A stretch of 64,000 bases of DNA from Paraburkholderia ginsengiterrae (lineage in GTDB: Bacteria > Pseudomonadota > Gammaproteobacteria > Burkholderiales > Burkholderiaceae), in contig NZ_LXKA01000198.1 of assembly GCF_001645125.1 (NCBI RefSeq), positions 58,424-122,423 on the forward strand, in the 5' to 3' direction. Of this stretch, positions 1 through 64,000 are shown piece by piece (position 1 is the first letter of the stretch; every line of letters starts with the position of its first letter). Made by a program: the position numbers and the translations under genes. The notes beneath the pieces were generated by a model that did not search any database, was not told the origin of the DNA, and saw only the letters and a list, made by a program, of their open reading frames with translations.

Positions 1-1331
1 CGGCGCATCTGCCACTCGACGAATCCGCGGGGCCGCTCGCCGTCTACGGCTGCGCCGGTCTGCCGACCGCGAGCCGTGGGCGCGCCGACCAGCAGTATTT
101 CTTCGTCAACGGCCGCTTCGTGCGCGACAAACTGCTCACGCATGCCGTGCGCGCCGCCTATGAAGACGTGCTGCACGGCGAACGTTACCCGTCGTACGTG
201 CTGTTCCTCGATCTGCCGCCTGAAGCGGTCGATGTGAACGTGCATCCGTCGAAGATCGAAGTGCGGTTTCGCGACTCGCGCTCGATTCACCAGTTCGTGT
301 TTCATGCGGTGCAGCGCGCGCTCGCGCGGCATGCGGGCGCGTCGCCGGAGACGACGGCGGGCGGGCATGCAGCGCATCTGGCGCCTTCCGCAGACAGACC
401 CGCTTCGTTTGGCGCGACGCCGTTGGGCGGCGCGGGCATCGGCGGGGGCAGCTTTGGGGCCAGCTCGGGCGCAGGTGGCCTTGGCGGCGGACTTGGCGGT
501 GGCTCAGGCGCCTTCGGATCGTCGTCCCAGCCCGGCAACACCTGGATGCGCCAGGCGCGCATGACGCAAGGCACGCTGCCGGTCGCGCAGCCGCTCGCGT
601 TTTACGATGCGCTGTTCGGCCGTAAAGACGCCAACGCCGGAACGGCGGAAGGCGCCACGCTGTTCGAAGCGCGAGACTCCGCGGCAGAAACGCCGCCGCA
701 CAACGCGTCTGCCCCCTACGATGCGCCCGCGTTCAGCGCCTCCGACGAGCAACCGCTCGGCTTCGCGCTCGGCCAGATTCACGGCATCTACGTGCTGGCG
801 CAGAACGCGCATGGTCTGGTGATCGTCGACATGCACGCCGCCCACGAGCGCATTCTGTACGAGCAGTTCAAGAACGCGCTGGCCGATCGCACGATTGCCG
901 TGCAGCCGCTCCTGATCCCGCAGACCATGCAGGCCGACCCGATCGAAATCGGCACGGTGGAAGAAGAACGCGACACACTCGACGCGCTCGGCTTCGACCT
1001 TGCGGTGTTGTCGCCAACCACACTCGCGATCCGCGCCGTGCCGGCGCTGCTGAAAGACGCCGACCTGCAGGCGCTGGCGCGCGCGGTCCTCGCCGATCTG
1101 CATGCGTTCGGCGGCTCGCGTGTGCTGACCGAGCGTCAGCATGAGCTGCTCGGCACGCTCGCCTGCCATCACGCGGTACGCGCCAACCGCCGTCTGACGC
1201 TCGACGAAATGAACGCGCTACTGCGCCAGATGGAAGCGACCGAGCGCGCCGATCAATGCAATCACGGGCGTCCCACGTGGTACCAGTTGACGCTGTCCGA
1301 TCTCGATCGGCTGTTCATGCGCGGTCAGTAA
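1..1331 (+). CDS. mutL: DNA mismatch repair protein MutL, 5'-truncated by window edge
   Basis: The frame is open from base 3 and enters mid-protein. About 440 C-terminal residues are present. The end of the N-terminal ATPase/transducer domain is seen as VNGRFVRDK and [12 protein letters not shown] Gly/Ala/Ser-rich linker follows at about nt 420-540, then the C-terminal dimerisation domain. That domain carries [12 protein letters not shown] (about nt 828-863), close to the DQHA-x2-E-x4-E endonuclease motif, with Met for Gln. It also has ACHHAVR, CNHGRP and a terminal FMR, matching the other motifs of nicking-type MutL rather than the E. coli type. Role: couples MutS mismatch recognition to strand incision and excision. 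miaA follows 29 bp downstream. Confidence 0.96.
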
Positions 1332-1360
1332 CTCCGGTTCGATGCGCGCCCGCCTCACCT

Positions 1361-2308
1361 ATGAATACACGCTCCCACACGCCGGTCCCTTGCCTGCTCG
1401 GGCCGACCGCCTCCGGCAAAACCGCTGCCGCGCTGGCGTTCGCCGCGCGGCGGCCGGTGGAAATCATCAGCGTCGATTCGGCGCTCGTCTATCGCGAGAT
1501 GGATATCGGCACCGCCAAGCCGAGCGCCGAAGAGCGCGCGGTGGCGCCGCACCACCTGATCGATATCGTCGATCCCACCGACGCCTATTCGGCCGCGCAG
1601 TTTCGCGCCGACACGTTGCGGCTGACCGGCGAGATACATGCGCGCGGACACCTGCCGTTGCTGGTCGGCGGGACCATGCTGTACTACAAGGCGCTCACCC
1701 AGGGCCTCAACGATCTGCCCTCGGCCAATGCCGAAGTGCGGGCCGCGCTCGACGCCGACGCCGCACGCGATGGCTGGCCCGCCATGCATGCGCGCCTTGC
1801 CGCCGTCGATCCCGTGACCGCCGCGCGCCTCGCGCCGAACGACTCACAGCGGATTCAGCGGGCGCTCGAAGTGTTCATGCTGAGCGGAAAAGCCATGTCG
1901 GTATTGCTGGCCGCACCGGCCCCGCAGGACGACGCGGCCGCGGCATGGCGCTTCGTGCCGATTGCGCTGGAGCCTTCCGATCGCAGCGTGCTGCATGCGC
2001 GCATCGAGAAGCGCTTCGACGCCATGCTGGCCGGCGGTTTCGTCGATGAGGTGGTGAAGTTGCGCGAACGCGGCGATTTGCTGCCCGACATGCCATCCAT
2101 GCGCTGCGTGGGTTATCGGCAGGTCTGGGAGTATCTGGACGGTTCGGTCGACTATGCGACCATGCGCGACAAGGGCATATTTGCGACCCGGCAGCTGTGC
2201 AAGCGGCAGCTCACATGGCTGCGGAGCATGACGGAACGGGTGGTGGTGGACTGTTGCGACCCGCGCGCGACTGAGCGCGTGCTTGAAGAGATTGAAGCGC
2301 TGGTTTGA
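1361..2308 (+). CDS. miaA: tRNA dimethylallyltransferase MiaA
   Basis: A 315-aa protein that transfers dimethylallyl from DMAPP to N6 of A37 in tRNAs reading UNN codons. The P-loop GPTASGKT is at residues 14-21. [17 protein letters not shown] is the conserved segment that contacts substrate. Length is normal for the family. The frame is open further upstream into mutL, but the ATG at 1361 puts the P-loop at the usual distance from the N-terminus; the ribosome-binding site is weak. It follows mutL closely, as in many proteobacteria, and is probably cotranscribed with it. Confidence 0.96.
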
Positions 2309-2340
2309 AACCCGCTTTGACACATTGAGGCGTTGAGCCC

Positions 2341-2369
2341 GCGCGGCGCTTGAAACGCACTCGCCGCGC
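2341..2369. terminator. GC hairpin between convergent miaA and purM
   Basis: GCGCGGCG and CGCCGCGC form an 8-bp stem around a 13-nt loop in the 74-bp convergent spacer. Neither strand has a U-run after it, so it is at most a weak or factor-assisted terminator. Confidence 0.35.
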
Positions 2370-2382
2370 AGGCACCTAGCCT

Positions 2383-3438
2383 TTAAACCACGACCGTTTG
2401 GGCTTCACCGGCCGCGCTTTCGCGAATCACGCCGATTTTCCAGACCTTTTCGCCGGCTGCGGACAGCAGACCGATTGCCGCGTCGGCGTCGGCGGCGGAC
2501 AGCACCACTGCCATGCCGATACCGCAGTTGAACACGCGGTGCATTTCCGCATCCGCCACGCCGCCGTGCTGTTGCAGCCACGAGAACAGCGGGGGCATCG
2601 GCCATGCCTTGTGATCCAGCTCGGCCGTCAGGCCTTCGCGCAGCACGCGCGGAATATTTTCGACCAGACCGCCGCCCGTGATGTGCGCCATGCCTTTGAC
2701 GGTGATCTGCTGCATCAACGCCAGCAACGGCTTCACGTAGATGTGCGTAGGCGCCATCAGCGCGTCGGCGAGCGTTCGGCCGTCGAAATCGGCATTCAGG
2801 TCAGGCTGGGCGCGCTCGATGATCTTGCGCACCAGCGAAAAGCCGTTCGAATGGATGCCGCTCGAAGCCAGACCCAGCACCACGTCGCCCGGGGCAATCG
2901 TGCTGCCGTCGATAATCTTGCTCTTTTCCACCGCGCCAACCGCGAAACCGGCCAGATCATACTCGCCGTCGGGGTACATGCCCGGCATTTCCGCCGTTTC
3001 GCCGCCGATCAGCGCGCAACCCGACAGTTCGCAGCCATGTGCGATGCCCTTCACGACCGTTGCCGCCGTGCCGACGTCCAGCTTGCCGCAGGCGAAATAA
3101 TCGAGGAAGAACAGCGGCTCGGCGCCCTGCACGAGAATGTCGTTCACGCTCATCGCCACCAGATCCTGGCCGACGGTGTCGTGTTTGTTCAGTTGAAAGG
3201 CGAGGCGCAGCTTGGTGCCGACGCCGTCGGTGCCGGACACCAGCACCGGCTCCTTATACTTCTTCGGCACCTCGAACAGCGCGCCGAATCCGCCGATGCC
3301 GCCCAGCACGCCGTCGCGCATCGTCTTTTTGGCAAAGGGCTTGATCGCGTCGACAAGGGCGTCGCCCGCGTCGATGTCCACGCCGGCGTCGCGATACGAC
3401 AAACCTTGGGATTCTGGGGCGGATTTCGGTTGATTCAT
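2383..3438 (-). CDS. purM: Phosphoribosylformylglycinamidine cyclo-ligase (AIR synthetase)
   Basis: A 351-aa cytosolic enzyme of purine synthesis that closes the imidazole ring of FGAM to give AIR, using ATP. Family marks are [27 protein letters not shown] and [11 protein letters not shown], with the glycine-rich C-terminal half [15 protein letters not shown]. Length is typical. It starts at ATG 3438, 66 bp from the divergent PerM-type gene, so the two share a short promoter region. It ends convergently with miaA. Confidence 0.97.
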
Positions 3439-3504
3439 GGGGAAGAGCGAGAAGGTCGGTAAAATGCGATTTTACCCGATGCTGGCCGACTGGCTGGAAT
3501 TGTA

Positions 3505-4614
3505 TTGTCCGGTTCCGACGACACCAGAGAAACCATTTTGCAAGAGAAACCCTCGACAGTGACACCTGTGCAGCGCCGCGCCATCATCTGGCTGGCTATC
3601 GCGCTGGGCGTCGGCATTCTGCTCTGGCTGCTGAGTCCGGTCCTCACGCCGTTCCTGCTCGGCGCGATTCTCGCGTACATCCTGCAGCCAGGCGTTGCGT
3701 GGATGGTACGCCGGCATGTGCCGCGCGCGCTGGCGGCCTTGCTGATGATGCTGCTCTTCACGCTGGCACTGACGCTGCTCGTGCTGATGGTCTTCGCCGT
3801 CATCCAGAAAGAAGCGCCGCAATTGCGGCAACAGGTGCCCGTGCTGTTCGCGCACGTCAACGCGTGGCTGCAACCCAAGCTGGCCATGCTGGGCCTCGCC
3901 GATTCGCTCGATTTCGCCAGCATCCGCGATCTCGTGATGGGACAGCTGGAAGGCAGCGCGCAAACCGTCGCCGTGTACGCGTGGACTTACATTCGCACGA
4001 GCGGCAACGTCATGGTGACGGTGGTCGGCAACCTCGTGCTGGTGCCGCTCGTGCTGTTCTATCTACTGTACGACTGGAATCGCATGCTCGCCCGCGTGCA
4101 GATCGCGGTGCCGCGCCGCTGGCTCGACAAGACGCTGCAGCTCGCACGCGACATGGATCAGATGCTGTCGCAATACCTGCGCGGCCAGTTGCTCGTGATG
4201 GGGGTGCTGGCAGCGTACTATGCGATTGCGCTGACCATCGCCCGCTTCGAAATCGCCTTGCCGGTGGGCATTTTCACGGGCCTCGCGGTGTTTATCCCGT
4301 ACGTCGGTTTTGCCACCGGCCTCGCGCTGGCGCTGCTCGCGGCGTTGCTGCAGTTCGGCAGCTGGTATGGCTTTGGCGCGGTCGCGGTGATTTACGGGCT
4401 CGGTCAGATCGTAGAGAGCTTTTATCTCACGCCGCGCCTCGTGGGCGAGCGGATCGGCCTGCACCCGCTCGCGGTCATCTTCGCGCTGCTCGCGTTCGGC
4501 CAGTTATTCGGCTTTTTCGGCATTCTGCTTGCGTTGCCGGTCAGCGCGATCCTGTCCGTCGCGCTGCGCGAGTTGCGTCAAAGCTATCTGACGAGCACGC
4601 TATATAACAACTGA
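3505..4614 (+). CDS. AI-2E/PerM-family membrane protein
   Basis: A polytopic inner-membrane protein of up to 369 aa in the AI-2E exporter/PerM family (COG0628). Paired N-terminal hydrophobic segments (AIIWLAIALGVGILLWLL, then LLGAILAYILQPGVAW) are followed by a soluble loop and several C-terminal helices, including GLAVFIPYVGFATGLAL and the family-like LTPRLVGERIGLHPLAVI. The substrate is not known from sequence. The start is ambiguous: TTG 3505, TTG 3538 or GTG 3559 are all possible, and GTG 3559 follows AGAGAAA. The family call is firm; the exact N-terminus is not. Confidence 0.88.
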   Translation: MSGSDDTRETILQEKPSTVTPVQRRAIIWLAIALGVGILLWLLSPVLTPFLLGAILAYILQPGVAWMVRRHVPRALAALLMMLLFTLALTLLVLMVFAVIQKEAPQLRQQVPVLFAHVNAWLQPKLAMLGLADSLDFASIRDLVMGQLEGSAQTVAVYAWTYIRTSGNVMVTVVGNLVLVPLVLFYLLYDWNRMLARVQIAVPRRWLDKTLQLARDMDQMLSQYLRGQLLVMGVLAAYYAIALTIARFEIALPVGIFTGLAVFIPYVGFATGLALALLAALLQFGSWYGFGAVAVIYGLGQIVESFYLTPRLVGERIGLHPLAVIFALLAFGQLFGFFGILLALPVSAILSVALRELRQSYLTSTLYNN

Positions 4615-4687
4615 CGGCTCATTGACTATTCAGGGCCCGAGGTCGGGGCCCATTGCGGCTTAGCCTCATTTTCGGCAATCACCTACT

Positions 4688-5470
4688 GTGCTTCGTCAAC
4701 TGACGCTCGATCTCGGCACCCCGCCGCCATCGACATTCGACAATTTCTTCGCCGGCGCCAACGCCGAGCTGGTCACGCGCCTGCGTGAGCTCGACAACGC
4801 GCTCGCCGCCGGGCCGGTCGCCGATCGCACCTTCTACCTCTGGGGCGAGTCCGGCAGCGGCCGCACGCACCTGCTGCAGGCGCTCGTGCACGAAGCGCCG
4901 CCGGGTCACGCACGCTTTGCCGGCCCGCAGAGCAGCCTCGCCGCGTTCAGCTTCGACCCGCGCGTCGCGCTCTACGCCATCGACGATTGCGACGGCCTGT
5001 CGGCCGCGCAGCAGATCGCTGTCTTCAACCTGTTCAACGAAGTGCGCGCGCACCCCACCAGCGCGCTGGTCGCCGCGGGCAACGCGCCGCCCATCGGCAT
5101 GACCGTGCGCGAGGATTTGCGCACGCGCCTCGGCTGGGGTCTCGTGTTCCATCTCTCGCCGCTGCCGGATGAAGGCAAAGCCGCCGTGCTGAAACACGCA
5201 GCACGCGAGCGCGGCATCATGCTCGCCGACGACGTGCCGGCCTACCTGCTCACGCACTTTCGCCGCGACATGCCGAGCCTGATGGCGCTGCTCGACGCGC
5301 TCGACCGCTTTTCGCTCGAACAGAAACGCGCAGTCACGCTGCCGCTGTTGCGCACCATGCTCGCTTCGCCCGATGCCGACGAACGGCGCGGCGCGCCCTT
5401 CGCGGCGGGTTCGCACGGTGCTTCGGGTCAGTCTCCCGCCGCTTCAAGTAAAATAGGCCCCCATGGCTAA
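4688..5470 (+). CDS. hda: DnaA-related regulatory inactivation protein Hda
   Basis: A 260-aa AAA+ protein that, with the DNA-loaded sliding clamp, stimulates ATP hydrolysis by DnaA to limit re-initiation. The clamp-binding motif QLTLDL is at residues 4-9. The phosphate-binding loop reads GESGSGRTH (residues 53-61), with Arg in place of the usual P-loop Lys. The Walker B-like segment is ALYAIDDCDGL. The start is GTG 4688. The C-terminal 25 or so residues (from about ADERRGAPFA) look like an unstructured extension. Its stop overlaps the next start by 8 bp (5463-5470), suggesting translational coupling. Confidence 0.93.
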   Translation: MLRQLTLDLGTPPPSTFDNFFAGANAELVTRLRELDNALAAGPVADRTFYLWGESGSGRTHLLQALVHEAPPGHARFAGPQSSLAAFSFDPRVALYAIDDCDGLSAAQQIAVFNLFNEVRAHPTSALVAAGNAPPIGMTVREDLRTRLGWGLVFHLSPLPDEGKAAVLKHAARERGIMLADDVPAYLLTHFRRDMPSLMALLDALDRFSLEQKRAVTLPLLRTMLASPDADERRGAPFAAGSHGASGQSPAASSKIGPHG

Positions 5471-6149
5471 CCTCGCACTCTTCGACCTCGATCACACGCT
5501 CATCCCCACCGACAGCGACCACGAATGGGGCCGCTTCATGGTGAAACAAGGCATGGTCGACGCCGACAATTTCGCCCGTGAAAACGACCGCTTTTTCGCC
5601 GACTACAAAGCCGGCAAGCTCGACATTCACGCCTATCTGATCACCATGCTGACGCCGCTCGCGAAGTACACGCGCGCGCAGCTCGCGGAGCTTCACGCGC
5701 AGTACATGCACGAAGTCATCACGCCGGCCATCTTTCCGGTCGCCGTGGAGCTGGTGAAGCAGCACCGTGAAGCCGGCGACCTGTGCTGCGTGGTGACCGC
5801 CACCAACGAATTCATTACCCGCCCGATCGCCCAGGCCTTCGGCGTCGACGCGCTGATCGCCTGCGAAGCGGAAACCGTGGACGGCCAGCCACATTCGCCG
5901 TACACCGGCCGCCCCACCGGCACGCCGAGCTACAAGGAAGGCAAGATCGTCCGCACCGAAGCGTGGCTCACCTCGCTCGGCAAAACGTGGGGCGACTTCG
6001 AGCACAGCTATTTCTATAGCGATTCGCACAACGACATTCCGTTGCTCGAAAAAGTCACCGACCCGATCGCGACCAATCCGGATGACACATTGCGCGCCCA
6101 TGCGCAGGCCAATGGCTGGCGCATCCTCGAACTCTTTCAACCCTCGTGA
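5463..6149 (+). CDS. HAD-superfamily IB phosphatase (SerB-like)
   Basis: A 228-aa HAD hydrolase. Motif I is FDLDHTLIPTDSD with nucleophile Asp8 and acid/base Asp10. A motif-III lysine lies in PSYKEGKI, and motif IV is YSDSHNDIPLLE. The helical cap between motifs I and II fits subfamily IB, the phosphoserine-phosphatase-like group. The substrate cannot be read from sequence; small phosphomonoesters are usual. It overlaps hda by 8 bp and pcnB by 4 bp (GTGA), so the three genes form one coupled unit. Confidence 0.9.
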   Translation: MANLALFDLDHTLIPTDSDHEWGRFMVKQGMVDADNFARENDRFFADYKAGKLDIHAYLITMLTPLAKYTRAQLAELHAQYMHEVITPAIFPVAVELVKQHREAGDLCCVVTATNEFITRPIAQAFGVDALIACEAETVDGQPHSPYTGRPTGTPSYKEGKIVRTEAWLTSLGKTWGDFEHSYFYSDSHNDIPLLEKVTDPIATNPDDTLRAHAQANGWRILELFQPS

Positions 6150-7741
6150 TCAAAAAACTTATCCGCAAGCTATTCGGCCAGGACGCGGCGCCCGCTGACG
6201 ACACCCCGCCCGACGAAGCCGAAACGAATCCGACCGGCAACGCACCGGCGCACACCACGTCCGGCGCCAGCAAGGCGCGCCGCAAGCCCGCCCGGTCAGG
6301 CGCCGGCGCAGCCGCCAAAACCGTGCACGACCCGGACGTGCCGGTCATCATTCCGCACGACGTGCACGGCATCGATCCCACGCTGATCTCGAGGAACGCA
6401 ATTCGCGTGACCGAAGGCCTGCAACAGGCGGGGCACCGTGCGTTTATCGTCGGCGGCGCGGTGCGCGATCTGCTGCTCGGCATCAAGCCGAAAGACTTCG
6501 ACGTCGCCACCGACGCCACCCCCGAACAGGTGCAGAAGCTGTTCCGCCGGGCGCGCATTATCGGCCGCCGGTTTCAGATCGTGCACGTGCAGTTCGGCCA
6601 GGAAATCATCGAAACCTCCACGTTCCGCGCGCTCGTCGACCCGCCCGCGGCCGACGCGCCGCCGCCGCGCCGCCTGAAGCGCGACGAGCTCGACCGCCGC
6701 ACCCATGCGGTGGACGCAAGCGGCCGCGTGCTGCGCGACAATGTGTGGGGCGAGCAGCACGAAGACGCCACGCGGCGCGACTTCACGATCAACGCGATGT
6801 ACTACGATCCGGCCACGGAAACCGTGCTGGACTATCACAACGGCATGGCCGACATGCGCGCGCGTCTCTTGCGCATGATCGGCGACCCGGCCACGCGCTA
6901 CCGCGAAGATCCGGTGCGCATGCTGCGCGTGGTGCGTTTTGCCGCGAAGCTCGGCTTCGAGATCGAGGAAAGCACCCGCGCGCCGATCGCCAAAATGGCC
7001 GATCTGATCAACAACGTGCCCGCCGCGCGTCTGTTCGACGAGACGCTCAAGCTGCTGCTGTCGGGCCATGCGCTCGCGTGTTTGAAACGCCTGCGCCAGG
7101 AAGGCCTGCATCATGGCCTGCTGCCCCTGCTCGACGTGGTGCTGGAGCAGCCCATCGGTGAAAAATTCATCTCGCTGGCGCTGAACAACACGGATGCCCG
7201 CGTGCGCGCCGGCAAGCCCGTGTCGCCGGGGTTCCTGTTCGCCACGCTGTTGTGGCACGACGTGCAGCAGCGCTGGCAAAAGTTCGAGGCGGACGGGGAA
7301 TATCCGGTCCCCGCATTGCATCACGCGATGGACGACGTGCTCGACATGCAGACCGAGAAACTGGCCATCCACAAACGCTTCTCGTCGGATATGCGCGAAA
7401 TCTGGGGCCTGCAGCTGCGCCTCGAAAAACGCTCGGGAAGAAGTGCCCTGAAGCTGCTGGAACACCAAAGATTTAGAGCGGGGTATGATTTCCTCCTGTT
7501 GCGCTGCGAATCAGGCGAACTCGATGAGTCGGTTGGCGCGTGGTGGACGGATTTCATAGCAGGAGACGTCGCCGCACGTGAGACATTGCTCACGCAAGGC
7601 GGGAAGGACCGAAGCCCCAGAAAACGACGGCGGCGCAGCAGTGGCGCCAGAGGCCGCAACGCGGGCGAAGGATTGGAGGGCGGCACGCCAGCCGAACGCA
7701 CAGCCAACGACGCGGGCCACGACGGCTCGCACGAAGACTGA
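6146..7741 (+). CDS. pcnB: Poly(A) polymerase I
   Basis: A 531-aa polynucleotide adenylyltransferase that adds 3' poly(A) tails promoting RNA decay. The class-II nucleotidyltransferase head is VGGAVRDLLLG, then DFDVATDA with the catalytic carboxylates, then RRDFTINAMYYD and the RNA-binding helices (YREDPVRMLRVVRFAAK). About 60 N-terminal residues (Ala/Pro/Lys-rich) and the basic, Gly-rich C-terminus (SPRKRRRRSSGARGR) are disordered extensions beyond the E. coli protein. PcnB is preferred over CCA-adding enzyme because of these basic tails and the hda-HAD context. The start is GTG 6146. Confidence 0.93.
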   Translation: MIKKLIRKLFGQDAAPADDTPPDEAETNPTGNAPAHTTSGASKARRKPARSGAGAAAKTVHDPDVPVIIPHDVHGIDPTLISRNAIRVTEGLQQAGHRAFIVGGAVRDLLLGIKPKDFDVATDATPEQVQKLFRRARIIGRRFQIVHVQFGQEIIETSTFRALVDPPAADAPPPRRLKRDELDRRTHAVDASGRVLRDNVWGEQHEDATRRDFTINAMYYDPATETVLDYHNGMADMRARLLRMIGDPATRYREDPVRMLRVVRFAAKLGFEIEESTRAPIAKMADLINNVPAARLFDETLKLLLSGHALACLKRLRQEGLHHGLLPLLDVVLEQPIGEKFISLALNNTDARVRAGKPVSPGFLFATLLWHDVQQRWQKFEADGEYPVPALHHAMDDVLDMQTEKLAIHKRFSSDMREIWGLQLRLEKRSGRSALKLLEHQRFRAGYDFLLLRCESGELDESVGAWWTDFIAGDVAARETLLTQGGKDRSPRKRRRRSSGARGRNAGEGLEGGTPAERTANDAGHDGSHED

Positions 7742-7789
7742 GGCGATATTCGCTGAAGCCGTCGAACGATAGTTGCAGGAAGTAATGCC

Positions 7790-8338
7790 ATGACGGTTGC
7801 TTATCTCGGCCTCGGCGCGAATCTCGGGGACGCGCGCCAGACCCTGAAAGACGCGGTGGTGTGTCTCGCACAACAGCACACCATCACCGTGCTCGCCAAG
7901 TCGAGCCTGTATCGCACTGCCCCGATCGACGCGGGCGGTGACGATTATTTCAACTGTGTCGTGAAGATCGACACGACGCTCCCCGTGCGGCATCTGCTGG
8001 CGCTCTGTCACAAGATCGAGCATCAGTTCGGCCGCGAGCGGCCGTTTCGCAATGCGCCGCGCACACTCGATCTGGACATTCTGCTGTTTGGCGATCAATC
8101 CATCGACGAAGCCGATCTGATCGTGCCGCATCCGCGCCTGACCGAGCGCGCTTTTGCGTTGGTGCCGCTCGTCGAGATTGACGCGGCGCTGGTCATCCCG
8201 CGACATGGTCGCGCTGAGGCGCTGCTCAGCGGCGTGAGCGACCAGCGCATCGAAAAAGTGAAGGGGCCGTGCCAGTGCCCTATGCTCAATGCATTGACCG
8301 ACTGTGACGCCTCGAACGGCAAGGACCGCGGCGAATGA
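7790..8338 (+). CDS. folK: HPPK, folate biosynthesis pyrophosphokinase
   Basis: 2-amino-4-hydroxy-6-hydroxymethyldihydropteridine pyrophosphokinase, 182 aa. It moves pyrophosphate from ATP to 6-hydroxymethyl-dihydropterin in the folate pathway. Visible motifs are LGLGANLGD at the N-terminus, the substrate loop around RTAPIDAGGDDYFNCVV, and the Mg-binding signature RPFRNAPRTLDLDILLFGD. ATG 7790 follows an AGGA site. The gene overlaps the next one by 4 bp (ATGA). About 20 C-terminal residues containing two cysteines lie beyond the usual fold. Confidence 0.96.
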   Translation: MTVAYLGLGANLGDARQTLKDAVVCLAQQHTITVLAKSSLYRTAPIDAGGDDYFNCVVKIDTTLPVRHLLALCHKIEHQFGRERPFRNAPRTLDLDILLFGDQSIDEADLIVPHPRLTERAFALVPLVEIDAALVIPRHGRAEALLSGVSDQRIEKVKGPCQCPMLNALTDCDASNGKDRGE

Positions 8339-9015
8339 ATACCGCGCCGCTTACCGTCACCGCGCCGCAACTGCGGCCTCCGTTCGGTTATATCGCGATC
8401 GAAGGACCGATCGGCGTCGGCAAGACGTCACTGGCGCGCCGCCTCGCGCAGCGCTGGTCGATGCACGAACTGTTCGAGCGCCCTCAGGACAATCCCTTCC
8501 TCGAACGCTTTTATCGCGACACCGTACGCTACGCGCTGCCCGCGCAACTGCACTTCGCGTTGCAACGCGCGCAGCAGGCGCAGGACGTCAGTGCAGCACA
8601 TCTGTCCGGTACGCCGCTGATCGCCGACTTCATGACGCAGAAGAACGACATCTTCGCGCGCCTGACCCTGCAGGAAGACGAGTGGCACCTATACCGCGCC
8701 CTCGCGGCGCGGCTCGAGACCAGCGCGCCGGCGCCCGATTTCGTGGTTTATCTGCAGGCCAGTCCCGAGGTGCTGTTCGCCCGCATCCAGAAGCGCGCGG
8801 TGCCGATGGAACTGCAGATTTCGGACGCGTATCTGAACGCGCTGTGCGATGCGTACAACGAGTTTTTCTATCACTACGACGGCGCGCCCGTGCTGACGGT
8901 CAACGCCGAACACCTGAATCCGCTCGACTCCGACGCGGACCTTGCGCTACTCACCGAACGCATCGAAACCATGCGCGGCCGCAAGGAATTCTTTGTCAAA
9001 GGCACGTCGCTTTAA
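8335..9015 (+). CDS. Deoxynucleoside kinase (dNK/dGK family)
   Basis: A 226-aa P-loop kinase of the deoxynucleoside kinase family, phosphorylating deoxynucleosides for salvage. The P-loop is IEGPIGVGKTSL, followed by NPFLERFYRD, then DFMTQKNDIFARLTL in the nucleoside-binding region, and an Arg-rich lid LFARIQKRAVPME. Substrate preference (dA, dG, dC) cannot be decided from sequence. The start overlaps the folK stop (ATGA), and panB follows after 37 bp, so it sits in a folate/pantothenate operon. Confidence 0.9.
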   Translation: MNTAPLTVTAPQLRPPFGYIAIEGPIGVGKTSLARRLAQRWSMHELFERPQDNPFLERFYRDTVRYALPAQLHFALQRAQQAQDVSAAHLSGTPLIADFMTQKNDIFARLTLQEDEWHLYRALAARLETSAPAPDFVVYLQASPEVLFARIQKRAVPMELQISDAYLNALCDAYNEFFYHYDGAPVLTVNAEHLNPLDSDADLALLTERIETMRGRKEFFVKGTSL

Positions 9016-9052
9016 GCGGCGCGGCTACCTCATTTTTCCAACGGATTGACCC

Positions 9053-9868
9053 ATGACCTATTTGCAGGAAGCGAGCCGGAACGCCATCACCGTGCCGAAA
9101 CTGCAGGCGATGCGTGACGCCGGCGAAAAAATCGCCATGCTCACCTGTTACGACGCGAGCTTCGCCGCGCTGCTCGATCGCGCGGGCGTCGACGTGCTGC
9201 TGATCGGCGACTCGCTTGGCAACGTGCTGCAAGGGCAGACGACCACCCTGCCCGTGTCGCTCGCCGACATCGCGTATCACACGGCCAGCGTGGCGCGTGC
9301 GCGGCCCACGGCGCTGATCGTGGCCGACCTCCCGTTCGGCACATACGGCACGCCGGAAGACGCGTTCAAAAGCTCGGTGGAATTGATGCGCGCAGGCGCG
9401 CAGATGGTGAAACTCGAAGGCGGCGAATGGCTGGCGGAGACAGTGCGTTTCCTGGTCGAGCGCTCGATTCCCGTGTGCGCGCACGTCGGCCTGACGCCGC
9501 AGTCGGTGCACGCATTCGGCGGATTCAAGGTGCAGGGCAAGACCGAGGCAGGCGCGACCCAGTTGCTGCGTGACTCGCTCGCCGTTCAGGAGGCCGGCGC
9601 GCAACTGATCGTGATGGAAGCGATTCCGACGCTGCTCGCGAGTGGCGTCACGAAGCAATTGCGTATTCCGACGATCGGCATCGGCGCGGGTCTGGATTGT
9701 TCGGGTCAGGTGCTGGTACTGCACGACATGCTGGGGATTTTCCCCGGCAAACGTCCGCGCTTCGTGAAGGATTTCATGCAGGGGCAGCCGAGCATTCAGG
9801 CGGCCGTGGAAGCGTATGTGAGCGCGGTGAAGGACGGTTCGTTTCCTGGCCCGGAGCACACGTTCTAA
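9053..9868 (+). CDS. panB: Ketopantoate hydroxymethyltransferase
   Basis: A 271-aa enzyme using 5,10-methylene-THF to convert alpha-ketoisovalerate to ketopantoate, the first committed step to pantothenate and CoA. Signatures are [34 protein letters not shown] with the metal-binding Asp, [17 protein letters not shown], and the catalytic-glutamate segment [10 protein letters not shown]. Length is normal. It is last in the plus-strand run and is followed by an intrinsic terminator. Placement after folK fits its use of a folate cofactor. Confidence 0.97.
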
Positions 9869-9894
9869 GGTTCATTCAATAAAAACTCCGCCGG

Positions 9895-9918
9895 AACGGG
9901 CATCTTCTTGCCCGTTTT
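9895..9918 (+). terminator. Intrinsic terminator after panB
   Basis: AACGGGCA, loop TCTTCT, TGCCCGTT, followed by TT. The perfect 8-bp stem starts 27 bp after the panB stop. The U-run is short. Confidence 0.75.
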
Positions 9919-10007
9919 GGGAGCAATCCGATTTCGCATGCAAAGCCGGTTGTCTATCTTCGTCTACCTGTTAACGCGGTGCCGCCGCGAGCCGAAGAGA
10001 GACCACC

Positions 10008-10142
10008 ATGAGCCCATTTTGCCTGATCGACGTTGCGGGAATCCGCGACCACGCCACCATACCGCATGACGCGCGGGAATCCACCTGGCACGAGCGCCTG
10101 AGCGGCTGGATGGGCCGATTGCTGCATGTTCTGCACGGCTAA
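10008..10142 (+). CDS. Possible 44-aa small ORF
   Basis: Not recognised. An ATG-to-TAA frame of 44 codons lies in the 337-bp gap between panB and the convergent pabB-pabC gene, with AAGAGAGACC just upstream as a moderate ribosome-binding site. The product is mixed, with a Trp- and His-containing C-terminal half (WHERLSGWMGRLLHVLHG) that could form an amphipathic helix. The rest of the gap holds the panB terminator and, at 10165-10190, an 8-bp stem (GTGCCGCT/AGCGGCAC) without a U-run. The frame may be chance; conservation would decide. Confidence 0.35.
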   Translation: MSPFCLIDVAGIRDHATIPHDARESTWHERLSGWMGRLLHVLHG

Positions 10143-10205
10143 GACCGCGTGGTGAACCTGCACGGTGCCGCTCACCGCCGGTAGCGGCACACTCTCCTGC
10201 CTGCC

Positions 10206-12128
10206 TCAATCCACAATCCGCGCCGGCACTGCGCCTCGCAAAGCATTGCACACCATCAGGGCTTCGGCGTTTTGCAGATCGGTCCGGGTCAGCACACGTT
10301 CCGCCGCTTGCAGGCCCGACGTGTCCTCAAGTAAAACGCTTCGCATCACACCGGGCAGCACGCCCGCCGCAAGAGGCGGTGTCCACCAGTGCCCTGCCAG
10401 CTTCACAAAGACATTCGACCGGCCGCCCTCGGTCAACTCGCCCTGCTCGTTAAAGAACAGCGTATCGAATGCACCCTTCGCCTCGGCTTCGCGCCAACCG
10501 CGATCGAATTCGGCGCGGCGCGTGGTTTTGTGGCGCAGCAACGGGTCGCTGGCGTCGGTTGCGGAGAAGGCGTGATCGGGGCCGAGCAGCACGCCGACGG
10601 TCGGCCCGCGTAACGGCGTCAACACGGCGGCGGTAATCTGCACCGTACCGCTTTTGCCCAGCGTGAGCCGCATACGGTGCGGAGTTTGCGCCGGCAACGA
10701 CGCACAGGTCGACGCGATCTGCGCACGGACGGCGTCCAAGTCGTCGAGTCTGAAGCCAAGCGCCGCAGCGCTCGACGAAAGGCGCGCGAGATGACGTGAC
10801 AGATACCGCACGCCCTCTTCCCGCGTCGCGTACATTGTCTCGAACAGCTCGAAACCCGGCTCGGCGCCGGTCAGAAAGCTGGCCTTCAATTGGCACTCCG
10901 CATATTCGTCGGCGGCGATGCTGTCGAGCACGATACCTGCGCCAACACCCATCGTGCCTTGCAGTTTGCCGGTCTGCCGGGCGCGGTTCAACGTCAACGT
11001 GCGGATGGCCACGGACAGGCAGAAGTCGCCGCAGCTGGCTTCGTTGACAAGGGCTGCGGGTCTGGCTGAATCATTAGTATCGTCACCCGGACAAGGTGCA
11101 TCGAGCCAGCCGATCGCACCCGTATAGAGTCCGCGCGGCGTGCTTTCCAGTTCTTCTATCAATTGCATCGTGCGATGCTTCGGCGCGCCCGTGATCGACC
11201 CGCACGGAAACAGCGCGCGTAGTATTCCGGCAAACGACGTGCCGTTGCGCAACGTCGCGTGTACCGTCGACGTCATCTGCCAAACCGAAGGATACGGTTC
11301 GACCGAAAACAGCGCCGGCACCTTGACCGAGCCAGTTTGCGCCACCCGCGACAAATCGTTGCGCAACAGGTCGACGATCATCACGTTTTCGGCGCGGTTT
11401 TTCGGATCGTTGCCGAGGAATTCTGCTGAGCGCCGGTCGGCCGGTGGATCGTCGAAGCGCGGCGCGGTGCCTTTCATCGGCCGCGCTCGCAAGCTCTCGC
11501 CCTGCTTCTCGATAAAGAGCTCCGGCGAACATGACAGCACCCAGCCGCCGTCCGGCAACGCGATCAGCGCACCATAGGGAACCGGCTGCCGCGCCCTCAG
11601 TCGCCGGTACAGCGCGGTGGGCGAGCCGAATACATCGAAGCCGAGCCGATACGTGTAGTTGACCTGATAGGAATCGCCCGCCCGCAGGGCTGCATGGATC
11701 GCGTCGATCGCCGCTTCGAATTGCACAGGATCGACGCTCGCGCGCACGTTGGAAGTGCCCGCCACCGAGGGTTCGGCCGCGCCGCTATCGCGCGTCACGA
11801 GCCACGCATCGACCTCTTCACGCGAGCGCTTCTCGCAACGTTCGAACAATAAAAAACGCAGCGTGGCATCGCCACGCTGCGTTGTCGAAGATCTCTGCGC
11901 ATCTCCATCGAGAAGATGCCGGCCAAATTCATAGTCGGCGAGCACGACGGCATGCAGACCACGCCGTGTGTCCGCAGCGACGGCCTCGCACACATGCTCG
12001 AGTTGCACGGCGTCCGCGCACACCCGCTCATGCATGAAACCCGTATACAGACGACTCGAACGGCGCGCCGCCGTCGCGTCGCAATCGTCAAGCAGCGCGA
12101 ATACTGCGCCGCGCTCATCTGCCGTCAT
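10206..12128 (-). CDS. pabB: PabB-PabC fusion: aminodeoxychorismate synthase I + ADC lyase
   Basis: About 640 aa in two catalytic parts. Residues about 1-400 are chorismate-using component I, with SYQVNYTYRLGFDVFG, the active-site loop PMKGTAPR (Lys as in ADC synthases rather than anthranilate synthase), and FPCGSITGAPKHRTMQLI. Residues about 415-640 are a PLP fold-type IV 4-amino-4-deoxychorismate lyase: GFELFETMYATREEG, HKTTRR with the probable PLP lysine, and GELTEGGRSNVFVK. Together they make p-aminobenzoate, needing a separate glutaminase (PabA) not in this window. The frame opens with TTG 12146, but ATG 12128 is the likelier start. It lies 25 bp after dnaJ, so it probably shares the heat-shock transcript. 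Confidence 0.92.
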   Translation of the reverse strand: MTADERGAVFALLDDCDATAARRSSRLYTGFMHERVCADAVQLEHVCEAVAADTRRGLHAVVLADYEFGRHLLDGDAQRSSTTQRGDATLRFLLFERCEKRSREEVDAWLVTRDSGAAEPSVAGTSNVRASVDPVQFEAAIDAIHAALRAGDSYQVNYTYRLGFDVFGSPTALYRRLRARQPVPYGALIALPDGGWVLSCSPELFIEKQGESLRARPMKGTAPRFDDPPADRRSAEFLGNDPKNRAENVMIVDLLRNDLSRVAQTGSVKVPALFSVEPYPSVWQMTSTVHATLRNGTSFAGILRALFPCGSITGAPKHRTMQLIEELESTPRGLYTGAIGWLDAPCPGDDTNDSARPAALVNEASCGDFCLSVAIRTLTLNRARQTGKLQGTMGVGAGIVLDSIAADEYAECQLKASFLTGAEPGFELFETMYATREEGVRYLSRHLARLSSSAAALGFRLDDLDAVRAQIASTCASLPAQTPHRMRLTLGKSGTVQITAAVLTPLRGPTVGVLLGPDHAFSATDASDPLLRHKTTRRAEFDRGWREAEAKGAFDTLFFNEQGELTEGGRSNVFVKLAGHWWTPPLAAGVLPGVMRSVLLEDTSGLQAAERVLTRTDLQNAEALMVCNALRGAVPARIVD

Positions 12129-12153
12129 GCTTACCGCCAACTTCAAACTGCCA

Positions 12154-13293
12154 TTAATCGAAGAAGCTCTTCACCCGGTCAAACCAGCTCTTGCTTTGCG
12201 GGCTATGCCGCGCGCCACCCTCGACCAGCGCCTTTTCGAACTGCTTGAGCAGGTCGCGCTGCGAGTCGGTGAGCTTGACCGGCGTTTCGACTTGCACGTG
12301 CACGTACAGATCGCCGGCAATGCTCGAACGCAGCCCCTTGATACCCTTGCCACGCAGACGGAACGTCTTGCCCGATTGCGTGCCCTCCGGCACCGTAAAG
12401 CTGGCGCGGCCCGCGAGCGTCGGCACTTCGATTTCGCCGCCCAGCGCCGCGGTGGTGAACGGAATCGGCATCTGGCAATGCAGATCGTCGCCGTCGCGCT
12501 CGAACACCGAGTGCTGCTTGATGTGAATCTCGACGTACAGATCGCCCGACGGTCCGCCATTGATGCCCGGCTCGCCGTTGCCGGCGGAGCGGATCCGCAT
12601 GCCGTCGTCGATGCCTGCCGGAATCTTCACTTCCAGCGTCTTGGTTTCCTTCACCTTGCCCGCGCCATGGCAATGGCCGCACGGATCGGGAATATAGGTG
12701 CCCGAGCCATGGCACTTCGGGCAGGTCTGCTGGATGCTGAAAAAGCCCTGCGACATCCGCACCGAACCCGAACCGCTACAGGTCGGGCAGGTTTCCGGCT
12801 TGGTGCCGGGCTTCGCGCCCGAACCGTGACAGACTTCGCACGAGACCCAGCTCGGCACGCGAATCTGCGTGTCGTAGCCGTGGGCGGCCTGCTCCAGCGT
12901 GATTTCCATGCTGTAGCGCAGATCTGCGCCACGATACACCTGCGGACCTGCACGGCCGCCGCCGCGCGCGGCGCCACCGGCCGCCTGGCCGAAGATGTCG
13001 CCGAAAATATCGCCGAACGCATCGGCAAAGCCGCCGAAACCTTGCGCGCCGGCGCCGCCCATATTCGGATCGACGCCTGCGTGGCCGTACTGATCGTACG
13101 CGGCACGCTTTTGCGAGTCCGACAGCATTTCGTAGGCTTCCTTCACCTCTTTGAAATGCTCTTCCGCATCCTTGTTGCCCGGATTGCGGTCGGGGTGGTG
13201 CTTCATCGCGAGCTTGCGATAAGCCTTCTTGATTTCGTCGTCGCTCGCGTTCTTCGCGACGCCCAGAACCTCGTAGTAATCCCGTTTCGCCAT
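12154..13293 (-). CDS. dnaJ: Chaperone DnaJ (Hsp40)
   Basis: A 379-aa co-chaperone that delivers substrates to DnaK and stimulates its ATPase. The J-domain is at residues 1-70 with the essential HPD in [11 protein letters not shown] Gly/Phe-rich region covers about 75-130. The zinc region has four CxxCxGxG repeats ([32 protein letters not shown]), followed by the C-terminal substrate-binding domains. It is read after dnaK across a 270-bp spacer that contains a strong hairpin. Confidence 0.98.
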
Positions 13294-13514
13294 ATCGGTT
13301 CAGCGCCACGCGCGCCATGCGACGCGGTGGCTCCTCTTGAATGCTGGAGTCTCACGACTCGTCCGGACGCTGTTTCATGCCGCTCGAACGCAGCAAAAAA
13401 CAACGCCCTCCATAAAACAAATGTGCCCGGAGAGCCCCAAGAGGCTCGCCAGGCGTGATAACCGCTCTTGCACGTTGCGCTCGCAGAAGAAAGCGCAGCG
13501 CCTTGTGCAGCCGG

Positions 13515-13538
13515 GCCGCACACATCGCTGTGTGCGGC
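13515..13538. other. 10-bp hairpin in the dnaK-dnaJ spacer
   Basis: GCCGCACACA, loop TCGC, TGTGTGCGGC. It begins 26 bp after the dnaK stop, read on the minus strand. No U-run follows on that strand, so it may act as an RNA processing or 3'-end-stabilising hairpin that lowers dnaJ relative to dnaK, rather than a full terminator. That role is inferred. Confidence 0.5.
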
Positions 13539-13563
13539 TTTACGGTCGAAAAACGACCTGGCT

Positions 13564-15516
13564 TTAGTCTTTCTTGACTTCCTTGAACTCGGCGTCGACC
13601 ACGTCGTCCTGCTGCTGGCTTGCGCCACCAGCCGAAGCACCCGCGCCTGCCGCGCCCGCTGCCGCAGCTTCCGCACCTTGCGCGGCCTGCATGTCGGCAT
13701 ACATCTTTTCACCCATCTTCTGCGAGGCCGTCGCCACCGCTTCGATCTTGGCTTCGATGTCCGCCTTGTCGCTCGAGCCACTCTTCAGCGCGTCTTCGAG
13801 GTCCTTCAGCGCGGTTTCGATCTTTTCCTTCTCGCCGGCTTCCAGCTTGTCGCCGTATTCGACGAGCGCCTTCTTCGTGCTGTGGACCAGCGCGTCGCCC
13901 TGGTTGCGGGCATCGGCCAGTTCACGCATCTTGTGGTCTTCTTCCGCGTTCGCTTCGGCGTCCTTCACCATCTTCTCGATTTCGGCTTCGGACAGGCCCG
14001 AGTTGGCCTTGATCGTGATGCGGTTTTCCTTGCCGGTCGCCTTGTCTTTCGCGCCGACGTGCAAGATGCCGTTTGCGTCGATGTCGAAGCTCACCTCGAT
14101 CTGCGGCGTGCCGCGCGGTGCCGGCGGAATGCCTTCCAGGTTGAACTCGCCCAGCAGCTTGTTGCCGGCTGCCATTTCGCGCTCGCCCTGGAACACCTTG
14201 ATCGTCACGGCGCTCTGATTGTCGTCAGCCGTCGAGTAGACCTGTGCGTGCTTGGTCGGGATCGTGGTGTTCTTGTTGATCATCTTCGTCATCACGCCGC
14301 CGAGCGTTTCGATGCCGAGCGACAGCGGGGTCACGTCGAGCAGCAGAACGTCCTTGCGGTCGCCCGACAGAACCTGGCCTTGAATCGCGGCGCCAACGGC
14401 CACGGCTTCGTCCGGGTTCACGTCACGGCGCGGATCCTTGCCGAAGAATTCCTTAACCTTTTCCTGCACCTTCGGCATGCGGGTCATACCGCCGACCAGA
14501 ATCACGTCGTCGATTTCACCGACCTTCACGCCTGCGTCCTTGATCGCCACGCGGCACGGTTCGATCGTGCGTTCGATCAGCTCTTCAACCAGCGCTTCCA
14601 GCTTGGCACGCGTGATTTTCAGGTTCAAATGCTTCGGACCCGACGCGTCGGCCGTGATGTACGGCAGGTTGATTTCGGTTTGCTGGCTCGACGACAGCTC
14701 GATCTTGGCCTTTTCAGCCGATTCCTTCAGGCGTTGCAGCGCGAGCACGTCTTTCGACAGGTCGACGCCTTGTTCCTTCTTGAACTCGCCGATGATGTAA
14801 TCGATGATGCGCTGGTCGAAGTCCTCACCGCCGAGGAACGTGTCGCCGTTCGTGGACAGCACTTCGAACTGCATTTCACCGTCGACGTCGGCAATTTCGA
14901 TGATCGACACGTCGAACGTACCGCCGCCCAGGTCATACACCGCGATCTTGCGGTCGCCCTTTTCGGCCTTGTCCAGACCGAAAGCCAAAGCAGCCGCGGT
15001 CGGCTCGTTGATGATCCGCTTGACTTCCAGACCGGCGATGCGGCCGGCGTCTTTGGTTGCCTGGCGCTGGCTGTCGTTGAAGTACGCGGGAACCGTGATC
15101 ACCGCTTCCGTGACCGGCTCACCGAGGTAGTCTTCAGCGGTCTTCTTCATCTTGCGCAGCACTTCCGCGGAGATTTGCGGCGGTGCGAGCTTCTGATCGC
15201 GCACTTCAACCCATGCGTCGCCGTTATCGGCTTTCATGATCTTGTAGGGCATCAGACCGATGTCCTTCTGCACTTCTTTCTCTTCGAAGCGACGGCCGAT
15301 CAGGCGCTTGACCGCGTACAGCGTGTTCTTCGGGTTCGTGACCGACTGACGCTTTGCAGGCGCGCCGACCAGAATCTCGCCGTCTTCCATGTAAGCGATG
15401 ATCGACGGCGTGGTGCGCGCACCTTCCGAGTTCTCGATCACCTTGACCGAATTGCCTTCCATGATCGCCACGCACGAGTTGGTCGTGCCGAGGTCGATGC
15501 CGATAATTTTGCCCAT
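13564..15516 (-). CDS. dnaK: Chaperone DnaK (Hsp70)
   Basis: A 650-aa ATP-dependent chaperone. It starts at [15 protein letters not shown] (ATG 15516, with AGGAG in the upstream AAAGTTAGGAGATTAG). The ATPase domain continues with [15 protein letters not shown] and [11 protein letters not shown]. The substrate domain follows the linker [14 protein letters not shown], and the conserved C-terminal tail is [13 protein letters not shown]. The frame is open 26 codons further upstream, but that part lies in the leader and has no family similarity. A sigma-32-type promoter lies about 95 bp upstream. grpE is upstream and dnaJ downstream on the same strand. Confidence 0.98.
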
Positions 15517-15610
15517 GTTCACTAATCTCCTAACTTTGATCGCTGCGCGAAGCGCCCTGTTTGCCCGGTTGGCGGTCAGGCGATTCGCTCTCAATTCCTG
15601 CCTGCACTCA

Positions 15611-15638
15611 ACATAAGTGCGTCCGCATCGTTTTCAAG
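15611..15638 (-). promoter_or_regulatory. Sigma-32-type promoter of dnaK
   Basis: On the minus strand the -35 is CTTGAAA (15632-15638), then a 13-bp spacer, then ACTTATGT (15611-15618) as the -10, against the E. coli consensus CTTGAAA / CCCCATNT. The -35 is perfect; the -10 is partial. The predicted leader before the dnaK ATG is about 85-90 nt. Confidence 0.65.
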
Positions 15639-15656
15639 ACCTCTTTTACGATGCGG
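15623..15656. repeat. 9-bp inverted repeat around the dnaK -35 box
   Basis: CCGCATCGT (15623-15631) and ACGATGCGG (15648-15656) are perfect inverted copies separated by 16 bp. The sigma-32 -35 box lies inside the spacer and one arm falls in the -35/-10 spacer. It resembles an operator in position, but it is not the CIRCE element. Confidence 0.6.
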
Positions 15657-15912
15657 TCTTTAATTTTTTTCAATCGGTCGAACTTTTGGCCGGATTTGTT
15701 CCACCCACGTGGGCGGGCCGTGCAGCATGAAGCTCCGGCCCAGACCCCGATACTCATGGACGTTGCGGAAATCCTTTGAGGCTGAGCGCCGCGTCGAACG
15801 ACCCGGCGCCGATTTGCTGCATGCTGAAACCGGCCAACCCGGTGGCGTCGACGGTCAGGTTGGCCACGGCGTTGCCCGCCGGGTCAATCGTCTTACAAAA
15901 ACCCTTCCGTGC
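15657..15912. other. Remainder of grpE-dnaK spacer
   Basis: No gene is seen here. The stretch holds an 8-bp inverted repeat GGCCAACC/GGTTGGCC (15832-15839 and 15858-15865), about 50 bp past the grpE stop with no good U-run, which may be a weak grpE terminator. It also holds a CCCACGTGGG palindrome at 15704-15713. Confidence 0.4.
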
Positions 15913-16497
15913 TTATTTCGGCGCCGCGACGGTCACGAGGGCCGGACGCAGCACACGGTCGGCGATCACGAAACCCTTCTGCAGCACCGCGACCACCGTG
16001 TTCGGTTCCTGATCGGCCGGCACCATCGAAATGGCCTGATGGCGGTGCGGATCGAACTTCTCGCCGACCGGATTCAGCGCAACGACGCGGCCTTTCTCCA
16101 GCGCGCCGGTGAGTTGGCGCAGCGTGAGTTCGACGCCTTCGCGCACTTTCTGTAGATCGTCGGACGAGTGGGCGACAGCTGCTTCGAGACTGTCGATCAC
16201 CGGCAGCAGATGCTCGGCGAAGCTCTCGATCGCAAACTTATGCGCCTTGCTGACGTCTTCCTGCGCGCGGCGGCGCACGTTTTCGGTCTCGGCCTTGGCC
16301 CGCAGGAAGCTTTCCTGCAGTTCGACGATCTTGGCCTGTGCTTCGGCCAATGCAGCCTGCTCGGCGCTGACCGGTGAGTCGGTCGCTACGTTTGCGGCGG
16401 CTTCCTGCTCGGGCGCTGCGGCCTCGGCGGCCTGGCGCGCGGTTTCGTCCGCGGGCGTGGGATTCTGGCTCGTCGGGTTCTCTTGCGTGTTTTCCAT
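15913..16497 (-). CDS. grpE: Nucleotide exchange factor GrpE
   Basis: A 194-aa DnaK cochaperone that releases ADP. The acidic, Ala/Glu-rich disordered N-terminus runs to about residue 60. A long helix ([20 protein letters not shown]) begins the dimer coiled coil. The beta-domain is marked by [13 protein letters not shown] and [18 protein letters not shown] 16497 ([11 protein letters not shown]) is preferred over the longer open frame, whose extra 31 residues look like leader. It is preceded by the best sigma-32-type promoter in the window. Confidence 0.96.
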
Positions 16498-16619
16498 GTC
16501 GCTGAAAGTCGTAAAAAAAGTAAAAGCCAACGGTGGCGGCAGCGCTTCAACCATGGTGCGGTTTGTGCGTTGCAAAATCGCGACAGACAACTTCGCGACT
16601 CACCGCAAATCAAAACGGC

Positions 16620-16647
16620 AGATGAGGCCGGAAAGAACCATTTCAAG
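16620..16647 (-). promoter_or_regulatory. Sigma-32-type promoter of grpE
   Basis: On the minus strand CTTGAAA (16641-16647), a 13-bp spacer, then CCTCATCT (16620-16627). The -35 is perfect and the -10 matches CCCCATNT at all but one specified base. The 13-bp spacing equals that of the dnaK promoter. The predicted leader is about 115 nt. Confidence 0.8.
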
Positions 16648-16875
16648 CGGTTCTCGCGGATTTTTTCAGACCGCACGCGGCCGGAAGAAATGCCCGGTTA
16701 CAACCATTATTCCGACGCAATCAGATTGAGATTGAGTGCGGCCTGCAAGTGGCCTATGCTCCAATAAAACATCGGAAAAGACGCGTTAACCCTAATCTGA
16801 CGCAAACCTTACCGACACTTTGCAATTTCACTCGATTCGACCGTCTTTATCCTGAACCTTCCCGAGGGGAGTACC
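16648..16875. other. Spacer between grpE promoter and small ORF
   Basis: No gene is seen. A weak plus-strand sigma-70-like pair, TTGAGT (16732-16737) and TATGCT (16755-16760) with a 17-bp spacer, could serve the small ORF at 16876. This is a guess from spacing. Confidence 0.3.
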
Positions 16876-17037
16876 GTGAAACTGACCTTTGCAATCTCGG
16901 TGGTCGCATTGGTACTCATTGCGGGCACCACGACCATCTGCATGTCCGGGGCTGTCAACGAGCACACCACCGAATACGGCGGCGTGCACGCGACCATGGA
17001 ACAACTGTTCAATCCCCACCTGAAAATTTGTCGATAG
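16876..17037 (+). CDS. Small protein with N-terminal hydrophobic segment, 53 aa
   Basis: Not recognised as a named family. The GTG start at 16876 is preceded by a strong ribosome-binding site, GAGGGGAG, 5 bp before it. Residues 1-26 (MKLTFAISVVALVLIAG followed by TTTICMSGA) look like a signal peptide or single membrane anchor. A short polar tail follows with two cysteines in the whole protein (residues 22 and 52). The 3' end overlaps the convergent hslR end by 29 bp. The strong site and signal-like start favour a real small envelope protein. Confidence 0.55.
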   Translation: MKLTFAISVVALVLIAGTTTICMSGAVNEHTTEYGGVHATMEQLFNPHLKICR

Positions 17038-17416
17038 TGCGCCGGTCGCGTTTGGTCGGCCGTCCGTGCAAGGCGGCCGCCGGTTCGCGAAACGTCTTGC
17101 GCCGCTCCTGCTCGACCTGCCGTTTCTCCCTGCTCTCCCCGGTTTCCGCGTAAAGCGTCTGTGCAACACTCGCCGGTCCGCGCACGTCGCACACGCCCAG
17201 CACTTCCACCTGCCACACAATCCGCTCGATCTCGACCTCGACCAGGTCGCCGACCCGCACGTCTTTGGCCGGCTTGACGCTGGCGCCGCCAATGCGCACA
17301 TGCCCTTTCTCGACAGCGTCCGCGGCAAGCGAGCGCGTTTTGAAAAAGCGCGCCGCCCAAAGCCATTTGTCGATGCGCAGCTTCGCGCCCGCTTCGGTTG
17401 AAATGCGGTAGTTCAT
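17009..17416 (-). CDS. hslR: S4-domain RNA-binding heat shock protein Hsp15
   Basis: A 135-aa protein. The S4 RNA-binding domain is at residues 10-75: KLRIDKWLWAARFFKTRSLA, then KGHVRIGGASVKPAKDVRVG. A basic, Arg/Lys-rich C-terminal tail follows. In E. coli Hsp15 binds free 50S subunits carrying nascent chains and recycles them. ATG 17416 (MNYRISTEAG) is preceded by AAGAGG; the frame is open upstream but overlaps hemH. It lies 8 bp after hemH on the same strand, so the two are probably cotranscribed. Confidence 0.88.
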   Translation of the reverse strand: MNYRISTEAGAKLRIDKWLWAARFFKTRSLAADAVEKGHVRIGGASVKPAKDVRVGDLVEVEIERIVWQVEVLGVCDVRGPASVAQTLYAETGESREKRQVEQERRKTFREPAAALHGRPTKRDRRTIDKFSGGD

Positions 17417-17424
17417 GAGCCTCT

Positions 17425-18495
17425 TCAAGCTCCCGTTGTATGCGCTACCGGCACGGCCTGCACCGGCCAGCCCTGCAGATTTTGCGCGACGATTTCTCCG
17501 AGCGCGGCAATCCACGCCTGCGAGGCATTCACACAGGGAATCCGATGAAAATCCTTGCCGCCCGCATGCAGGAACTCGTCGCGCACTTCCATGCCGATTT
17601 CTTCAATCGTTTCAAGGCAATCGGCGGTAAAGCCCGGACAAAACACATCAGCACGCCGCACGCCTGCCGCGCCTAACTCTTTCAACGTGGGCGCCGTGTA
17701 GGGTTGCAGCCATTCGGCCTTGCCGAAGCGCGACTGAAACGTGATGCGGCACTCCACCGGCGTCAGTTCGAGCGCCTGCATCAACAGCGCGCCCGTTTGC
17801 TGACACTGATCGTGGTACGGATCGCCAAGGTCCAGCGTACGTTTGGGCACGCCGTGAAAACTCAGCACCAGCTTGTCGCCTGCCGCGAAGTCCGGCCGGC
17901 CGTGCTGATGCCAATAGTGATGCACCTGCGCGGCGAGCGCCGCAATATACGCCGGATGGTCGGCATACTGGCGCACGGTGCGGATCTCCGGCTGATTGCG
18001 CATGCGCTTCAAGGCCGAAAACGCATCGTCGAACGCCGTGGCGGTGGTCGACGACGAATACTGCGGGTACATCGGCATCAGCAGCACACGCTCTGCGCCT
18101 GCCAGCTTGAGCTGGTTCAGCATGGCCGGAATGCCGGGCGTGCCATAACGCATCGCGTAATCGACCAGCACTGTGTAATCGTTCAGTTGCAGCAGATGGC
18201 GCAAGCCTTCCACCTGCTTCTCGGTATGGACACGCAGCGGCGAGCCTTCAGGCATCCAGACCGCGGCGTACTTCCGGGCGGAGGCGCGGCCTCGCGACGG
18301 CAGAATCAGCAGGCGCAGAATGATCTGCCAGAGCAGCACGGGAATCTCGACCACCCGCGGGTCGGACAGAAACTGCGCGAGATAGCGGCGAACCGCGCCC
18401 GGCGTCGGCGCGTCGGGCGTGCCGAGATTGATGAGCAGCACGGCGACACGGTGTGATGCAGCGTTCTGTGAAGGCCGCTCGAGGTCGAAGCGCAT
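17425..18495 (-). CDS. hemH: Ferrochelatase
   Basis: A 356-aa enzyme inserting Fe2+ into protoporphyrin IX, the last step of haem synthesis. Marks are [15 protein letters not shown] near the N-terminus, [18 protein letters not shown], the active-site [14 protein letters not shown] with the metal-binding His, and [19 protein letters not shown]. The frame opens with TTG 18504, but ATG 18495 is the natural start. It is upstream of hslR and downstream of hrcA on the same strand. Confidence 0.96.
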
Positions 18496-18666
18496 AGGCG
18501 ACAAGATAACCGGTTTCGACGGAAAGTCCGTTCAGGTGGGAATCATTATAGCGGCGGGGTCCCTGTGCCGGTCCGGCCTGCACCCTCGGCCATTCGGCCA
18601 ATTGGCAAGCGGCGCGCCGTCACGCATCATGTGCGGCAGCACGCGCCGCCATGGCAGTTCGGATAG

Positions 18667-19686
18667 TTACTGCTGGCTAAGCGTGAGGGAGAGCAGGCGT
18701 GCCGTGATATCCACAATCGGAATCACGCGGTTGTAGGCCATGCGGGTGGGTCCGATCACGCCGAGCGTGCCGACGATCTTGCCGTTCACTTCGTACGGCG
18801 CAGTCACCACGCTCATTTCCTCGATCGGCACCAGATTCGATTCGCCGCCAATGAAAATCTGCACACCCGCCGCGTGACTCGACACGTCGAGCAATTGAAG
18901 GAGACTGGTCTTTTGGTCGAACACATCGAACAGCTTGCGCAGGCGCGCCATGTCCGACGAAAGGTCGGCGACTTCGAGCAGGTTGCGCTCACCGGAAATC
19001 AGCACGGTCTCGCCAGTGTCGGTTTCATCCGTGCTCGCCGTCACCGCGGCGTGCATCAGCGTGGTCATGTCGCCGCGCAGTGCGTCGATTTCCTCGCGCA
19101 GGCGGCGGCGCACCTCGTCGAACGAAAGGCCCGCGAAGTGCGCGTTGATGTAATTGGAGGCTTCGACCAGTTCCGACGGCGAGAAGTCGCGCTGGGTCGC
19201 CATCATGCGGTTCTGCACGTCGCCTTCCGGCGTCACGATGATCAGCAGAATGCGCTTGTCGGACAAGCGCATGAACTCGATCTGCTTGAACACGTGGCTG
19301 CGCCGCGGCGTGAGCACCACACCGGCGAACTGCGACAGATTGGACAGCACGCTAGCCGCCGCGGCCACGATTTTCTGCGGTTCGCCTGCCTGCAGCGTAG
19401 TCTTGACGGTGCGCGTCACGGCTTCTTCGTCCGCGGCGGACTCCACCGTCAGCATGGTGTCCACGAACAGGCGATAGCCGCGCGGCGTGGGAATGCGGCC
19501 GGCGGAAGTATGCGGACTGATCACGAGCCCAAGATCCTCGAGGTCGGACATCACGTTGCGGATCGTTGCCGGGCTCAGTTCGAGGCCCGAATAACGCGAC
19601 AGCGTGCGCGAGCCGACCGGCTGACCTTCGGCGATGTAGCGCTCGATCAGCGTTTTGAGGAGGGTTTGTGCGCGAGGATCTAGCAT
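18667..19686 (-). CDS. hrcA: Heat-inducible transcription repressor HrcA
   Basis: A 339-aa repressor that in other bacteria binds CIRCE and needs GroE for activity. The N-terminal winged helix is [20 protein letters not shown], then [19 protein letters not shown] and [20 protein letters not shown]-like central region and the C-terminal [15 protein letters not shown] complete the family profile. ATG 19686 ([10 protein letters not shown]) is chosen over the longer frame. Its target is not in this window: no CIRCE motif (TTAGCACTC-N9-GAGTGCTAA) was seen near grpE or dnaK. Confidence 0.94.
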
Positions 19687-20004
19687 GACGGAAAATTTTA
19701 GCTCAATGGCACGACTACCGCGAGCGCTAAGGGCGCCCATCCCTGACGAACGCGCCACCGGCTGGCCGGACGGCGCTTCGTCTTCGGTCCGGCGCGTTCC
19801 CCGGCATTCGTCCTGGCGCGGCGCCGGCCAACGCGTGAGCGGCCCGGCAGCCGGCGCCGCGCCGCACTTTACCCGGCGCGCATGTCATCAAGACTTCACC
19901 ATTCTAACGATAATCGCGAGATGCGCTGGCGGCCCGCGCGCGCCGGCCCGCCACCGGGTCTGTCTGCGGTTCTTTTCAGACCCTACCTATGGTGTAATGC
20001 CGGC
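19687..20004. other. Divergent hrcA/nadK spacer
   Basis: 318 bp without a gene. It must carry promoters for both neighbours, but no convincing -35/-10 pair stands out; GATAAT at about 19909 is a possible -10 on the plus strand. Its main feature is the 14-bp inverted repeat listed separately. Confidence 0.4.
19815..19863. repeat. 14-bp perfect inverted repeat, hrcA/nadK spacer
   Basis: GGCGCGGCGCCGGC (19815-19828) and its exact reverse complement (19850-19863) are separated by 21 bp. Each arm contains the palindrome GGCGCC. It could form a very stable hairpin in either transcript. No U-run follows. Confidence 0.6.
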
Positions 20005-20907
20005 ATGCAAGTGACCAGCCAGTTCAAGACCGTCGCGCTCGTTGGGCGCAACAACACACCGGGCATCGGCGAGCCGCTGACCGCGCTCGCCTCGAGCATC
20101 GCCAAGCGCGGCTTCGAGGTCGTGTTCGAGGCCGAGACTGCCGCCGAAATCGGCGTGACCGAGTATCCGGCGCTCCGCCCCGCGGAGATCGGCGCGCGCG
20201 CCGACGTCGCCGTGGTGCTGGGCGGCGACGGCACGATGCTCGGCATCGGCCGCCAGCTTGCGCCGTACCGCACACCGCTGATCGGCATCAACCACGGGCG
20301 GCTGGGCTTCATTACCGACATCCCGATCTCGGACATGCACGAGCTCGTGCCGCAAATGCTGTCCGGCAAGTTCGAGCGCGAGGAACGCGTGCTGCTCGAA
20401 TCGCGCATCATGCGCGGCGGCACCCCGATCTACCACGCGCTGGCCTTCAACGACGTGGTGGTCAACCGAAGCGGCTTCTCGGGCATGGCGGAACTGAGTG
20501 TCTCGGTGGACGGCCGGTTCATGTACAACCAGCGCTCGGACGGCCTGATCGTCGCCACCCCGACCGGCTCGACCGCTTACGCGCTGTCCTCGCAAGGGCC
20601 GATCCTGCATCCGCAATTGCAGGGCATCGTGCTGGTGCCGATCGCCCCGCATGCACTATCGAACCGTCCGATCGTGCTGCCGGACGATTCGAAAGTCAGC
20701 ATTCAGATCGTCTCGGGACGTGAAGTGAACGTCAATTTCGACATGCAGTCGTTCACCTCGCTGGAACTCGGCGACATCATCGAAGTGCGCCGCTCGCGTC
20801 ATACGGTGCCGATGCTGCATCCGGTCGGCTACAGCCATTTCGCCACGCTGCGCAAGAAGCTGCACTGGAACGAATATCCGTCGCACGAAGAAGACACCAA
20901 GCCCTGA
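20005..20907 (+). CDS. nadK: NAD kinase
   Basis: A 300-aa enzyme that phosphorylates NAD to NADP. The diacylglycerol-kinase-like GGDG motif is in [15 protein letters not shown]. The second signature is [31 protein letters not shown] and the C-terminal INFD-type segment VNVNFDMQS are also conserved. ATG 20005 ([12 protein letters not shown]) is preferred; the 41 extra residues of the longer frame have no family match. It is divergent from hrcA and 73 bp before recN. Confidence 0.97.
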
Positions 20908-20980
20908 GTGGCGATCACGCCCGGAACGCGAACGCCGCTTGCTGCCGAAACCTGACTCTCAAGCTCATCAGACGACCTCC

Positions 20981-22651
20981 ATGCTTCGCCACCTCTCGAT
21001 ACGCGACTTCGTCATCGTCGCCGCGCTCGACCTCGAATTCGACAGCGGCTTTACTGTTTTTTCCGGCGAAACCGGCGCCGGCAAGTCGATCCTGATCGAC
21101 GCGCTGGCGCTCGCGCTCGGCGCCCGCGCCGATGCGAACGTGGTGCGCACCGGCGAGAGCCGCGCGGATATCACCGCGGAATTCGAGACCCATGCGCAGG
21201 TCGAGCAATGGCTCGACGAGCAGGCGCTCGGCACGGCCGACGACGAGGACCATCAAGGCGGCACGGTGATGCTGCGGCGCGTGGTGGATGCCAACGGCCG
21301 CTCGCGCGCCTTTATCAACGGCACGGCCGCCACGCTCGCCCAGTTGCGCGAAGTCGGCGAGATGCTGGTGGATATCCACGGCCAGCACGCTCACCAGTTG
21401 CTGATGCGCCCGGACGCGCAACGCGAACTGTTCGACACGCACGCAGGCCTCGCCGAAGCGTCGGCCACCGTCACACGAGCATGGCGCGCCTGGCGCGAGA
21501 AGGTTCAGGCGGTCGAGCACGCGCAAACGCGCGACCGCGAGCTGCAACTGGAACGCGAGCGCCTCGCCTGGCAGCTCACCGAACTGGACAAGCTCGCGCC
21601 GCAGCCGGGCGAGTGGGAGGAAGTCAACACCGAGCACCGGCGGCTGTCGCACTCGGCCAATCTGATCGACGGTGTGCAAGGCGCGCTCGGCGCACTGTCC
21701 GAATCGGACGAGGCGATGATCACGCATCTTTCCTCGATCGTCTCGAAGGTACGCGACCTCGCGGAAATCGATCCGGCCTTGAACGACGTGCTGGCCGCGC
21801 TCGAGCCGGCCGAAATCCAGTTGCAGGAAGCGGCGTATTCGCTGAGCCACTACGCGCAAAAACTCGAACTCGATCCGGACCGGCTGGCGCAAGTCGAGAA
21901 GCGCCTCGACGCATTGCATTCCGCGGCGCGCAAATTTCGCCTGAAGCCGGAAACGCTGCCCGAAGAACACGAGGCACGACGCGCGCAACTGGCCGCGCTC
22001 GACGCCGCCGCCGACCTCGACAGCCTGCACGCAGCCGAGGCCAAAGCCAAAGAAGACTTCCTCGCCGAGGCGAAGAAACTCTCGAAAGCCCGCGCCAAGG
22101 CCGGCAAGGCGCTGGGCGCGGCGGTCACCACGGGCATGCAGGAATTGTCGATGAAAGGCGGCAGTTTCGAAGTCGCCCTGGTGCCGCTGCCCGAAGGCGG
22201 TGCACATGGTCTCGAGCAGGTCGAGTTCCGCGTCGCCGGTCATGCGGGCGTGCCGCTGCGGCCGCTCGCGAAAGTCGCTTCAGGCGGGGAACTCGCGCGG
22301 ATCAGCCTGGCTCTCGCGGTAATTGCCAGCGCCGCCAGCCCAACGCCCACCCTGATCTTCGACGAAGTGGATACGGGAATCGGCGGGGGCGTCGCCGAAG
22401 TGGTCGGACGGCTGTTGCATCAGCTCGGGCAGGCACGCCAGGTGCTGTGCGTGACGCACTTGCCGCAAGTCGCGGCGCGCGGCGACCATCATTTTCAGGT
22501 GGCGAAAACCGGCAATGGCAAGGGCGGTACGGTCAGCAGCGTGACCTCGCTCGACAAGACGAGCCGCGTCGAAGAAGTCGCGCGCATGCTGGGTGGCCTG
22601 GAGATCACCCCGACCACCCGCAAGCACGCGAAGGAAATGCTGGCGGCCTAG
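20981..22651 (+). CDS. recN: DNA repair protein RecN
   Basis: A 556-aa SMC-like ATPase that helps repair double-strand breaks. The N-terminal Walker A is FSGETGAGKSILIDAL. A long coiled-coil middle follows (many Glu/Arg/Leu, residues about 160-370). The C-terminal ABC signature is KVASGGELARISLALA, and Walker B is TLIFDEVDTGIGGG. ATG 20981 (MLRHLSIRDF) is the start used by the family. The nadK-recN pairing is conserved in many proteobacteria. Confidence 0.97.
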   Translation: MLRHLSIRDFVIVAALDLEFDSGFTVFSGETGAGKSILIDALALALGARADANVVRTGESRADITAEFETHAQVEQWLDEQALGTADDEDHQGGTVMLRRVVDANGRSRAFINGTAATLAQLREVGEMLVDIHGQHAHQLLMRPDAQRELFDTHAGLAEASATVTRAWRAWREKVQAVEHAQTRDRELQLERERLAWQLTELDKLAPQPGEWEEVNTEHRRLSHSANLIDGVQGALGALSESDEAMITHLSSIVSKVRDLAEIDPALNDVLAALEPAEIQLQEAAYSLSHYAQKLELDPDRLAQVEKRLDALHSAARKFRLKPETLPEEHEARRAQLAALDAAADLDSLHAAEAKAKEDFLAEAKKLSKARAKAGKALGAAVTTGMQELSMKGGSFEVALVPLPEGGAHGLEQVEFRVAGHAGVPLRPLAKVASGGELARISLALAVIASAASPTPTLIFDEVDTGIGGGVAEVVGRLLHQLGQARQVLCVTHLPQVAARGDHHFQVAKTGNGKGGTVSSVTSLDKTSRVEEVARMLGGLEITPTTRKHAKEMLAA

Positions 22652-22707
22652 GCGTCCATCGGCTGACTGGCAGCGGCAGGCGCGCGGCACAGCCGCCGCA
22701 CCCGCTC

Positions 22708-25500
22708 TCAGCCAAACACCCGCTGCCACAACGCGAGCACCGCTTCACGCTCGGCCGTCACCAGCGCCGGCTCGACCCGCGCCTTCTCCATTCCGTCCAG
22801 CCGCAACTTGTGCTGCAACCTGCGGTACGTGCGGTAAGCGGCGCCGACCGTCTCCGCTTCCGCCTCGCTCATCAAGCCGAAGCGCGACACTTCCCGCAGC
22901 AGCGCAATGTTGCCGGTATTGCGGATCAACTCTGGATCGCTCGCCGCGTGCAGCAGTACCCAGTACTGCACCGTGAATTCGATATCCACCATCCCGCCGC
23001 GATCGTGCTTCAGGTCGAACAGCGCCGTATGGTTCGGATGCCCGGCCTCGACACGTTCGCGCATCTCGACGATCTCTTTCGCGAGCGGCGCCGCTTCGCG
23101 CGGCGTGGTCAGCACCTGCTCGCGGATCGCCTCGAAGTTCGCGCCGATCTCGGCGTCCCCCGCGCAGTAACGCGCGCGGGTCAGCGCCTGGTGCTCCCAG
23201 ACCCATGCCGTGTTGGCCGCGTCGCCCTCGCGCAGCTGATAGCGGCGAAACGCGTCCAGATCGGTAACGAGCAAGCCCGACTCGCCGTTCGGCCGCAAGC
23301 GCAAGTCGACGTCGAACAGGGTGCCGGCGCCGGTTGCGGTCGTCAGCCACGTAATCAGGCGGCGGGTGTAGGTGGAATAGACGTCGGCGGCGGCATCGTC
23401 GGGATCGTCGTAGAGGAAGATCACGTCGAGGTCGGACGCGTAGCCGAGCTCCTTGCCACCCAGTTTGCCGTACGCAATCACGGCGAAACGCGGCGCCTCG
23501 CGGTGACGTTTGGGCAATTGCTTCCAGACCGCCTCGAGCGTTACGTCGAGCACGGCGTCGGCGAGTTCGGACAGCCGGTCGCTCACATGTTCGACGCTCA
23601 GCTTGCCGGCCAGGTCGATGAGCAGAATGCGGAACACCTCCGCCTGGTGCGCGTGACGCAGCAGATCCATCTGTTGTTCGACGCCGTCGGCGGCGGCCAG
23701 ACGCAGGCGCAACGTGCGTTTGAATTCAGGCCAGTCGAACGGACTGTTGAGCGCTTCATCGTCCAGCAGTTCATCGAGCAATTGAGGATGGCGGATCAGA
23801 TAGCCGGCCGCCCAACGCGACCCGCCCAGCACCGACAGCACGCGATGCAGCGCCTGCGGATATTCCGTCAGCAGCGCGAGATACGCGCCGCGCCGGCTCA
23901 CCGCTTCGAGCAGGTCGAAGAAGCGCGCCACCGTGTCGCCGCGCCGCTCGGCCGGCTCCAGCGTGCGGGCCGCTTCGAGCGCCCGTTGCGCGACGATGTC
24001 GAAACGTTGCCGGCTGCGCTCGGCCAACCCCGCGTAACGCGACGACTGCCACACCGCGCGCAAGCGCGCGAGCAGTTCGCCCGGTTCCGCCACACCCAGT
24101 TCGATCAGACGCGCCTGCAACGCATCCTCGGCGCTGTCGTCGGCGAGCGCGCTGCTCCAGACCCACGCCGCGGCGCCGTCTTCGGGCGCGCCGCAACCGT
24201 CGCGGCCGCTCACCTTGTCAGCGAAAATCTGGTCGAACTGCTGTTCGACCAGTTCGCGATGCGCGTCGAGCCTGGTCATCAACTTTGCGTAGTCGTCACA
24301 ACCCATCGCGTGGGCAAGCGCCGCACGTTCGTCGGGATCGACCGGCATGGCATGGGTTTGTGCGTCGTTGCGGTATTGCAGACGATGCTCGAGCTCGCGC
24401 AGGAAACGGTACGCCTGCGAGAGCTTCACGCAGACCGCGGTATCGATCAGGCCGTGCGCCGCGGCATGCCGCAACACGGCCAGCGTCGGCCGCACGCGGA
24501 AGCCGGCGTCCTGTCCGCCGCGGATCAGCTGGAATACCTGCGCGCTGAATTCGATTTCGCGGATACCGCCCCGCCCGAGCTTGATGTCGTCCGCCTTGTC
24601 GGGCCGCATCGACGCGCGGCGCTGCGCCTCCTGGCGAATCTGCAGATGCAGCGCCCGGATCGCGCTGATCACGCCGAAGTCGAGATAGCGGCGATAAACG
24701 AACGGCGTGACGATCGCGTCGAGCTGCTTCTGCAAACGCTGGGCGGCGTCGCTCGTCCCTTCGGACACGAGGCGGCCCTTGATCCACGCATAGCGCTCCC
24801 ACTCGCGGCCTTGCACGTAGAAATATTCTTCGAGCATACCGAGGCTGCAGACGAGCGGCCCCGAGTCGCCGTTCGGCCGCAGACGCATATCCACCCGGAA
24901 CACGTAGCCGTCGGCGGTAACTTCGGCCAGCGCGCCGATGAGGCGCTTGCCAAGGCGCGTAAAGAAGTCCTGCGTGGCGATCGGCGAACGCTGGCCGCCC
25001 GCGGTCTCGCCGTCCTCTTCATAGACGAAGATCAGGTCGATATCCGACGACACGTTCAGTTCGCGCCCGCCCAGCTTGCCCATTCCCACCACGCCGAGCG
25101 CGAGCCGTTCGCCCTGCGGTCCGCGCGGCTCGCCGTACAGCGTTTCGAGATCGGCGGACAAGACGGCGAGCGCACGCTGGATCGTCGTCTCAGCCAGATC
25201 GGTCATCGTCCCGGTGACCTCGGCGACGTCCGCCTTGCCCGTCAGATCGCGCTCCATCACCGCGCAAAATACCTCCGTACGCAGTTGGCGCAAAGCCCGT
25301 TTGAGTGCATCCTCGCTCAATGGCGCCGCGGCCGCGCCGGCCGCCTCTGCGCACAATGCGTCAAAGCGCGCGTCGATGCGCTCGCGGGTCAACGGCGCGG
25401 ACGCAAGCGCGGCTACGTGTGCCACGAGTGGCGGACGGGCCGCCACGGCACGCGCTGCATATTGCGAATAGCTGGAACTCTGGAGAGTGGCTTCAGTCAT
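22708..25500 (-). CDS. glnE: Glutamine synthetase adenylyltransferase/deadenylase
   Basis: A 930-aa bifunctional enzyme that adenylylates and deadenylylates glutamine synthetase in response to PII and glutamine. Two nucleotidyltransferase domains are visible: an N-terminal one with SSDIDLIFVYEEDGE (deadenylase half) and a C-terminal one with ASDLDVIFLYDDPDD (adenylyltransferase half). FRVDMRLRPNGDSGP and FDVDLRLRPNGESGL are the paired conserved motifs. The frame begins at TTG 25503, but ATG 25500 is the proper start. It is divergent from yhdP. Confidence 0.97.
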   Translation of the reverse strand: MTEATLQSSSYSQYAARAVAARPPLVAHVAALASAPLTRERIDARFDALCAEAAGAAAAPLSEDALKRALRQLRTEVFCAVMERDLTGKADVAEVTGTMTDLAETTIQRALAVLSADLETLYGEPRGPQGERLALGVVGMGKLGGRELNVSSDIDLIFVYEEDGETAGGQRSPIATQDFFTRLGKRLIGALAEVTADGYVFRVDMRLRPNGDSGPLVCSLGMLEEYFYVQGREWERYAWIKGRLVSEGTSDAAQRLQKQLDAIVTPFVYRRYLDFGVISAIRALHLQIRQEAQRRASMRPDKADDIKLGRGGIREIEFSAQVFQLIRGGQDAGFRVRPTLAVLRHAAAHGLIDTAVCVKLSQAYRFLRELEHRLQYRNDAQTHAMPVDPDERAALAHAMGCDDYAKLMTRLDAHRELVEQQFDQIFADKVSGRDGCGAPEDGAAAWVWSSALADDSAEDALQARLIELGVAEPGELLARLRAVWQSSRYAGLAERSRQRFDIVAQRALEAARTLEPAERRGDTVARFFDLLEAVSRRGAYLALLTEYPQALHRVLSVLGGSRWAAGYLIRHPQLLDELLDDEALNSPFDWPEFKRTLRLRLAAADGVEQQMDLLRHAHQAEVFRILLIDLAGKLSVEHVSDRLSELADAVLDVTLEAVWKQLPKRHREAPRFAVIAYGKLGGKELGYASDLDVIFLYDDPDDAAADVYSTYTRRLITWLTTATGAGTLFDVDLRLRPNGESGLLVTDLDAFRRYQLREGDAANTAWVWEHQALTRARYCAGDAEIGANFEAIREQVLTTPREAAPLAKEIVEMRERVEAGHPNHTALFDLKHDRGGMVDIEFTVQYWVLLHAASDPELIRNTGNIALLREVSRFGLMSEAEAETVGAAYRTYRRLQHKLRLDGMEKARVEPALVTAEREAVLALWQRVFG

Positions 25501-25687
25501 CAAGGGTCTGGCTCGCTTCTAGCTTGGGTCAGCGTGGTTCAGTACGTTACGGCACAGGGGCTGGCGGTCTCGCGCAGGTCGCGGGACGGCATGCGGACAG
25601 GGTTTGCAGGAGGTCCGCCGACGCTTTCCCGTGTGTTACATTTCGTCGTTAATTCGCAAAACTACCATACCCGCCACCCGCCGCAGC

Positions 25688-28600
25688 ATGTCCGAGCGAA
25701 ACGAATCCGTCGAACCGCGCGATACCGGGCAGGTCCGGCCCGCGGAAGGAATCGGCCACATCGTGCTGCATCGGGCCTCGCACGTGGTCCTCGCGATCGC
25801 GATCGTCCTTTACTTCATTGCGGCGGCCCTGTTTCTTACCCTGCGCTACGTGGTGCTGCCGCGCGTCGACGAATTCCGTCCGCGGATCGAGGCCATTGTC
25901 TCGGAGAAGCTGCACACGCAGTTCACCATCGGCAAGCTCGCGCCGCATTGGAGCGGCTTCCAGCCGGGTCTCGACGTCACCAATCTGGTCATTCGCGATC
26001 ACGAAGGCAAGCCCGCGCTGACGATTCCGCACGCCACCGCGGCACTTTCCTGGAAGTCGCTCTGGCAGTTTCATCCGGCGCTCTCCAGCCTGATCGTCGA
26101 GCAGCCGGACGTGCTGGTCTCGCGCAGCAGCGACGGCGTGCTCTCGGTGGCGGGCGTGCCGGTGCCGACCCGTCACAGCGGCAACGACACACTGTCCACC
26201 TGGCTATTGCGCCAGCAGGCCATCGTGCTGCGCGGCGGCGCGCTGCGCTGGCGCGACGCGCAGCACGACGCGCCGGAACTGGCGCTGCGCGACATCCGGA
26301 TCGCGATTCTCAACGACGGCTACGATCACCGGCTGGCGCTGCAGGCACCCGCTGACGGCCAGGTCCTGCACGGCCCGATCGATTTCCGCACGCATTTCAC
26401 GCACGCGCGGCTCTCCGCGATCGGCAAACCGATCAACTGGACCGGCCAGGTGTACGTTTCGACCGGCCCGGTCGATCTGCCGACGCTCGCGCGCTACGTC
26501 AATTTCCCGATCGAGACGTTCGCCGGGCGCATCGACAACGCGATCTGGGTCGACTTCACCGACGGCCGCATGAAGTCCGCGGGCGGGCAACTGGCCGGCA
26601 CCGACGTCGCCCTGCGCGTGCGGCCAACCCAGCCCAAGCTGCTCCTGCCCGTTGCCCATTTCTCGTGGCGCCTCGAGGCCGACGAGGGCGGCGAGTACAA
26701 CCTGCAGCTGCACGACATGCGCGCGGAACTCGGCCAGCCACCGCTCGACGACGGCACGCCGCTCACCCGCACGCTCGCGTTCACGACGCTGAACGGCCGC
26801 TACCGGACCGCCTCCCAGCAGCACGGGCAACTCCTCAGCGTGAACGGCGATCGCGTGGATCTGGGCATCCTCGCGGAATTCAGCCGGGCACTGCCGCTGC
26901 CGCGGCGCCTGCTGAACGAACTCGTGCGCTTCAATCCACGCGGTCTGGTGGCCAACTATGTGATCGAGTTCGAGCGCGGCAAACCGGAGTCCGGCGAGGC
27001 GGGCAGCGACCATCGCCCGAGCGGCGCCGAACCGATCGAGCGCTATCGCTTCAAGGGTGATCTGCAAGGCATCAGCGTCGCGGCGCAGGAACCGCCGCCG
27101 GGGCTGACCGCGCGCAATCACCCGCGCGCCGGCATACCCGGCATTGAAAACCTGTGGGGCAGCATCGATGCCGACGAAAACCACGGCACCGCGCTGCTCG
27201 ACACCTCCAATGTCGCAATCACGCTGCCAGGCGTATTCGACGATCCGCGCCTGCTGCTCGACCGCCTGCACGGCCGCGCCGACTGGACCATTGCGCAGAA
27301 GATGCCGGGCGGGAACCACCGGCCCTTCACCATGAAGCTGGCCGATTTCAGCGTCTCGAATGCGGACGTGGATGCCACCGCCACCGCCGACTACAGCAAT
27401 CCCGGCCAGGGACGCGGCTCGCTCGACCTGAGAGCCGACTTCCAGCGCGCCCAGGTCACGCGCATCGTCCGCTATCTGCCGACCAGCATCAGCGAAAAGC
27501 TACGCATCTACCTGGGCCATGGGCTGCAGGCCGGCATGTCTCGCGGCGCCAGCATCGAGATCCACGGCGATCTGACCAAATTCCCCTATTCCCGCGATCC
27601 GGACGCCGGGCTGTTCCATATCGTCGCGCCGTTCAAGGGCGCCAAGTTCGATCCGACGCCCTTCCCGCCGCGCAAGATGAAGAACGGCACGCCGAACGTG
27701 TGGCCGGCGCTCGACGGCATCGACGGGGTGTTCGAACTCAAGCAGAACCTGTTGCGCTTCGACGTCGACCGGGCGCATTACAAGCAGATCGCGCTCACCG
27801 GCGTCAGCGGCAAGATCGACGATCTCGGCACCAAGGCGTCGAGCCTCGTCATCAAGGGTGATGGGCATGGGCCGCTCGCCGACATGCTCGACTATGTCGA
27901 TGCGAGTTCGCTCGGCATCATGGCCAAGCACGAAACCGAGAAAATCCACGCTGAAGGGCCGGCGTCGCTCGCGCTTCAGCTGACGGTGCCGCGCACACCC
28001 AAACCGCACATCGCCGTGGAAGGCGCGGTCGGCTTCCAGAACAACCGTTTGAGCGTGCAGAACGTGCCGCCGCTGTCGCAGCTGAAGGGCAAGGTGCACT
28101 TTACCGAGCATACGGCGCAGGTGGATCGTCTCTCCGGGCAGTTCCTCGGCGGCGACATGCACGCGAACGGCGGCCTGAAGAAGGACGGCACGTACGCGCT
28201 CGACCTCGGCGGCCACATCGCCGTCGACGCGGCGCGCGGCCTCGATCTGCATGGCGCCGCCGCGCAGGTGCTCACGCACATGAGCGGCAGCGCGCCCTAC
28301 GCGTTTAACGTGCGGGGCGCGAAGGGCCGCCTGCCGGAGGTGACGGCAAACTCCGATCTGACGGGACTCGCGCTCGACTTCCCGGCGCCGTTCAACAAGC
28401 CGGTCGGCACGCCCATGCCGCTGCGCTTCGCGGTCAGCCCGTCCGCCGCGCCGGGCGACGCCGGCCTGGAGCGCGCTGATGTCACCCTCGGACCGATCGC
28501 CGCCACCTATCTGCTGCGTTATCAGCCAAAAACACCGCCGACGGTCGTGCGTGGTGCGATCGGCGTCAACAAGCCCGCCGATCTGCCGTCCGACGGCGTG

Positions 28601-29920
28601 ATCGCGGCCGTCGACATGGAAACGTTCGATGCCGACGCATGGCGCGCGCTTATTGCGCAGATGCGCAGCAAGGAGGCGCCCGCCACCGCCTCCTCCGCCA
28701 CAAACTCCTCCGCCGCATCGGCCACACCGGCGGCGGCACCCGCCGCGCCGAACCCAGCCGTCGCGCAATTCCTGCCGAGCCGCTTTGCGCTGCACATCGG
28801 CACACTCACGCTGCTCAAGCGCCACTGGGACAGCGTGATCGTCGGCGCGTCGCATACGGACAACACGTGGCAGGCGAACATCGCGTCGAATCAGGTGTCC
28901 GGCCACGTATCGTGGCTGCCGGGCGCGACCAAGGGATCGCCCGGCACGCTGCAGGCGCGCCTTGCCCGCGTGGTGATTCCATCGGTCACCGACAAGGACC
29001 TGCTCGGCCAGGCGATCTCGGCGCCCGCGCAGAACATGCCGTCGATCGATCTGGTGGTGAACGAATTGATCTTTCGCGACCGCAATATCGGCCGTCTCGA
29101 AGTCGACGCGCACAACTTCGACGAAGACGGCGTGCCGGTCTGGCAACTGGACAAGCTCGACATCACCAACCCCGCCGCCTCGCTGACCGCCACCGCCAAC
29201 TGGCGCACCTCGTCGCGCCTCGGCAACAGCGCGGACGAAGACACGCCGCGCCGCACGGTGTTCGATTTCAAGCTCGATATCAAGGACGCCGGCGCGCTGC
29301 TGGAGCGCTTCGGCCAGCCGCGCACGCTCAAGGCGGGCAGCGGCACGCTGTCAGGCAAGGTGGTCTGGCTCGGCGGCCCGACCAGGATCGACTATCCGAC
29401 GTTCAACGGCAACCTGGCCGTCGACCTGCGCCACGGCCAGATTCTCAAGGTCGATCCGGGCGTGGCGAAGCTGCTGGGCGTGCTCAGCCTGCAGAGCCTC
29501 GCTCGCTTCGCCACCCTGAACTTCCACGACGTGATCGGCGAAGGTCTGCCGTTCGAGCACGTCACCGCCACCGCGCAGATTCACAACGGCATCGGCCGCA
29601 CCGAGAACTTCGAGATGGTGACCGCGCCGGCGCGCGCCGAGATGAAGGGCTCGGTCGACCTTGCCCAGGAGACCCAGGATCTGCACGTCAAGGTCGTGCC
29701 CACGATCAGTGCCGGAGCCGGCGTGATCGCCGCGACGGTCATCAATCCGCTGCTTGGGCTGGGTGCGCTGGTGGCCGATGTGGTGTTCTCCCAGTCGGTC
29801 TCCCATGCGTTCGCGCGTGAGTACGCAATCACCGGTTCGTGGTCGAAACCGCACGTCGAGCGGGTGAAAGGCGATCGCGGTAAGATGGACGCTCCGGCTT
29901 CGACCGTCGAAGCGAACTGA
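25688..29920 (+). CDS. yhdP: YhdP-type AsmA-like envelope protein
   Basis: A very large 1410-aa protein with one N-terminal membrane helix (about residues 35-60: LAIAIVLYFIAAALFLTLRY), then a long periplasmic beta-rich region. The family (TIGR02099/DUF3971 with AsmA-like C-terminus) bridges the inner and outer membranes and moves phospholipids to the outer membrane in enterobacteria. A Pro/Ala/Ser linker is near residues 1000-1020. The C-terminus (GAGVIAATVINPLLGLGALV) contains a hydrophobic stretch typical of the family. ATG 25688 (MSERNESVE) is preferred over the longer frame. nit and tldD follow, as in related genomes. Confidence 0.93.
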   Translation: MSERNESVEPRDTGQVRPAEGIGHIVLHRASHVVLAIAIVLYFIAAALFLTLRYVVLPRVDEFRPRIEAIVSEKLHTQFTIGKLAPHWSGFQPGLDVTNLVIRDHEGKPALTIPHATAALSWKSLWQFHPALSSLIVEQPDVLVSRSSDGVLSVAGVPVPTRHSGNDTLSTWLLRQQAIVLRGGALRWRDAQHDAPELALRDIRIAILNDGYDHRLALQAPADGQVLHGPIDFRTHFTHARLSAIGKPINWTGQVYVSTGPVDLPTLARYVNFPIETFAGRIDNAIWVDFTDGRMKSAGGQLAGTDVALRVRPTQPKLLLPVAHFSWRLEADEGGEYNLQLHDMRAELGQPPLDDGTPLTRTLAFTTLNGRYRTASQQHGQLLSVNGDRVDLGILAEFSRALPLPRRLLNELVRFNPRGLVANYVIEFERGKPESGEAGSDHRPSGAEPIERYRFKGDLQGISVAAQEPPPGLTARNHPRAGIPGIENLWGSIDADENHGTALLDTSNVAITLPGVFDDPRLLLDRLHGRADWTIAQKMPGGNHRPFTMKLADFSVSNADVDATATADYSNPGQGRGSLDLRADFQRAQVTRIVRYLPTSISEKLRIYLGHGLQAGMSRGASIEIHGDLTKFPYSRDPDAGLFHIVAPFKGAKFDPTPFPPRKMKNGTPNVWPALDGIDGVFELKQNLLRFDVDRAHYKQIALTGVSGKIDDLGTKASSLVIKGDGHGPLADMLDYVDASSLGIMAKHETEKIHAEGPASLALQLTVPRTPKPHIAVEGAVGFQNNRLSVQNVPPLSQLKGKVHFTEHTAQVDRLSGQFLGGDMHANGGLKKDGTYALDLGGHIAVDAARGLDLHGAAAQVLTHMSGSAPYAFNVRGAKGRLPEVTANSDLTGLALDFPAPFNKPVGTPMPLRFAVSPSAAPGDAGLERADVTLGPIAATYLLRYQPKTPPTVVRGAIGVNKPADLPSDGVIAAVDMETFDADAWRALIAQMRSKEAPATASSATNSSAASATPAAAPAAPNPAVAQFLPSRFALHIGTLTLLKRHWDSVIVGASHTDNTWQANIASNQVSGHVSWLPGATKGSPGTLQARLARVVIPSVTDKDLLGQAISAPAQNMPSIDLVVNELIFRDRNIGRLEVDAHNFDEDGVPVWQLDKLDITNPAASLTATANWRTSSRLGNSADEDTPRRTVFDFKLDIKDAGALLERFGQPRTLKAGSGTLSGKVVWLGGPTRIDYPTFNGNLAVDLRHGQILKVDPGVAKLLGVLSLQSLARFATLNFHDVIGEGLPFEHVTATAQIHNGIGRTENFEMVTAPARAEMKGSVDLAQETQDLHVKVVPTISAGAGVIAATVINPLLGLGALVADVVFSQSVSHAFAREYAITGSWSKPHVERVKGDRGKMDAPASTVEAN

Positions 29921-30049
29921 GCCCGGATTCGACCGTTTGCCCGGTCGAACGGGCGCCGTGCCGCACCGGCGGGCGCAGCCAGCCCTGAACGACGTCCGCG
30001 GCGCCCGCCATTCGCGCCGCCGCCTTGCCGGGAGTTTCTCGAAACGCTC

Positions 30050-30901
30050 ATGAGCGAAACACACGTCTCATCAACCGAATCCAGCCAATCCCTGGACAGC
30101 ACATTCCGCGTCGCCGCGCTGCAGATGGTGAGCACGCCGGAGCGCGAGCGCAATCTGGCCGAAGCCGGGCGCCTGATCGCCGAAGCCGCCGCCGGCGGCG
30201 CCCAACTGGTTCTTCTGCCCGAATACTTCTGCTTCATGGGCTACAAGGACACGGACAAGCTCGCCGTACGCGAAGCCTACCAGGACGGCCCGATCCAGCG
30301 CTTTCTCGCCGACGCCGCGCGCCGCCACCAGGTCTGGGTGATCGGCGGCACGCTGCCGTTAATGTCACCGGAGGCGTCGCGCGTGCTGAACACCACGCTG
30401 GTGTTCGACCCGCAGGGCAACGAGGCCGCCCGCTACGACAAGATCCATCTGTTCAACTTCGAAAAAGGTGAAGAATCGTTCGACGAGGCGCGCACCATCT
30501 GCCCCGGCGGCGAGGTTCGCACCTTCGAGGCGCCGTTCGGGCGCGTGGGCCTGTCGGTCTGCTACGATCTGCGCTTTCCGGAGCTGTACCGGCGCATGGG
30601 CGATTGCGCGCTGATCGTGGTGCCGTCGGCGTTCACCTACACCACCGGCCGCGCGCACTGGGAAATGCTGCTGCGTGCCCGGGCGGTCGAAAATCAGTGT
30701 TACGTGCTGGCCGCGGCGCAAGGCGGCAAGCATGAAAACGGCCGCCGCACATGGGGCCACAGCATGCTGATCGACCCGTGGGGCGAGATCGTCGCGGTGC
30801 GTGACGAAGGCGCCGGCGTGGTTGCCGGCAATCTCGAGCGTACGCGCATCGACGAAGTGCGGCAAAGTCTGCCGGCCTGGCGTCATCGCGTGCTTAGCTG
30901 A
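30050..30901 (+). CDS. Carbon-nitrogen hydrolase, Nit1-like amidase
   Basis: A 283-aa nitrilase-superfamily enzyme. The Glu-Lys-Cys triad is visible: Glu in LLPEYFCFMGYKD, Lys in YDKIHLFNFEKG, and Cys in SVCYDLRFPELYR. The family nearest by motif is Nit1/Nit2, which hydrolyses deaminated glutathione or omega-amides as a repair reaction; the substrate here is inferred only. A 12-bp tandem duplication (TCCTCAGTTGCC) follows immediately after the stop (30903-30926). It lies between yhdP and tldD on the same strand. Confidence 0.88.
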   Translation: MSETHVSSTESSQSLDSTFRVAALQMVSTPERERNLAEAGRLIAEAAAGGAQLVLLPEYFCFMGYKDTDKLAVREAYQDGPIQRFLADAARRHQVWVIGGTLPLMSPEASRVLNTTLVFDPQGNEAARYDKIHLFNFEKGEESFDEARTICPGGEVRTFEAPFGRVGLSVCYDLRFPELYRRMGDCALIVVPSAFTYTTGRAHWEMLLRARAVENQCYVLAAAQGGKHENGRRTWGHSMLIDPWGEIVAVRDEGAGVVAGNLERTRIDEVRQSLPAWRHRVLS

Positions 30902-30902
30902 T

Positions 30903-30926
30903 TCCTCAGTTGCCTCCTCAGTTGCC
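30903..30926. repeat. 12-bp tandem duplication
   Basis: Two exact adjacent copies of TCCTCAGTTGCC directly follow the stop codon of the amidase gene. This probably arose by slippage; no function is apparent. Confidence 0.5.
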
Positions 30927-31032
30927 TCACTTGATAAACCTGTCTGCGTGACATTGAAACTGCGGCGCCTTCCACCCATATGCCGATGGTGGCGCCAACC
31001 GAATCCTTCGTATCGAGCAGAACATACTTCGC

Positions 31033-32499
31033 ATGAATATCATCGAACCCAGTATCCGTAATCTCGCCGCCGCCAAGGACATCCTCCTGACGCCCTACGG
31101 TCTCGACGAATCCCTGCTCACCCGCACGCTCGCCGAAATCTTCACGCACCGCATCGACTATGCGGACCTGTACTTCCAGGCCACCCGCAGCGAAGCATGG
31201 AGTCTCGAAGAAGGCATCGTGAAATCGGGCAGCTTCAGCATCGACCAGGGCGTCGGTGTACGCGCCATATCGGGCGACCGAACCGCGTTCGCGTACTCGG
31301 ACGACCTGTCGCCCGAAGCGATTCGCCAGGCCGCCATCGCCACACGTGCGATCGCCAAGGCCGGCGGCGGCAAGCAGAAGATCAAGGTGGCCTCGTCGCT
31401 GACCGGCATCGCCGGGCGCGATCTGTACCTGCCGTCCGATCCGCTGCATTCGCTCGACGCCACCGCCAAGGTCAAGCTGCTCGAGCGCATCGAGCAGATG
31501 GCGCGCGGCCGCGATCCGCGCATCCAGCAGGTCATGGCCGGCCTCGCGGGCGAATACGACGTGGTGCTGGTGGCGCGCAGCGACGGCGGCTTCGCGGCCG
31601 ATATCCGTCCGCTCGTGCGTGTCTCGGTCACGGTGATCGCCGAACAGAACGGCCGCCGCGAAATCGGCAGCGGCGGCGGCGGCGGCCGCTTCGACTATGC
31701 GTATTTCACGGACGACGTGCTGTCCGGCTATGTCGACGACGCCGTGCATGCGGCGCTGGTGAACCTCGAAGCCCGCCCGGCGCCCGCCGGCGCGATGACC
31801 GTCGTGCTCGGACCGGGTTGGCCGGGTGTGCTGCTGCACGAAGCGATCGGCCATGGTCTCGAAGGCGACTTCAACCGCAAGGGTTCGTCGGCGTTCGCGG
31901 GGCGGATCGGCGAGCAGGTGGCGGCCAAGGGCGTCACCGTGGTGGACGACGGCACGCTGCCGAACCGCCGCGGCTCGCTCAATATCGACGACGAAGGCAA
32001 TCCGACCCAGTGCACCACGCTGATCGAAGACGGCATTCTGAAGGGCTATATCCAGGACACGCTGAACGCGCGCCTCATGAAGATGCCGGTCACGGGCAAT
32101 GCGCGCCGTGAATCGTATGCGGCGCTGCCCATGCCGCGTATGACCAACACGTACATGCTCAACGGCGACAAGGACCCGCAGGAAATCATCGAGTCCGTGA
32201 AGAACGGCCTGTATGCGGTGAACTTCGGCGGTGGCCAGGTCGACATCACCAACGGCAAGTTCGTGTTCTCGGCCTCCGAGGCGTACATGATCGAAAACGG
32301 CAAGGTCACCTACCCGGTGAAGGGCGCGACGCTGATCGGCAGCGGCCCGGAATCGCTCAAATTCGTCAGCATGATCGGGAACGACATGAAGCTGGATTCG
32401 GGCGTCGGCGTGTGCGGCAAGGAAGGCCAGAGCGTGCCGGTGGGCGTCGGTCAGCCGACGCTGCGCATCGACCGGATGACCGTGGGCGGTACGGCCTGA
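31033..32499 (+). CDS. tldD: Metalloprotease TldD
   Basis: A 488-aa protein of the TldD/TldE (PmbA) family, which degrades unfolded peptides and matures some peptide antibiotics such as microcin B17. The zinc site HExxxH is in [14 protein letters not shown]. The C-terminal Cys segment [12 protein letters not shown] supplies the further ligand expected in TldD rather than TldE. The TldE partner is not in this window. It is the last gene of the yhdP-nit-tldD run and is followed by a 15-bp-stem terminator. Confidence 0.96.
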
Positions 32500-32511
32500 T
32501 CAAGCAATCCA

Positions 32512-32562
32512 CGCATACTTCGTGCACGTATTGCACGAAGTATGCGGATTTTCCGCATTTTT
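32512..32562 (+). terminator. Strong hairpin terminator after tldD
   Basis: A perfect 15-bp stem, CGCATACTTCGTGCA / TGCACGAAGTATGCG (32512-32526 and 32532-32546), closes a 5-nt loop. It is followed by the T-rich run GATTTTCCGCATTTTTG. It begins 13 bp after the tldD stop and insulates the aroG leader promoter. Confidence 0.85.
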
Positions 32563-32574
32563 GCGCCCCGTGGG

Positions 32575-32603
32575 TTGTCAGCCGAGACTACCCGGGTTAT
32601 AAA
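32575..32603 (+). promoter_or_regulatory. Sigma-70 promoter of the aroG leader
   Basis: TTGTCA (32575-32580), a 17-bp spacer, and TATAAA (32598-32603); each hexamer matches consensus at five of six bases. The predicted start is near 32610, about 30 nt before the leader-peptide ATG. It is the best sigma-70 match seen in the window. Confidence 0.8.
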
Positions 32604-32640
32604 GTTACTCACCCTTTTTGACCTGCGACCTCATTTCGTC

Positions 32641-32709
32641 ATGTCCGCCAAGTTTTATTTTTACTTTTTTTGGCATCTCAGACCGCTGGCGGATCGAGAG
32701 GGGTGTTAG
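32641..32709 (+). CDS. Aromatic-rich leader peptide of aroG (22 aa)
   Basis: An ATG-to-TAG frame of 22 codons. Residues 5-11 read FYFYFFW: four Phe (all TTT), two Tyr and one Trp, with no other residue between them. Read like trpL or pheL, ribosomes would pause here when charged aromatic tRNAs are scarce. Segment CCGCCA (32645-32650, in codons 2-4) can pair with TGGCGG (32687-32692, in the 3' part of the frame). That second segment can instead pair with the 5' arm of the downstream terminator. No strong ribosome-binding site precedes the ATG, which is the weak point of the call. Confidence 0.8.
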   Translation: MSAKFYFYFFWHLRPLADREGC

Positions 32710-32767
32710 TGCACGCAGGACACCGAGAATTCCCGAAAAACCGCCAGCTAGCCTGGCGGTTTTTTTT
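32685..32767 (+). promoter_or_regulatory. Transcription attenuator: antiterminator and terminator of aroG
   Basis: The terminator stem AACCGCCAG (32739-32747), loop CTAGC, CTGGCGGTT (32753-32761) runs into eight T's (32760-32767). The competing antiterminator is GCTGGCGG (32685-32692) with CCGCCAGC (32741-32748), 8 bp, using the same 5' arm. A third pairing, TCCGCCA (32644-32650) with TGGCGGA (32687-32693), would remove the antiterminator. The terminator sits between the leader peptide and aroG, 137 bp before the aroG start. The pairings are read directly; the mechanism is inferred from classical amino-acid attenuators. Confidence 0.82.
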
Positions 32768-32903
32768 CGCCTCATGCCTTTGAAACCGCATTGAAACTTT
32801 TGTCATTGAAACCTTGTTGATTGTGCTCCGCTCTGGCGCTGCTGCTTCATCCCAGCCTTAGTTGCCCGCGCGAACACGCTACGAACCGATTCAGGAGAAC
32901 AAC

Positions 32904-33977
32904 ATGCCCCCGCACAATACCGACGATGTCCGCATCCGCGAATTGAAAGAACTCACGCCGCCCGCTCACCTGATCCGCGAATTCGCCTGCGACGAAACGG
33001 TGTCCGACGTGATCTACAACTCGCGCACGGCGATGCATCGCATTCTGCACGGCATGGAAGACCGTCTGATCGTCGTCATCGGGCCGTGCTCGATCCACGA
33101 CACGAAGGCGGCAATGGAATACGCGGGGCGCCTGGTCGAGCAGCGCAAGCGCTTCGCCGGCGAACTCGAAATCGTGATGCGCGTGTACTTCGAGAAGCCG
33201 CGTACGACGGTGGGCTGGAAGGGTCTCATCAACGACCCGTACATGGACAATAGCTTCAAGATCAACGACGGCCTGCGCACGGCGCGCGAGCTGCTGTTGC
33301 GCATCAACGAACTCGGCCTGCCGGCAGGCACGGAATACCTCGACATGATCAGCCCGCAATACATCGCCGACCTGATCTCGTGGGGCGCGATCGGCGCGCG
33401 CACCACCGAGTCGCAAGTGCACCGCGAACTGGCTTCGGGATTGTCGTGCCCGGTCGGCTTCAAGAACGGCACGGACGGCAACGTCAAGATCGCCGTCGAC
33501 GCAATCAAGGCCGCCTCGCAGCCGCACCATTTCCTGTCGGTCACCAAGGGCGGCCACTCGGCGATCGTCTCGACCGCCGGCAATGAGGACTGCCACATCA
33601 TCCTGCGCGGCGGCAAGACGCCGAACTACGACGCGGACAGCGTGAACGCCGCCTGTGCGGACATCGGCAAGGCCGGCCTTGCCGCGCGCCTGATGATCGA
33701 CGCGAGCCACGCGAACAGCTCGAAGAAGCACGAGAATCAGATTCCGGTGTGCGCGGACATCGGCCGCCAGATTGCTTCGGGCGACGAACGGATTGTCGGC
33801 GTGATGGTGGAGTCGCATCTGGTGGCGGGCCGTCAGGATCTGCAGGAAGGCTGTGCGCTGACGTATGGCCAGAGCATTACCGACGCCTGCATCGGCTGGG
33901 ATGAAAGCGTTGCCGTGCTGGAAGGCCTCGCCGAATCGGTCAAGCAACGGCGCGTGGCACGCGGCAGCGGCAACTGA
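32904..33977 (+). CDS. aroG: 3-deoxy-7-phosphoheptulonate (DAHP) synthase, AroG type
   Basis: A 357-aa class-I DAHP synthase that condenses PEP and erythrose 4-phosphate, the first step of the shikimate pathway. Conserved blocks are VVIGPCSIHD with the metal-binding Cys, VYFEKPRTTVGWKGLINDP, GARTTESQVHRELASGLS, VGFKNGTDGN, and the metal-ligand segments SVTKGGHSAI and MIDASHANSSKKH. It resembles E. coli AroG more than AroF, for example at the N-terminal DDVRIRELKELTPP, which forms part of the allosteric site. ATG 32904 follows AGGAG. It is preceded by a promoter, an aromatic leader peptide and an attenuator-like terminator, and is followed by its own terminator. Confidence 0.96.
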   Translation: MPPHNTDDVRIRELKELTPPAHLIREFACDETVSDVIYNSRTAMHRILHGMEDRLIVVIGPCSIHDTKAAMEYAGRLVEQRKRFAGELEIVMRVYFEKPRTTVGWKGLINDPYMDNSFKINDGLRTARELLLRINELGLPAGTEYLDMISPQYIADLISWGAIGARTTESQVHRELASGLSCPVGFKNGTDGNVKIAVDAIKAASQPHHFLSVTKGGHSAIVSTAGNEDCHIILRGGKTPNYDADSVNAACADIGKAGLAARLMIDASHANSSKKHENQIPVCADIGRQIASGDERIVGVMVESHLVAGRQDLQEGCALTYGQSITDACIGWDESVAVLEGLAESVKQRRVARGSGN

Positions 33978-34011
33978 ACTGAACCCACGCTTATCGCGGC
34001 GTGGTTTCCTG

Positions 34012-34044
34012 AAAAACCCGGCTCGTTTGAGCCGGGTTTTTTAT
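34012..34044 (+). terminator. Intrinsic terminator after aroG
   Basis: AAAAACCCGGCTC, loop GTTT, GAGCCGGGTTTTT, followed by further T's. A 13-bp perfect stem with a good U-run. Confidence 0.92.
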
Positions 34045-34122
34045 TTTGTTGGCCGAACGGACGAATGGTGCTCCACAAACCGCCTCTGTACCGTAACGAC
34101 TCATGACCCTGTCGAAAGTGAC

Positions 34123-34150
34123 TTGACGGGGGGCAGAGGTTACGTATAAG
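34123..34150 (+). promoter_or_regulatory. Promoter of the toxin-antitoxin pair
   Basis: TTGACG (34123-34128), a 16-bp spacer, TATAAG (34145-34150), about 22 bp before the toxin ATG. Such modules usually autoregulate at this position; no clear operator repeat was identified. Confidence 0.55.
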
Positions 34151-34172
34151 ATTTTGTACATGAAAGGCGACT

Positions 34173-34511
34173 ATGGAGCACGAAAAAGAAATCCGCTGGC
34201 TAGGCTCCAGCTATCACGATTTACTCGCCTTTCCAGAAGAGCCGCGTCGTCTGGCAGGGTTTCAACTGGGCAAGATTCAAGCGGGTCTGGACCCTGACGA
34301 CTGGAAGCCGTTTGATTCAATCGGCGCTGGAACGCGCGAGATCCGCATTAGAGACACAGACGGCATTTTTCGCGTTATGTATGTGACCAAGTTTGTGGAA
34401 GCGCTGTACGTACTGCATTGCTTCCAGAAAAAGGCGCAGAAGCTGGGCTCGCACGACCGGAAAATTGCTGAAACGCGATACCGCGCCATCACAAACAATA
34501 GGAAAACTTAG
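34173..34511 (+). CDS. RelE/HigB-like toxin (phage Gp49-like family)
   Basis: A 112-aa protein of the Gp49-like/DUF891 toxin family in the RelE superfamily, predicted to be a ribosome-dependent mRNA interferase. The family hallmark is the C-terminal YVLHCFQKKAQKL with the preceding IFRVMYVTKF strand, and RIRDTDGIFR. ATG 34173 follows AAGG. The antitoxin starts 3 bp after the toxin stop, so the toxin comes first as in HigBA. The pair is inserted between aroG and the cobalamin gene and is the clearest sign of acquired DNA here. Confidence 0.85.
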   Translation: MEHEKEIRWLGSSYHDLLAFPEEPRRLAGFQLGKIQAGLDPDDWKPFDSIGAGTREIRIRDTDGIFRVMYVTKFVEALYVLHCFQKKAQKLGSHDRKIAETRYRAITNNRKT

Positions 34512-34514
34512 CAA

Positions 34515-34847
34515 ATGACGATCGACACCAAAATTCGTCACGTGACCCAACCCGGGGTAAATCTGTTTCTCGAACTCGGTTTTTCCGCTGCGGAAGCAAA
34601 GCGCCTGCACGCCGCGTCGCAAAAGCAGATCAACGACACGCGGCTGCTCAAGGAGCAGCTCATGACAGAACTGTCCAGCTGGATTGAACAGCATCAATTG
34701 AAGCAGGCCGAGGCTGCCGAAATTCTGATGGTGTCGCGCCCGCGCGTGTCCGACGTGGTCAATAAAAAAACCACCAAGTTCACCATCGACACCCTCGTCG
34801 AAATGTTGAGCCGGATCGGCAAGCCGGTAACACTCGCGATCGGCTAA
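34515..34847 (+). CDS. XRE-family antitoxin (HigA-like)
   Basis: A 110-aa helix-turn-helix protein pairing with the toxin just upstream. The HTH is LKQAEAAEILMVSRPRVSDV, followed by TIDTLVEMLSRIGKPVTLAI, the typical COG5606/HTH_37 antitoxin tail. The N-terminal part (LGFSAAEAKRLHAASQ) is also typical of this antitoxin group. It should neutralise the toxin by binding and repress the operon promoter. Confidence 0.86.
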   Translation: MTIDTKIRHVTQPGVNLFLELGFSAAEAKRLHAASQKQINDTRLLKEQLMTELSSWIEQHQLKQAEAAEILMVSRPRVSDVVNKKTTKFTIDTLVEMLSRIGKPVTLAIG

Positions 34848-34896
34848 CGCGCATGACTTGCCGTGGCGTGCGTCTCTGGCGTCTGACGATGCGGGC

Positions 34897-35451
34897 CTAG
34901 ACGGCGCCGCGGTCGTGCTGCCAGAGCACGTCAGACCCGCCATCCGCGCGGTTCAGGACGCGCGCCAGCACGAACAGCAGGTCGGACAGCCGGTTGACGT
35001 ACTGGCGCGGCGCGGCATTGATTGCCTCGTGCTCGCCCAAGTCAACGATTGCCCGCTCGGCACGACGGCACACGGTGCGGCACACATGCGCGAGCGCCGC
35101 AGCACGCGAGCCCCCCGGCAGGATGAACTCCTTCAGCGGCGGCAAGGCCGCGTTGTAGTCCGCGAGCCAGTCATCGAGTTGGGCAAGATGCCGCTCGGTG
35201 ATCATCGTATGGCCGGGGATGCAAAGCTCGCCGCCCAGGTCGAACAGATCATGCTGGATCGCGACCAGCGCCGCCCGCACTTTATCGGGCAGTGCTTCGC
35301 ACAGCAGCACACCCAGGTTCGAATTGAGTTCGTCCACGTCGCCGATGGCGGCAATGCGCAGGCTGTCCTTGCGAACCCGGCTGCCGTCGCCGAGACCCGT
35401 GGTGCCGTCGTCCCCGGTGCGGGTGGCGATCTTGCTCAAGCGGTTGCCCAT
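34897..35451 (-). CDS. PduO-type cob(I)alamin adenosyltransferase
   Basis: A 184-aa enzyme that converts cob(I)alamin to adenosylcobalamin with ATP. The ATP-binding N-terminal TRTGDDGTTGLGDGSR is the PduO signature. The Arg/Glu site is in CRTVCRRAERAIVDLGE, and YVNRLSDLLFVLARVLNR closes the fold. Of several in-frame Met, ATG 35451 (MGNRLSKI) follows GGGAG and is chosen; ATG 35463 is the alternative. It is divergent from the FAD oxidase gene. No cobalamin riboswitch was seen upstream. Confidence 0.93.
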   Translation of the reverse strand: MGNRLSKIATRTGDDGTTGLGDGSRVRKDSLRIAAIGDVDELNSNLGVLLCEALPDKVRAALVAIQHDLFDLGGELCIPGHTMITERHLAQLDDWLADYNAALPPLKEFILPGGSRAAALAHVCRTVCRRAERAIVDLGEHEAINAAPRQYVNRLSDLLFVLARVLNRADGGSDVLWQHDRGAV

Positions 35452-35668
35452 ACTATCTCCCATGCTTTCGGTGCCGATGCGTCGGTGCCAACCATGAAGG
35501 CCGGCGCAAAACCGCCCATCAGGCACCGCGTTTATCCATATTGCGCTCATCGCAAAGCCGCCGCCATTATAGGAGCCCTGGCCGGCCGCAACGCCGTCCC
35601 ACGGGCGATCGGCGTAAAATGAAACATCTGCTGCAAAACAGTGCCGCACCCAATATCAGGAGACATGC

Positions 35669-37084
35669 GTGAATCATCCCGTGCCGCCGGCCCCGCTGCG
35701 CCGGCCGTTTCCCGCCGAGTTGCTGAACGCGCTGAAAGCTGTCTTCGCCGATCGCGTGTCCGTCTCCGAAGCCGTGCGCGCCCATCATGGCCGCGACGAA
35801 TCGCCGTTCGATCCCCAACTGCCTGACGCCGTCGTGTTCGCACGCACGACCGAAGAAGTGCAAGCCGCCGTCAAGCTGTGCGGCCAGTACGATGTGCCGG
35901 TCATCCCCTACGGCAACGGCTCGTCGCTCGAAGGGCATCTGCTGGCCGTGCAAGGCGGTGTGTCGATCGATCTGTCGGAAATGAATCGGGTCTTGTCGAT
36001 CAACGCCGAAGACCTGACCGTCACCGTCGAGCCAGGCATCTCGCGCAAGCAGCTGAACGAAGCGCTGCGCGACACCGGTCTGTTCTTCCCGATCGACCCG
36101 GGCGCGGATGCGAGCATCGGCGGCATGTCGGCCACGCGCGCCTCGGGCACCAACGCCGTGCGCTACGGCACCATGCGCGAGAACGTGCTGGGCCTGAGCG
36201 TGGTGCTGGCCGACGGCCGCGTGATCCGGACCGGCACGCGAGCCCGCAAGTCCTCCGCGGGTTACGACCTGACGCGCCTGTTCGTAGGCTCGGAAGGCAC
36301 GCTCGGCGTGATCACGGAAATCACCGTGCGCCTCTATCCACAACCCGAAGCGGTGTCCGCGGCGGTGTGCACGTTCCCGTCGATGGGCGACGCGGTGCGC
36401 GCGGTCATCGAAACGATCCAGATCGGCGTGCCGATCGCGCGGGTCGAATTCGTCGACTCGCTCGCGATCCGCTCGATCAATCGCCATTCGAACCTGACGC
36501 TGCGCGAAGCGCCCACACTGTTCTTCGAATTTCATGGCACCGAGGCCGGCGTGAAGGAACAGGCCGAACTGGTCCAGGAAATTGCCGCGCAGAATGCCGG
36601 CGAAGGCTTCGAATGGGCGACCCGGCCGGAAGACCGCAGCCGTCTGTGGAACGCGCGGCACAACGCCTACTTCGCCATGCTGCAACTGAAGCCCGGCTGC
36701 CGCGCCGTCACGACCGACGTATGCGTGCCGATATCGCGTCTCGCGGAATGCGTGGTGGAAACGGAACAGGACCTGAAGGAATCGCCGCTGCCCTGCCCGA
36801 TCGTCGGCCATGTCGGCGACGGCAACTTCCACGTCGCGATCCTGATCGACCCGGACAAACCGGAAGAGCTCGCCGAAGCCGAGCGCCTGAACCATCGCAT
36901 CGTGCAGCGCGCGCTGCGCATGGACGGGACCTGCACGGGCGAACATGGGGTCGGCCTGCACAAGATGGGCTTCATGCTCGAAGAACATGGCGAAGTCGCG
37001 GTCGATACAATGCGCTCGATCAAGCACGCGCTCGACCCGCGCAATCTGATGAACCCAGGCAAGATTTTTAACTGGGCGGCCTGA
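35669..37084 (+). CDS. FAD-linked oxidase, D-lactate dehydrogenase-like
   Basis: A 471-aa flavoprotein of the FAD-binding-4 / FAD-oxidase-C family, nearest to cytochrome-linked D-lactate dehydrogenases (LDHD/Dld type). The FAD-binding core is VPVIPYGNGSSLEGH and GGMSATRASGTNAVRYGTM. The substrate and metal region is VGHVGDGNFHVAIL and CTGEHGVGLHK. GTG 35669 follows AGGAG by 6 bp. It lies 111 bp before glcD on the same strand, giving two related 2-hydroxyacid oxidases in a row. Which hydroxyacid it uses cannot be fixed from sequence. Confidence 0.9.
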   Translation: MNHPVPPAPLRRPFPAELLNALKAVFADRVSVSEAVRAHHGRDESPFDPQLPDAVVFARTTEEVQAAVKLCGQYDVPVIPYGNGSSLEGHLLAVQGGVSIDLSEMNRVLSINAEDLTVTVEPGISRKQLNEALRDTGLFFPIDPGADASIGGMSATRASGTNAVRYGTMRENVLGLSVVLADGRVIRTGTRARKSSAGYDLTRLFVGSEGTLGVITEITVRLYPQPEAVSAAVCTFPSMGDAVRAVIETIQIGVPIARVEFVDSLAIRSINRHSNLTLREAPTLFFEFHGTEAGVKEQAELVQEIAAQNAGEGFEWATRPEDRSRLWNARHNAYFAMLQLKPGCRAVTTDVCVPISRLAECVVETEQDLKESPLPCPIVGHVGDGNFHVAILIDPDKPEELAEAERLNHRIVQRALRMDGTCTGEHGVGLHKMGFMLEEHGEVAVDTMRSIKHALDPRNLMNPGKIFNWAA

Positions 37085-37195
37085 GGCATCGCAGGCGCCG
37101 TCTGGCTTCTTCAGACGGCAGCCAGTGGCTGCGGCATGGCAGCCGGACCGGACTCGCAAGATACGATGGGTGAAAGACTCGAGGAGACAAGTCAA

Positions 37196-38689
37196 ATGAC
37201 CGCGCCCGCCGAACTGACGGCCGAAGTACTCGCCCAGCGCCAGCGCGAAGTCGTGCAGGCGCTGATGGCCGTATTGCCAACCCAATGCCTGCTGTATCGC
37301 GAAGAAGACACGGTCGCCTACGAATGCGACGGTCTCGCTGCCTACCGGCGCCTGCCGCTCGCCGTCGCGCTGCCGGAGACGGAATCGCAGGTCCAGCGCA
37401 TCGTGCAGATCTGCAATCGCCTCGACGTGCCGATCGTGCCGCGCGGCGCGGGCACCGGCCTGTCCGGCGGCGCCATGCCGATCCGTCACGGCGTGGTGGT
37501 GTCGCTCGCGCGCTTCAGGAAGATCGTCGAAGTCGACCCGTACGCGCGGACCGCCACGGTGCAACCAGGCGTGCGCAACCTGTCTATTTCCGAAGCCGCG
37601 GCGCCGTACGGCCTCTACTACGCACCGGACCCGTCGTCGCAGATTGCCTGCACGATCGGCGGCAACGTGTCGGAGAATTCCGGCGGCGTCCACTGCCTCA
37701 AATACGGTCTGACGGTGCACAACGTGCTGCGCGTGCGCGCCGTGACCATGGAAGGCGAGATTGTCGAGTTCGGCTCGCTCGCGCCCGACGCGCCTGGCCT
37801 CGACCTGCTCGCGGTGATGATCGGCAGCGAAGGCATGTTCGCGATCGTCACGGAAGTCACGGTCAAGCTGATCCCGAAACCGCAAACGGCGCAGGTCATC
37901 ATGGCCAGTTTCGACGACGTCGTGAAGGGCGGCGACGCGGTTGCCAGCATCATCGCGGCGGGCATCATCCCGGCGGGGCTGGAGATGATGGACAAACCGG
38001 CTACGCGCGCGGTCGAAGAATTCGTCAACGCCGGCTACGACACCGATGCTGCGGCCATCCTGCTATGCGAATCGGACGGCACGCCCGAAGAAGTCGCCGA
38101 TGAAATCGTGCGCATGACCGCGGTGCTGCGCGAACACGGCGCCTCGCGCATCCAGATTTCCCGCTCGGAGACCGAACGGCTGCGCTTCTGGTCCGGGCGC
38201 AAGAACGCGTTTCCGGCCGCCGGCCGCATTTCACCGGACTACTACTGCATGGACGGCACCGTGCCGCGCCGCAGTATCGGACCGCTGCTGGCGCGCATCG
38301 AGGCGATGGAAAAAACGTACAACCTGCGCTGCATCAACGTGTTCCATGCCGGCGACGGCAACATGCATCCGCTGATCCTGTTCAACGGCAACGATCAGGA
38401 AGAGTGGCACCGGGCCGAGGCATTCGGTTGCGACATCCTCGAAGCCTGCGTCGAACTGGGCGGCACGGTCACCGGCGAGCACGGCGTCGGCATCGAGAAG
38501 ATCAATTCGATGTGCGTGCAGTTCTCGCCCGAGGAGCGCGATGCGTTCCACGCGGTCAAGCGGGCTTTCGACGCACCCGGCCTGCTCAACCCGGACAAAG
38601 GCATTCCTACGCGAGCGCGCTGCGCCGAATACGGCAAGATGCACGTGCGCGGCGGTTTGCTGCCGCATCCCGAGTTGCCGCGGTTTTAA
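37196..38689 (+). CDS. glcD: Glycolate oxidase subunit GlcD
   Basis: A 497-aa FAD subunit of glycolate oxidase, which oxidises glycolate to glyoxylate and passes electrons to the respiratory chain. The FAD-binding motifs are PIVPRGAGTGLSGGAMP and CTIGGNVSENSGGVHC. The C-terminal cap has VFHAGDGNMHPLILF and TVTGEHGVGIEK. ATG 37196 follows GAGGAG; longer in-frame starts at 37136 and 37166 are less likely. It forms a set with glcE and glcF directly downstream. No glcC-type regulator is nearby. Confidence 0.95.
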   Translation: MTAPAELTAEVLAQRQREVVQALMAVLPTQCLLYREEDTVAYECDGLAAYRRLPLAVALPETESQVQRIVQICNRLDVPIVPRGAGTGLSGGAMPIRHGVVVSLARFRKIVEVDPYARTATVQPGVRNLSISEAAAPYGLYYAPDPSSQIACTIGGNVSENSGGVHCLKYGLTVHNVLRVRAVTMEGEIVEFGSLAPDAPGLDLLAVMIGSEGMFAIVTEVTVKLIPKPQTAQVIMASFDDVVKGGDAVASIIAAGIIPAGLEMMDKPATRAVEEFVNAGYDTDAAAILLCESDGTPEEVADEIVRMTAVLREHGASRIQISRSETERLRFWSGRKNAFPAAGRISPDYYCMDGTVPRRSIGPLLARIEAMEKTYNLRCINVFHAGDGNMHPLILFNGNDQEEWHRAEAFGCDILEACVELGGTVTGEHGVGIEKINSMCVQFSPEERDAFHAVKRAFDAPGLLNPDKGIPTRARCAEYGKMHVRGGLLPHPELPRF

Positions 38690-38823
38690 CGCATGCGCCG
38701 CGCAGAGCTTGCTCCGGCGGCGCTTCCCTGCTCCCACCCTGATTACCCGATGCGGGTCCGCTCCTGGTTGCCAGCGAGCCCCCGCCCGGTACAATCAGCC
38801 GAAACATAACGAAGCAGGGCACC

Positions 38824-39912
38824 ATGGAAGAGGACGACATCGTCGCCATGTGGTCGGAACGCGTGCGTTCGGCCAGCGCCGATGGACGCGCATTGCGCAT
38901 CCGGGGCGGAGGCACCAAAGACTGGTACGGTCAGACGCTGGAAGGTGAGATCCTCGACACGCGCGCTTATCGCGGCGTCATCGCCTACGACCCGGCGGAA
39001 CTGGTCATCACCGCGCGCGCGGGCACGCCTCTGCTCGAGATCGAGGCCGCGCTCGCCGAGCACGATCAGATGCTTGCTTTCGAGCCGCCGCACTTTGGGC
39101 CGCAGGCTACCTTCGGCGGCTGTATCGCGGCGGGAATAGCGGGTCCGCGGCGCCCGTCAGCCGGCGCGGCGCGCGACTTCGTGCTTGGCGCGGTCATCAT
39201 GAACGGCCAGGGGCAAAAGCTGCACTTCGGCGGCCAGGTGGTGAAGAACGTCGCCGGCTACGACGTCTCGCGTCTGATGGCCGGCTCGCTCGGCACCCTC
39301 GGGCTGATCCTCGAACTGTCGATCAAGGTGTTGCCGCTGCCGCAAGCCGAAGCCACGCTCAAATTCGACATGAACGGCACCGACGCGGTCCGCAAGCTCA
39401 ACGAATGGGGCGGCCGGCCGCTGCCGATCACGGCGAGTGCATGGCGTCACGGCACCCTGGCGGTGCGCCTCGCCGGCGCCGAATCCGCGGTCAAGTCAGC
39501 GAAAATGGCGCTCGGCGGCGAAGTAGTCGATGCGGTCGAAGCGGAACGCTTCTGGGCTGGCCTGCGCGAACAGACCGATTCGTTCTTCGCGGCCATTCCG
39601 CCCAAGGCCGCCCTGTGGCGCCTCGCGCTGCCTTCGATCACGGAACCGCTGCAACTGCCGGGCGCACAACTGATGGAATGGGGCGGCGGCCAGCGCTGGT
39701 GGATTACCGACACCGACGCGCAAACCGTGCGCATCAGCGCTCGGCAAGCCGGCGGCCATGCCACCATCTTCCGCGCCGGCCACGGCTACGACCGCAGCGC
39801 CGGTGTGTTCACGCCGCTTCCCGCGCCGCTGATGAAAATCCATCGCGGCCTGAAAACCGCATTCGACCCGGCCCGCATCTTCAATCGCGGCCGTATCTAC
39901 CCTGACTTCTGA
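38824..39912 (+). CDS. glcE: Glycolate oxidase FAD-binding subunit GlcE
   Basis: A 362-aa FAD-binding subunit. It has only the FAD-binding half (RIRGGGTKDWYG, ATFGGCIAAGIAGPRRPS, VVKNVAGYDVSRLMAGSLG) and a shortened C-terminal part, as expected for GlcE and unlike GlcD. It ends with AFDPARIFNRGRIYPDF. It starts 134 bp after glcD and ends 8 bp before glcF. The three subunits are probably made together as a membrane-associated complex. Confidence 0.95.
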   Translation: MEEDDIVAMWSERVRSASADGRALRIRGGGTKDWYGQTLEGEILDTRAYRGVIAYDPAELVITARAGTPLLEIEAALAEHDQMLAFEPPHFGPQATFGGCIAAGIAGPRRPSAGAARDFVLGAVIMNGQGQKLHFGGQVVKNVAGYDVSRLMAGSLGTLGLILELSIKVLPLPQAEATLKFDMNGTDAVRKLNEWGGRPLPITASAWRHGTLAVRLAGAESAVKSAKMALGGEVVDAVEAERFWAGLREQTDSFFAAIPPKAALWRLALPSITEPLQLPGAQLMEWGGGQRWWITDTDAQTVRISARQAGGHATIFRAGHGYDRSAGVFTPLPAPLMKIHRGLKTAFDPARIFNRGRIYPDF

Positions 39913-39920
39913 GCGACGCG

Positions 39921-41147
39921 ATGCAAACCAACCTCGCGGACTTCATTCGCAACACGCCCGACGGCGACGAAGCCGACAGCATTCTGCGCAAGTGCGTGCA
40001 CTGCGGCTTCTGCACGGCGACCTGCCCGACTTATCAATTGCTTGGCGACGAGCTGGACGGTCCACGCGGGCGGATCTATCTGATCAAGCAGATGGTCGAA
40101 GGCGCGCCGGTCACGCGCAGCACCCAGGTTCACCTCGACCGTTGCCTGACCTGCCGCAATTGCGAAACGACCTGCCCTTCGGGCGTGCAATACGGCCGGC
40201 TGGTGGAAATCGGCCGCAAGATCACCGAAGAAAAAGTCACGCGCCCGCTCAGCCAGCGGCTCATGCGGCGCATGCTCGCGAGCTTCGTGCCGAACAGCGC
40301 GCTCTTCACACCGACCATGCGGCTCGGCCAGCACTTCCGCCCGTTCCTGCCGAAGAAACTGCGCGACAAGGTGCCGGCGCGGCAGAAACCGCTCGAATGG
40401 CCGATCGCGAAACATCCGCGCAAGATGCTGATGCTGGCGGGCTGTGTGCAACCGTCGATGATGCCGAACGTCAACATCGCCACCGCCCGCGTGCTCGATG
40501 CACTCGGCGTGGAAACGGTGATCGCGCCGGACGCCGGCTGCTGCGGGGCGATCCGTCTGCATCTGGGCTACCACGACGACGCGCTCGACGACCTGCGCGC
40601 GAACATCGACGCATGGTGGCCGCATATCGAACAAGGTGTGGAAGCGATCGTGATGAACGCATCCGGCTGCGGCGCGACGGTCAAGGAGTACGCGCACTTG
40701 TTGCGCGACGATCCGGCGTATGCGGAGAAGGCCCGCCGCGTGGTGGAACTGACGCGCGACATCGCCGAAATCCTGCCGGAATTCGAGGAAGCACTGGTCT
40801 CGGCCACGCGCCGCCGCTCGGTTCACACCGTGGCTTTTCATCCGCCCTGCACCTTGCAGCATGGCCAGCAGGTGCGAGGCGCGGTCGAGCATCTGCTGAC
40901 CGCTCTCGGCGTCGAAGTGCGGCTGCCGGCCGACAGTCATCTGTGCTGCGGTTCGGCGGGCACCTACTCGCTGACGCAGCCGAGGCTGTCGTACGCGTTG
41001 CGCGATCAGAAGCTCGAGCAGTTGCAGGCTCAGGAGCCGCAGATCATCGTGTCGGCGAACGTCGGCTGCATCGCGCATCTGCAAAGCGGCACGTCGACGC
41101 CGGTCGCGCATTGGATCGAGTTGGTCGAGCACATGCTGTCCGTATAA
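39921..41147 (+). CDS. glcF: Glycolate oxidase iron-sulfur subunit GlcF
   Basis: A 408-aa subunit with two 4Fe-4S ferredoxin motifs, CVHCGFCTATCP and CLTCRNCETTCP, in the first 90 residues. Two cysteine-rich CCG domains follow: GCVQPSMMPN with GCCGAIRLHLG, and HPPCTLQHGQQ with CCGSAGTYSLTQP. It carries electrons from the flavin subunits to the quinone pool. It follows glcE by 8 bp. yggS begins 37 bp later and may share the transcript. Confidence 0.96.
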   Translation: MQTNLADFIRNTPDGDEADSILRKCVHCGFCTATCPTYQLLGDELDGPRGRIYLIKQMVEGAPVTRSTQVHLDRCLTCRNCETTCPSGVQYGRLVEIGRKITEEKVTRPLSQRLMRRMLASFVPNSALFTPTMRLGQHFRPFLPKKLRDKVPARQKPLEWPIAKHPRKMLMLAGCVQPSMMPNVNIATARVLDALGVETVIAPDAGCCGAIRLHLGYHDDALDDLRANIDAWWPHIEQGVEAIVMNASGCGATVKEYAHLLRDDPAYAEKARRVVELTRDIAEILPEFEEALVSATRRRSVHTVAFHPPCTLQHGQQVRGAVEHLLTALGVEVRLPADSHLCCGSAGTYSLTQPRLSYALRDQKLEQLQAQEPQIIVSANVGCIAHLQSGTSTPVAHWIELVEHMLSV

Positions 41148-41184
41148 TCCGCTCATCGACTTTCGCTGGATTTACGGTTCCGCC

Positions 41185-41883
41185 ATGCCCGATCTGATTC
41201 ACAACCTCGAAGCGGTGCAAGAGCGCATCGCGAAGGCCGCGCAGGCGGCTGGACGCGACGCAAGTTCGGTCCATCTGCTCGCGGTCTCGAAGACCTTTCC
41301 CGCCGAAGATGTGCGCGCCGCCCACGCCGCCGGCCAGCGCGCATTCGGCGAAAACTACGTGCAGGAAGCCATCGCCAAGATCGAAGCGCTCGCGGATCTG
41401 CGCGCCGCGCTCGACTGGCATTTCATCGGCCCGTTGCAATCGAACAAGACCCGGCCGGTCGCGGAGCGCTTCGACTGGGTGCACTCGGTCGATCGCCTGA
41501 AAATCGCGCAGCGGCTCTCGGAGCAGCGCCCGGAGAATCTGCCGCCGCTCAACGTGTGCCTGCAGGTCAATATCAGCGGCGAGGCGTCGAAAAGCGGCGC
41601 GAGCATTGCCGAAGCGGCGCAGGTCGCGCACGCCATCGCCGCTCTTCCCAAACTGAAACTGCGCGGCCTGATGGCGATTCCGGAGCCGGCCGGCGGCCTC
41701 GACGAGCAGCGCGTGCCGCATCGGCAGCTACGCGAGCTGTTCGAACGTCTGCGTGGCGATGGACTCGAACTCGACACGCTCTCCATGGGCATGTCGGCCG
41801 ACCTCGAAGCCGCTGTGCTCGAAGGCGCGACAATCGTGCGCATCGGCACCGCGATCTTCGGCGCGCGAGATTACTCCCACTGA
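41185..41883 (+). CDS. yggS: PLP homeostasis protein YggS
   Basis: A 232-aa PLP-binding protein (COG0325, human PLPBP-like) with an alanine-racemase-type barrel but no known catalysis; it buffers pyridoxal phosphate and affects amino acid pools. The PLP lysine is in LLAVSKTFPAEDV. FGENYVQEA, DWHFIGPLQSNKTRPV and LSMGMSADLEAAV are conserved. It precedes proC by 47 bp, a pairing found in very many bacteria. Confidence 0.95.
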   Translation: MPDLIHNLEAVQERIAKAAQAAGRDASSVHLLAVSKTFPAEDVRAAHAAGQRAFGENYVQEAIAKIEALADLRAALDWHFIGPLQSNKTRPVAERFDWVHSVDRLKIAQRLSEQRPENLPPLNVCLQVNISGEASKSGASIAEAAQVAHAIAALPKLKLRGLMAIPEPAGGLDEQRVPHRQLRELFERLRGDGLELDTLSMGMSADLEAAVLEGATIVRIGTAIFGARDYSH

Positions 41884-41930
41884 CCTCCCGGGCCCCTTCG
41901 GGTTCTCCACGGCACCTCATTCGGAACATC

Positions 41931-42746
41931 ATGAAAATTGCATTTATCGGTGGCGGCAACATGGCCGCCGCGTTGATCGGCGGCCTCATCAAGCGCGGTA
42001 TCGCCCCGGCTGATCTCTACGCGATCGATCCCAACGAAGACGCGCGCAAGCGCAACGAGCAGCAGTTCGGCATCAAGACCGGCGCCGCCGCGGACGCCGC
42101 GCTCGCCGGGTACGACGCCGTCGTGCTGGCGGTGAAACCGCAGATCCTGAAGAGCGTCGCCGAGGCTGTGGCGCCGCATCTGAATGCGTCGCAACTGGTG
42201 GTGAGCATCGTCGCGGGTATTCGCATGGGTGATATGTCGCGCTGGCTCAACGGTCACGGCCGCATCGTGCGGGTCATGCCAAATACGCCGGCGCTGATCG
42301 GCATGGGCGTGACCGGTCTCGTGGCAACCGCGAGCGTCGATGACTCCGGTCGCGCGCTCGCTTCGCAGGTACTCGGCGCGGTCGGCGAAACGGTCTGGTT
42401 CGATGATGAAGCAAAAATCGACGCCGTCACCGCGATCTCGGGCAGCGGGCCGGCCTACGTGTTTTATTTCATCGAGGCGTTGCAGGAAGCCGCGCGCCAG
42501 CTCGGCATGGACGAAGCGCAAGGCCGTGCGCTGGCGGTGGCGACCTTTACCGGTGCGGCGCAACTGGCCGCGAACTCCGGCGAGCCGCCAAGCCTGCTGC
42601 GTGAGCGAGTGACGTCGAAGGGCGGCACCACGGCGGCGGCTCTGGCGTCGTTCGAGGCGAGCGGCATCAAGGATGCAATCGTGCGCGGCGTACTCGCCGC
42701 TGACGCGCGCGCGCGGGAAATGGGCGACGAGTTCGGCCAGCTATAA
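41931..42746 (+). CDS. proC: Pyrroline-5-carboxylate reductase
   Basis: A 271-aa enzyme of proline synthesis that reduces P5C with NAD(P)H. The Rossmann motif is KIAFIGGGNMAAALIGGL. The C-terminal dimer and substrate region is AISGSGPAYVFYFIEAL and LRERVTSKGGTTAAAL. ATG 41931 is preferred; the long upstream open frame lies inside yggS in another phase. It converges with ubiA 40 bp downstream. Confidence 0.97.
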   Translation: MKIAFIGGGNMAAALIGGLIKRGIAPADLYAIDPNEDARKRNEQQFGIKTGAAADAALAGYDAVVLAVKPQILKSVAEAVAPHLNASQLVVSIVAGIRMGDMSRWLNGHGRIVRVMPNTPALIGMGVTGLVATASVDDSGRALASQVLGAVGETVWFDDEAKIDAVTAISGSGPAYVFYFIEALQEAARQLGMDEAQGRALAVATFTGAAQLAANSGEPPSLLRERVTSKGGTTAAALASFEASGIKDAIVRGVLAADARAREMGDEFGQL

Positions 42747-42786
42747 GCAATCAGCGATCAGCGGCGGGTACGCCGGCGCGGCGCGC

Positions 42787-43650
42787 TTAGAACGAAGCCG
42801 CCGCGTAATGCGCGGCGATACCGGCAAAGAGGGCGCCGCCCAGCCAGTTGTTATGCCGGAACGCCGCGAAGCACGGCATCCGCTCACGATTGCGGATCAG
42901 CGTGTAGTGATAGATCGCGCAACCCACGGCGGCCGCCCATCCCAGCCAGTACAGCACACCGAAACCGAGCATCACGCCGATGCCGACGTAAATTCCCAGC
43001 GTCACCGCATAGCAGATCATGATCGCGGCCACGTCGAAGCGGCCGAAGGTCAGCGCTGAGGTGCGGATGCCGATCTTGATATCGTCGTCGCGATCGACCA
43101 TTGCATACTCAGTGTCATACGCCACCGACCAGAACACGTTGGCGAGCAGCATCACCCATGCGAGCGTCGGCACGTGATCCTGAATTGCGGCAAACGCCAT
43201 GGGAATGCCAAAGCCGAACGCAATGCCCAGATAAGCCTGCGGAATCGCGAAGAACCGCTTGGTGAACGGATAGGAACCGGCAACGAACAGCGCCGCGACC
43301 GAAAGCTCCTTGGTCAGCGTATTCAGCGGCAGAATCAGCAGAAACGCCAGCAGCGACAAACCGGCCGCCAGCGCCACCGCTTCCCACGCCTTGATCTTGC
43401 CCGACGTGATCGGGCGATTCGCCGTGCGCTTGACGTAGCGGTCGAAATCGCGGTCCGCATAGTCGTTGATCGCACAGCCCGCCGAGCGCATCAGCACCGT
43501 GCCCACCGTGAAGATCACCAGCAGCGGCCACGAAGGATGACCGTTGGACGCGATCCACAGCGCGTTGAGCGTCGGCCACAGCAGCAGCAGACTGCCGATC
43601 GGCTTATCCATGCGCACGAGGCGCAGATACAGGGGAAGTCGGGCGAACAT
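42787..43650 (-). CDS. ubiA: 4-hydroxybenzoate polyprenyltransferase
   Basis: A 287-aa polytopic membrane enzyme attaching the polyprenyl tail to 4-hydroxybenzoate in ubiquinone synthesis. The first Asp-rich motif is [19 protein letters not shown], the second is [17 protein letters not shown]. About eight or nine hydrophobic segments are visible. The N-terminus ([20 protein letters not shown]) is typical. Start ATG 43650. It is read towards proC and lies downstream of the dps terminator. Confidence 0.96.
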
Positions 43651-43750
43651 GGGCGGATTCGGTGAAATTGCGAGGGCGGTGCCGCCATTTTACGGGATGC
43701 GGACGGCGGACCGCTTTCCGGTGGGCAGAGGCGAGAAAGCGGCGCCGCAA

Positions 43751-43784
43751 AAAACAAAACCTCCCAACAGGGAGGTTTTGTTTT
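43751..43784 (-). terminator. Intrinsic terminator after dps
   Basis: A perfect 15-bp stem, AAAACAAAACCTCCC / GGGAGGTTTTGTTTT, around a 4-nt loop. It has T-runs in both orientations; read on the minus strand it ends the dps transcript. Confidence 0.9.
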
Positions 43785-43836
43785 TATCGCAGTTCGACGC
43801 GGGAGCCGGAACGAAACTCCCTGTGTGCACCAATGC

Positions 43837-44325
43837 TCAAGCCAGCATCGAGCGCAGCATCCATGCGGTCTTTTCGTGCGTTTGCATGCGTTGCGTCAGC
43901 AGGTCGGCGGTCGGCTCGTCGTTGGCGGCTTCCGTTGCCGGGAAAATCGCGCGCGCGGTACGCACCACGGCTTCCTGACCTTCCACCAGCTGACGGATCA
44001 TGTCTTCCGCCGCCGGCACGCCGTCCGCTTCCGGAATCGACGAGAGCTTCGCGAAGTCCTTGTAAGTGCCCGGCGCATGCACGCCCAGCGCACGAATCCG
44101 TTCCGCGATCGAATCGACCGCCAGTGCCAGTTCGTTGTACTGCGTTTCGAACATCAGATGCAACGTGTTGAACATCGGACCCGTCACGTTCCAGTGAAAG
44201 TTGTGGGTCTTCAGATACAGCGTGTAGGTGTCGGCAAGCAGGCGCGACAGCCCTTCTGCAATCTTCTTGCGATCCTTGTCGCTGATCCCGATGTTGACGT
44301 GCTGTACTGCTTCTTTTTTGGCCAT
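43837..44325 (-). CDS. dps: Dps-family DNA-binding ferritin
   Basis: A 162-aa ferritin-like protein of the Dps/miniferritin family that stores iron using peroxide and protects DNA. The ferroxidase-site residues are in [10 protein letters not shown] (His) and [19 protein letters not shown] (Glu/Asp). The basic N-terminus ([11 protein letters not shown]) may bind DNA. ATG 44325 follows GGGAG; the longer open frame upstream is leader. It sits in the oxyR-katA stress block and ends with a strong terminator. Confidence 0.94.
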
Positions 44326-44478
44326 GATGACTCCCTTGAAGAGTGATACGAACCGATATGAAAAGCGGCGGTCTGCGTGTGGCAAACCCGACCCGTCGAG
44401 CGCCCGACAGTTTATCTTAGAACGCTGCTGCGCTCGTGCCACGGTGACCCCTTGCCGCATCCACGGCCTGCGCCGGGA

Positions 44479-44640
44479 TCAGCCGCCCACCGCGTGCTGC
44501 AGCGCCTGCGTGGCGATCACGGCGAACCCGCTCGCGAAGATGGCGAGGCCCATTGCCTTGCGCGCCATCCCCGCATATTGCTGACGTGCGATGCTTGCGG
44601 CGGGCGCTTCGCCGATGGTGGCCAACATCATCTGGATCAT
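44479..44640 (-). CDS. Small hydrophobic protein between katA and dps, 53 aa
   Basis: Not recognised. ATG 44640 is preceded by GAGGAG at good spacing, a strong ribosome-binding site. The product is 53 aa, with a hydrophobic C-terminal segment (GLAIFASGFAVIATQAL) that could span the membrane once. The N-terminal half is polar and starts MIQMMLATIGEAPAASIARQQ. It lies 153 bp before dps and 88 bp after katA on the same strand, so it may belong to the same stress-responsive transcript. Confidence 0.6.
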   Translation of the reverse strand: MIQMMLATIGEAPAASIARQQYAGMARKAMGLAIFASGFAVIATQALQHAVGG

Positions 44641-44728
44641 GATCGTGCTCCTCGATTCGTATCGGTAATTCTGGCGGGACGCCAATGCGCCCCGCCCTGC
44701 TGCAACGTTTTAACTGCCTGACTGCCGC

Positions 44729-46183
44729 TTACTTCTGGCTGGCTTTCGCGAGATCGGCGATAGCGGCGATCACGCCTTCCGCATAAGCCGGATCGGCGCG
44801 GCGGAAATGCTCGATCTGACGCGCGACGATCTCCTGCGGCACACCGTTGATATGGCGTGCGATGTTGCCGAACAGACGCTGGCGCTGTGCCGCGTCGAAG
44901 AGCGCGAACAACATGCTGGGCTGCGTGTAGTAGTCCTCGTCCTCGCGATGCTCGTAGCGATCCACCGCGCCCGCCGCGAGCGGCGGTTCGGACGCGTTGG
45001 CGTCCTGCGCGAAATCGCCGAAACGGTTCGGCTCGTAGTTCACCTGGCCGCCGAGATTGCCGTCCGTGCGCATCGCGCCGTCGCGATGGAACGAATGCGG
45101 ATTCGGCGCACGCGGCGCGTTCACCGGAATCTGGTGATGGTTGATCCCGAGGCGATAACGCTGGGTGTCACCATACGAGAACAAACGGCCTTGCAGCAGG
45201 CGGTCCGGCGAGAAGCCGATACCCGGCACCACGTTGGCCGGCGTGAACGCTGCCTGCTCCACGTCCGCGAAATAGTTGGCCGCGTTGCGGTTCAACTCGA
45301 TCGTGCCGACGTCGATCAACGGGTAGTCCTTCTGCGACCACACCTTCGTGATGTCGAACGGGTTGAAGCGATACGTCGCGGCATCGGCTTCCGGCATCAC
45401 CTGAATCGCGAAGCGCCACGCCGGGAAGCGGCCCGCGTCGATGCTGCCGACCAGATCGCGCTGCGCGCTTTCACGGTCTTGCGCGACCACCTGGGCGGCT
45501 TCGGCATCGGTGAATTTTTCAATGCCCTGCATCGACTTGAAGTGGAACTTGACCCAGAAGCGCTCGTTGTTCGCGTTGATGAACGAGTACGTGTGCGAGC
45601 CGAAGCCGTGCATCTGACGGTAGTTCTTCGGAATGCCGCGGTCGCTCATCAGAATCGTCACCTGATGCAGCGATTCCGGATGACGCGACCAGAAGTCCCA
45701 CGCGGCGACGTTGTTGCGCATGTTGGTGTACGGATCGCGCTTCTGCGTGTGAATGAAGTCCGGAAACTTCAGCGGATCGCGGATAAAGAACACCGGCGTG
45801 TTGTTGCCCACCACGTCCCAGTTGCCCTCTTCCGTGTAGAACTTGATCGAGAAACCCCGCACGTCGCGTTCCGCGTCGGCCGCGCCGCGCTCGCCGGCCA
45901 CCGTCGAAAAGCGCATGAAAAGCGGCGTTTCCTTGCCGACTTGCGCGAACACTTTCGCCTTCGTGTAGCGCGAGATGTCGTGCGTGACTTTCAGCGTGCC
46001 GAACGCGCCCGAGCCTTTTGCGTGCACGCGGCGTTCGGGGATCACTTCGCGGTCGAAGTGAGCGAGTTTTTCGAGCAGCCATACATCTTGCAAAACAACC
46101 GGGCCGCGAGCGCCGGCGGTCATCGAATTCTGGTTATCCGCGACGGGTGCGCCGGCGGCATTGGTGAGCTTACGTTCGGACAT
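44729..46183 (-). CDS. katA: Monofunctional haem catalase
   Basis: A 484-aa small-subunit catalase that breaks down hydrogen peroxide. The distal haem segment with the essential His is [12 protein letters not shown]. The proximal haem-ligand Tyr is in [33 protein letters not shown] is also conserved. ATG 46183 follows AGGAG. It lies downstream of oxyR and a 45-aa ORF on the same strand, and upstream of dps, so control by OxyR is likely. Confidence 0.97.
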
Positions 46184-46270
46184 GCGTGACTCCTGAATGA
46201 CTCTTATCGGGACGGAATGTGGGGACAGGCGTGGCGCATTGACGCCGGAAATTCATGCATCAGGCGTGTA

Positions 46271-46408
46271 TCAGGCCGAAAGGGCCCGGTCGACCAGCAG
46301 AGACAACGCGACCGTACGCAAGCTGGCCAGAGGTGCGGCGAAACCGCTGTTTGCGGCGGCAGGCTGGGCGGCGAGAGTCGGGGTTTGCTGCGGGTTCGAT
46401 GACGGCAT
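46271..46408 (-). CDS. Small ORF between oxyR and katA, 45 aa
   Basis: Not recognised. ATG 46408 is preceded by CTGGAGGAAATC, a near-ideal ribosome-binding site. The 45-aa product is rich in Ala, Pro, Gln and Leu, with a helix-like C-terminal half (PLASLRTVALSLLVDRALSA). It ends 88 bp before katA on the same strand and follows the AT-rich operator-like region. It could be a translated leader of katA or a small accessory protein; the sequence does not decide. Confidence 0.55.
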   Translation of the reverse strand: MPSSNPQQTPTLAAQPAAANSGFAAPLASLRTVALSLLVDRALSA

Positions 46409-46452
46409 GATTTCCTCCAGGTCTTATGGGATCGGGCGATCCATGGAGGAAA

Positions 46453-46505
46453 CTATAACAAAACTATCGAATTACTGCTTTTGATTAATTTTATCTATTC
46501 GATAG
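46453..46505. promoter_or_regulatory. Operator-like region upstream of katA (possible OxyR site)
   Basis: In an unusually AT-rich 60-bp stretch, CTATCGAAT (46464-46472) and ATTCGATAG (46497-46505) are perfect inverted copies whose starts are 33 bp apart, three helical turns. Another CTAT lies 11 bp away at 46453. OxyR sites in E. coli use ATAG/CTAT half-sites at 11-bp steps, so this fits in part only. Assignment to OxyR is inferred from context. Confidence 0.5.
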
Positions 46506-46601
46506 GGCTTGCGGCTATCGGCGCCGCTGGGAGCGCCGGACCCGCTGCCGAAGCGAGCGTGGCGGGCCGGCGTGGGTACGTGTGTGGATGCAGACCCGCC
46601 G

Positions 46602-47561
46602 TTAGTTGACGGCGACCGGCAGATCCAGCTTCGTGACACCAGGCAGATCGCAGGCGTTGATGGCGTCGCAAATGGCCTCGATGGCGGGCATGCGGGTGAA
46701 GCTCTTGCGCCAGGCCAGCACGACGCGGCGATCCGGCACGGGATCGCCGAATGCGACGTAACTGAGCAGGCCTGGGTCGATGCCACCTGCTTGCGGCTTG
46801 ACTTCGTGTACCGACATACGAGGCATCACGGTAATGCCGACACCGCTCGCCACCATATGACGAATGGTCTCGAGCGACGACCCTTCGAAGGTTTTCTGGA
46901 TGCCGTCCGCGTTTTGCGAAAAGCGCATCAATTCCGGACAGACGCCGAGCACGTGATCGCGGAAGCAATGGCCGCTGCCGAGCAGCAGCATGGTTTCCTG
47001 CTTCAGATCGTCGGCGTCGATTTTCGGGCGGTTTTCCCACGCGTGGCCCGAAGGCAGCGCGACGACGAACGGTTCGTCGTACAGCGGCCGCAGCATCAGG
47101 CCGGTTTCCGGAAAGGGCAGCGCCATGATGGCGACGTCGATTTCGCCTTGCTTGAGCAGCTCGATCAGCTTGAGCGTGTAATTTTCCTGCAGCATCAAGG
47201 GCATCTGCGGGACGCGCTTGATCATTTGCTTGACGAGCGTGGGCAGGAGGTACGGCCCGATCGTGTAAATGACGCCGAGGCGCAGCGGCCCGATCAGCGG
47301 GTCTTTGCCCTGTTTGGCGATTTCCTTGATGGCGAGCGTTTGCTCGAGCACGCGTTGGGCTTGCGTGACGATCTGTTCGCCGATGGGCGTGACGCTGACT
47401 TCGCTGGTGCCGCGCTCGAAGATCTGCACGTTCAGTTCGTCTTCGAGCTTCTTGATGGCGACCGACAGGGTCGGCTGGCTGACGAAACACGCTTCGGCGG
47501 CACGGCCGAAGTGCCGCTCGCGGGCCACGGCGACGATGTATTTCAGTTCGGTGAGGGTCAT
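46602..47561 (-). CDS. oxyR: Peroxide-sensing LysR regulator OxyR
   Basis: A 319-aa LysR-type regulator. The N-terminal winged helix is LTELKYIVAVARERHFGRAA and VSQPTLSVAIKKLEDEL. The redox pair is GSGHCFRDHVLGVC: two cysteines nine residues apart, as Cys199 and Cys208 in E. coli OxyR, which sets it apart from ordinary LysR proteins. TFEGSSLETIRHMVASGVGITVMP is also conserved. It lies upstream of katA and dps on the same strand and downstream of recG. Confidence 0.95.
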   Translation of the reverse strand: MTLTELKYIVAVARERHFGRAAEACFVSQPTLSVAIKKLEDELNVQIFERGTSEVSVTPIGEQIVTQAQRVLEQTLAIKEIAKQGKDPLIGPLRLGVIYTIGPYLLPTLVKQMIKRVPQMPLMLQENYTLKLIELLKQGEIDVAIMALPFPETGLMLRPLYDEPFVVALPSGHAWENRPKIDADDLKQETMLLLGSGHCFRDHVLGVCPELMRFSQNADGIQKTFEGSSLETIRHMVASGVGITVMPRMSVHEVKPQAGGIDPGLLSYVAFGDPVPDRRVVLAWRKSFTRMPAIEAICDAINACDLPGVTKLDLPVAVN

Positions 47562-47673
47562 TCGGGGACCAATCAGTACAGTGGGTTCGATAGGTTCTAG
47601 TTATACACCGATAGGGTCGGTTCGCCAACCATTTCGGTGGTTACCCCAGGGCACAGGCAATAACGTCCTCTCT

Positions 47674-49899
47674 TCAGGCCTTAAGAAACTGCTCCCGCCC
47701 CCCCAACCACCGCGCCAAATGCTGCAACACAACCTGGGGATACTTCTCCAGCAACACCCCGGCAGCCTCCCGCGCCGGTTCGATCAACCACTGATCATTC
47801 TGAAGATCGGCAAACCTCAACATAGCCGCGCCCGACTGCCGCGCCCCAAGAAACTCCCCGGGTCCACGAATCTCAAGATCCCGCCGGGCAATCTCAAAGC
47901 CATCGGTGGTTTCGCGCATGGTCTGTAACCGTGCGCGAGCCGTCATCGACAACGGCCCGGTATAAAGCAGCACGCAAATTGAACCCGCACTCCCACGTCC
48001 CACCCGCCCCCGCAGCTGATGCAATTGCGCAAGACCAAAACGCTCCGCATGCTCGATCACCATCAGCGACGCATTCGGCACATCGACCCCCACTTCGATC
48101 ACCGTCGTCGCAACCAGCAGCTGCACCTCGTTACGAGTAAACGCATCCATGACTGCCGCCTTTTCCGCCGGCGCGAGACGTCCATGCACGAGGCCAACCT
48201 TCAGCTCCGGCAACGCAGCCACCAACGTCTCGTACGTCTCCACTGCCGTCTGCAACTGCAAAGTCTCGCTTTCCTCGATCAGCGGACACACCCAGTACAC
48301 CTGGCGTCCCGTCAACGCCGCCTCGCGCACACGGCCGATCACCTCCTCGCGCCGCGCGTCGGAGACGAGCTTGGTCAGGATCGACGTACGCCCAGGCGGC
48401 AGTTCGTCAATGGTCGAGACGTCCAGGTCGGCGTAATACGTCATCGCGAGCGTGCGCGGAATCGGTGTGGCCGACATCATCAACTGATGCGGCTGAAAGT
48501 CGTTCGCGCCGTCGGCCGCGTTCTGCGCCTTGGCGCGCAAGGCCAGCCGTTGCGCCACGCCAAAACGATGCTGTTCGTCGACGATCACGAGACCAAGCCG
48601 CGCGAACTCCACCGCGTCCTGAATGATCGCGTGCGTGCCGATCACGAGTTGCGCCGTGCCGAGCGCGGCGGCTTCGATCGCGGCCCGTTTTTCGCGGGCC
48701 TTCAGACTGCCCGCCAGCCACGCGACGCTCACGCCGAGCGGCTCCAGCCAGCCGCGCAGTTTGCGCGCGTGCTGCTCGGCAAGAATTTCCGTCGGCGCCA
48801 TCAGCGCGGCCTGATAACCGGCGTCGATAGCCTGCGCGGCGGCCAGCGCCGCGACGATCGTCTTGCCGCTGCCGACGTCGCCCTGCAGCAGGCGCTGCAT
48901 CGGATGCGGCTGCGTGAGGTCGAGCGCGATTTCGCCGCCGACGCGCTCCTGCGCCGCCGTCAGTGAAAACGGCAGCGCCTTCAGCAAGCGCGCCACCAGC
49001 GCGGATTCGTCGCCCAGTTTGCGGCGCGGCATGGCCGGCGCCGCGCGGGTGCGGCGCTCTTCGTGCGCGCGCTTGAGCGACATCTGCTGCGCGAGCAGTT
49101 CCTCGAACTTGATGCGCTCCCACGCCGGATGCGTGCCGTCGATCAGCGCGGTCTCGTCGGACTGCACGCCCGGATGATGCAGCGTGCGCACGGCGTCCAT
49201 CAGCGCCGGCACGCCGAGCGGCTGCAACCAGGTCCGCGCGACCGGTTCGGGCAGGAGTTCCGGCAGCGAAGTGCGCGACAACGCGTTGTCGATCGCTTTG
49301 CGCAGATACGCCTGCGTCACGCCCGCCGTGCTGGGATACACCGGCGTCAGCGCCTGCGGCAGCGGCGTGTCTTCATCGACGACGCGCACCGCCGGATGCA
49401 CCATCTCCATGCCGAAAAACCCGCCGCGCACGTCGCCACGCACCCGCAGCCGCGCGCCGATCGCCATCTGCTTGACCTGCGAGCCGTAGAAGTTCAGAAA
49501 GCGCAGCACGAGTTCGTCGCCGGCGTCGTCGCGCAATTTCACAAGCAGTTGGCGGCGCGGACGATACGCAATCTCGTTGTCGAACACCACGCCTTCGGTT
49601 TGCGCAATGCCGCCCGGCAGCAGATGCCCGATCGGCGTCAACGAGGTTTCATCCTCGTAGCGCATGGGCAAATGCAGCACCAGGTCGATGTCGCGCGTGA
49701 GGCCGAGTTTGGCGAGCTTGTCGGCGGTTTTCACCGCGGGTTTGGCTGCGGACTTCGTCGTGGGCTTCGTCGTGGGCTTCGTCGTGGGCTTCGTGCCCTC
49801 GCCCGCGTCCTCAGCTGCGTTGCCTCGCGAAACGCGGCGCTTGGGCTCGGCGCTCGCTTCATCGTCAGCTAAGGGCAATCGGCGGTCGGACAAAGGCAT
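47674..49899 (-). CDS. recG: ATP-dependent DNA helicase RecG
   Basis: About 741 aa; a branch-migration helicase that remodels stalled forks and Holliday junctions. The wedge/OB domain is around residues 110-250. Helicase motif I is [14 protein letters not shown], the DExH box is [13 protein letters not shown], and motif VI is [10 protein letters not shown]. The N-terminal 70 residues are a low-complexity extension with three TKPT units encoded by a 12-bp DNA repeat. ATG 49899 is preferred over TTG 49986. It is divergent from queA. Confidence 0.95.
49753..49794. repeat. 12-bp tandem repeat in recG 5' end
   Basis: Three exact copies of CTTCGTCGTGGG plus half a copy, in frame, encoding Thr-Lys-Pro-Thr units on the minus strand. 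The period keeps the frame, so copy number could vary without breaking recG. Confidence 0.9.
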
Positions 49900-50047
49900 G
49901 GGCTGCTTCGCAAGTACAATATCGGCTGTCAAAGGGTTCGCCGCCAGGCTGCGCGCGGGCTCGCGGGCCGCTCTGGCGTCCCGCAATCATAGCCGCCCGG
50001 CTCCCGCTTCGGCTCAATTCAGTCTCAATTCGCATCCAGTCGTACGC

Positions 50048-51106
50048 ATGTTTACGCTTTCCGATTTCGATTTCGATCTGCCGCCCGAGTTGATCGCACA
50101 AGTCGCGCTGCCCGAGCGCAGCGCCAGCCGTCTGCTCGAAGTGGACAATACGGCCGGCGCCGACGGCGCGGCGCGCCTCATCGACCGCCGCTTTGCCGAA
50201 CTTCCCGAGTGCATCGAGGCCGGCGATCTGCTGGTTTTCAACGATACCAAAGTCCTGAAGGCGCGCTTCCTCGGCCAGAAGGCCAGTGGCGGCAAGATCG
50301 AAGTACTGGTGGAGCGCCTGACCGGCGAGCGCACGGCGCTCGCGCAGATCCGCGCGAGCAAGAGCCCGCAGCCGGGCACCACGATTCGCCTCGCGGACGC
50401 CTTCGACGTCACCGTCGGCGAACGCGTCGAGCCGTTCTATACGCTGCATTTCCCCGGCGACTGCCTGACGCTGATCGAGCAATATGGCCGCCTGCCGCTG
50501 CCGCCGTACATCGAGCACGATCCGGATTCGACCGACGAGACCCGCTATCAGACAGTGTTCGCGCAGAATCCCGGCGCGGTGGCCGCGCCCACCGCCGGCC
50601 TGCATTTCGACCAGGCACTGCTCGCGCAGCTCGACGCCAAGGGCGTGGAGCGCGCCACACTGACGCTGCACGTCGGCGCGGGCACGTTCCAGCCTGTGCG
50701 GGTCGAAAACCTCGCCGAGCACAAGATGCACAGCGAGTGGTATCACCTGCCGCAAGCGCTCGCCGACAAGATCGCGGCGACGCGCGCGAGCGGCAACCGC
50801 GTGATCGCGGTGGGCACGACCTCGATGCGCGCGCTCGAAGCCGCCGCGCGCGACGCCGAAGCCGCGGGCCGGCCGCTTGCCGCCGCTAGCACTGAAACCG
50901 ACATCTTCATCACGCCGGGCTACCGGTTCCGCGTGGTCGACCGGCTGGTGACCAACTTCCATTTGCCCAAGTCGACGCTGCTGATGCTGGTGTCGGCGTT
51001 CGCCGGCGTCGAGACGATTCGCGAGGCGTATCGTCACGCGATCGAGCAGCGCTACCGCTTCTTCAGTTACGGCGACGCGATGCTGCTCACGCGCCTCGAC
51101 ACGTAA
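50048..51106 (+). CDS. queA: tRNA preQ1(34) ribosyltransferase-isomerase
   Basis: A 352-aa enzyme that transfers ribosyl from SAM to preQ1 in tRNA, making epoxyqueuosine. Conserved blocks are [12 protein letters not shown] at the N-terminus, [37 protein letters not shown], and [14 protein letters not shown] with [16 protein letters not shown] 50048 is preferred over the long open frame that runs back into the recG region. It precedes tgt, the previous step of the same pathway. Confidence 0.97.
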
Positions 51107-52429
<1,323 letters not shown>

Positions 52430-52439
52430 CGGCGCTCCG

Positions 52440-52466
52440 GGACGGATTCAGCGGAAGAATCCGTCC
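52440..52466 (+). terminator. Hairpin after tgt
   Basis: A perfect 10-bp stem GGACGGATTC / GAATCCGTCC with a 7-nt loop, 11 bp after the tgt stop. No U-run follows, so termination may be partial. Confidence 0.45.
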
Positions 52467-52626
52467 GCCTCGCCATGAAAACCTTACAATCAACTTTCGT
52501 TAACGGCGAAGCAAGCTTTAAACGGTTGATCGCAAAGCCGATTCGCCGCGCCGACGCGCGTCAGGCCGGTGGTAGAATAACCGGCTGATTTTTTTGATCG
52601 TTTTGACTTATAACGGAGAGACCAAC

Positions 52627-52956
52627 GTGTCGTTCATTTCCAATGCCTTCGCCCAAGGCACTGCAACAGGTGGCATTGAATCGAACCTGATGAGCTTCCT
52701 GCCGCTGATCCTGATGTTCGGCGTGCTGTACTTCATCATGATTCGTCCGCAAATGAAGCGCCAGAAGGAACATCGCAACATGCTCGCCGCGATGGCCAAG
52801 GGCGATGAAGTGGTGACGAACGGCGGCATCGTCGGCAAGGTGACCAAAGTGGGCGAAGCTTACGTCGGCGTCGAAATCTCGGAAGGCACGGAAATCACCG
52901 TGCAAAAAGCGTCGGTCACGACAATTCTCCCGAAGGGCACGATCAAGTCGCTGTAA
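52627..52956 (+). CDS. yajC: Preprotein translocase accessory subunit YajC
   Basis: A 109-aa inner-membrane protein of the SecDF-YajC complex. One transmembrane helix lies at about residues 22-40 (SFLPLILMFGVLYFIMIRP), followed by the basic QMKRQKEHRNML and a small cytosolic domain (GDEVVTNGGIVGKVTKV). The start is GTG 52627, preceded by GGAGAG; the longer frame from 52594 lacks family similarity. secD follows. Confidence 0.95.
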   Translation: MSFISNAFAQGTATGGIESNLMSFLPLILMFGVLYFIMIRPQMKRQKEHRNMLAAMAKGDEVVTNGGIVGKVTKVGEAYVGVEISEGTEITVQKASVTTILPKGTIKSL

Positions 52957-53074
52957 GGCCTGCTCTCTCGCGTCCGGCGCGGCCTCGCCGGCGATCCACG
53001 CCATCCGGCACTGAATCGCCCGCGCTCATCGCCGGACGCACCGCTTCCAAGCCAACCTTCCCGTTGGACCACTC

Positions 53075-55123
53075 ATGAATCGTTACCCCCTCTGGAAATA
53101 CGCCGTGATGCTGGTGGCTCTGGTCATCGGCCTCGTGTACACGCTGCCCAACCTGTTCGGCGAAGCGCCGGCGGTGCAGGTGTCGAGCGGCAAGGCGACG
53201 GTCAAGCTCGACTCGACCACGCTGTCGGCTGTCGAAGCCGCGCTCGCCGCGAATCAGATCAAGCCGGACGACGTCACGTTCGACAACTCCGCGACCAACG
53301 CGAACATCCGCGTGCGTCTGCCGGATACCGACACGCAGCTGCGCGTGAAAGATCTGCTGCAGAAGTCGCTGAACAGCGACCCGACCGACCCGCAGTACAT
53401 CGTCGCGCTGAACCTGCAAAGCGCGTCGCCGCGCTGGCTGACTGCCCTTCACGCGCTGCCGATGTACCTCGGTCTCGATCTGCGCGGCGGGGTGCACTTC
53501 CTGCTGCAGGTCGACATGGCCGGCGCACTGAACAAGAAGCTCGACTCGGACGCATCGGACGCGCGCACGCTGTTGCGTGACAAGTACATCCGTGACGGCG
53601 GTGTAAACCGCGTCAACCAGTCGGTGGTGATCAATTTCGCCGACCAGGCCACGGCCGACACCGCATCGCAGCAGCTGAGCCGCGGCATCACCGAACTCCA
53701 GTGGGCCTCGCAAGCAGCGCCGGACGGCGGCGTGCAACTGGTCGGCACCTTCACACCGGCGGTGCAGAAAACCGTGCAGGACGCCGCGCTCAAGCAGAAC
53801 ATCACCACGCTCCATAACCGCGTGAACGAACTGGGCGTGGCCGAGCCGGTGATCCAGCAGCAAGGCGCGGACCGCATCGTGGTCGAACTGCCGGGCGTGC
53901 AGGACACGGCGAAGGCGAAAGACATCATCGGCCGCACGGCAACGCTCGAAGCGCGCCTCGCCGACCCGGTCAACACGCATCCGAATCCGTCCGATCCGGT
54001 GCCGCCGGGCGACGAGCTGTTCACGCAAGGCAACCAGACGCCGGTGCTGCTGCGCAAGCAGATCATCTTCACCGGCGACCGGATTATCGACGCGTCGGCA
54101 GGCTTCGACGAACACCAGCGTCCGTCCGTCAACATTCGCCTCGATTCGGCCGGCGGCCGCGCGGTGGCCAGCGTGTCGCGCGACAACATCGGCAAGCCGA
54201 TGGCCATGGTGCTGTTCGAGAAGGGCAAGGGCGAAGTGCTGACGGTGGCGACCATCCAGTCGGAACTGGGCGACCGCTTCCAGATTACCGGCCAGCCGAA
54301 CCCGCAAGCCGCCGCCGACCTCGCGCTGCTGCTGCGCGCCGGTTCGCTCGCCGCGCCGATGGACATCATCGAAGAACGCACGATCGGTCCGAGCCTCGGC
54401 GCGGACAACATCAAGAAGGGCTTCCACTCGGTGGTGTGGGGCTTCGCGGCAATCGCCGTCTTCATGATCGCGTACTACATGCTGTTCGGCGTGATCTCGA
54501 TGATCGGCCTGTCGGTCAACCTGCTGCTGCTGATCGCCGTGCTGTCCATGCTGCAGGCCACGCTCACCTTGCCGGGTATCGCCGCTATCGCGCTCGCGCT
54601 CGGTATGGCGATCGACGCCAACGTGCTGATCAACGAACGGGTGCGTGAAGAACTGCGCAACGGCGCGCCGCCGCAACTGGCGATCCAGAACGGCTACGCG
54701 CACGCCTGGGCGACGATTCTCGACTCGAACGTCACCACGCTGATCGCCGGTATCGCGCTGCTCGCATTTGGCTCCGGCCCGGTGCGCGGCTTCGCGATCG
54801 TGCACTGTATCGGCATTCTGACGTCGATGTTCTCGGCCGTGTTCTTCTCGCGCGGCATCGTCAACCTCTGGTACGGCGGCAAGAAGAAGCTGAAGTCGCT
54901 GGCCATCGGCCAGGTGTGGCGTCCGGATACGGCGCCGGCAGGCTCGGCCGCTTACCTCGGCAGCGAGGACGCCGCGACCGACACCGCGCAGGCCATTGCC
55001 GCGGCCAGCGCCAAGCCTAAGAGCAAGGCGGCTGCCGAGGCACGCGCCGGCAAGCCGACCGTGCGCCGTCGCAACGCGCCGGGGTCGTCGAATACGCCGC
55101 AGAAACCGGGTTCATCCCGCTGA
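53075..55123 (+). CDS. secD: Protein export membrane protein SecD
   Basis: A 682-aa RND-type subunit that uses the proton gradient to help release exported proteins. TM1 is near the N-terminus (KYAVMLVALVIGLVYTLPNL). The periplasmic P1 domain starts near MYLGLDLRGGVHFLLQVD. Five C-terminal helices include LALGMAIDANVLINERVREE. The C-terminal 55 residues, rich in Ala, Lys and Arg, are an extension beyond E. coli SecD. secF starts 18 bp later. Confidence 0.97.
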   Translation: MNRYPLWKYAVMLVALVIGLVYTLPNLFGEAPAVQVSSGKATVKLDSTTLSAVEAALAANQIKPDDVTFDNSATNANIRVRLPDTDTQLRVKDLLQKSLNSDPTDPQYIVALNLQSASPRWLTALHALPMYLGLDLRGGVHFLLQVDMAGALNKKLDSDASDARTLLRDKYIRDGGVNRVNQSVVINFADQATADTASQQLSRGITELQWASQAAPDGGVQLVGTFTPAVQKTVQDAALKQNITTLHNRVNELGVAEPVIQQQGADRIVVELPGVQDTAKAKDIIGRTATLEARLADPVNTHPNPSDPVPPGDELFTQGNQTPVLLRKQIIFTGDRIIDASAGFDEHQRPSVNIRLDSAGGRAVASVSRDNIGKPMAMVLFEKGKGEVLTVATIQSELGDRFQITGQPNPQAAADLALLLRAGSLAAPMDIIEERTIGPSLGADNIKKGFHSVVWGFAAIAVFMIAYYMLFGVISMIGLSVNLLLLIAVLSMLQATLTLPGIAAIALALGMAIDANVLINERVREELRNGAPPQLAIQNGYAHAWATILDSNVTTLIAGIALLAFGSGPVRGFAIVHCIGILTSMFSAVFFSRGIVNLWYGGKKKLKSLAIGQVWRPDTAPAGSAAYLGSEDAATDTAQAIAAASAKPKSKAAAEARAGKPTVRRRNAPGSSNTPQKPGSSR

Positions 55124-55141
55124 GTCCCGGAGAACAAGACC

Positions 55142-56092
55142 ATGGAATTTTTCCGTTTTCGCAAAGACATTCCGTTCATGCAGCGTGCGTTGATTTTCAA
55201 CGCCATCTCGCTGCTGACGTTCCTTGCCGCTGTGTTCTTCCTGCTGCATCGCGGGCTGCATCTGTCGGTGGAGTTCACCGGCGGCACGGTCATCGAGGTG
55301 CAGTATCCGGGCGCCGCGCCGCTCGAACCGGTACGCGGCACGCTGGGCAAGCTCGGTTACGGTGATGCCCAGGTGCAAAACTTCGGCACGTCGCGCGACG
55401 TGCTGATCCGCCTGCCGCTCAAGCAAGGGCTCACGTCCGCGCAACAGAGCGACCAGGTGATGGGCGCGCTGAAGGCCGACACGCCGCAGGTGCAGTTGCA
55501 GCGTGTCGAGTTTGTCGGCCCGCAGGTCGGCAAGGAACTCGCCACCGACGGCCTGCTCGCGCTGGCCTGCGTGGTGGTCGGCATCGTGATCTACCTGTCG
55601 TTCCGTTTCGAATGGAAGTACGCGGTCGCCGGCGTGATCGCGAACTTGCACGACGTGGTGATCATTCTCGGCTTCTTCGCGTTCTTCCAGTGGGAGTTCT
55701 CGCTGTCGGTGCTGGCTGCGGTGCTTGCCGTGCTCGGCTACTCGGTGAACGAATCGGTCGTTATCTTCGACCGGATTCGTGAAACCTTCCGCCGCGAACG
55801 CAAGATGACCGTGATCGAAGTCATCAACCACGCGATCACCAGCACCATGTCGCGAACCATCATCACGCACGGCTGTACGCAGATGATGGTGCTGTCGATG
55901 TTCCTGTTCGGCGGCCCGACGCTGCACTACTTCGCACTCGCGCTGACGGTTGGTATTCTGTTCGGTATCTACTCGTCGGTGTTCGTCGCCGCGGCGCTTG
56001 CCATGTGGTTCGGCGTGAAGCGCGAAGACCTGATCAAGGACAAGAAGGAACGCACCGATCCGGACGATCCGAACGCGGGCGCGCAGGTCTGA
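55142..56092 (+). CDS. secF: Protein export membrane protein SecF
   Basis: A 316-aa partner of SecD with six predicted helices. LSVEFTGGTVIEVQYPG follows TM1. The conserved VLGYSVNESVVIFDRIRE with the functional Asp is in the second half, followed by NHAITSTMSRTIITH. A hydrophilic C-terminus ends the protein. GGAG precedes ATG 55142. A strong bidirectional terminator follows. Confidence 0.97.
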   Translation: MEFFRFRKDIPFMQRALIFNAISLLTFLAAVFFLLHRGLHLSVEFTGGTVIEVQYPGAAPLEPVRGTLGKLGYGDAQVQNFGTSRDVLIRLPLKQGLTSAQQSDQVMGALKADTPQVQLQRVEFVGPQVGKELATDGLLALACVVVGIVIYLSFRFEWKYAVAGVIANLHDVVIILGFFAFFQWEFSLSVLAAVLAVLGYSVNESVVIFDRIRETFRRERKMTVIEVINHAITSTMSRTIITHGCTQMMVLSMFLFGGPTLHYFALALTVGILFGIYSSVFVAAALAMWFGVKREDLIKDKKERTDPDDPNAGAQV

Positions 56093-56121
56093 TCCCGCTG
56101 TCGCTTCAGGTTTCACAATGA

Positions 56122-56154
56122 AAAAGGCCGGTTCATCGTTTGAACCGGCCTTTT
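56122..56154. terminator. Bidirectional terminator between secF and the MFS gene
   Basis: AAAAGGCCGGTTCA, loop TCGTT, TGAACCGGCCTTTT: a 14-bp perfect stem flanked by A's and T's, suited to both convergent transcripts. Confidence 0.9.
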
Positions 56155-56219
56155 GCGTTTACCGCCGTGTTACGTCGTAGCTCTCGGTGGGTTCGCGGCC
56201 GGATGATGCGGCCGCTGCC

Positions 56220-57497
56220 TTAGCGGAAGCCCAGTTTGCGCCGCGCCGCCATCAGTGCCACGAGGCTCACGGCGGCGGCGAAAATCATGTAATAGCTTGG
56301 CGCCGTCTTCGAACCGGTGAAACCGATCAGCCACGCGATGATGAATGGCCCGAACCCGCCGAAGATCGTCACGGCAATGTTATAGGCAAGCGACATGCCG
56401 GTCGTGCGCGTCTGCACCGGAAAAATCTCGGAGAGCAAACCGGGCAGCGCCGCGAAATACCCGGTCATCAGAAAGCCGAGCACGACCTGCATGGCGATCA
56501 GCGTGCCGAAGCTCGGGTGCGCGACCAGATACGCGAAAGCCGGATTGATCGCGACGAGCAGCAGCAGCGCCGAGATCAGCATGATCGTGGTGCGCCCATG
56601 CCGGTCCGACAAATGGCCGACCAGCGGCGAGAACACCATCTGGATCACGCCGGTCAGCGCAATCGCCGCGAACGCGACCGACGGCGCCAGTCCCAACTGC
56701 TTCACACCGAACGTGGGCATGAACAGCACCAGATAGGTCGACACCGTGCCGAGCACCACCACACCGATAGCGATCAAGAGACGCAGCTTCTGACTGCTGA
56801 ACGTGTCGCGCAGCGGCGTGGCGGTCGTTTCCGCCGCGAGGAACTCGGGCGTCTCATCGAGCTTCGTGCGAATGTACCAGGCCACCGGACCGATCAGCAG
56901 ACCGAAGAAGAACGGCACGCGCCATCCCCATGCGCTCATCTGATCCGGCGACAGCTTGCCGGTGAGCAGCACGCCGAAGCCGGCGGCCAGCAAAGTAGTG
57001 AGACCCTGGCTCGCCACCTGCCAGCTCGCGAAAAAGCCGCGCCGCCCGGGCACGTGCTCCGCGAGAAAGGCGGTGGCGCTGCCGAACTCGCCACCGGCCG
57101 AAAAGCCTTGCATCAGACGGGCCAGCACGAGAATCACCGGCGCGGCGAGGCCGATGCTCTGGTAGGTCGGCAGGATGGCGATGATCAGCGTGCCGCCCAT
57201 CATCAGCAGGATGGACAGCGTGAGCGCGGCCTTGCGCCCGGCGCGGTCGGCGTACGCCCCGATGACGATCGCGCCGAGCGGCCGCATGAAGAACGACACG
57301 CCGAACGTGCCGAGCGTGAGCAGGAGCGACACCGTGTCGTTGCCGGCCGGAAAAAACAGCTTCGAGATGATCACCGCAAAAAAGCCGTACACCACAAGAT
57401 CGAACCATTCCAGCGCATTGCCGATCGAGGCCGCGATCACCGCGCGCCACGAATTCTGCCGGCTCGCCGCAAGGTTTGCTGCTGTCGTTGCGTTCAT
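56220..57497 (-). CDS. MFS transporter, metabolite:H+ symporter family
   Basis: A 425-aa, 12-helix transporter of the MHS group (like KgtP, ShiA, ProP). Marks are GNALEWFDLVVYGFFAV in TM1, FFMRPLGAIVIGAYADRAGRK (loop 2-3), and LVLARLMQGFSAGGEFGSAT with WQVASQGL. The solute is probably a carboxylate or zwitterion, but this cannot be fixed. ATG 57497 (MNATTAAN) follows GGAGA and is preferred to 57509. A 10-bp direct repeat (TATTGCCCGC/TATTGCCCGA, 57547-57566) upstream may be an operator. Confidence 0.9.
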   Translation of the reverse strand: MNATTAANLAASRQNSWRAVIAASIGNALEWFDLVVYGFFAVIISKLFFPAGNDTVSLLLTLGTFGVSFFMRPLGAIVIGAYADRAGRKAALTLSILLMMGGTLIIAILPTYQSIGLAAPVILVLARLMQGFSAGGEFGSATAFLAEHVPGRRGFFASWQVASQGLTTLLAAGFGVLLTGKLSPDQMSAWGWRVPFFFGLLIGPVAWYIRTKLDETPEFLAAETTATPLRDTFSSQKLRLLIAIGVVVLGTVSTYLVLFMPTFGVKQLGLAPSVAFAAIALTGVIQMVFSPLVGHLSDRHGRTTIMLISALLLLVAINPAFAYLVAHPSFGTLIAMQVVLGFLMTGYFAALPGLLSEIFPVQTRTTGMSLAYNIAVTIFGGFGPFIIAWLIGFTGSKTAPSYYMIFAAAVSLVALMAARRKLGFR

Positions 57498-57686
57498 GCA
57501 GATCTCCAAAGTGCGCGACTATTATTCGCACGGGCCCTACGTGCTGTATTGCCCGCTATTGCCCGACTGGATGCGCGCACAACCAATACGGTGCCAGCAC
57601 TTTATGTACCCGAAAAATTAAACCGGCGCGAGTGCGAATTTGCGCGATGCCGCTGCGCCGGGCTTCCGGCGTTTCGCAGCAACAAT

Positions 57687-57726
57687 AAAAAAGCCGCTTC
57701 GTCGCAAGAGCGAACGAAGCGGCTTT
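57687..57726 (-). terminator. Intrinsic terminator after the YceI pair
   Basis: A 13-bp stem AAAGCCGCTTCGT / ACGAAGCGGCTTT with an 11-nt loop. On the minus strand it is followed by TTT, giving a run of six T's. It ends the b561-YceI-YceI transcript. Confidence 0.85.
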
Positions 57727-57795
57727 GTGCTGCGCCGCAATAGCGGCATGACTCAATCAGTGCGCAAGCAACGCACAAAAAACGTGCTCATGCGT

Positions 57796-58377
57796 TTATT
57801 GCTTGATGCCTTCGGACTGAATATGCAGCTTGGTAAGCATGCTAAAGCCGTATTTGGAGCCGAAGTCCATGCCGTAGTCCGCGCGGCTAAACTGCGCACT
57901 CGCCTCCACGCCGCACACTTCGCGCTTGAGCACCGGATGCGGCATGCACTTGAACGAATCGATCTTCAGATTCAGCGGTTTCGTCACGCCGTGCATCGTC
58001 AGGTTGCCGACCACTTCAACCGGCTTGTCGCCGTCGAACTTGATGTCGGTGCCCTTGTAGGTCGCTGCGGGATACTTGGCGACATCGAAGAATTCTTCCG
58101 ACTTCAGATGCTCGTCGAGTTTGCCGTTGCCGGTTTCAATCGAAGCCGGATCGACGGTCACGTCCACCGTGCCGGTTTTCGCCGCCCGGTCGAGCGTCAC
58201 CGTACCGGAGCTCTTGACGAACTTGCCGCGCCACACCGAGAGGCCGCCGAGGTGATCCGCCTCGAAGCTCGGATACGTGTGGGTCGGGTCGAGCTGATAG
58301 GTGTCGGCGGCCGCAAACGCGCCGAGCGAGAAAGAAGAAGCCAGCGCGCCGACGGCGATCAACAAGGATTTTTTCAA
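57796..58377 (-). CDS. YceI-family periplasmic protein (first copy)
   Basis: A 193-aa secreted protein of the YceI/TT1927b lipocalin-like family, which binds isoprenoid-type lipids such as polyprenyl chains. The signal peptide [20 protein letters not shown] is cut near AFA-A. The mature part starts [20 protein letters not shown]. The family core is [20 protein letters not shown] and [14 protein letters not shown]. The only credible start is TTG 58377, 6 bp after AGGAG; the frame has no suitable ATG. Two cysteines in the mature part may form a disulfide. Confidence 0.88.
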
Positions 58378-58431
58378 TTCATGCTCCTGAGTTCTTGAAA
58401 AGACGGCCACGCCCGCACGGCGCGGCGCACT

Positions 58432-58995
58432 TCACTTGCGTGCTGCAACGATATGAAACTTGATGACCACGTCATCGGCAACCACCGACGTGTCTTTCCA
58501 TTCACCCGTGCCGATGTCGAATTGCGAGCGCTTGATCGGCAGTGAGCCGTCGAAGGATTGCGTCGCGCCCTGCTGGGACACCATGACCGGCACCATCACC
58601 GTCTGCGATTTGCCCTTGATGGTCAGCTTGCCGGTGACCTTGAACTGATTGCCGCCGGCCGGCGCAATCGCGCTCGAGACGAAGGTGGCGGTGGGATAGG
58701 TCTTCGCGTCGAACCAGTCCTTGCCTCGCACCTGGTCGTTATAGCTTTCGTCGCCGAGATCGTAGCTGGCCACGTCAATGCTGAACTGCGCGCTGCCCTC
58801 GGCCGGTTTTGCCGGATCGAACTTGACCTGCGCGGAGAATTTACCGAACTTGCCTTCCACCGGCACGTTCATCTGCTTCGAGGTGGCCGTCACCGAGCTC
58901 TTCGCGACGTCGACCTGCGCGAGCGCGCTGCCGGCCGCGGTCAGCGAGGCCGCCGCAAAGGCGGCCAGCATGTAGCGATAAAACGAAACCTTCAT
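58432..58995 (-). CDS. YceI-family periplasmic protein (second copy)
   Basis: A 187-aa secreted YceI-family protein with the signal peptide KVSFYRYMLAAFAAASLTAA and probable cleavage after SALA. The mature part has VEGKFGKFSAQVKFDPAKP and GKLTIKGKSQTVMVPVMV. ATG 58995 is preceded by AAGGA, 8 bp after the cytochrome b561 gene. The long open frame continuing upstream reads through that gene in the wrong phase. It differs clearly from the other copy, so the two are not a recent duplication. Confidence 0.9.
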   Translation of the reverse strand: MKVSFYRYMLAAFAAASLTAAGSALAQVDVAKSSVTATSKQMNVPVEGKFGKFSAQVKFDPAKPAEGSAQFSIDVASYDLGDESYNDQVRGKDWFDAKTYPTATFVSSAIAPAGGNQFKVTGKLTIKGKSQTVMVPVMVSQQGATQSFDGSLPIKRSQFDIGTGEWKDTSVVADDVVIKFHIVAARK

Positions 58996-59003
58996 GATTG
59001 TCC

Positions 59004-59564
59004 TTATTTGAGGAAAGGGAGCATGCGCGACAGCAGGCCGTCGCGATCCAGCCATTGATGCTTGAGCGCACCCGCGACATGCAGCGCGACCAGCACGAGC
59101 AGGGTGTAGTTCAGCGCGATATGCACGGCCTTCAGCAACTCTTTCAGATGCGGGTCGGGCGCGATCAGACGCGGCAGCGGGATCAGCCCGAGGTACACCA
59201 CCGGTATGTTGGCCGCCGAGCTGTACAGATAGCCCGACGCGGGAATCGCGATCATCAGCACATACAGCAGCAGATGCACGAGATGCGCGGCGGCACGCTG
59301 CCAGAGCGCCATGCGGCGCGGCATCTGCGGGCCGGCGTGCGTGGCGCGCCAGAGAATGCGCAGGACGGCGAGCGCGAACACCGTCACGCCGATCCATTTG
59401 TGCCACGAAAAGTAACGCAGCTTGGTCGGCGTGAAGCCGGGAATATCGGTCATCACCCAGCCGAGCGCGAAACCGCACACGATCAGCAAGGCAATCAGCC
59501 AGTGCAAGGCAATGGCGGTCCGCGTGTACGACTCCCGGTCGCCGAATGAAGGGTTGAGTGCCAT
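59004..59564 (-). CDS. Cytochrome b561
   Basis: A 186-aa four-helix membrane dihaem cytochrome of the bacterial b561 (CybB) family. Haem-ligand histidines are visible in IALHWLIALLIVCGF, FSWHKWIGVTVFAL, LVHLLLYVLMIAIP and KAVHIALNYTLLVLVALHV. It probably oxidises ubiquinol. It is the first gene of the b561-YceI-YceI operon. This pairing of b561 with YceI proteins recurs in proteobacteria, and the lipid-binding YceI proteins may deliver or hold a quinone-like molecule (inference). Confidence 0.92.
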   Translation of the reverse strand: MALNPSFGDRESYTRTAIALHWLIALLIVCGFALGWVMTDIPGFTPTKLRYFSWHKWIGVTVFALAVLRILWRATHAGPQMPRRMALWQRAAAHLVHLLLYVLMIAIPASGYLYSSAANIPVVYLGLIPLPRLIAPDPHLKELLKAVHIALNYTLLVLVALHVAGALKHQWLDRDGLLSRMLPFLK

Positions 59565-59979
59565 GAAAGATCAACGCATGCTAAGAGAGGTTAACGGTGC
59601 AGCCCGCGCAGCTATTCCTTGCGCCAACGCGCGTGGCATCGGCGCGTAGTGCCGGGGCATACCTGCTGTGGCACACGCCAAGGCGGCCATGCTACCCCAA
59701 TCGGAAAAAACTGGCAGCGCCGGTCCGGCTTGACCGGACAGCAAGTTTCAGCCCATCTGCCGACGGTATTGAACAATTGGGGCCGGAGGCTGTCATAACC
59801 GCACCGAATGCATGTACGATTAAAGGTCCGCCAACGGCTGCTCAGGCTCACGGTCCGCACCCGGTCAGGCGGAAAGGGTGCCGGGCACTCGCGTTTGGTA
59901 CTATTACTCCGCGCTTTATCAGACCTGCCAAAGAAACGGGCGAAGCACGCGTTCTTTCATACCGTTGGTCCTCTGCCCT
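59565..59979. other. Divergent spacer between cytochrome b561 and pqiA
   Basis: 415 bp with no supported gene. It holds a 6-bp hairpin GTCCGG/CCGGAC (59723-59739) with no U-run. Promoters for both directions must lie here, but none is convincing. Confidence 0.4.
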
Positions 59980-60735
59980 ATGGAACATGACAACCTGATT
60001 GCGTGCCACGAATGCGATACGCTGTTCCGCAAGCCACCGCTTGTCGGGCGCACGGTCGCACGCTGCCCGCGTTGCGGCGCCACGCTATACAGCGGCGTTT
60101 CCCGCAAGCTCGATGCCATCACCGCCATGACGCTGGGCGCGCTGATCACCTTCCTGATCGCCCAGAGTTTCCCGATCCTCGAACTCGAAACCAGCGGCAT
60201 TACCTCGCAGACCACGCTGTTCGGCGCACTCGTCGCGCTATGGGGCGAGGACATGCAGATCGTCGCGGTCATGGTGTTCTGCTCGACCTTCCTGTTCCCG
60301 CTGACCGAACTTGTCGCGCTGCTCTACGTGCTGATTCCAATGCGCGCGGGCGTGGTGCCCCCCGGCTTCAACCGGGTGATGCGGGCGATTCAGTTCGTGC
60401 GCCCGTGGGGCATGATCGAAGTGTTCATGCTCGGCGTACTGATCACGATCGTGAAGATGGTGAGTCTCGCACGCGTGATTCCGGAAGCAGCGCTGTTCGC
60501 GTTTGGCGCGTTGACGCTGATGTTCGCGGTTGTCGTCACGTTCGATCCGCGCATTCTCTGGGACCTCGCCGACGAATTCGGCGAACGCAGCAAGCAGCCG
60601 CTGCCGCGCGCACCCGCCGATAGCGCGGCGAGCGCCGCCGAGTCGGTCGCCGGAGCTGTCGCGCCGCCTGAGATCCATGGCGCGCAGCAAACCACATTGC
60701 CTCCCGGCGTGCCGCCGGCACCGCGTCAGGGATGA
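59980..60735 (+). CDS. pqiA: Paraquat-inducible protein A, N-terminal-type half
   Basis: A 251-aa membrane protein with one PqiA domain. A zinc-ribbon-like CHECDTLF...CPRCG opens the protein. Four hydrophobic segments follow, including LGALITFLIAQSFPILELE and CSTFLFPLTELVALLYVLIP. The C-terminal 50 residues are Ala/Pro-rich. In E. coli one PqiA protein carries two such domains; here they are separate genes. ATG 59980 is chosen as the start of the Cys motif region. It forms an operon with a second pqiA, pqiB and pqiC. Confidence 0.9.
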   Translation: MEHDNLIACHECDTLFRKPPLVGRTVARCPRCGATLYSGVSRKLDAITAMTLGALITFLIAQSFPILELETSGITSQTTLFGALVALWGEDMQIVAVMVFCSTFLFPLTELVALLYVLIPMRAGVVPPGFNRVMRAIQFVRPWGMIEVFMLGVLITIVKMVSLARVIPEAALFAFGALTLMFAVVVTFDPRILWDLADEFGERSKQPLPRAPADSAASAAESVAGAVAPPEIHGAQQTTLPPGVPPAPRQG

Positions 60736-60742
60736 GCACGCC

Positions 60743-61393
60743 ATGAAATACGTCACCGCAAAAACCGCGGGCCTGCTGGCCTGCCACGCGTGCGGACGCG
60801 TCGAAACGCGCATTCCTTCCGCCACTGCGCAGCACTGCACCCGCTGCGGTGCGGTTCTTCACTCCCGCAATCCCGACAGCCTCTCGCGCACCTGCGCGCT
60901 GCTGATCGCCGCGGCGCTGCTGTATATTCCCGCGAACCTGCTGCCGGTCATGCACACCTCGTCGCTGCTCGGTTCCGAAGACGACACCATCATGAGCGGC
61001 GTCGTTTATTTCTGGACTTCGGGCTCGTGGCCACTCGCGGTGATCGTGTTCATCGCCAGTATTCTCGTGCCGATGCTCAAGCTGAGCGTGCTGGCGCTGC
61101 TCACCATCACGGCGCAGCGCCGCTCGCGCTGGCGGCCGGACCAGCGCACCACGCTCTACCGGATGGTCGAGCTGATCGGGCGCTGGTCGATGCTCGACGT
61201 GTTCGTCGTCACGTTGACCGTCGCGCTGGTGCGCTTCAAATCGCTTGCGGTCATTACGGCCGGGCCCGGGGCAATCGCCTTCGGCTCGGTGGTGATTCTG
61301 ACCATGATAGCGTCCATGCAATTCGATCCACGACTCATCTGGGACAACGTGGAAGGCAGTACCCAAAAACCTCAGGATCTAAAACATGACTAG
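60743..61393 (+). CDS. pqiA: Paraquat-inducible protein A, second half
   Basis: A 216-aa second PqiA-domain protein. The N-terminal zinc-ribbon-like pair is ACHACGRVE and HCTRCGAVL. LLYIPANLLPVMHTSSLLG and GSWPLAVIVFIASILVPMLK are the typical hydrophobic blocks. ATG 60743 is 7 bp after the first pqiA; the longer frame is inside that gene. It overlaps pqiB by 8 bp. It should act with its neighbour as the inner-membrane part of the Pqi lipid-transport system. Confidence 0.91.
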   Translation: MKYVTAKTAGLLACHACGRVETRIPSATAQHCTRCGAVLHSRNPDSLSRTCALLIAAALLYIPANLLPVMHTSSLLGSEDDTIMSGVVYFWTSGSWPLAVIVFIASILVPMLKLSVLALLTITAQRRSRWRPDQRTTLYRMVELIGRWSMLDVFVVTLTVALVRFKSLAVITAGPGAIAFGSVVILTMIASMQFDPRLIWDNVEGSTQKPQDLKHD

Positions 61394-63044
61394 CCCGCAA
61401 GAACCGACGCCCGCATCCAACGCGCCGCGCAACGATTCGAACGGACCGAAGCTGCCGCCTCAACTCCCCGACCCCGACGTCGAAGCGCGCCGCCGCTGGC
61501 TGCCTTCGCTCGTCTGGGTGATTCCGCTGATCGCCGCGCTGATCGGCATTGCGCTCGTGATCAAATCGGTCACCGAGAAAGGCCCGACCATCACCATCAC
61601 CTTCGTCAGCGCCGAGGGCCTCGAACCCGGCAAGACAAAGGTCAAATACAAGGACGTCGATGTCGGTTCGGTGAAAACGATTACGCTGTCGAAGGATCTG
61701 TCGCACGTGCTGGTGCAGGTGCAACTGACCAAGGAAGGCGAAGATTTCGCGGTCAAGGACTCGCGCTTCTGGGTGGTGCGGCCGCGCGTCGGCGCGAGCG
61801 GCGTGTCGGGTCTCACCACGCTGCTCTCGGGCGCGTACATCGGCGCGGACGCCGGGCACTCGCCGGATACCGAAAAGAACTTCGTCGGCCTTGAAACGCC
61901 GCCGCCGATTACCGGCGACCAGAAGGGCCACCAGTTCGTTCTGCACGGCGACTCGCTCGGTTCGATCGACATCGGCTCGCCGATCTTCTACCGGCGCGTG
62001 CAGGTGGGCCAGGTGGTCGGCTTCTCGCTCGACAAGGACGGCACCGGCGTGACCATGCAGGTGTTCGTGTCCGCGCCGTTCGATCAGTACGTCGGCACCA
62101 ATTCGCGCTGGTGGCATGCGAGCGGCGTCGATCTGCGGCTCGATTCCAGCGGCTTCAAGCTGAACACCCAATCGCTCGCGACGGTGATCGTCGGCGGCTT
62201 GTCGTTCCAGTCGCCGCCGGGCCAGGGCGTGGGTACGCAGGCGCCGAACAACATGACGTTCCGCCTCGGCTCGGACGAAGCGGATGCGATGCGCGAACCG
62301 GACGGCATCCCGTTGCGGGTGGTGATGAACTTCAACCAGTCGCTGCGCGGGCTGTCGGTCGGCGCGCCGGTCGATTTCCGCGGCATCGTGCTGGGCCAGG
62401 TGACCAACATCGGCATCGACTACGATCCGAAGACGCGTAGCTTCACCATGCCGGTCACCATGAACGTGTACCCCGACCGTCTCGGCAAGCGCTTCCGCGA
62501 AACCGCGCCGGTGCCGGGCTCGCTCGCCGGTCAGACGCTGCTGCAACAGCTCGTCAAACACGGTCTGCGCGGGCAGTTGCGCACCGGCAATCTGATTACG
62601 AGCCAGTTGTACATCGCGCTGGATATCTTCCCGAAGGCGCCGGCGGCGACCGTCGACGTGTCGAGCGATCCGCTCGAACTGCCGACCATTCCGAATACGC
62701 TTGACGAATTGCAGCTCCAGCTCGCCGACATTGCCAAGAAGCTCGATAGCGTGCCGTTCGATCAGATCGGCAACAACCTGAACAGCGCGCTGAAGAACGC
62801 CGACCAGTTGTTCGCGCGACTCGACAAGGAAGTGGTGCCGCAGGCGCGCGATACGCTCGCGGCGGCGAAGCAGACCTTTGGGACAGCGGAGGCGACATTG
62901 CAGCAGGACTCGCCGTTGCAGTCGGATGTTCATCAGGCGTTGCAGGAATTGACGCGCACGTTGCAGTCGCTGAATGCGCTGTCGGATTATCTGGAGCGTC
63001 ATCCGGAATCGCTGTTGCGCGGTAAATCAGGAGATAAACCATGA
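61386..63044 (+). CDS. pqiB: PqiB, MCE-domain intermembrane transport protein
   Basis: A 552-aa protein with one N-terminal helix (LVWVIPLIAALIGIALVI) and three MCE (MlaD-like) domains. They are visible by TITFVSAEGLEPGKTKVKYK, GDSLGSIDIGSPIFYRR and VVMNFNQSLRGLSVGAPVDF. A C-terminal helical region (about residues 430-550) should build the needle-like tunnel known for E. coli PqiB. The protein links the inner and outer membranes for lipid movement. It overlaps pqiA by 8 bp and pqiC by 4 bp. Confidence 0.95.
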   Translation: MTSPQEPTPASNAPRNDSNGPKLPPQLPDPDVEARRRWLPSLVWVIPLIAALIGIALVIKSVTEKGPTITITFVSAEGLEPGKTKVKYKDVDVGSVKTITLSKDLSHVLVQVQLTKEGEDFAVKDSRFWVVRPRVGASGVSGLTTLLSGAYIGADAGHSPDTEKNFVGLETPPPITGDQKGHQFVLHGDSLGSIDIGSPIFYRRVQVGQVVGFSLDKDGTGVTMQVFVSAPFDQYVGTNSRWWHASGVDLRLDSSGFKLNTQSLATVIVGGLSFQSPPGQGVGTQAPNNMTFRLGSDEADAMREPDGIPLRVVMNFNQSLRGLSVGAPVDFRGIVLGQVTNIGIDYDPKTRSFTMPVTMNVYPDRLGKRFRETAPVPGSLAGQTLLQQLVKHGLRGQLRTGNLITSQLYIALDIFPKAPAATVDVSSDPLELPTIPNTLDELQLQLADIAKKLDSVPFDQIGNNLNSALKNADQLFARLDKEVVPQARDTLAAAKQTFGTAEATLQQDSPLQSDVHQALQELTRTLQSLNALSDYLERHPESLLRGKSGDKP

Positions 63045-63742
63045 TGTTTGCCCGGCTCCCCCGCCCGCCGCGCGGGCTTGTGCGCGGCACTGTTTTTGCC
63101 GGCGCTCTGGCCGGACTGGCGGCACTGGCGGCGTGCTCGTCGCCTTCGAGCCGCTTCTATACGTTGGGCGCGGATAGCGCTGCGGGGTCCGCCGCGCCGG
63201 CCAGCACGCGGACGTCGGCCGCGCCGGCGTGGTTGATCGAAGTCGCGCCGATCGACGTGCCGCCGCAGGTATCGAAGAATCAGCTGGTCGTGCAGACTGG
63301 GCCGACGCAGGTCCAGGTGCTCGAACAGGAGCGCTGGGCGTCGCTGCCTGGTGATGAGATCCGGCGGGCTTTGTCGACGAGTCTGACGCAGCAGCTCAAC
63401 ACGATCGATGTGTATGGGACGGCTTATCCCGATGGGACTCCTGTTTACCGGGTCAGTATGAATGTGCAGCGGTTCGAATCATGGCCGGGTTCGCATACGT
63501 TGATCGACGCGGTGTGGAGTGTTCGGGCGGTGCGCGGGAGCGCGGTGATGACCTGCCGGAGCGTGGTGAGTGAGCCGGTTGCAGGTGGGTATGATGCTCT
63601 TGTTGAGGGGCATCGGAAGGGATTGCAGCAGATTTCTTTGCAATTGGGATCTGCTGTGCAGGCGATGGCTGCGAGTGCTTCGCAGGGGAAGAGTAAGGGT
63701 GTTGCTGTGCCGGCTTGTCCTTCTGCTGTTGTTGGTAGTTGA
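63041..63742 (+). CDS. pqiC: PqiC-type outer-membrane lipoprotein (DUF330)
   Basis: A 233-aa lipoprotein of the ABC-type transport auxiliary (PqiC/YmbA) family. The signal peptide ends in the lipobox LAAC with Cys32, followed by SSPSSRFYTLG, the conserved start of the mature protein. APIDVPPQVSKNQLVVQTGP and QQLNTIDVYG are in the core. AGGAG precedes ATG 63041, overlapping the pqiB stop (ATGA). It should anchor the PqiB tube at the outer membrane. The last third uses codons such as GGG, AGT, CTT and TTG, unlike the upstream genes. Confidence 0.92.
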   Translation: MMFARLPRPPRGLVRGTVFAGALAGLAALAACSSPSSRFYTLGADSAAGSAAPASTRTSAAPAWLIEVAPIDVPPQVSKNQLVVQTGPTQVQVLEQERWASLPGDEIRRALSTSLTQQLNTIDVYGTAYPDGTPVYRVSMNVQRFESWPGSHTLIDAVWSVRAVRGSAVMTCRSVVSEPVAGGYDALVEGHRKGLQQISLQLGSAVQAMAASASQGKSKGVAVPACPSAVVGS

Positions 63743-63804
63743 TGGTGTTTGGGGTCGCCGCCGGCGCTTTGGTTGTCGTTCTTTAAGGTGTTGGGTGTTG
63801 GGCT

Positions 63805-63872
63805 TTGGCCTTTCCTTGAGTTCACGGTGGTCTGCTTTTTGTGTTGGCCTTTCCTTGAATTCACGGTGGTCT
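63805..63872. repeat. 29-bp direct repeat, two copies
   Basis: Two copies (63805-63833 and 63844-63872) of a 29-bp unit starting TTGGCCTTTCCTTGA and ending GTTCACGGTGGTCT (copy 1) or ATTCACGGTGGTCT (copy 2). They differ at one base and are spaced 39 bp apart. They lie in the G+T-rich stretch just after pqiC and lead into the palindromic element. Confidence 0.9.
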
Positions 63873-63881
63873 ATTAGCGTT

Positions 63882-63942
63882 GCCCCTGTGCGGGGCGGCA
63901 CCTACTTTCTTTGCCGCGGCAAAGAAAGTAGGCAAAGAAAGC
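63882..63942. repeat. Burkholderia-type palindromic intergenic repeat
   Basis: A small hairpin (GCCCC-TGTGC-GGGGC, 63882-63896) precedes a perfect 32-nt palindrome (63901-63932) with arms CCTACTTTCTTTGCCG and CGGCAAAGAAAGTAGG. A second copy of GGCAAAGAAAG follows at 63931-63941. From memory, this element is found in many intergenic places in Paraburkholderia-like genomes. No gene was seen from 63743 to the window end. Confidence 0.8.
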
Positions 63943-64000
63943 CGCTTCACACCGCAAATTCTTAAGCGGGTCCCCTGGCTTGGAGGGGGTAGTGGTGCAT

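Follow-up and report, generated by a model that had tools for sequence, protein, structure and literature searches.

The window, i.e. the whole stretch of 64,000 nucleotides of Paraburkholderia ginsengiterrae that was analysed, belongs to a host genome of 8.5 Mb in 393 contigs. The AroG protein encoded in it is closest to Paraburkholderia, with 99% identity to P. lacunae among the named matches listed. Directly 3' of the preceding gene tldD a perfect 14-bp inverted repeat (GCATACTTCGTGCA, 32513-32545) can be read, which is separate from the putative attenuator and perhaps represents the terminator of tldD itself. A preliminary description of this DNA had named a promoter, an ORF of 22 codons, four pairing segments and a terminator running into eight T residues, and direct reading of the sequence locates all of them as claimed. 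The features of the locus are:

31033-32499: tldD (NF008006)
32575-32603, + strand: sigma-70-type promoter, TTGTCA (32575-32580), 17 nt, TATAAA (32598-32603)
32641-32709, + strand: leader ORF of 22 codons, MSAKFYFYFFWHLRPLADREGC, without a Shine-Dalgarno tetramer
32643-32650, + strand: segment 1, predicted anti-antiterminator pairing with segment 2, lineage-limited, GUCCGCCA
32653-32673, + strand: putative sensor run Phe-Tyr-Phe-Tyr-Phe-Phe-Trp, F5 to W11, TTT TAT TTT TAC TTT TTT TGG
32685-32693, + strand: segment 2, predicted 5' arm of the antiterminator, GCUGGCGGA (GCTGGCGGA)
32740-32748, + strand: segment 3, common to the predicted antiterminator and terminator, ACCGCCAGC
32753-32760, + strand: segment 4, predicted 3' arm of the terminator, CUGGCGGU (CTGGCGGT)
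32760-32767, + strand: terminator tract of eight T residues
32893-32897, + strand: AGGAG 5' of aroG
32904-33977, + strand: aroG, DAHP synthase, the putatively regulated gene; ATG at 32904; NCBIfam NF006723, 595 bits (cut-off 568)

Transcription would start at about 32610. An automatic scan returned neither a promoter nor a terminator (0 and 0) at the window leader. The promoter was missed because the rule of the scanner needs a T at position 6 of the −10 hexamer, and the terminator presumably because A:U pairs were absorbed into the stem and too few T residues were left; the latter was recovered by a separate hairpin search. Downstream of aroG, a small gene pair at 34173-34847 encodes a Gp49/DUF891 protein and a helix-turn-helix protein, a layout which we take to be that of a HigB/HigA-type toxin-antitoxin pair. 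The hairpin after aroG (33984-34045) gave a below-threshold Rfam match to the Burkholderia anti-hemB RNA (24.2 bits, gathering score 49.5) and is likely just a terminator.

The aromatic run is rare in its genome. A codon-degenerate pattern of the seven residues has one exact site in the 8.5 Mb and one more at two mismatches, and the reversed control pattern has none. Upstream of aroG, a leader ORF containing an aromatic run can be called in 79 of 80 named loci, these being the best 80 of a longer list of aroG relatives. The exception is L063 of the endosymbiont Vallotia, where the run is cut short and segment 2 and the terminator are off the pattern. A match to TTG...TATAAW was found 5' of the leader ORF in 59 of the 79 named loci tested. 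No aromatic short ORF was detected upstream of the second DAHP synthase gene of the window's genome. The named loci were assigned by hand to the window's family, f1, which we take to be Burkholderiaceae.

For a survey of the order 200 genomes were drawn, of which 154 bear AroG; in 130 of these the best AroG copy was used, and a short ORF with at least four aromatic residues in nine codons plus a GC-rich terminator was sought upstream of aroG. This rule holds for 42 of the 130 upstream regions, in 14 of 32 families (40 of 130 at five or more aromatic residues), and fails in 88 genomes and 18 families. Controls at five or more aromatic residues gave none in 2600 mononucleotide shuffles and none in 130 reverse complements. 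At least four leaders missed by the rule (G093, G133, G171, G186) were found by a covariance model built from 62 leaders; within the window's genome this model matches at full length nowhere except at the leader. With a cut chosen after the list was seen (full length, E ≤1.2e-7), 104 of 399 genomes of the order have a match, and 103 of these 104 strong full-length matches, in 14 families, share the strand of aroG and precede it by 26-158 nt. The overall tally of 153 of 399 contains largely partial, terminator-only matches, which are excluded from the 104. A weaker full-length match in f10 (L275) also precedes aroG. Outside the order, four strong full-length matches (three in f63, one in f68; E ≤2.1e-13) were found in a search of 369 genomes of the class, some of the order included, with matches of E 1e-4 to 0.01 set aside; all four are upstream of aroG. 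Judged from these matches, the leader element is homologous and widespread across the order.

Fifty-seven of the 103 genomes are outside the draw that gave the unnamed part of the model, and three of these 57 (f1) could coincide with named loci. A second set was composed of 53 of the 57 new genomes (without G204, G280, G291 and G320) and the four genomes beyond the order; of its 57 loci, 55 could be parsed (not L318 and L325), three f1 loci included.

Some matches of the model lie before other genes. The one strong full-length match not before aroG, in G117 (f28), precedes another, uncharacterised gene. In f28 four full-length matches (L268-L271, G117 among them) show a related leader on the hit strand at about bases 400-640, with a run ending ..YFYWY.. 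followed by a terminator, in front of a gene for a protein of about 205 aa; the protein of L269 (206 aa) has no Pfam match, and L272 is a terminator-like match only. In f22 (L273, L274) a Leu-rich short ORF and a terminator precede a small gene. The next gene of L274 reads, by a motif, presumably as leuA, and in f22 the model has probably caught a leucine attenuator. Genome G301 (f13) has two leader copies (C105 and C119), each before its own aroG copy; this genome (89% completeness, 5% contamination) may mix two strains.

Conservation within the leader differs between the run and segment 2. For a codon count of the run all 79 named loci were placed by segment 2, not by peptide, and the 75 in frame were used. 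At run positions one to six, 444 of 450 codons encode an aromatic residue, and at position seven 59 of 75 do. Over the seven codons 78 synonymous differences stand against 60 non-synonymous ones, many of which are Phe/Tyr swaps; the other two frames give 22/152 and 27/157. Just 3' of the run the residues are variable within the window's family, and outside it little of the leader peptide is kept except the aromatic content. All 71 loci that carry an L-A-D/E motif over segment 2 encode its Leu by CTG and its Ala by GCG. In L011, L014, L037 and L051 (of the 79 named) the frame is changed between the run and segment 2 and the segment-2 nucleotides are retained; alignment A1 excluded these four loci. 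Codon variation in the run and frozen nucleotides in segment 2 thus indicate conservation of the run at the protein level and of segment 2 at the RNA level, and the codon counts argue for coding selection on the aromatic run.

The composition of the run bears on what could be sensed. In a set of 121 loci, which omits L063 (no callable leader ORF) and in which L083, L085 and L087 look like duplicates of L039, L076 and L082 (same lengths and ranges), Phe occurs in the run of 121, Tyr in 116 and Trp in 81; in the second set Trp occurs in 24 of 55. Sensing of all three aromatic amino acids, as proposed in the preliminary description, therefore agrees with the run of the window but holds as a common property for Phe and Tyr rather than for Trp.

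Selection at the RNA level is indicated for segments 2, 3 and 4. In the 62 leaders the core GGCGG/CCGCC/GGCGG is almost invariant, with 99.0% of the 2:3 core cells paired, and covariation is located at the positions flanking it. The 2:3 helix has 91.5% of its cells paired and 16 two-sided cells (shuffled mean 7.4), the 3:4 helix 97.9% and 22 (5.4 in shuffles); both two-sided counts were reached by none of 500 shuffles, which relatedness by itself can beat. Not above shuffles are two of five measures for 2:3, namely pairs with two-sided change (491/500) and further pair types (401/500), and for 3:4 the further pair types (491/500). One position across the three segments reads jointly T-A-T or C-G-C, the C-G-C version occurring in families f3, f10, f12 and f39. 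Among 60 readable leaders segment 2 has C in 8 of 16 with G in segment 3 and in 4 of 44 with A (Fisher p 0.0014), and in 48 of the 55 second-set loci, with seven unreadable or mixed triples left out, in 8 of 12 versus 5 of 36 (p 0.0010); these Fisher tests ignore relatedness too. The alignments thus support selection on and covariation of segments 2, 3 and 4 as RNA.

In the window the duplex energies are −14.8 (1:2), −18.4 (2:3) and −18.5 kcal/mol (3:4), and the 2:3 pairing is better than 199, the 1:2 pairing better than 198 of 200 shuffles. Among relatives, 110 of 121 loci have a 2:3 pairing better than 95% of shuffles, and in the second set, where the result is weaker, 36 of 55 loci do. The 1:2 pairing reaches this level in 54 of the 121, nearly all of them of the window's family. 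In 26 aligned sequences of this family it shows no two-sided compensatory change, only one-sided changes with some pairs lost, and outside the family the helix is generally undetectable. Such an anti-antiterminator helix is typical of the E. coli trp type. The comparison of upstream regions which had been proposed as a check thus lends strong support to an aromatic-run leader peptide with exclusive 2:3 and 3:4 pairing before aroG and finds these segments covarying, but it gives no covariation for 1:2, and the putative segment 1 is largely limited to the window's family.

The distance of the stop codon from segment 2 varies as well. It ends 14-17 nt 3' of segment 2 in many loci and lies 20-30 nt past it in Cupriavidus, Pandoraea, Ralstonia and several Caballeronia. 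Because a ribosome footprint measures about 28-30 nt, a ribosome at the stop would not mask segment 2 where the stop lies 20-30 nt past it, and masking from the stop codon, previously put forward, does not hold as a general route. On the leader stop codon of the window, a ribosome would cover segment 2 at most in its 3' part. A ribosome with the Trp codon (32671) in its A site would extend forward to about 32683-32684 and thus end right before segment 2, which begins at 32685.

Folding was calculated with an assumed position of the ribosome's front. For the complete leader the outcome is always the terminator, whether the ribosome is placed on each of the seven run codons in turn, on the stop or left out. 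If segment 4 is omitted, the 2:3 helix forms when the ribosome stands on the first or the last codon of the run, and segment 3 stays unpaired when it stands on the stop. The switch must therefore be kinetic, which is the usual description of attenuators. Since 2:3 also forms without segment 4 and without a ribosome, an untranslated leader in lineages lacking segment 1 would read through.

We consider it very probable (about 0.9) that the leader is a ribosome-mediated transcription attenuator controlling aroG. Comparison of sequences shows that the parts exist and are conserved, that the run is under coding selection, that segments 2, 3 and 4 are selected as RNA and covary, and that the element goes with aroG. 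The joint departure of run, segment 2 and terminator in L063 of Vallotia and the absence of a detected TrpR family member also speak for attenuation. An upstream ORF rich in codons for the product, an intrinsic terminator between this ORF and the structural gene, an exclusive 2:3 antiterminator with covariation and a downstream gene that makes the amino acids to be sensed are all found. The course of events that we infer, from transcription start, translation and stalling to the direction and size of the response, would be as follows. RNA polymerase would transcribe the leader of about 150 nt, and a ribosome would follow on the short ORF. With charged tRNA-Phe and tRNA-Tyr (here tRNA-Trp too) plentiful, it would pass through the run. 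Its movement, joined in the window's family by the 1:2 helix, would keep segment 2 away from segment 3; the terminator would then form from segments 3 and 4, and aroG would stay untranscribed. If any of these tRNAs is scarce, the ribosome would halt in FYFYFFW with its leading edge just before segment 2; segment 2 would then pair with 3 before 4 is made, and transcription would continue into aroG.

Near-identical leader peptides among the closer named relatives would also be expected if the ORF encoded a functional small protein and the hairpin were only its terminator. This is highly improbable, however: beyond the run the peptide varies, and 4 of the 79 named loci use a different frame there, while the segment-2 nucleotides stay, other families keep little besides the aromatic content, and aroG is the next gene in 103 of the 104 strong matches. 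The end of tldD lies about 240 nt before the hairpin, and the latter might thus be the terminator of tldD, or a chance terminator, next to an incidental ORF. Against this stand the promoter-like sequence 5' of the ORF in most named loci, the separate hairpin after tldD at 32513-32545 and the combination of ORF and terminator in none of the 2600 shuffles, which make it extremely improbable. Release of a leader RNA is itself predicted by attenuation, and the terminated leader could act mainly in trans as a small RNA, like rnTrpL of Sinorhizobium, with attenuation in cis secondary; according to the source passages S. meliloti offers a precedent (PMC7298713). We regard this as very improbable, because the best conserved stretches are the cis parts and the stretch from the stop codon to segment 3 is largely variable in sequence and length.

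A further property of the putative attenuator concerns the start of translation. A Shine-Dalgarno tetramer before the leader ORF is found in 0 of 80 f1 loci and is absent in 40 of 41 non-f1 loci and in 49 of 55 second-set loci; for comparison, 63 of 80 named loci have such a tetramer before the AroG match. The trpL leader of E. coli has a Shine-Dalgarno sequence. A −10-like hexamer ending 5-10 nt before the ATG, from which transcription would begin at the AUG or close to it, occurs in 19 of 41 non-f1 loci (control windows 7, 3 and 3 of 41) and in 29 of 55 second-set loci (controls 3, 2 and 5). In f1 it has this position in 1 of 80, and in named loci with a promoter match the −10 sits 34-39 nt upstream in 42 of 59. 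Outside f1 the leader ORF thus often looks leaderless.

A tentative extension, to which we give somewhat less than an even chance, is that the leader is an old, order-wide sensor of the combined supply of aromatic amino acids, placed where the shikimate pathway begins. In most lineages it would do without segment 1 and have a leaderless ORF without Shine-Dalgarno sequence, and its signal would be tuned from lineage to lineage by gain or loss of Trp codons in the run. In such a sensor an ORF starting at or near the first transcript base without Shine-Dalgarno sequence would tie ribosome loading to the promoter.

No member of the TrpR family was detected in the window's genome, and a full-length relative of TyrR reaches 450 bits, below the cut-off of 576 of NF008085. 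The attenuator would give a genome without detected TrpR a means of regulating the first committed step of aromatic biosynthesis, and it would add a widely conserved family to the few DAHP synthase attenuators found in the literature. Trp, segment 1 and a 5' UTR are each present in some leaders and absent from others, a natural series that allows a test of the need for each part. The leader may also serve as a simple handle to deregulate aromatic production in laboratory strains of Paraburkholderia or Cupriavidus.

The element appears to be missing from the collections searched, in agreement with the preliminary description, which knew of no account of it. Rfam 15 gave no match at the gathering score in 20 leader loci, no match up to E 5 in window positions 31000-35000 reached its gathering score, and over the window leader only a weak sroD match on the opposite strand was seen. 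No description of an aroG leader for this group was found in the open-access literature searched, where the peptide strings FYFYFF and AKFYFYF are absent as well; Vitreschak 2004, Panina 2001 and the Merino website may list the site. The main text of PMC2965389 contains no aroG, aroF or 'aromatic', and PMC1262725 no aroF or aroG. In the passages of PMC1173090 attenuators are given before tyrA clusters, and an aroG leader is not among them.

Several known systems are related in kind. The trp, pheA and pheST leaders of E. coli share the mechanism class, a codon run with alternative antiterminator and terminator (PMC11802643, in part), but belong to other genes and respond to a single amino acid. 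Repression of E. coli aroF and aroH acts through TyrR/TrpR according to passages of the same source (PMC11802643). For the aroF leader of E. coli and Shewanella attenuation with sensing of Tyr-tRNA is a hypothesis, and a run like that of the window is not mentioned in the source passages (PMC2659441, PMC8632094). The predicted uORFC-13-1 motif upstream of aroF (24 representatives), compared here by description and not by alignment, resembles the window leader in a uORF with at least one Phe codon and an adjoining terminator before a DAHP synthase gene, but is described in the source passages from Acholeplasma and environmental sequences only (PMC8632094). The trpL leader of S. meliloti has an ORF beginning with the very first transcript base (PMC7298713), as is predicted for many of the non-f1 leaders, and differs from the aroG leader in its Trp signal, its target trpE(G) and its host group, the Alphaproteobacteria. 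A further counterpart by description is aroR of Corynebacterium glutamicum, a Phe-Tyr-Phe leader peptide before the DAHP synthase gene aroF; unlike the window leader it is actinobacterial and its run lacks Trp, and in the source passages Phe limitation raises transcription and Tyr availability is without effect (PMC11802643, PMC4046766). Attenuation at the pathway entry, earlier regarded as a distinct strategy, had thus already been described, and because DAHP synthase attenuation is known from aroR-aroF, the aroG leaders are best regarded as a new, well-supported family of a known kind.
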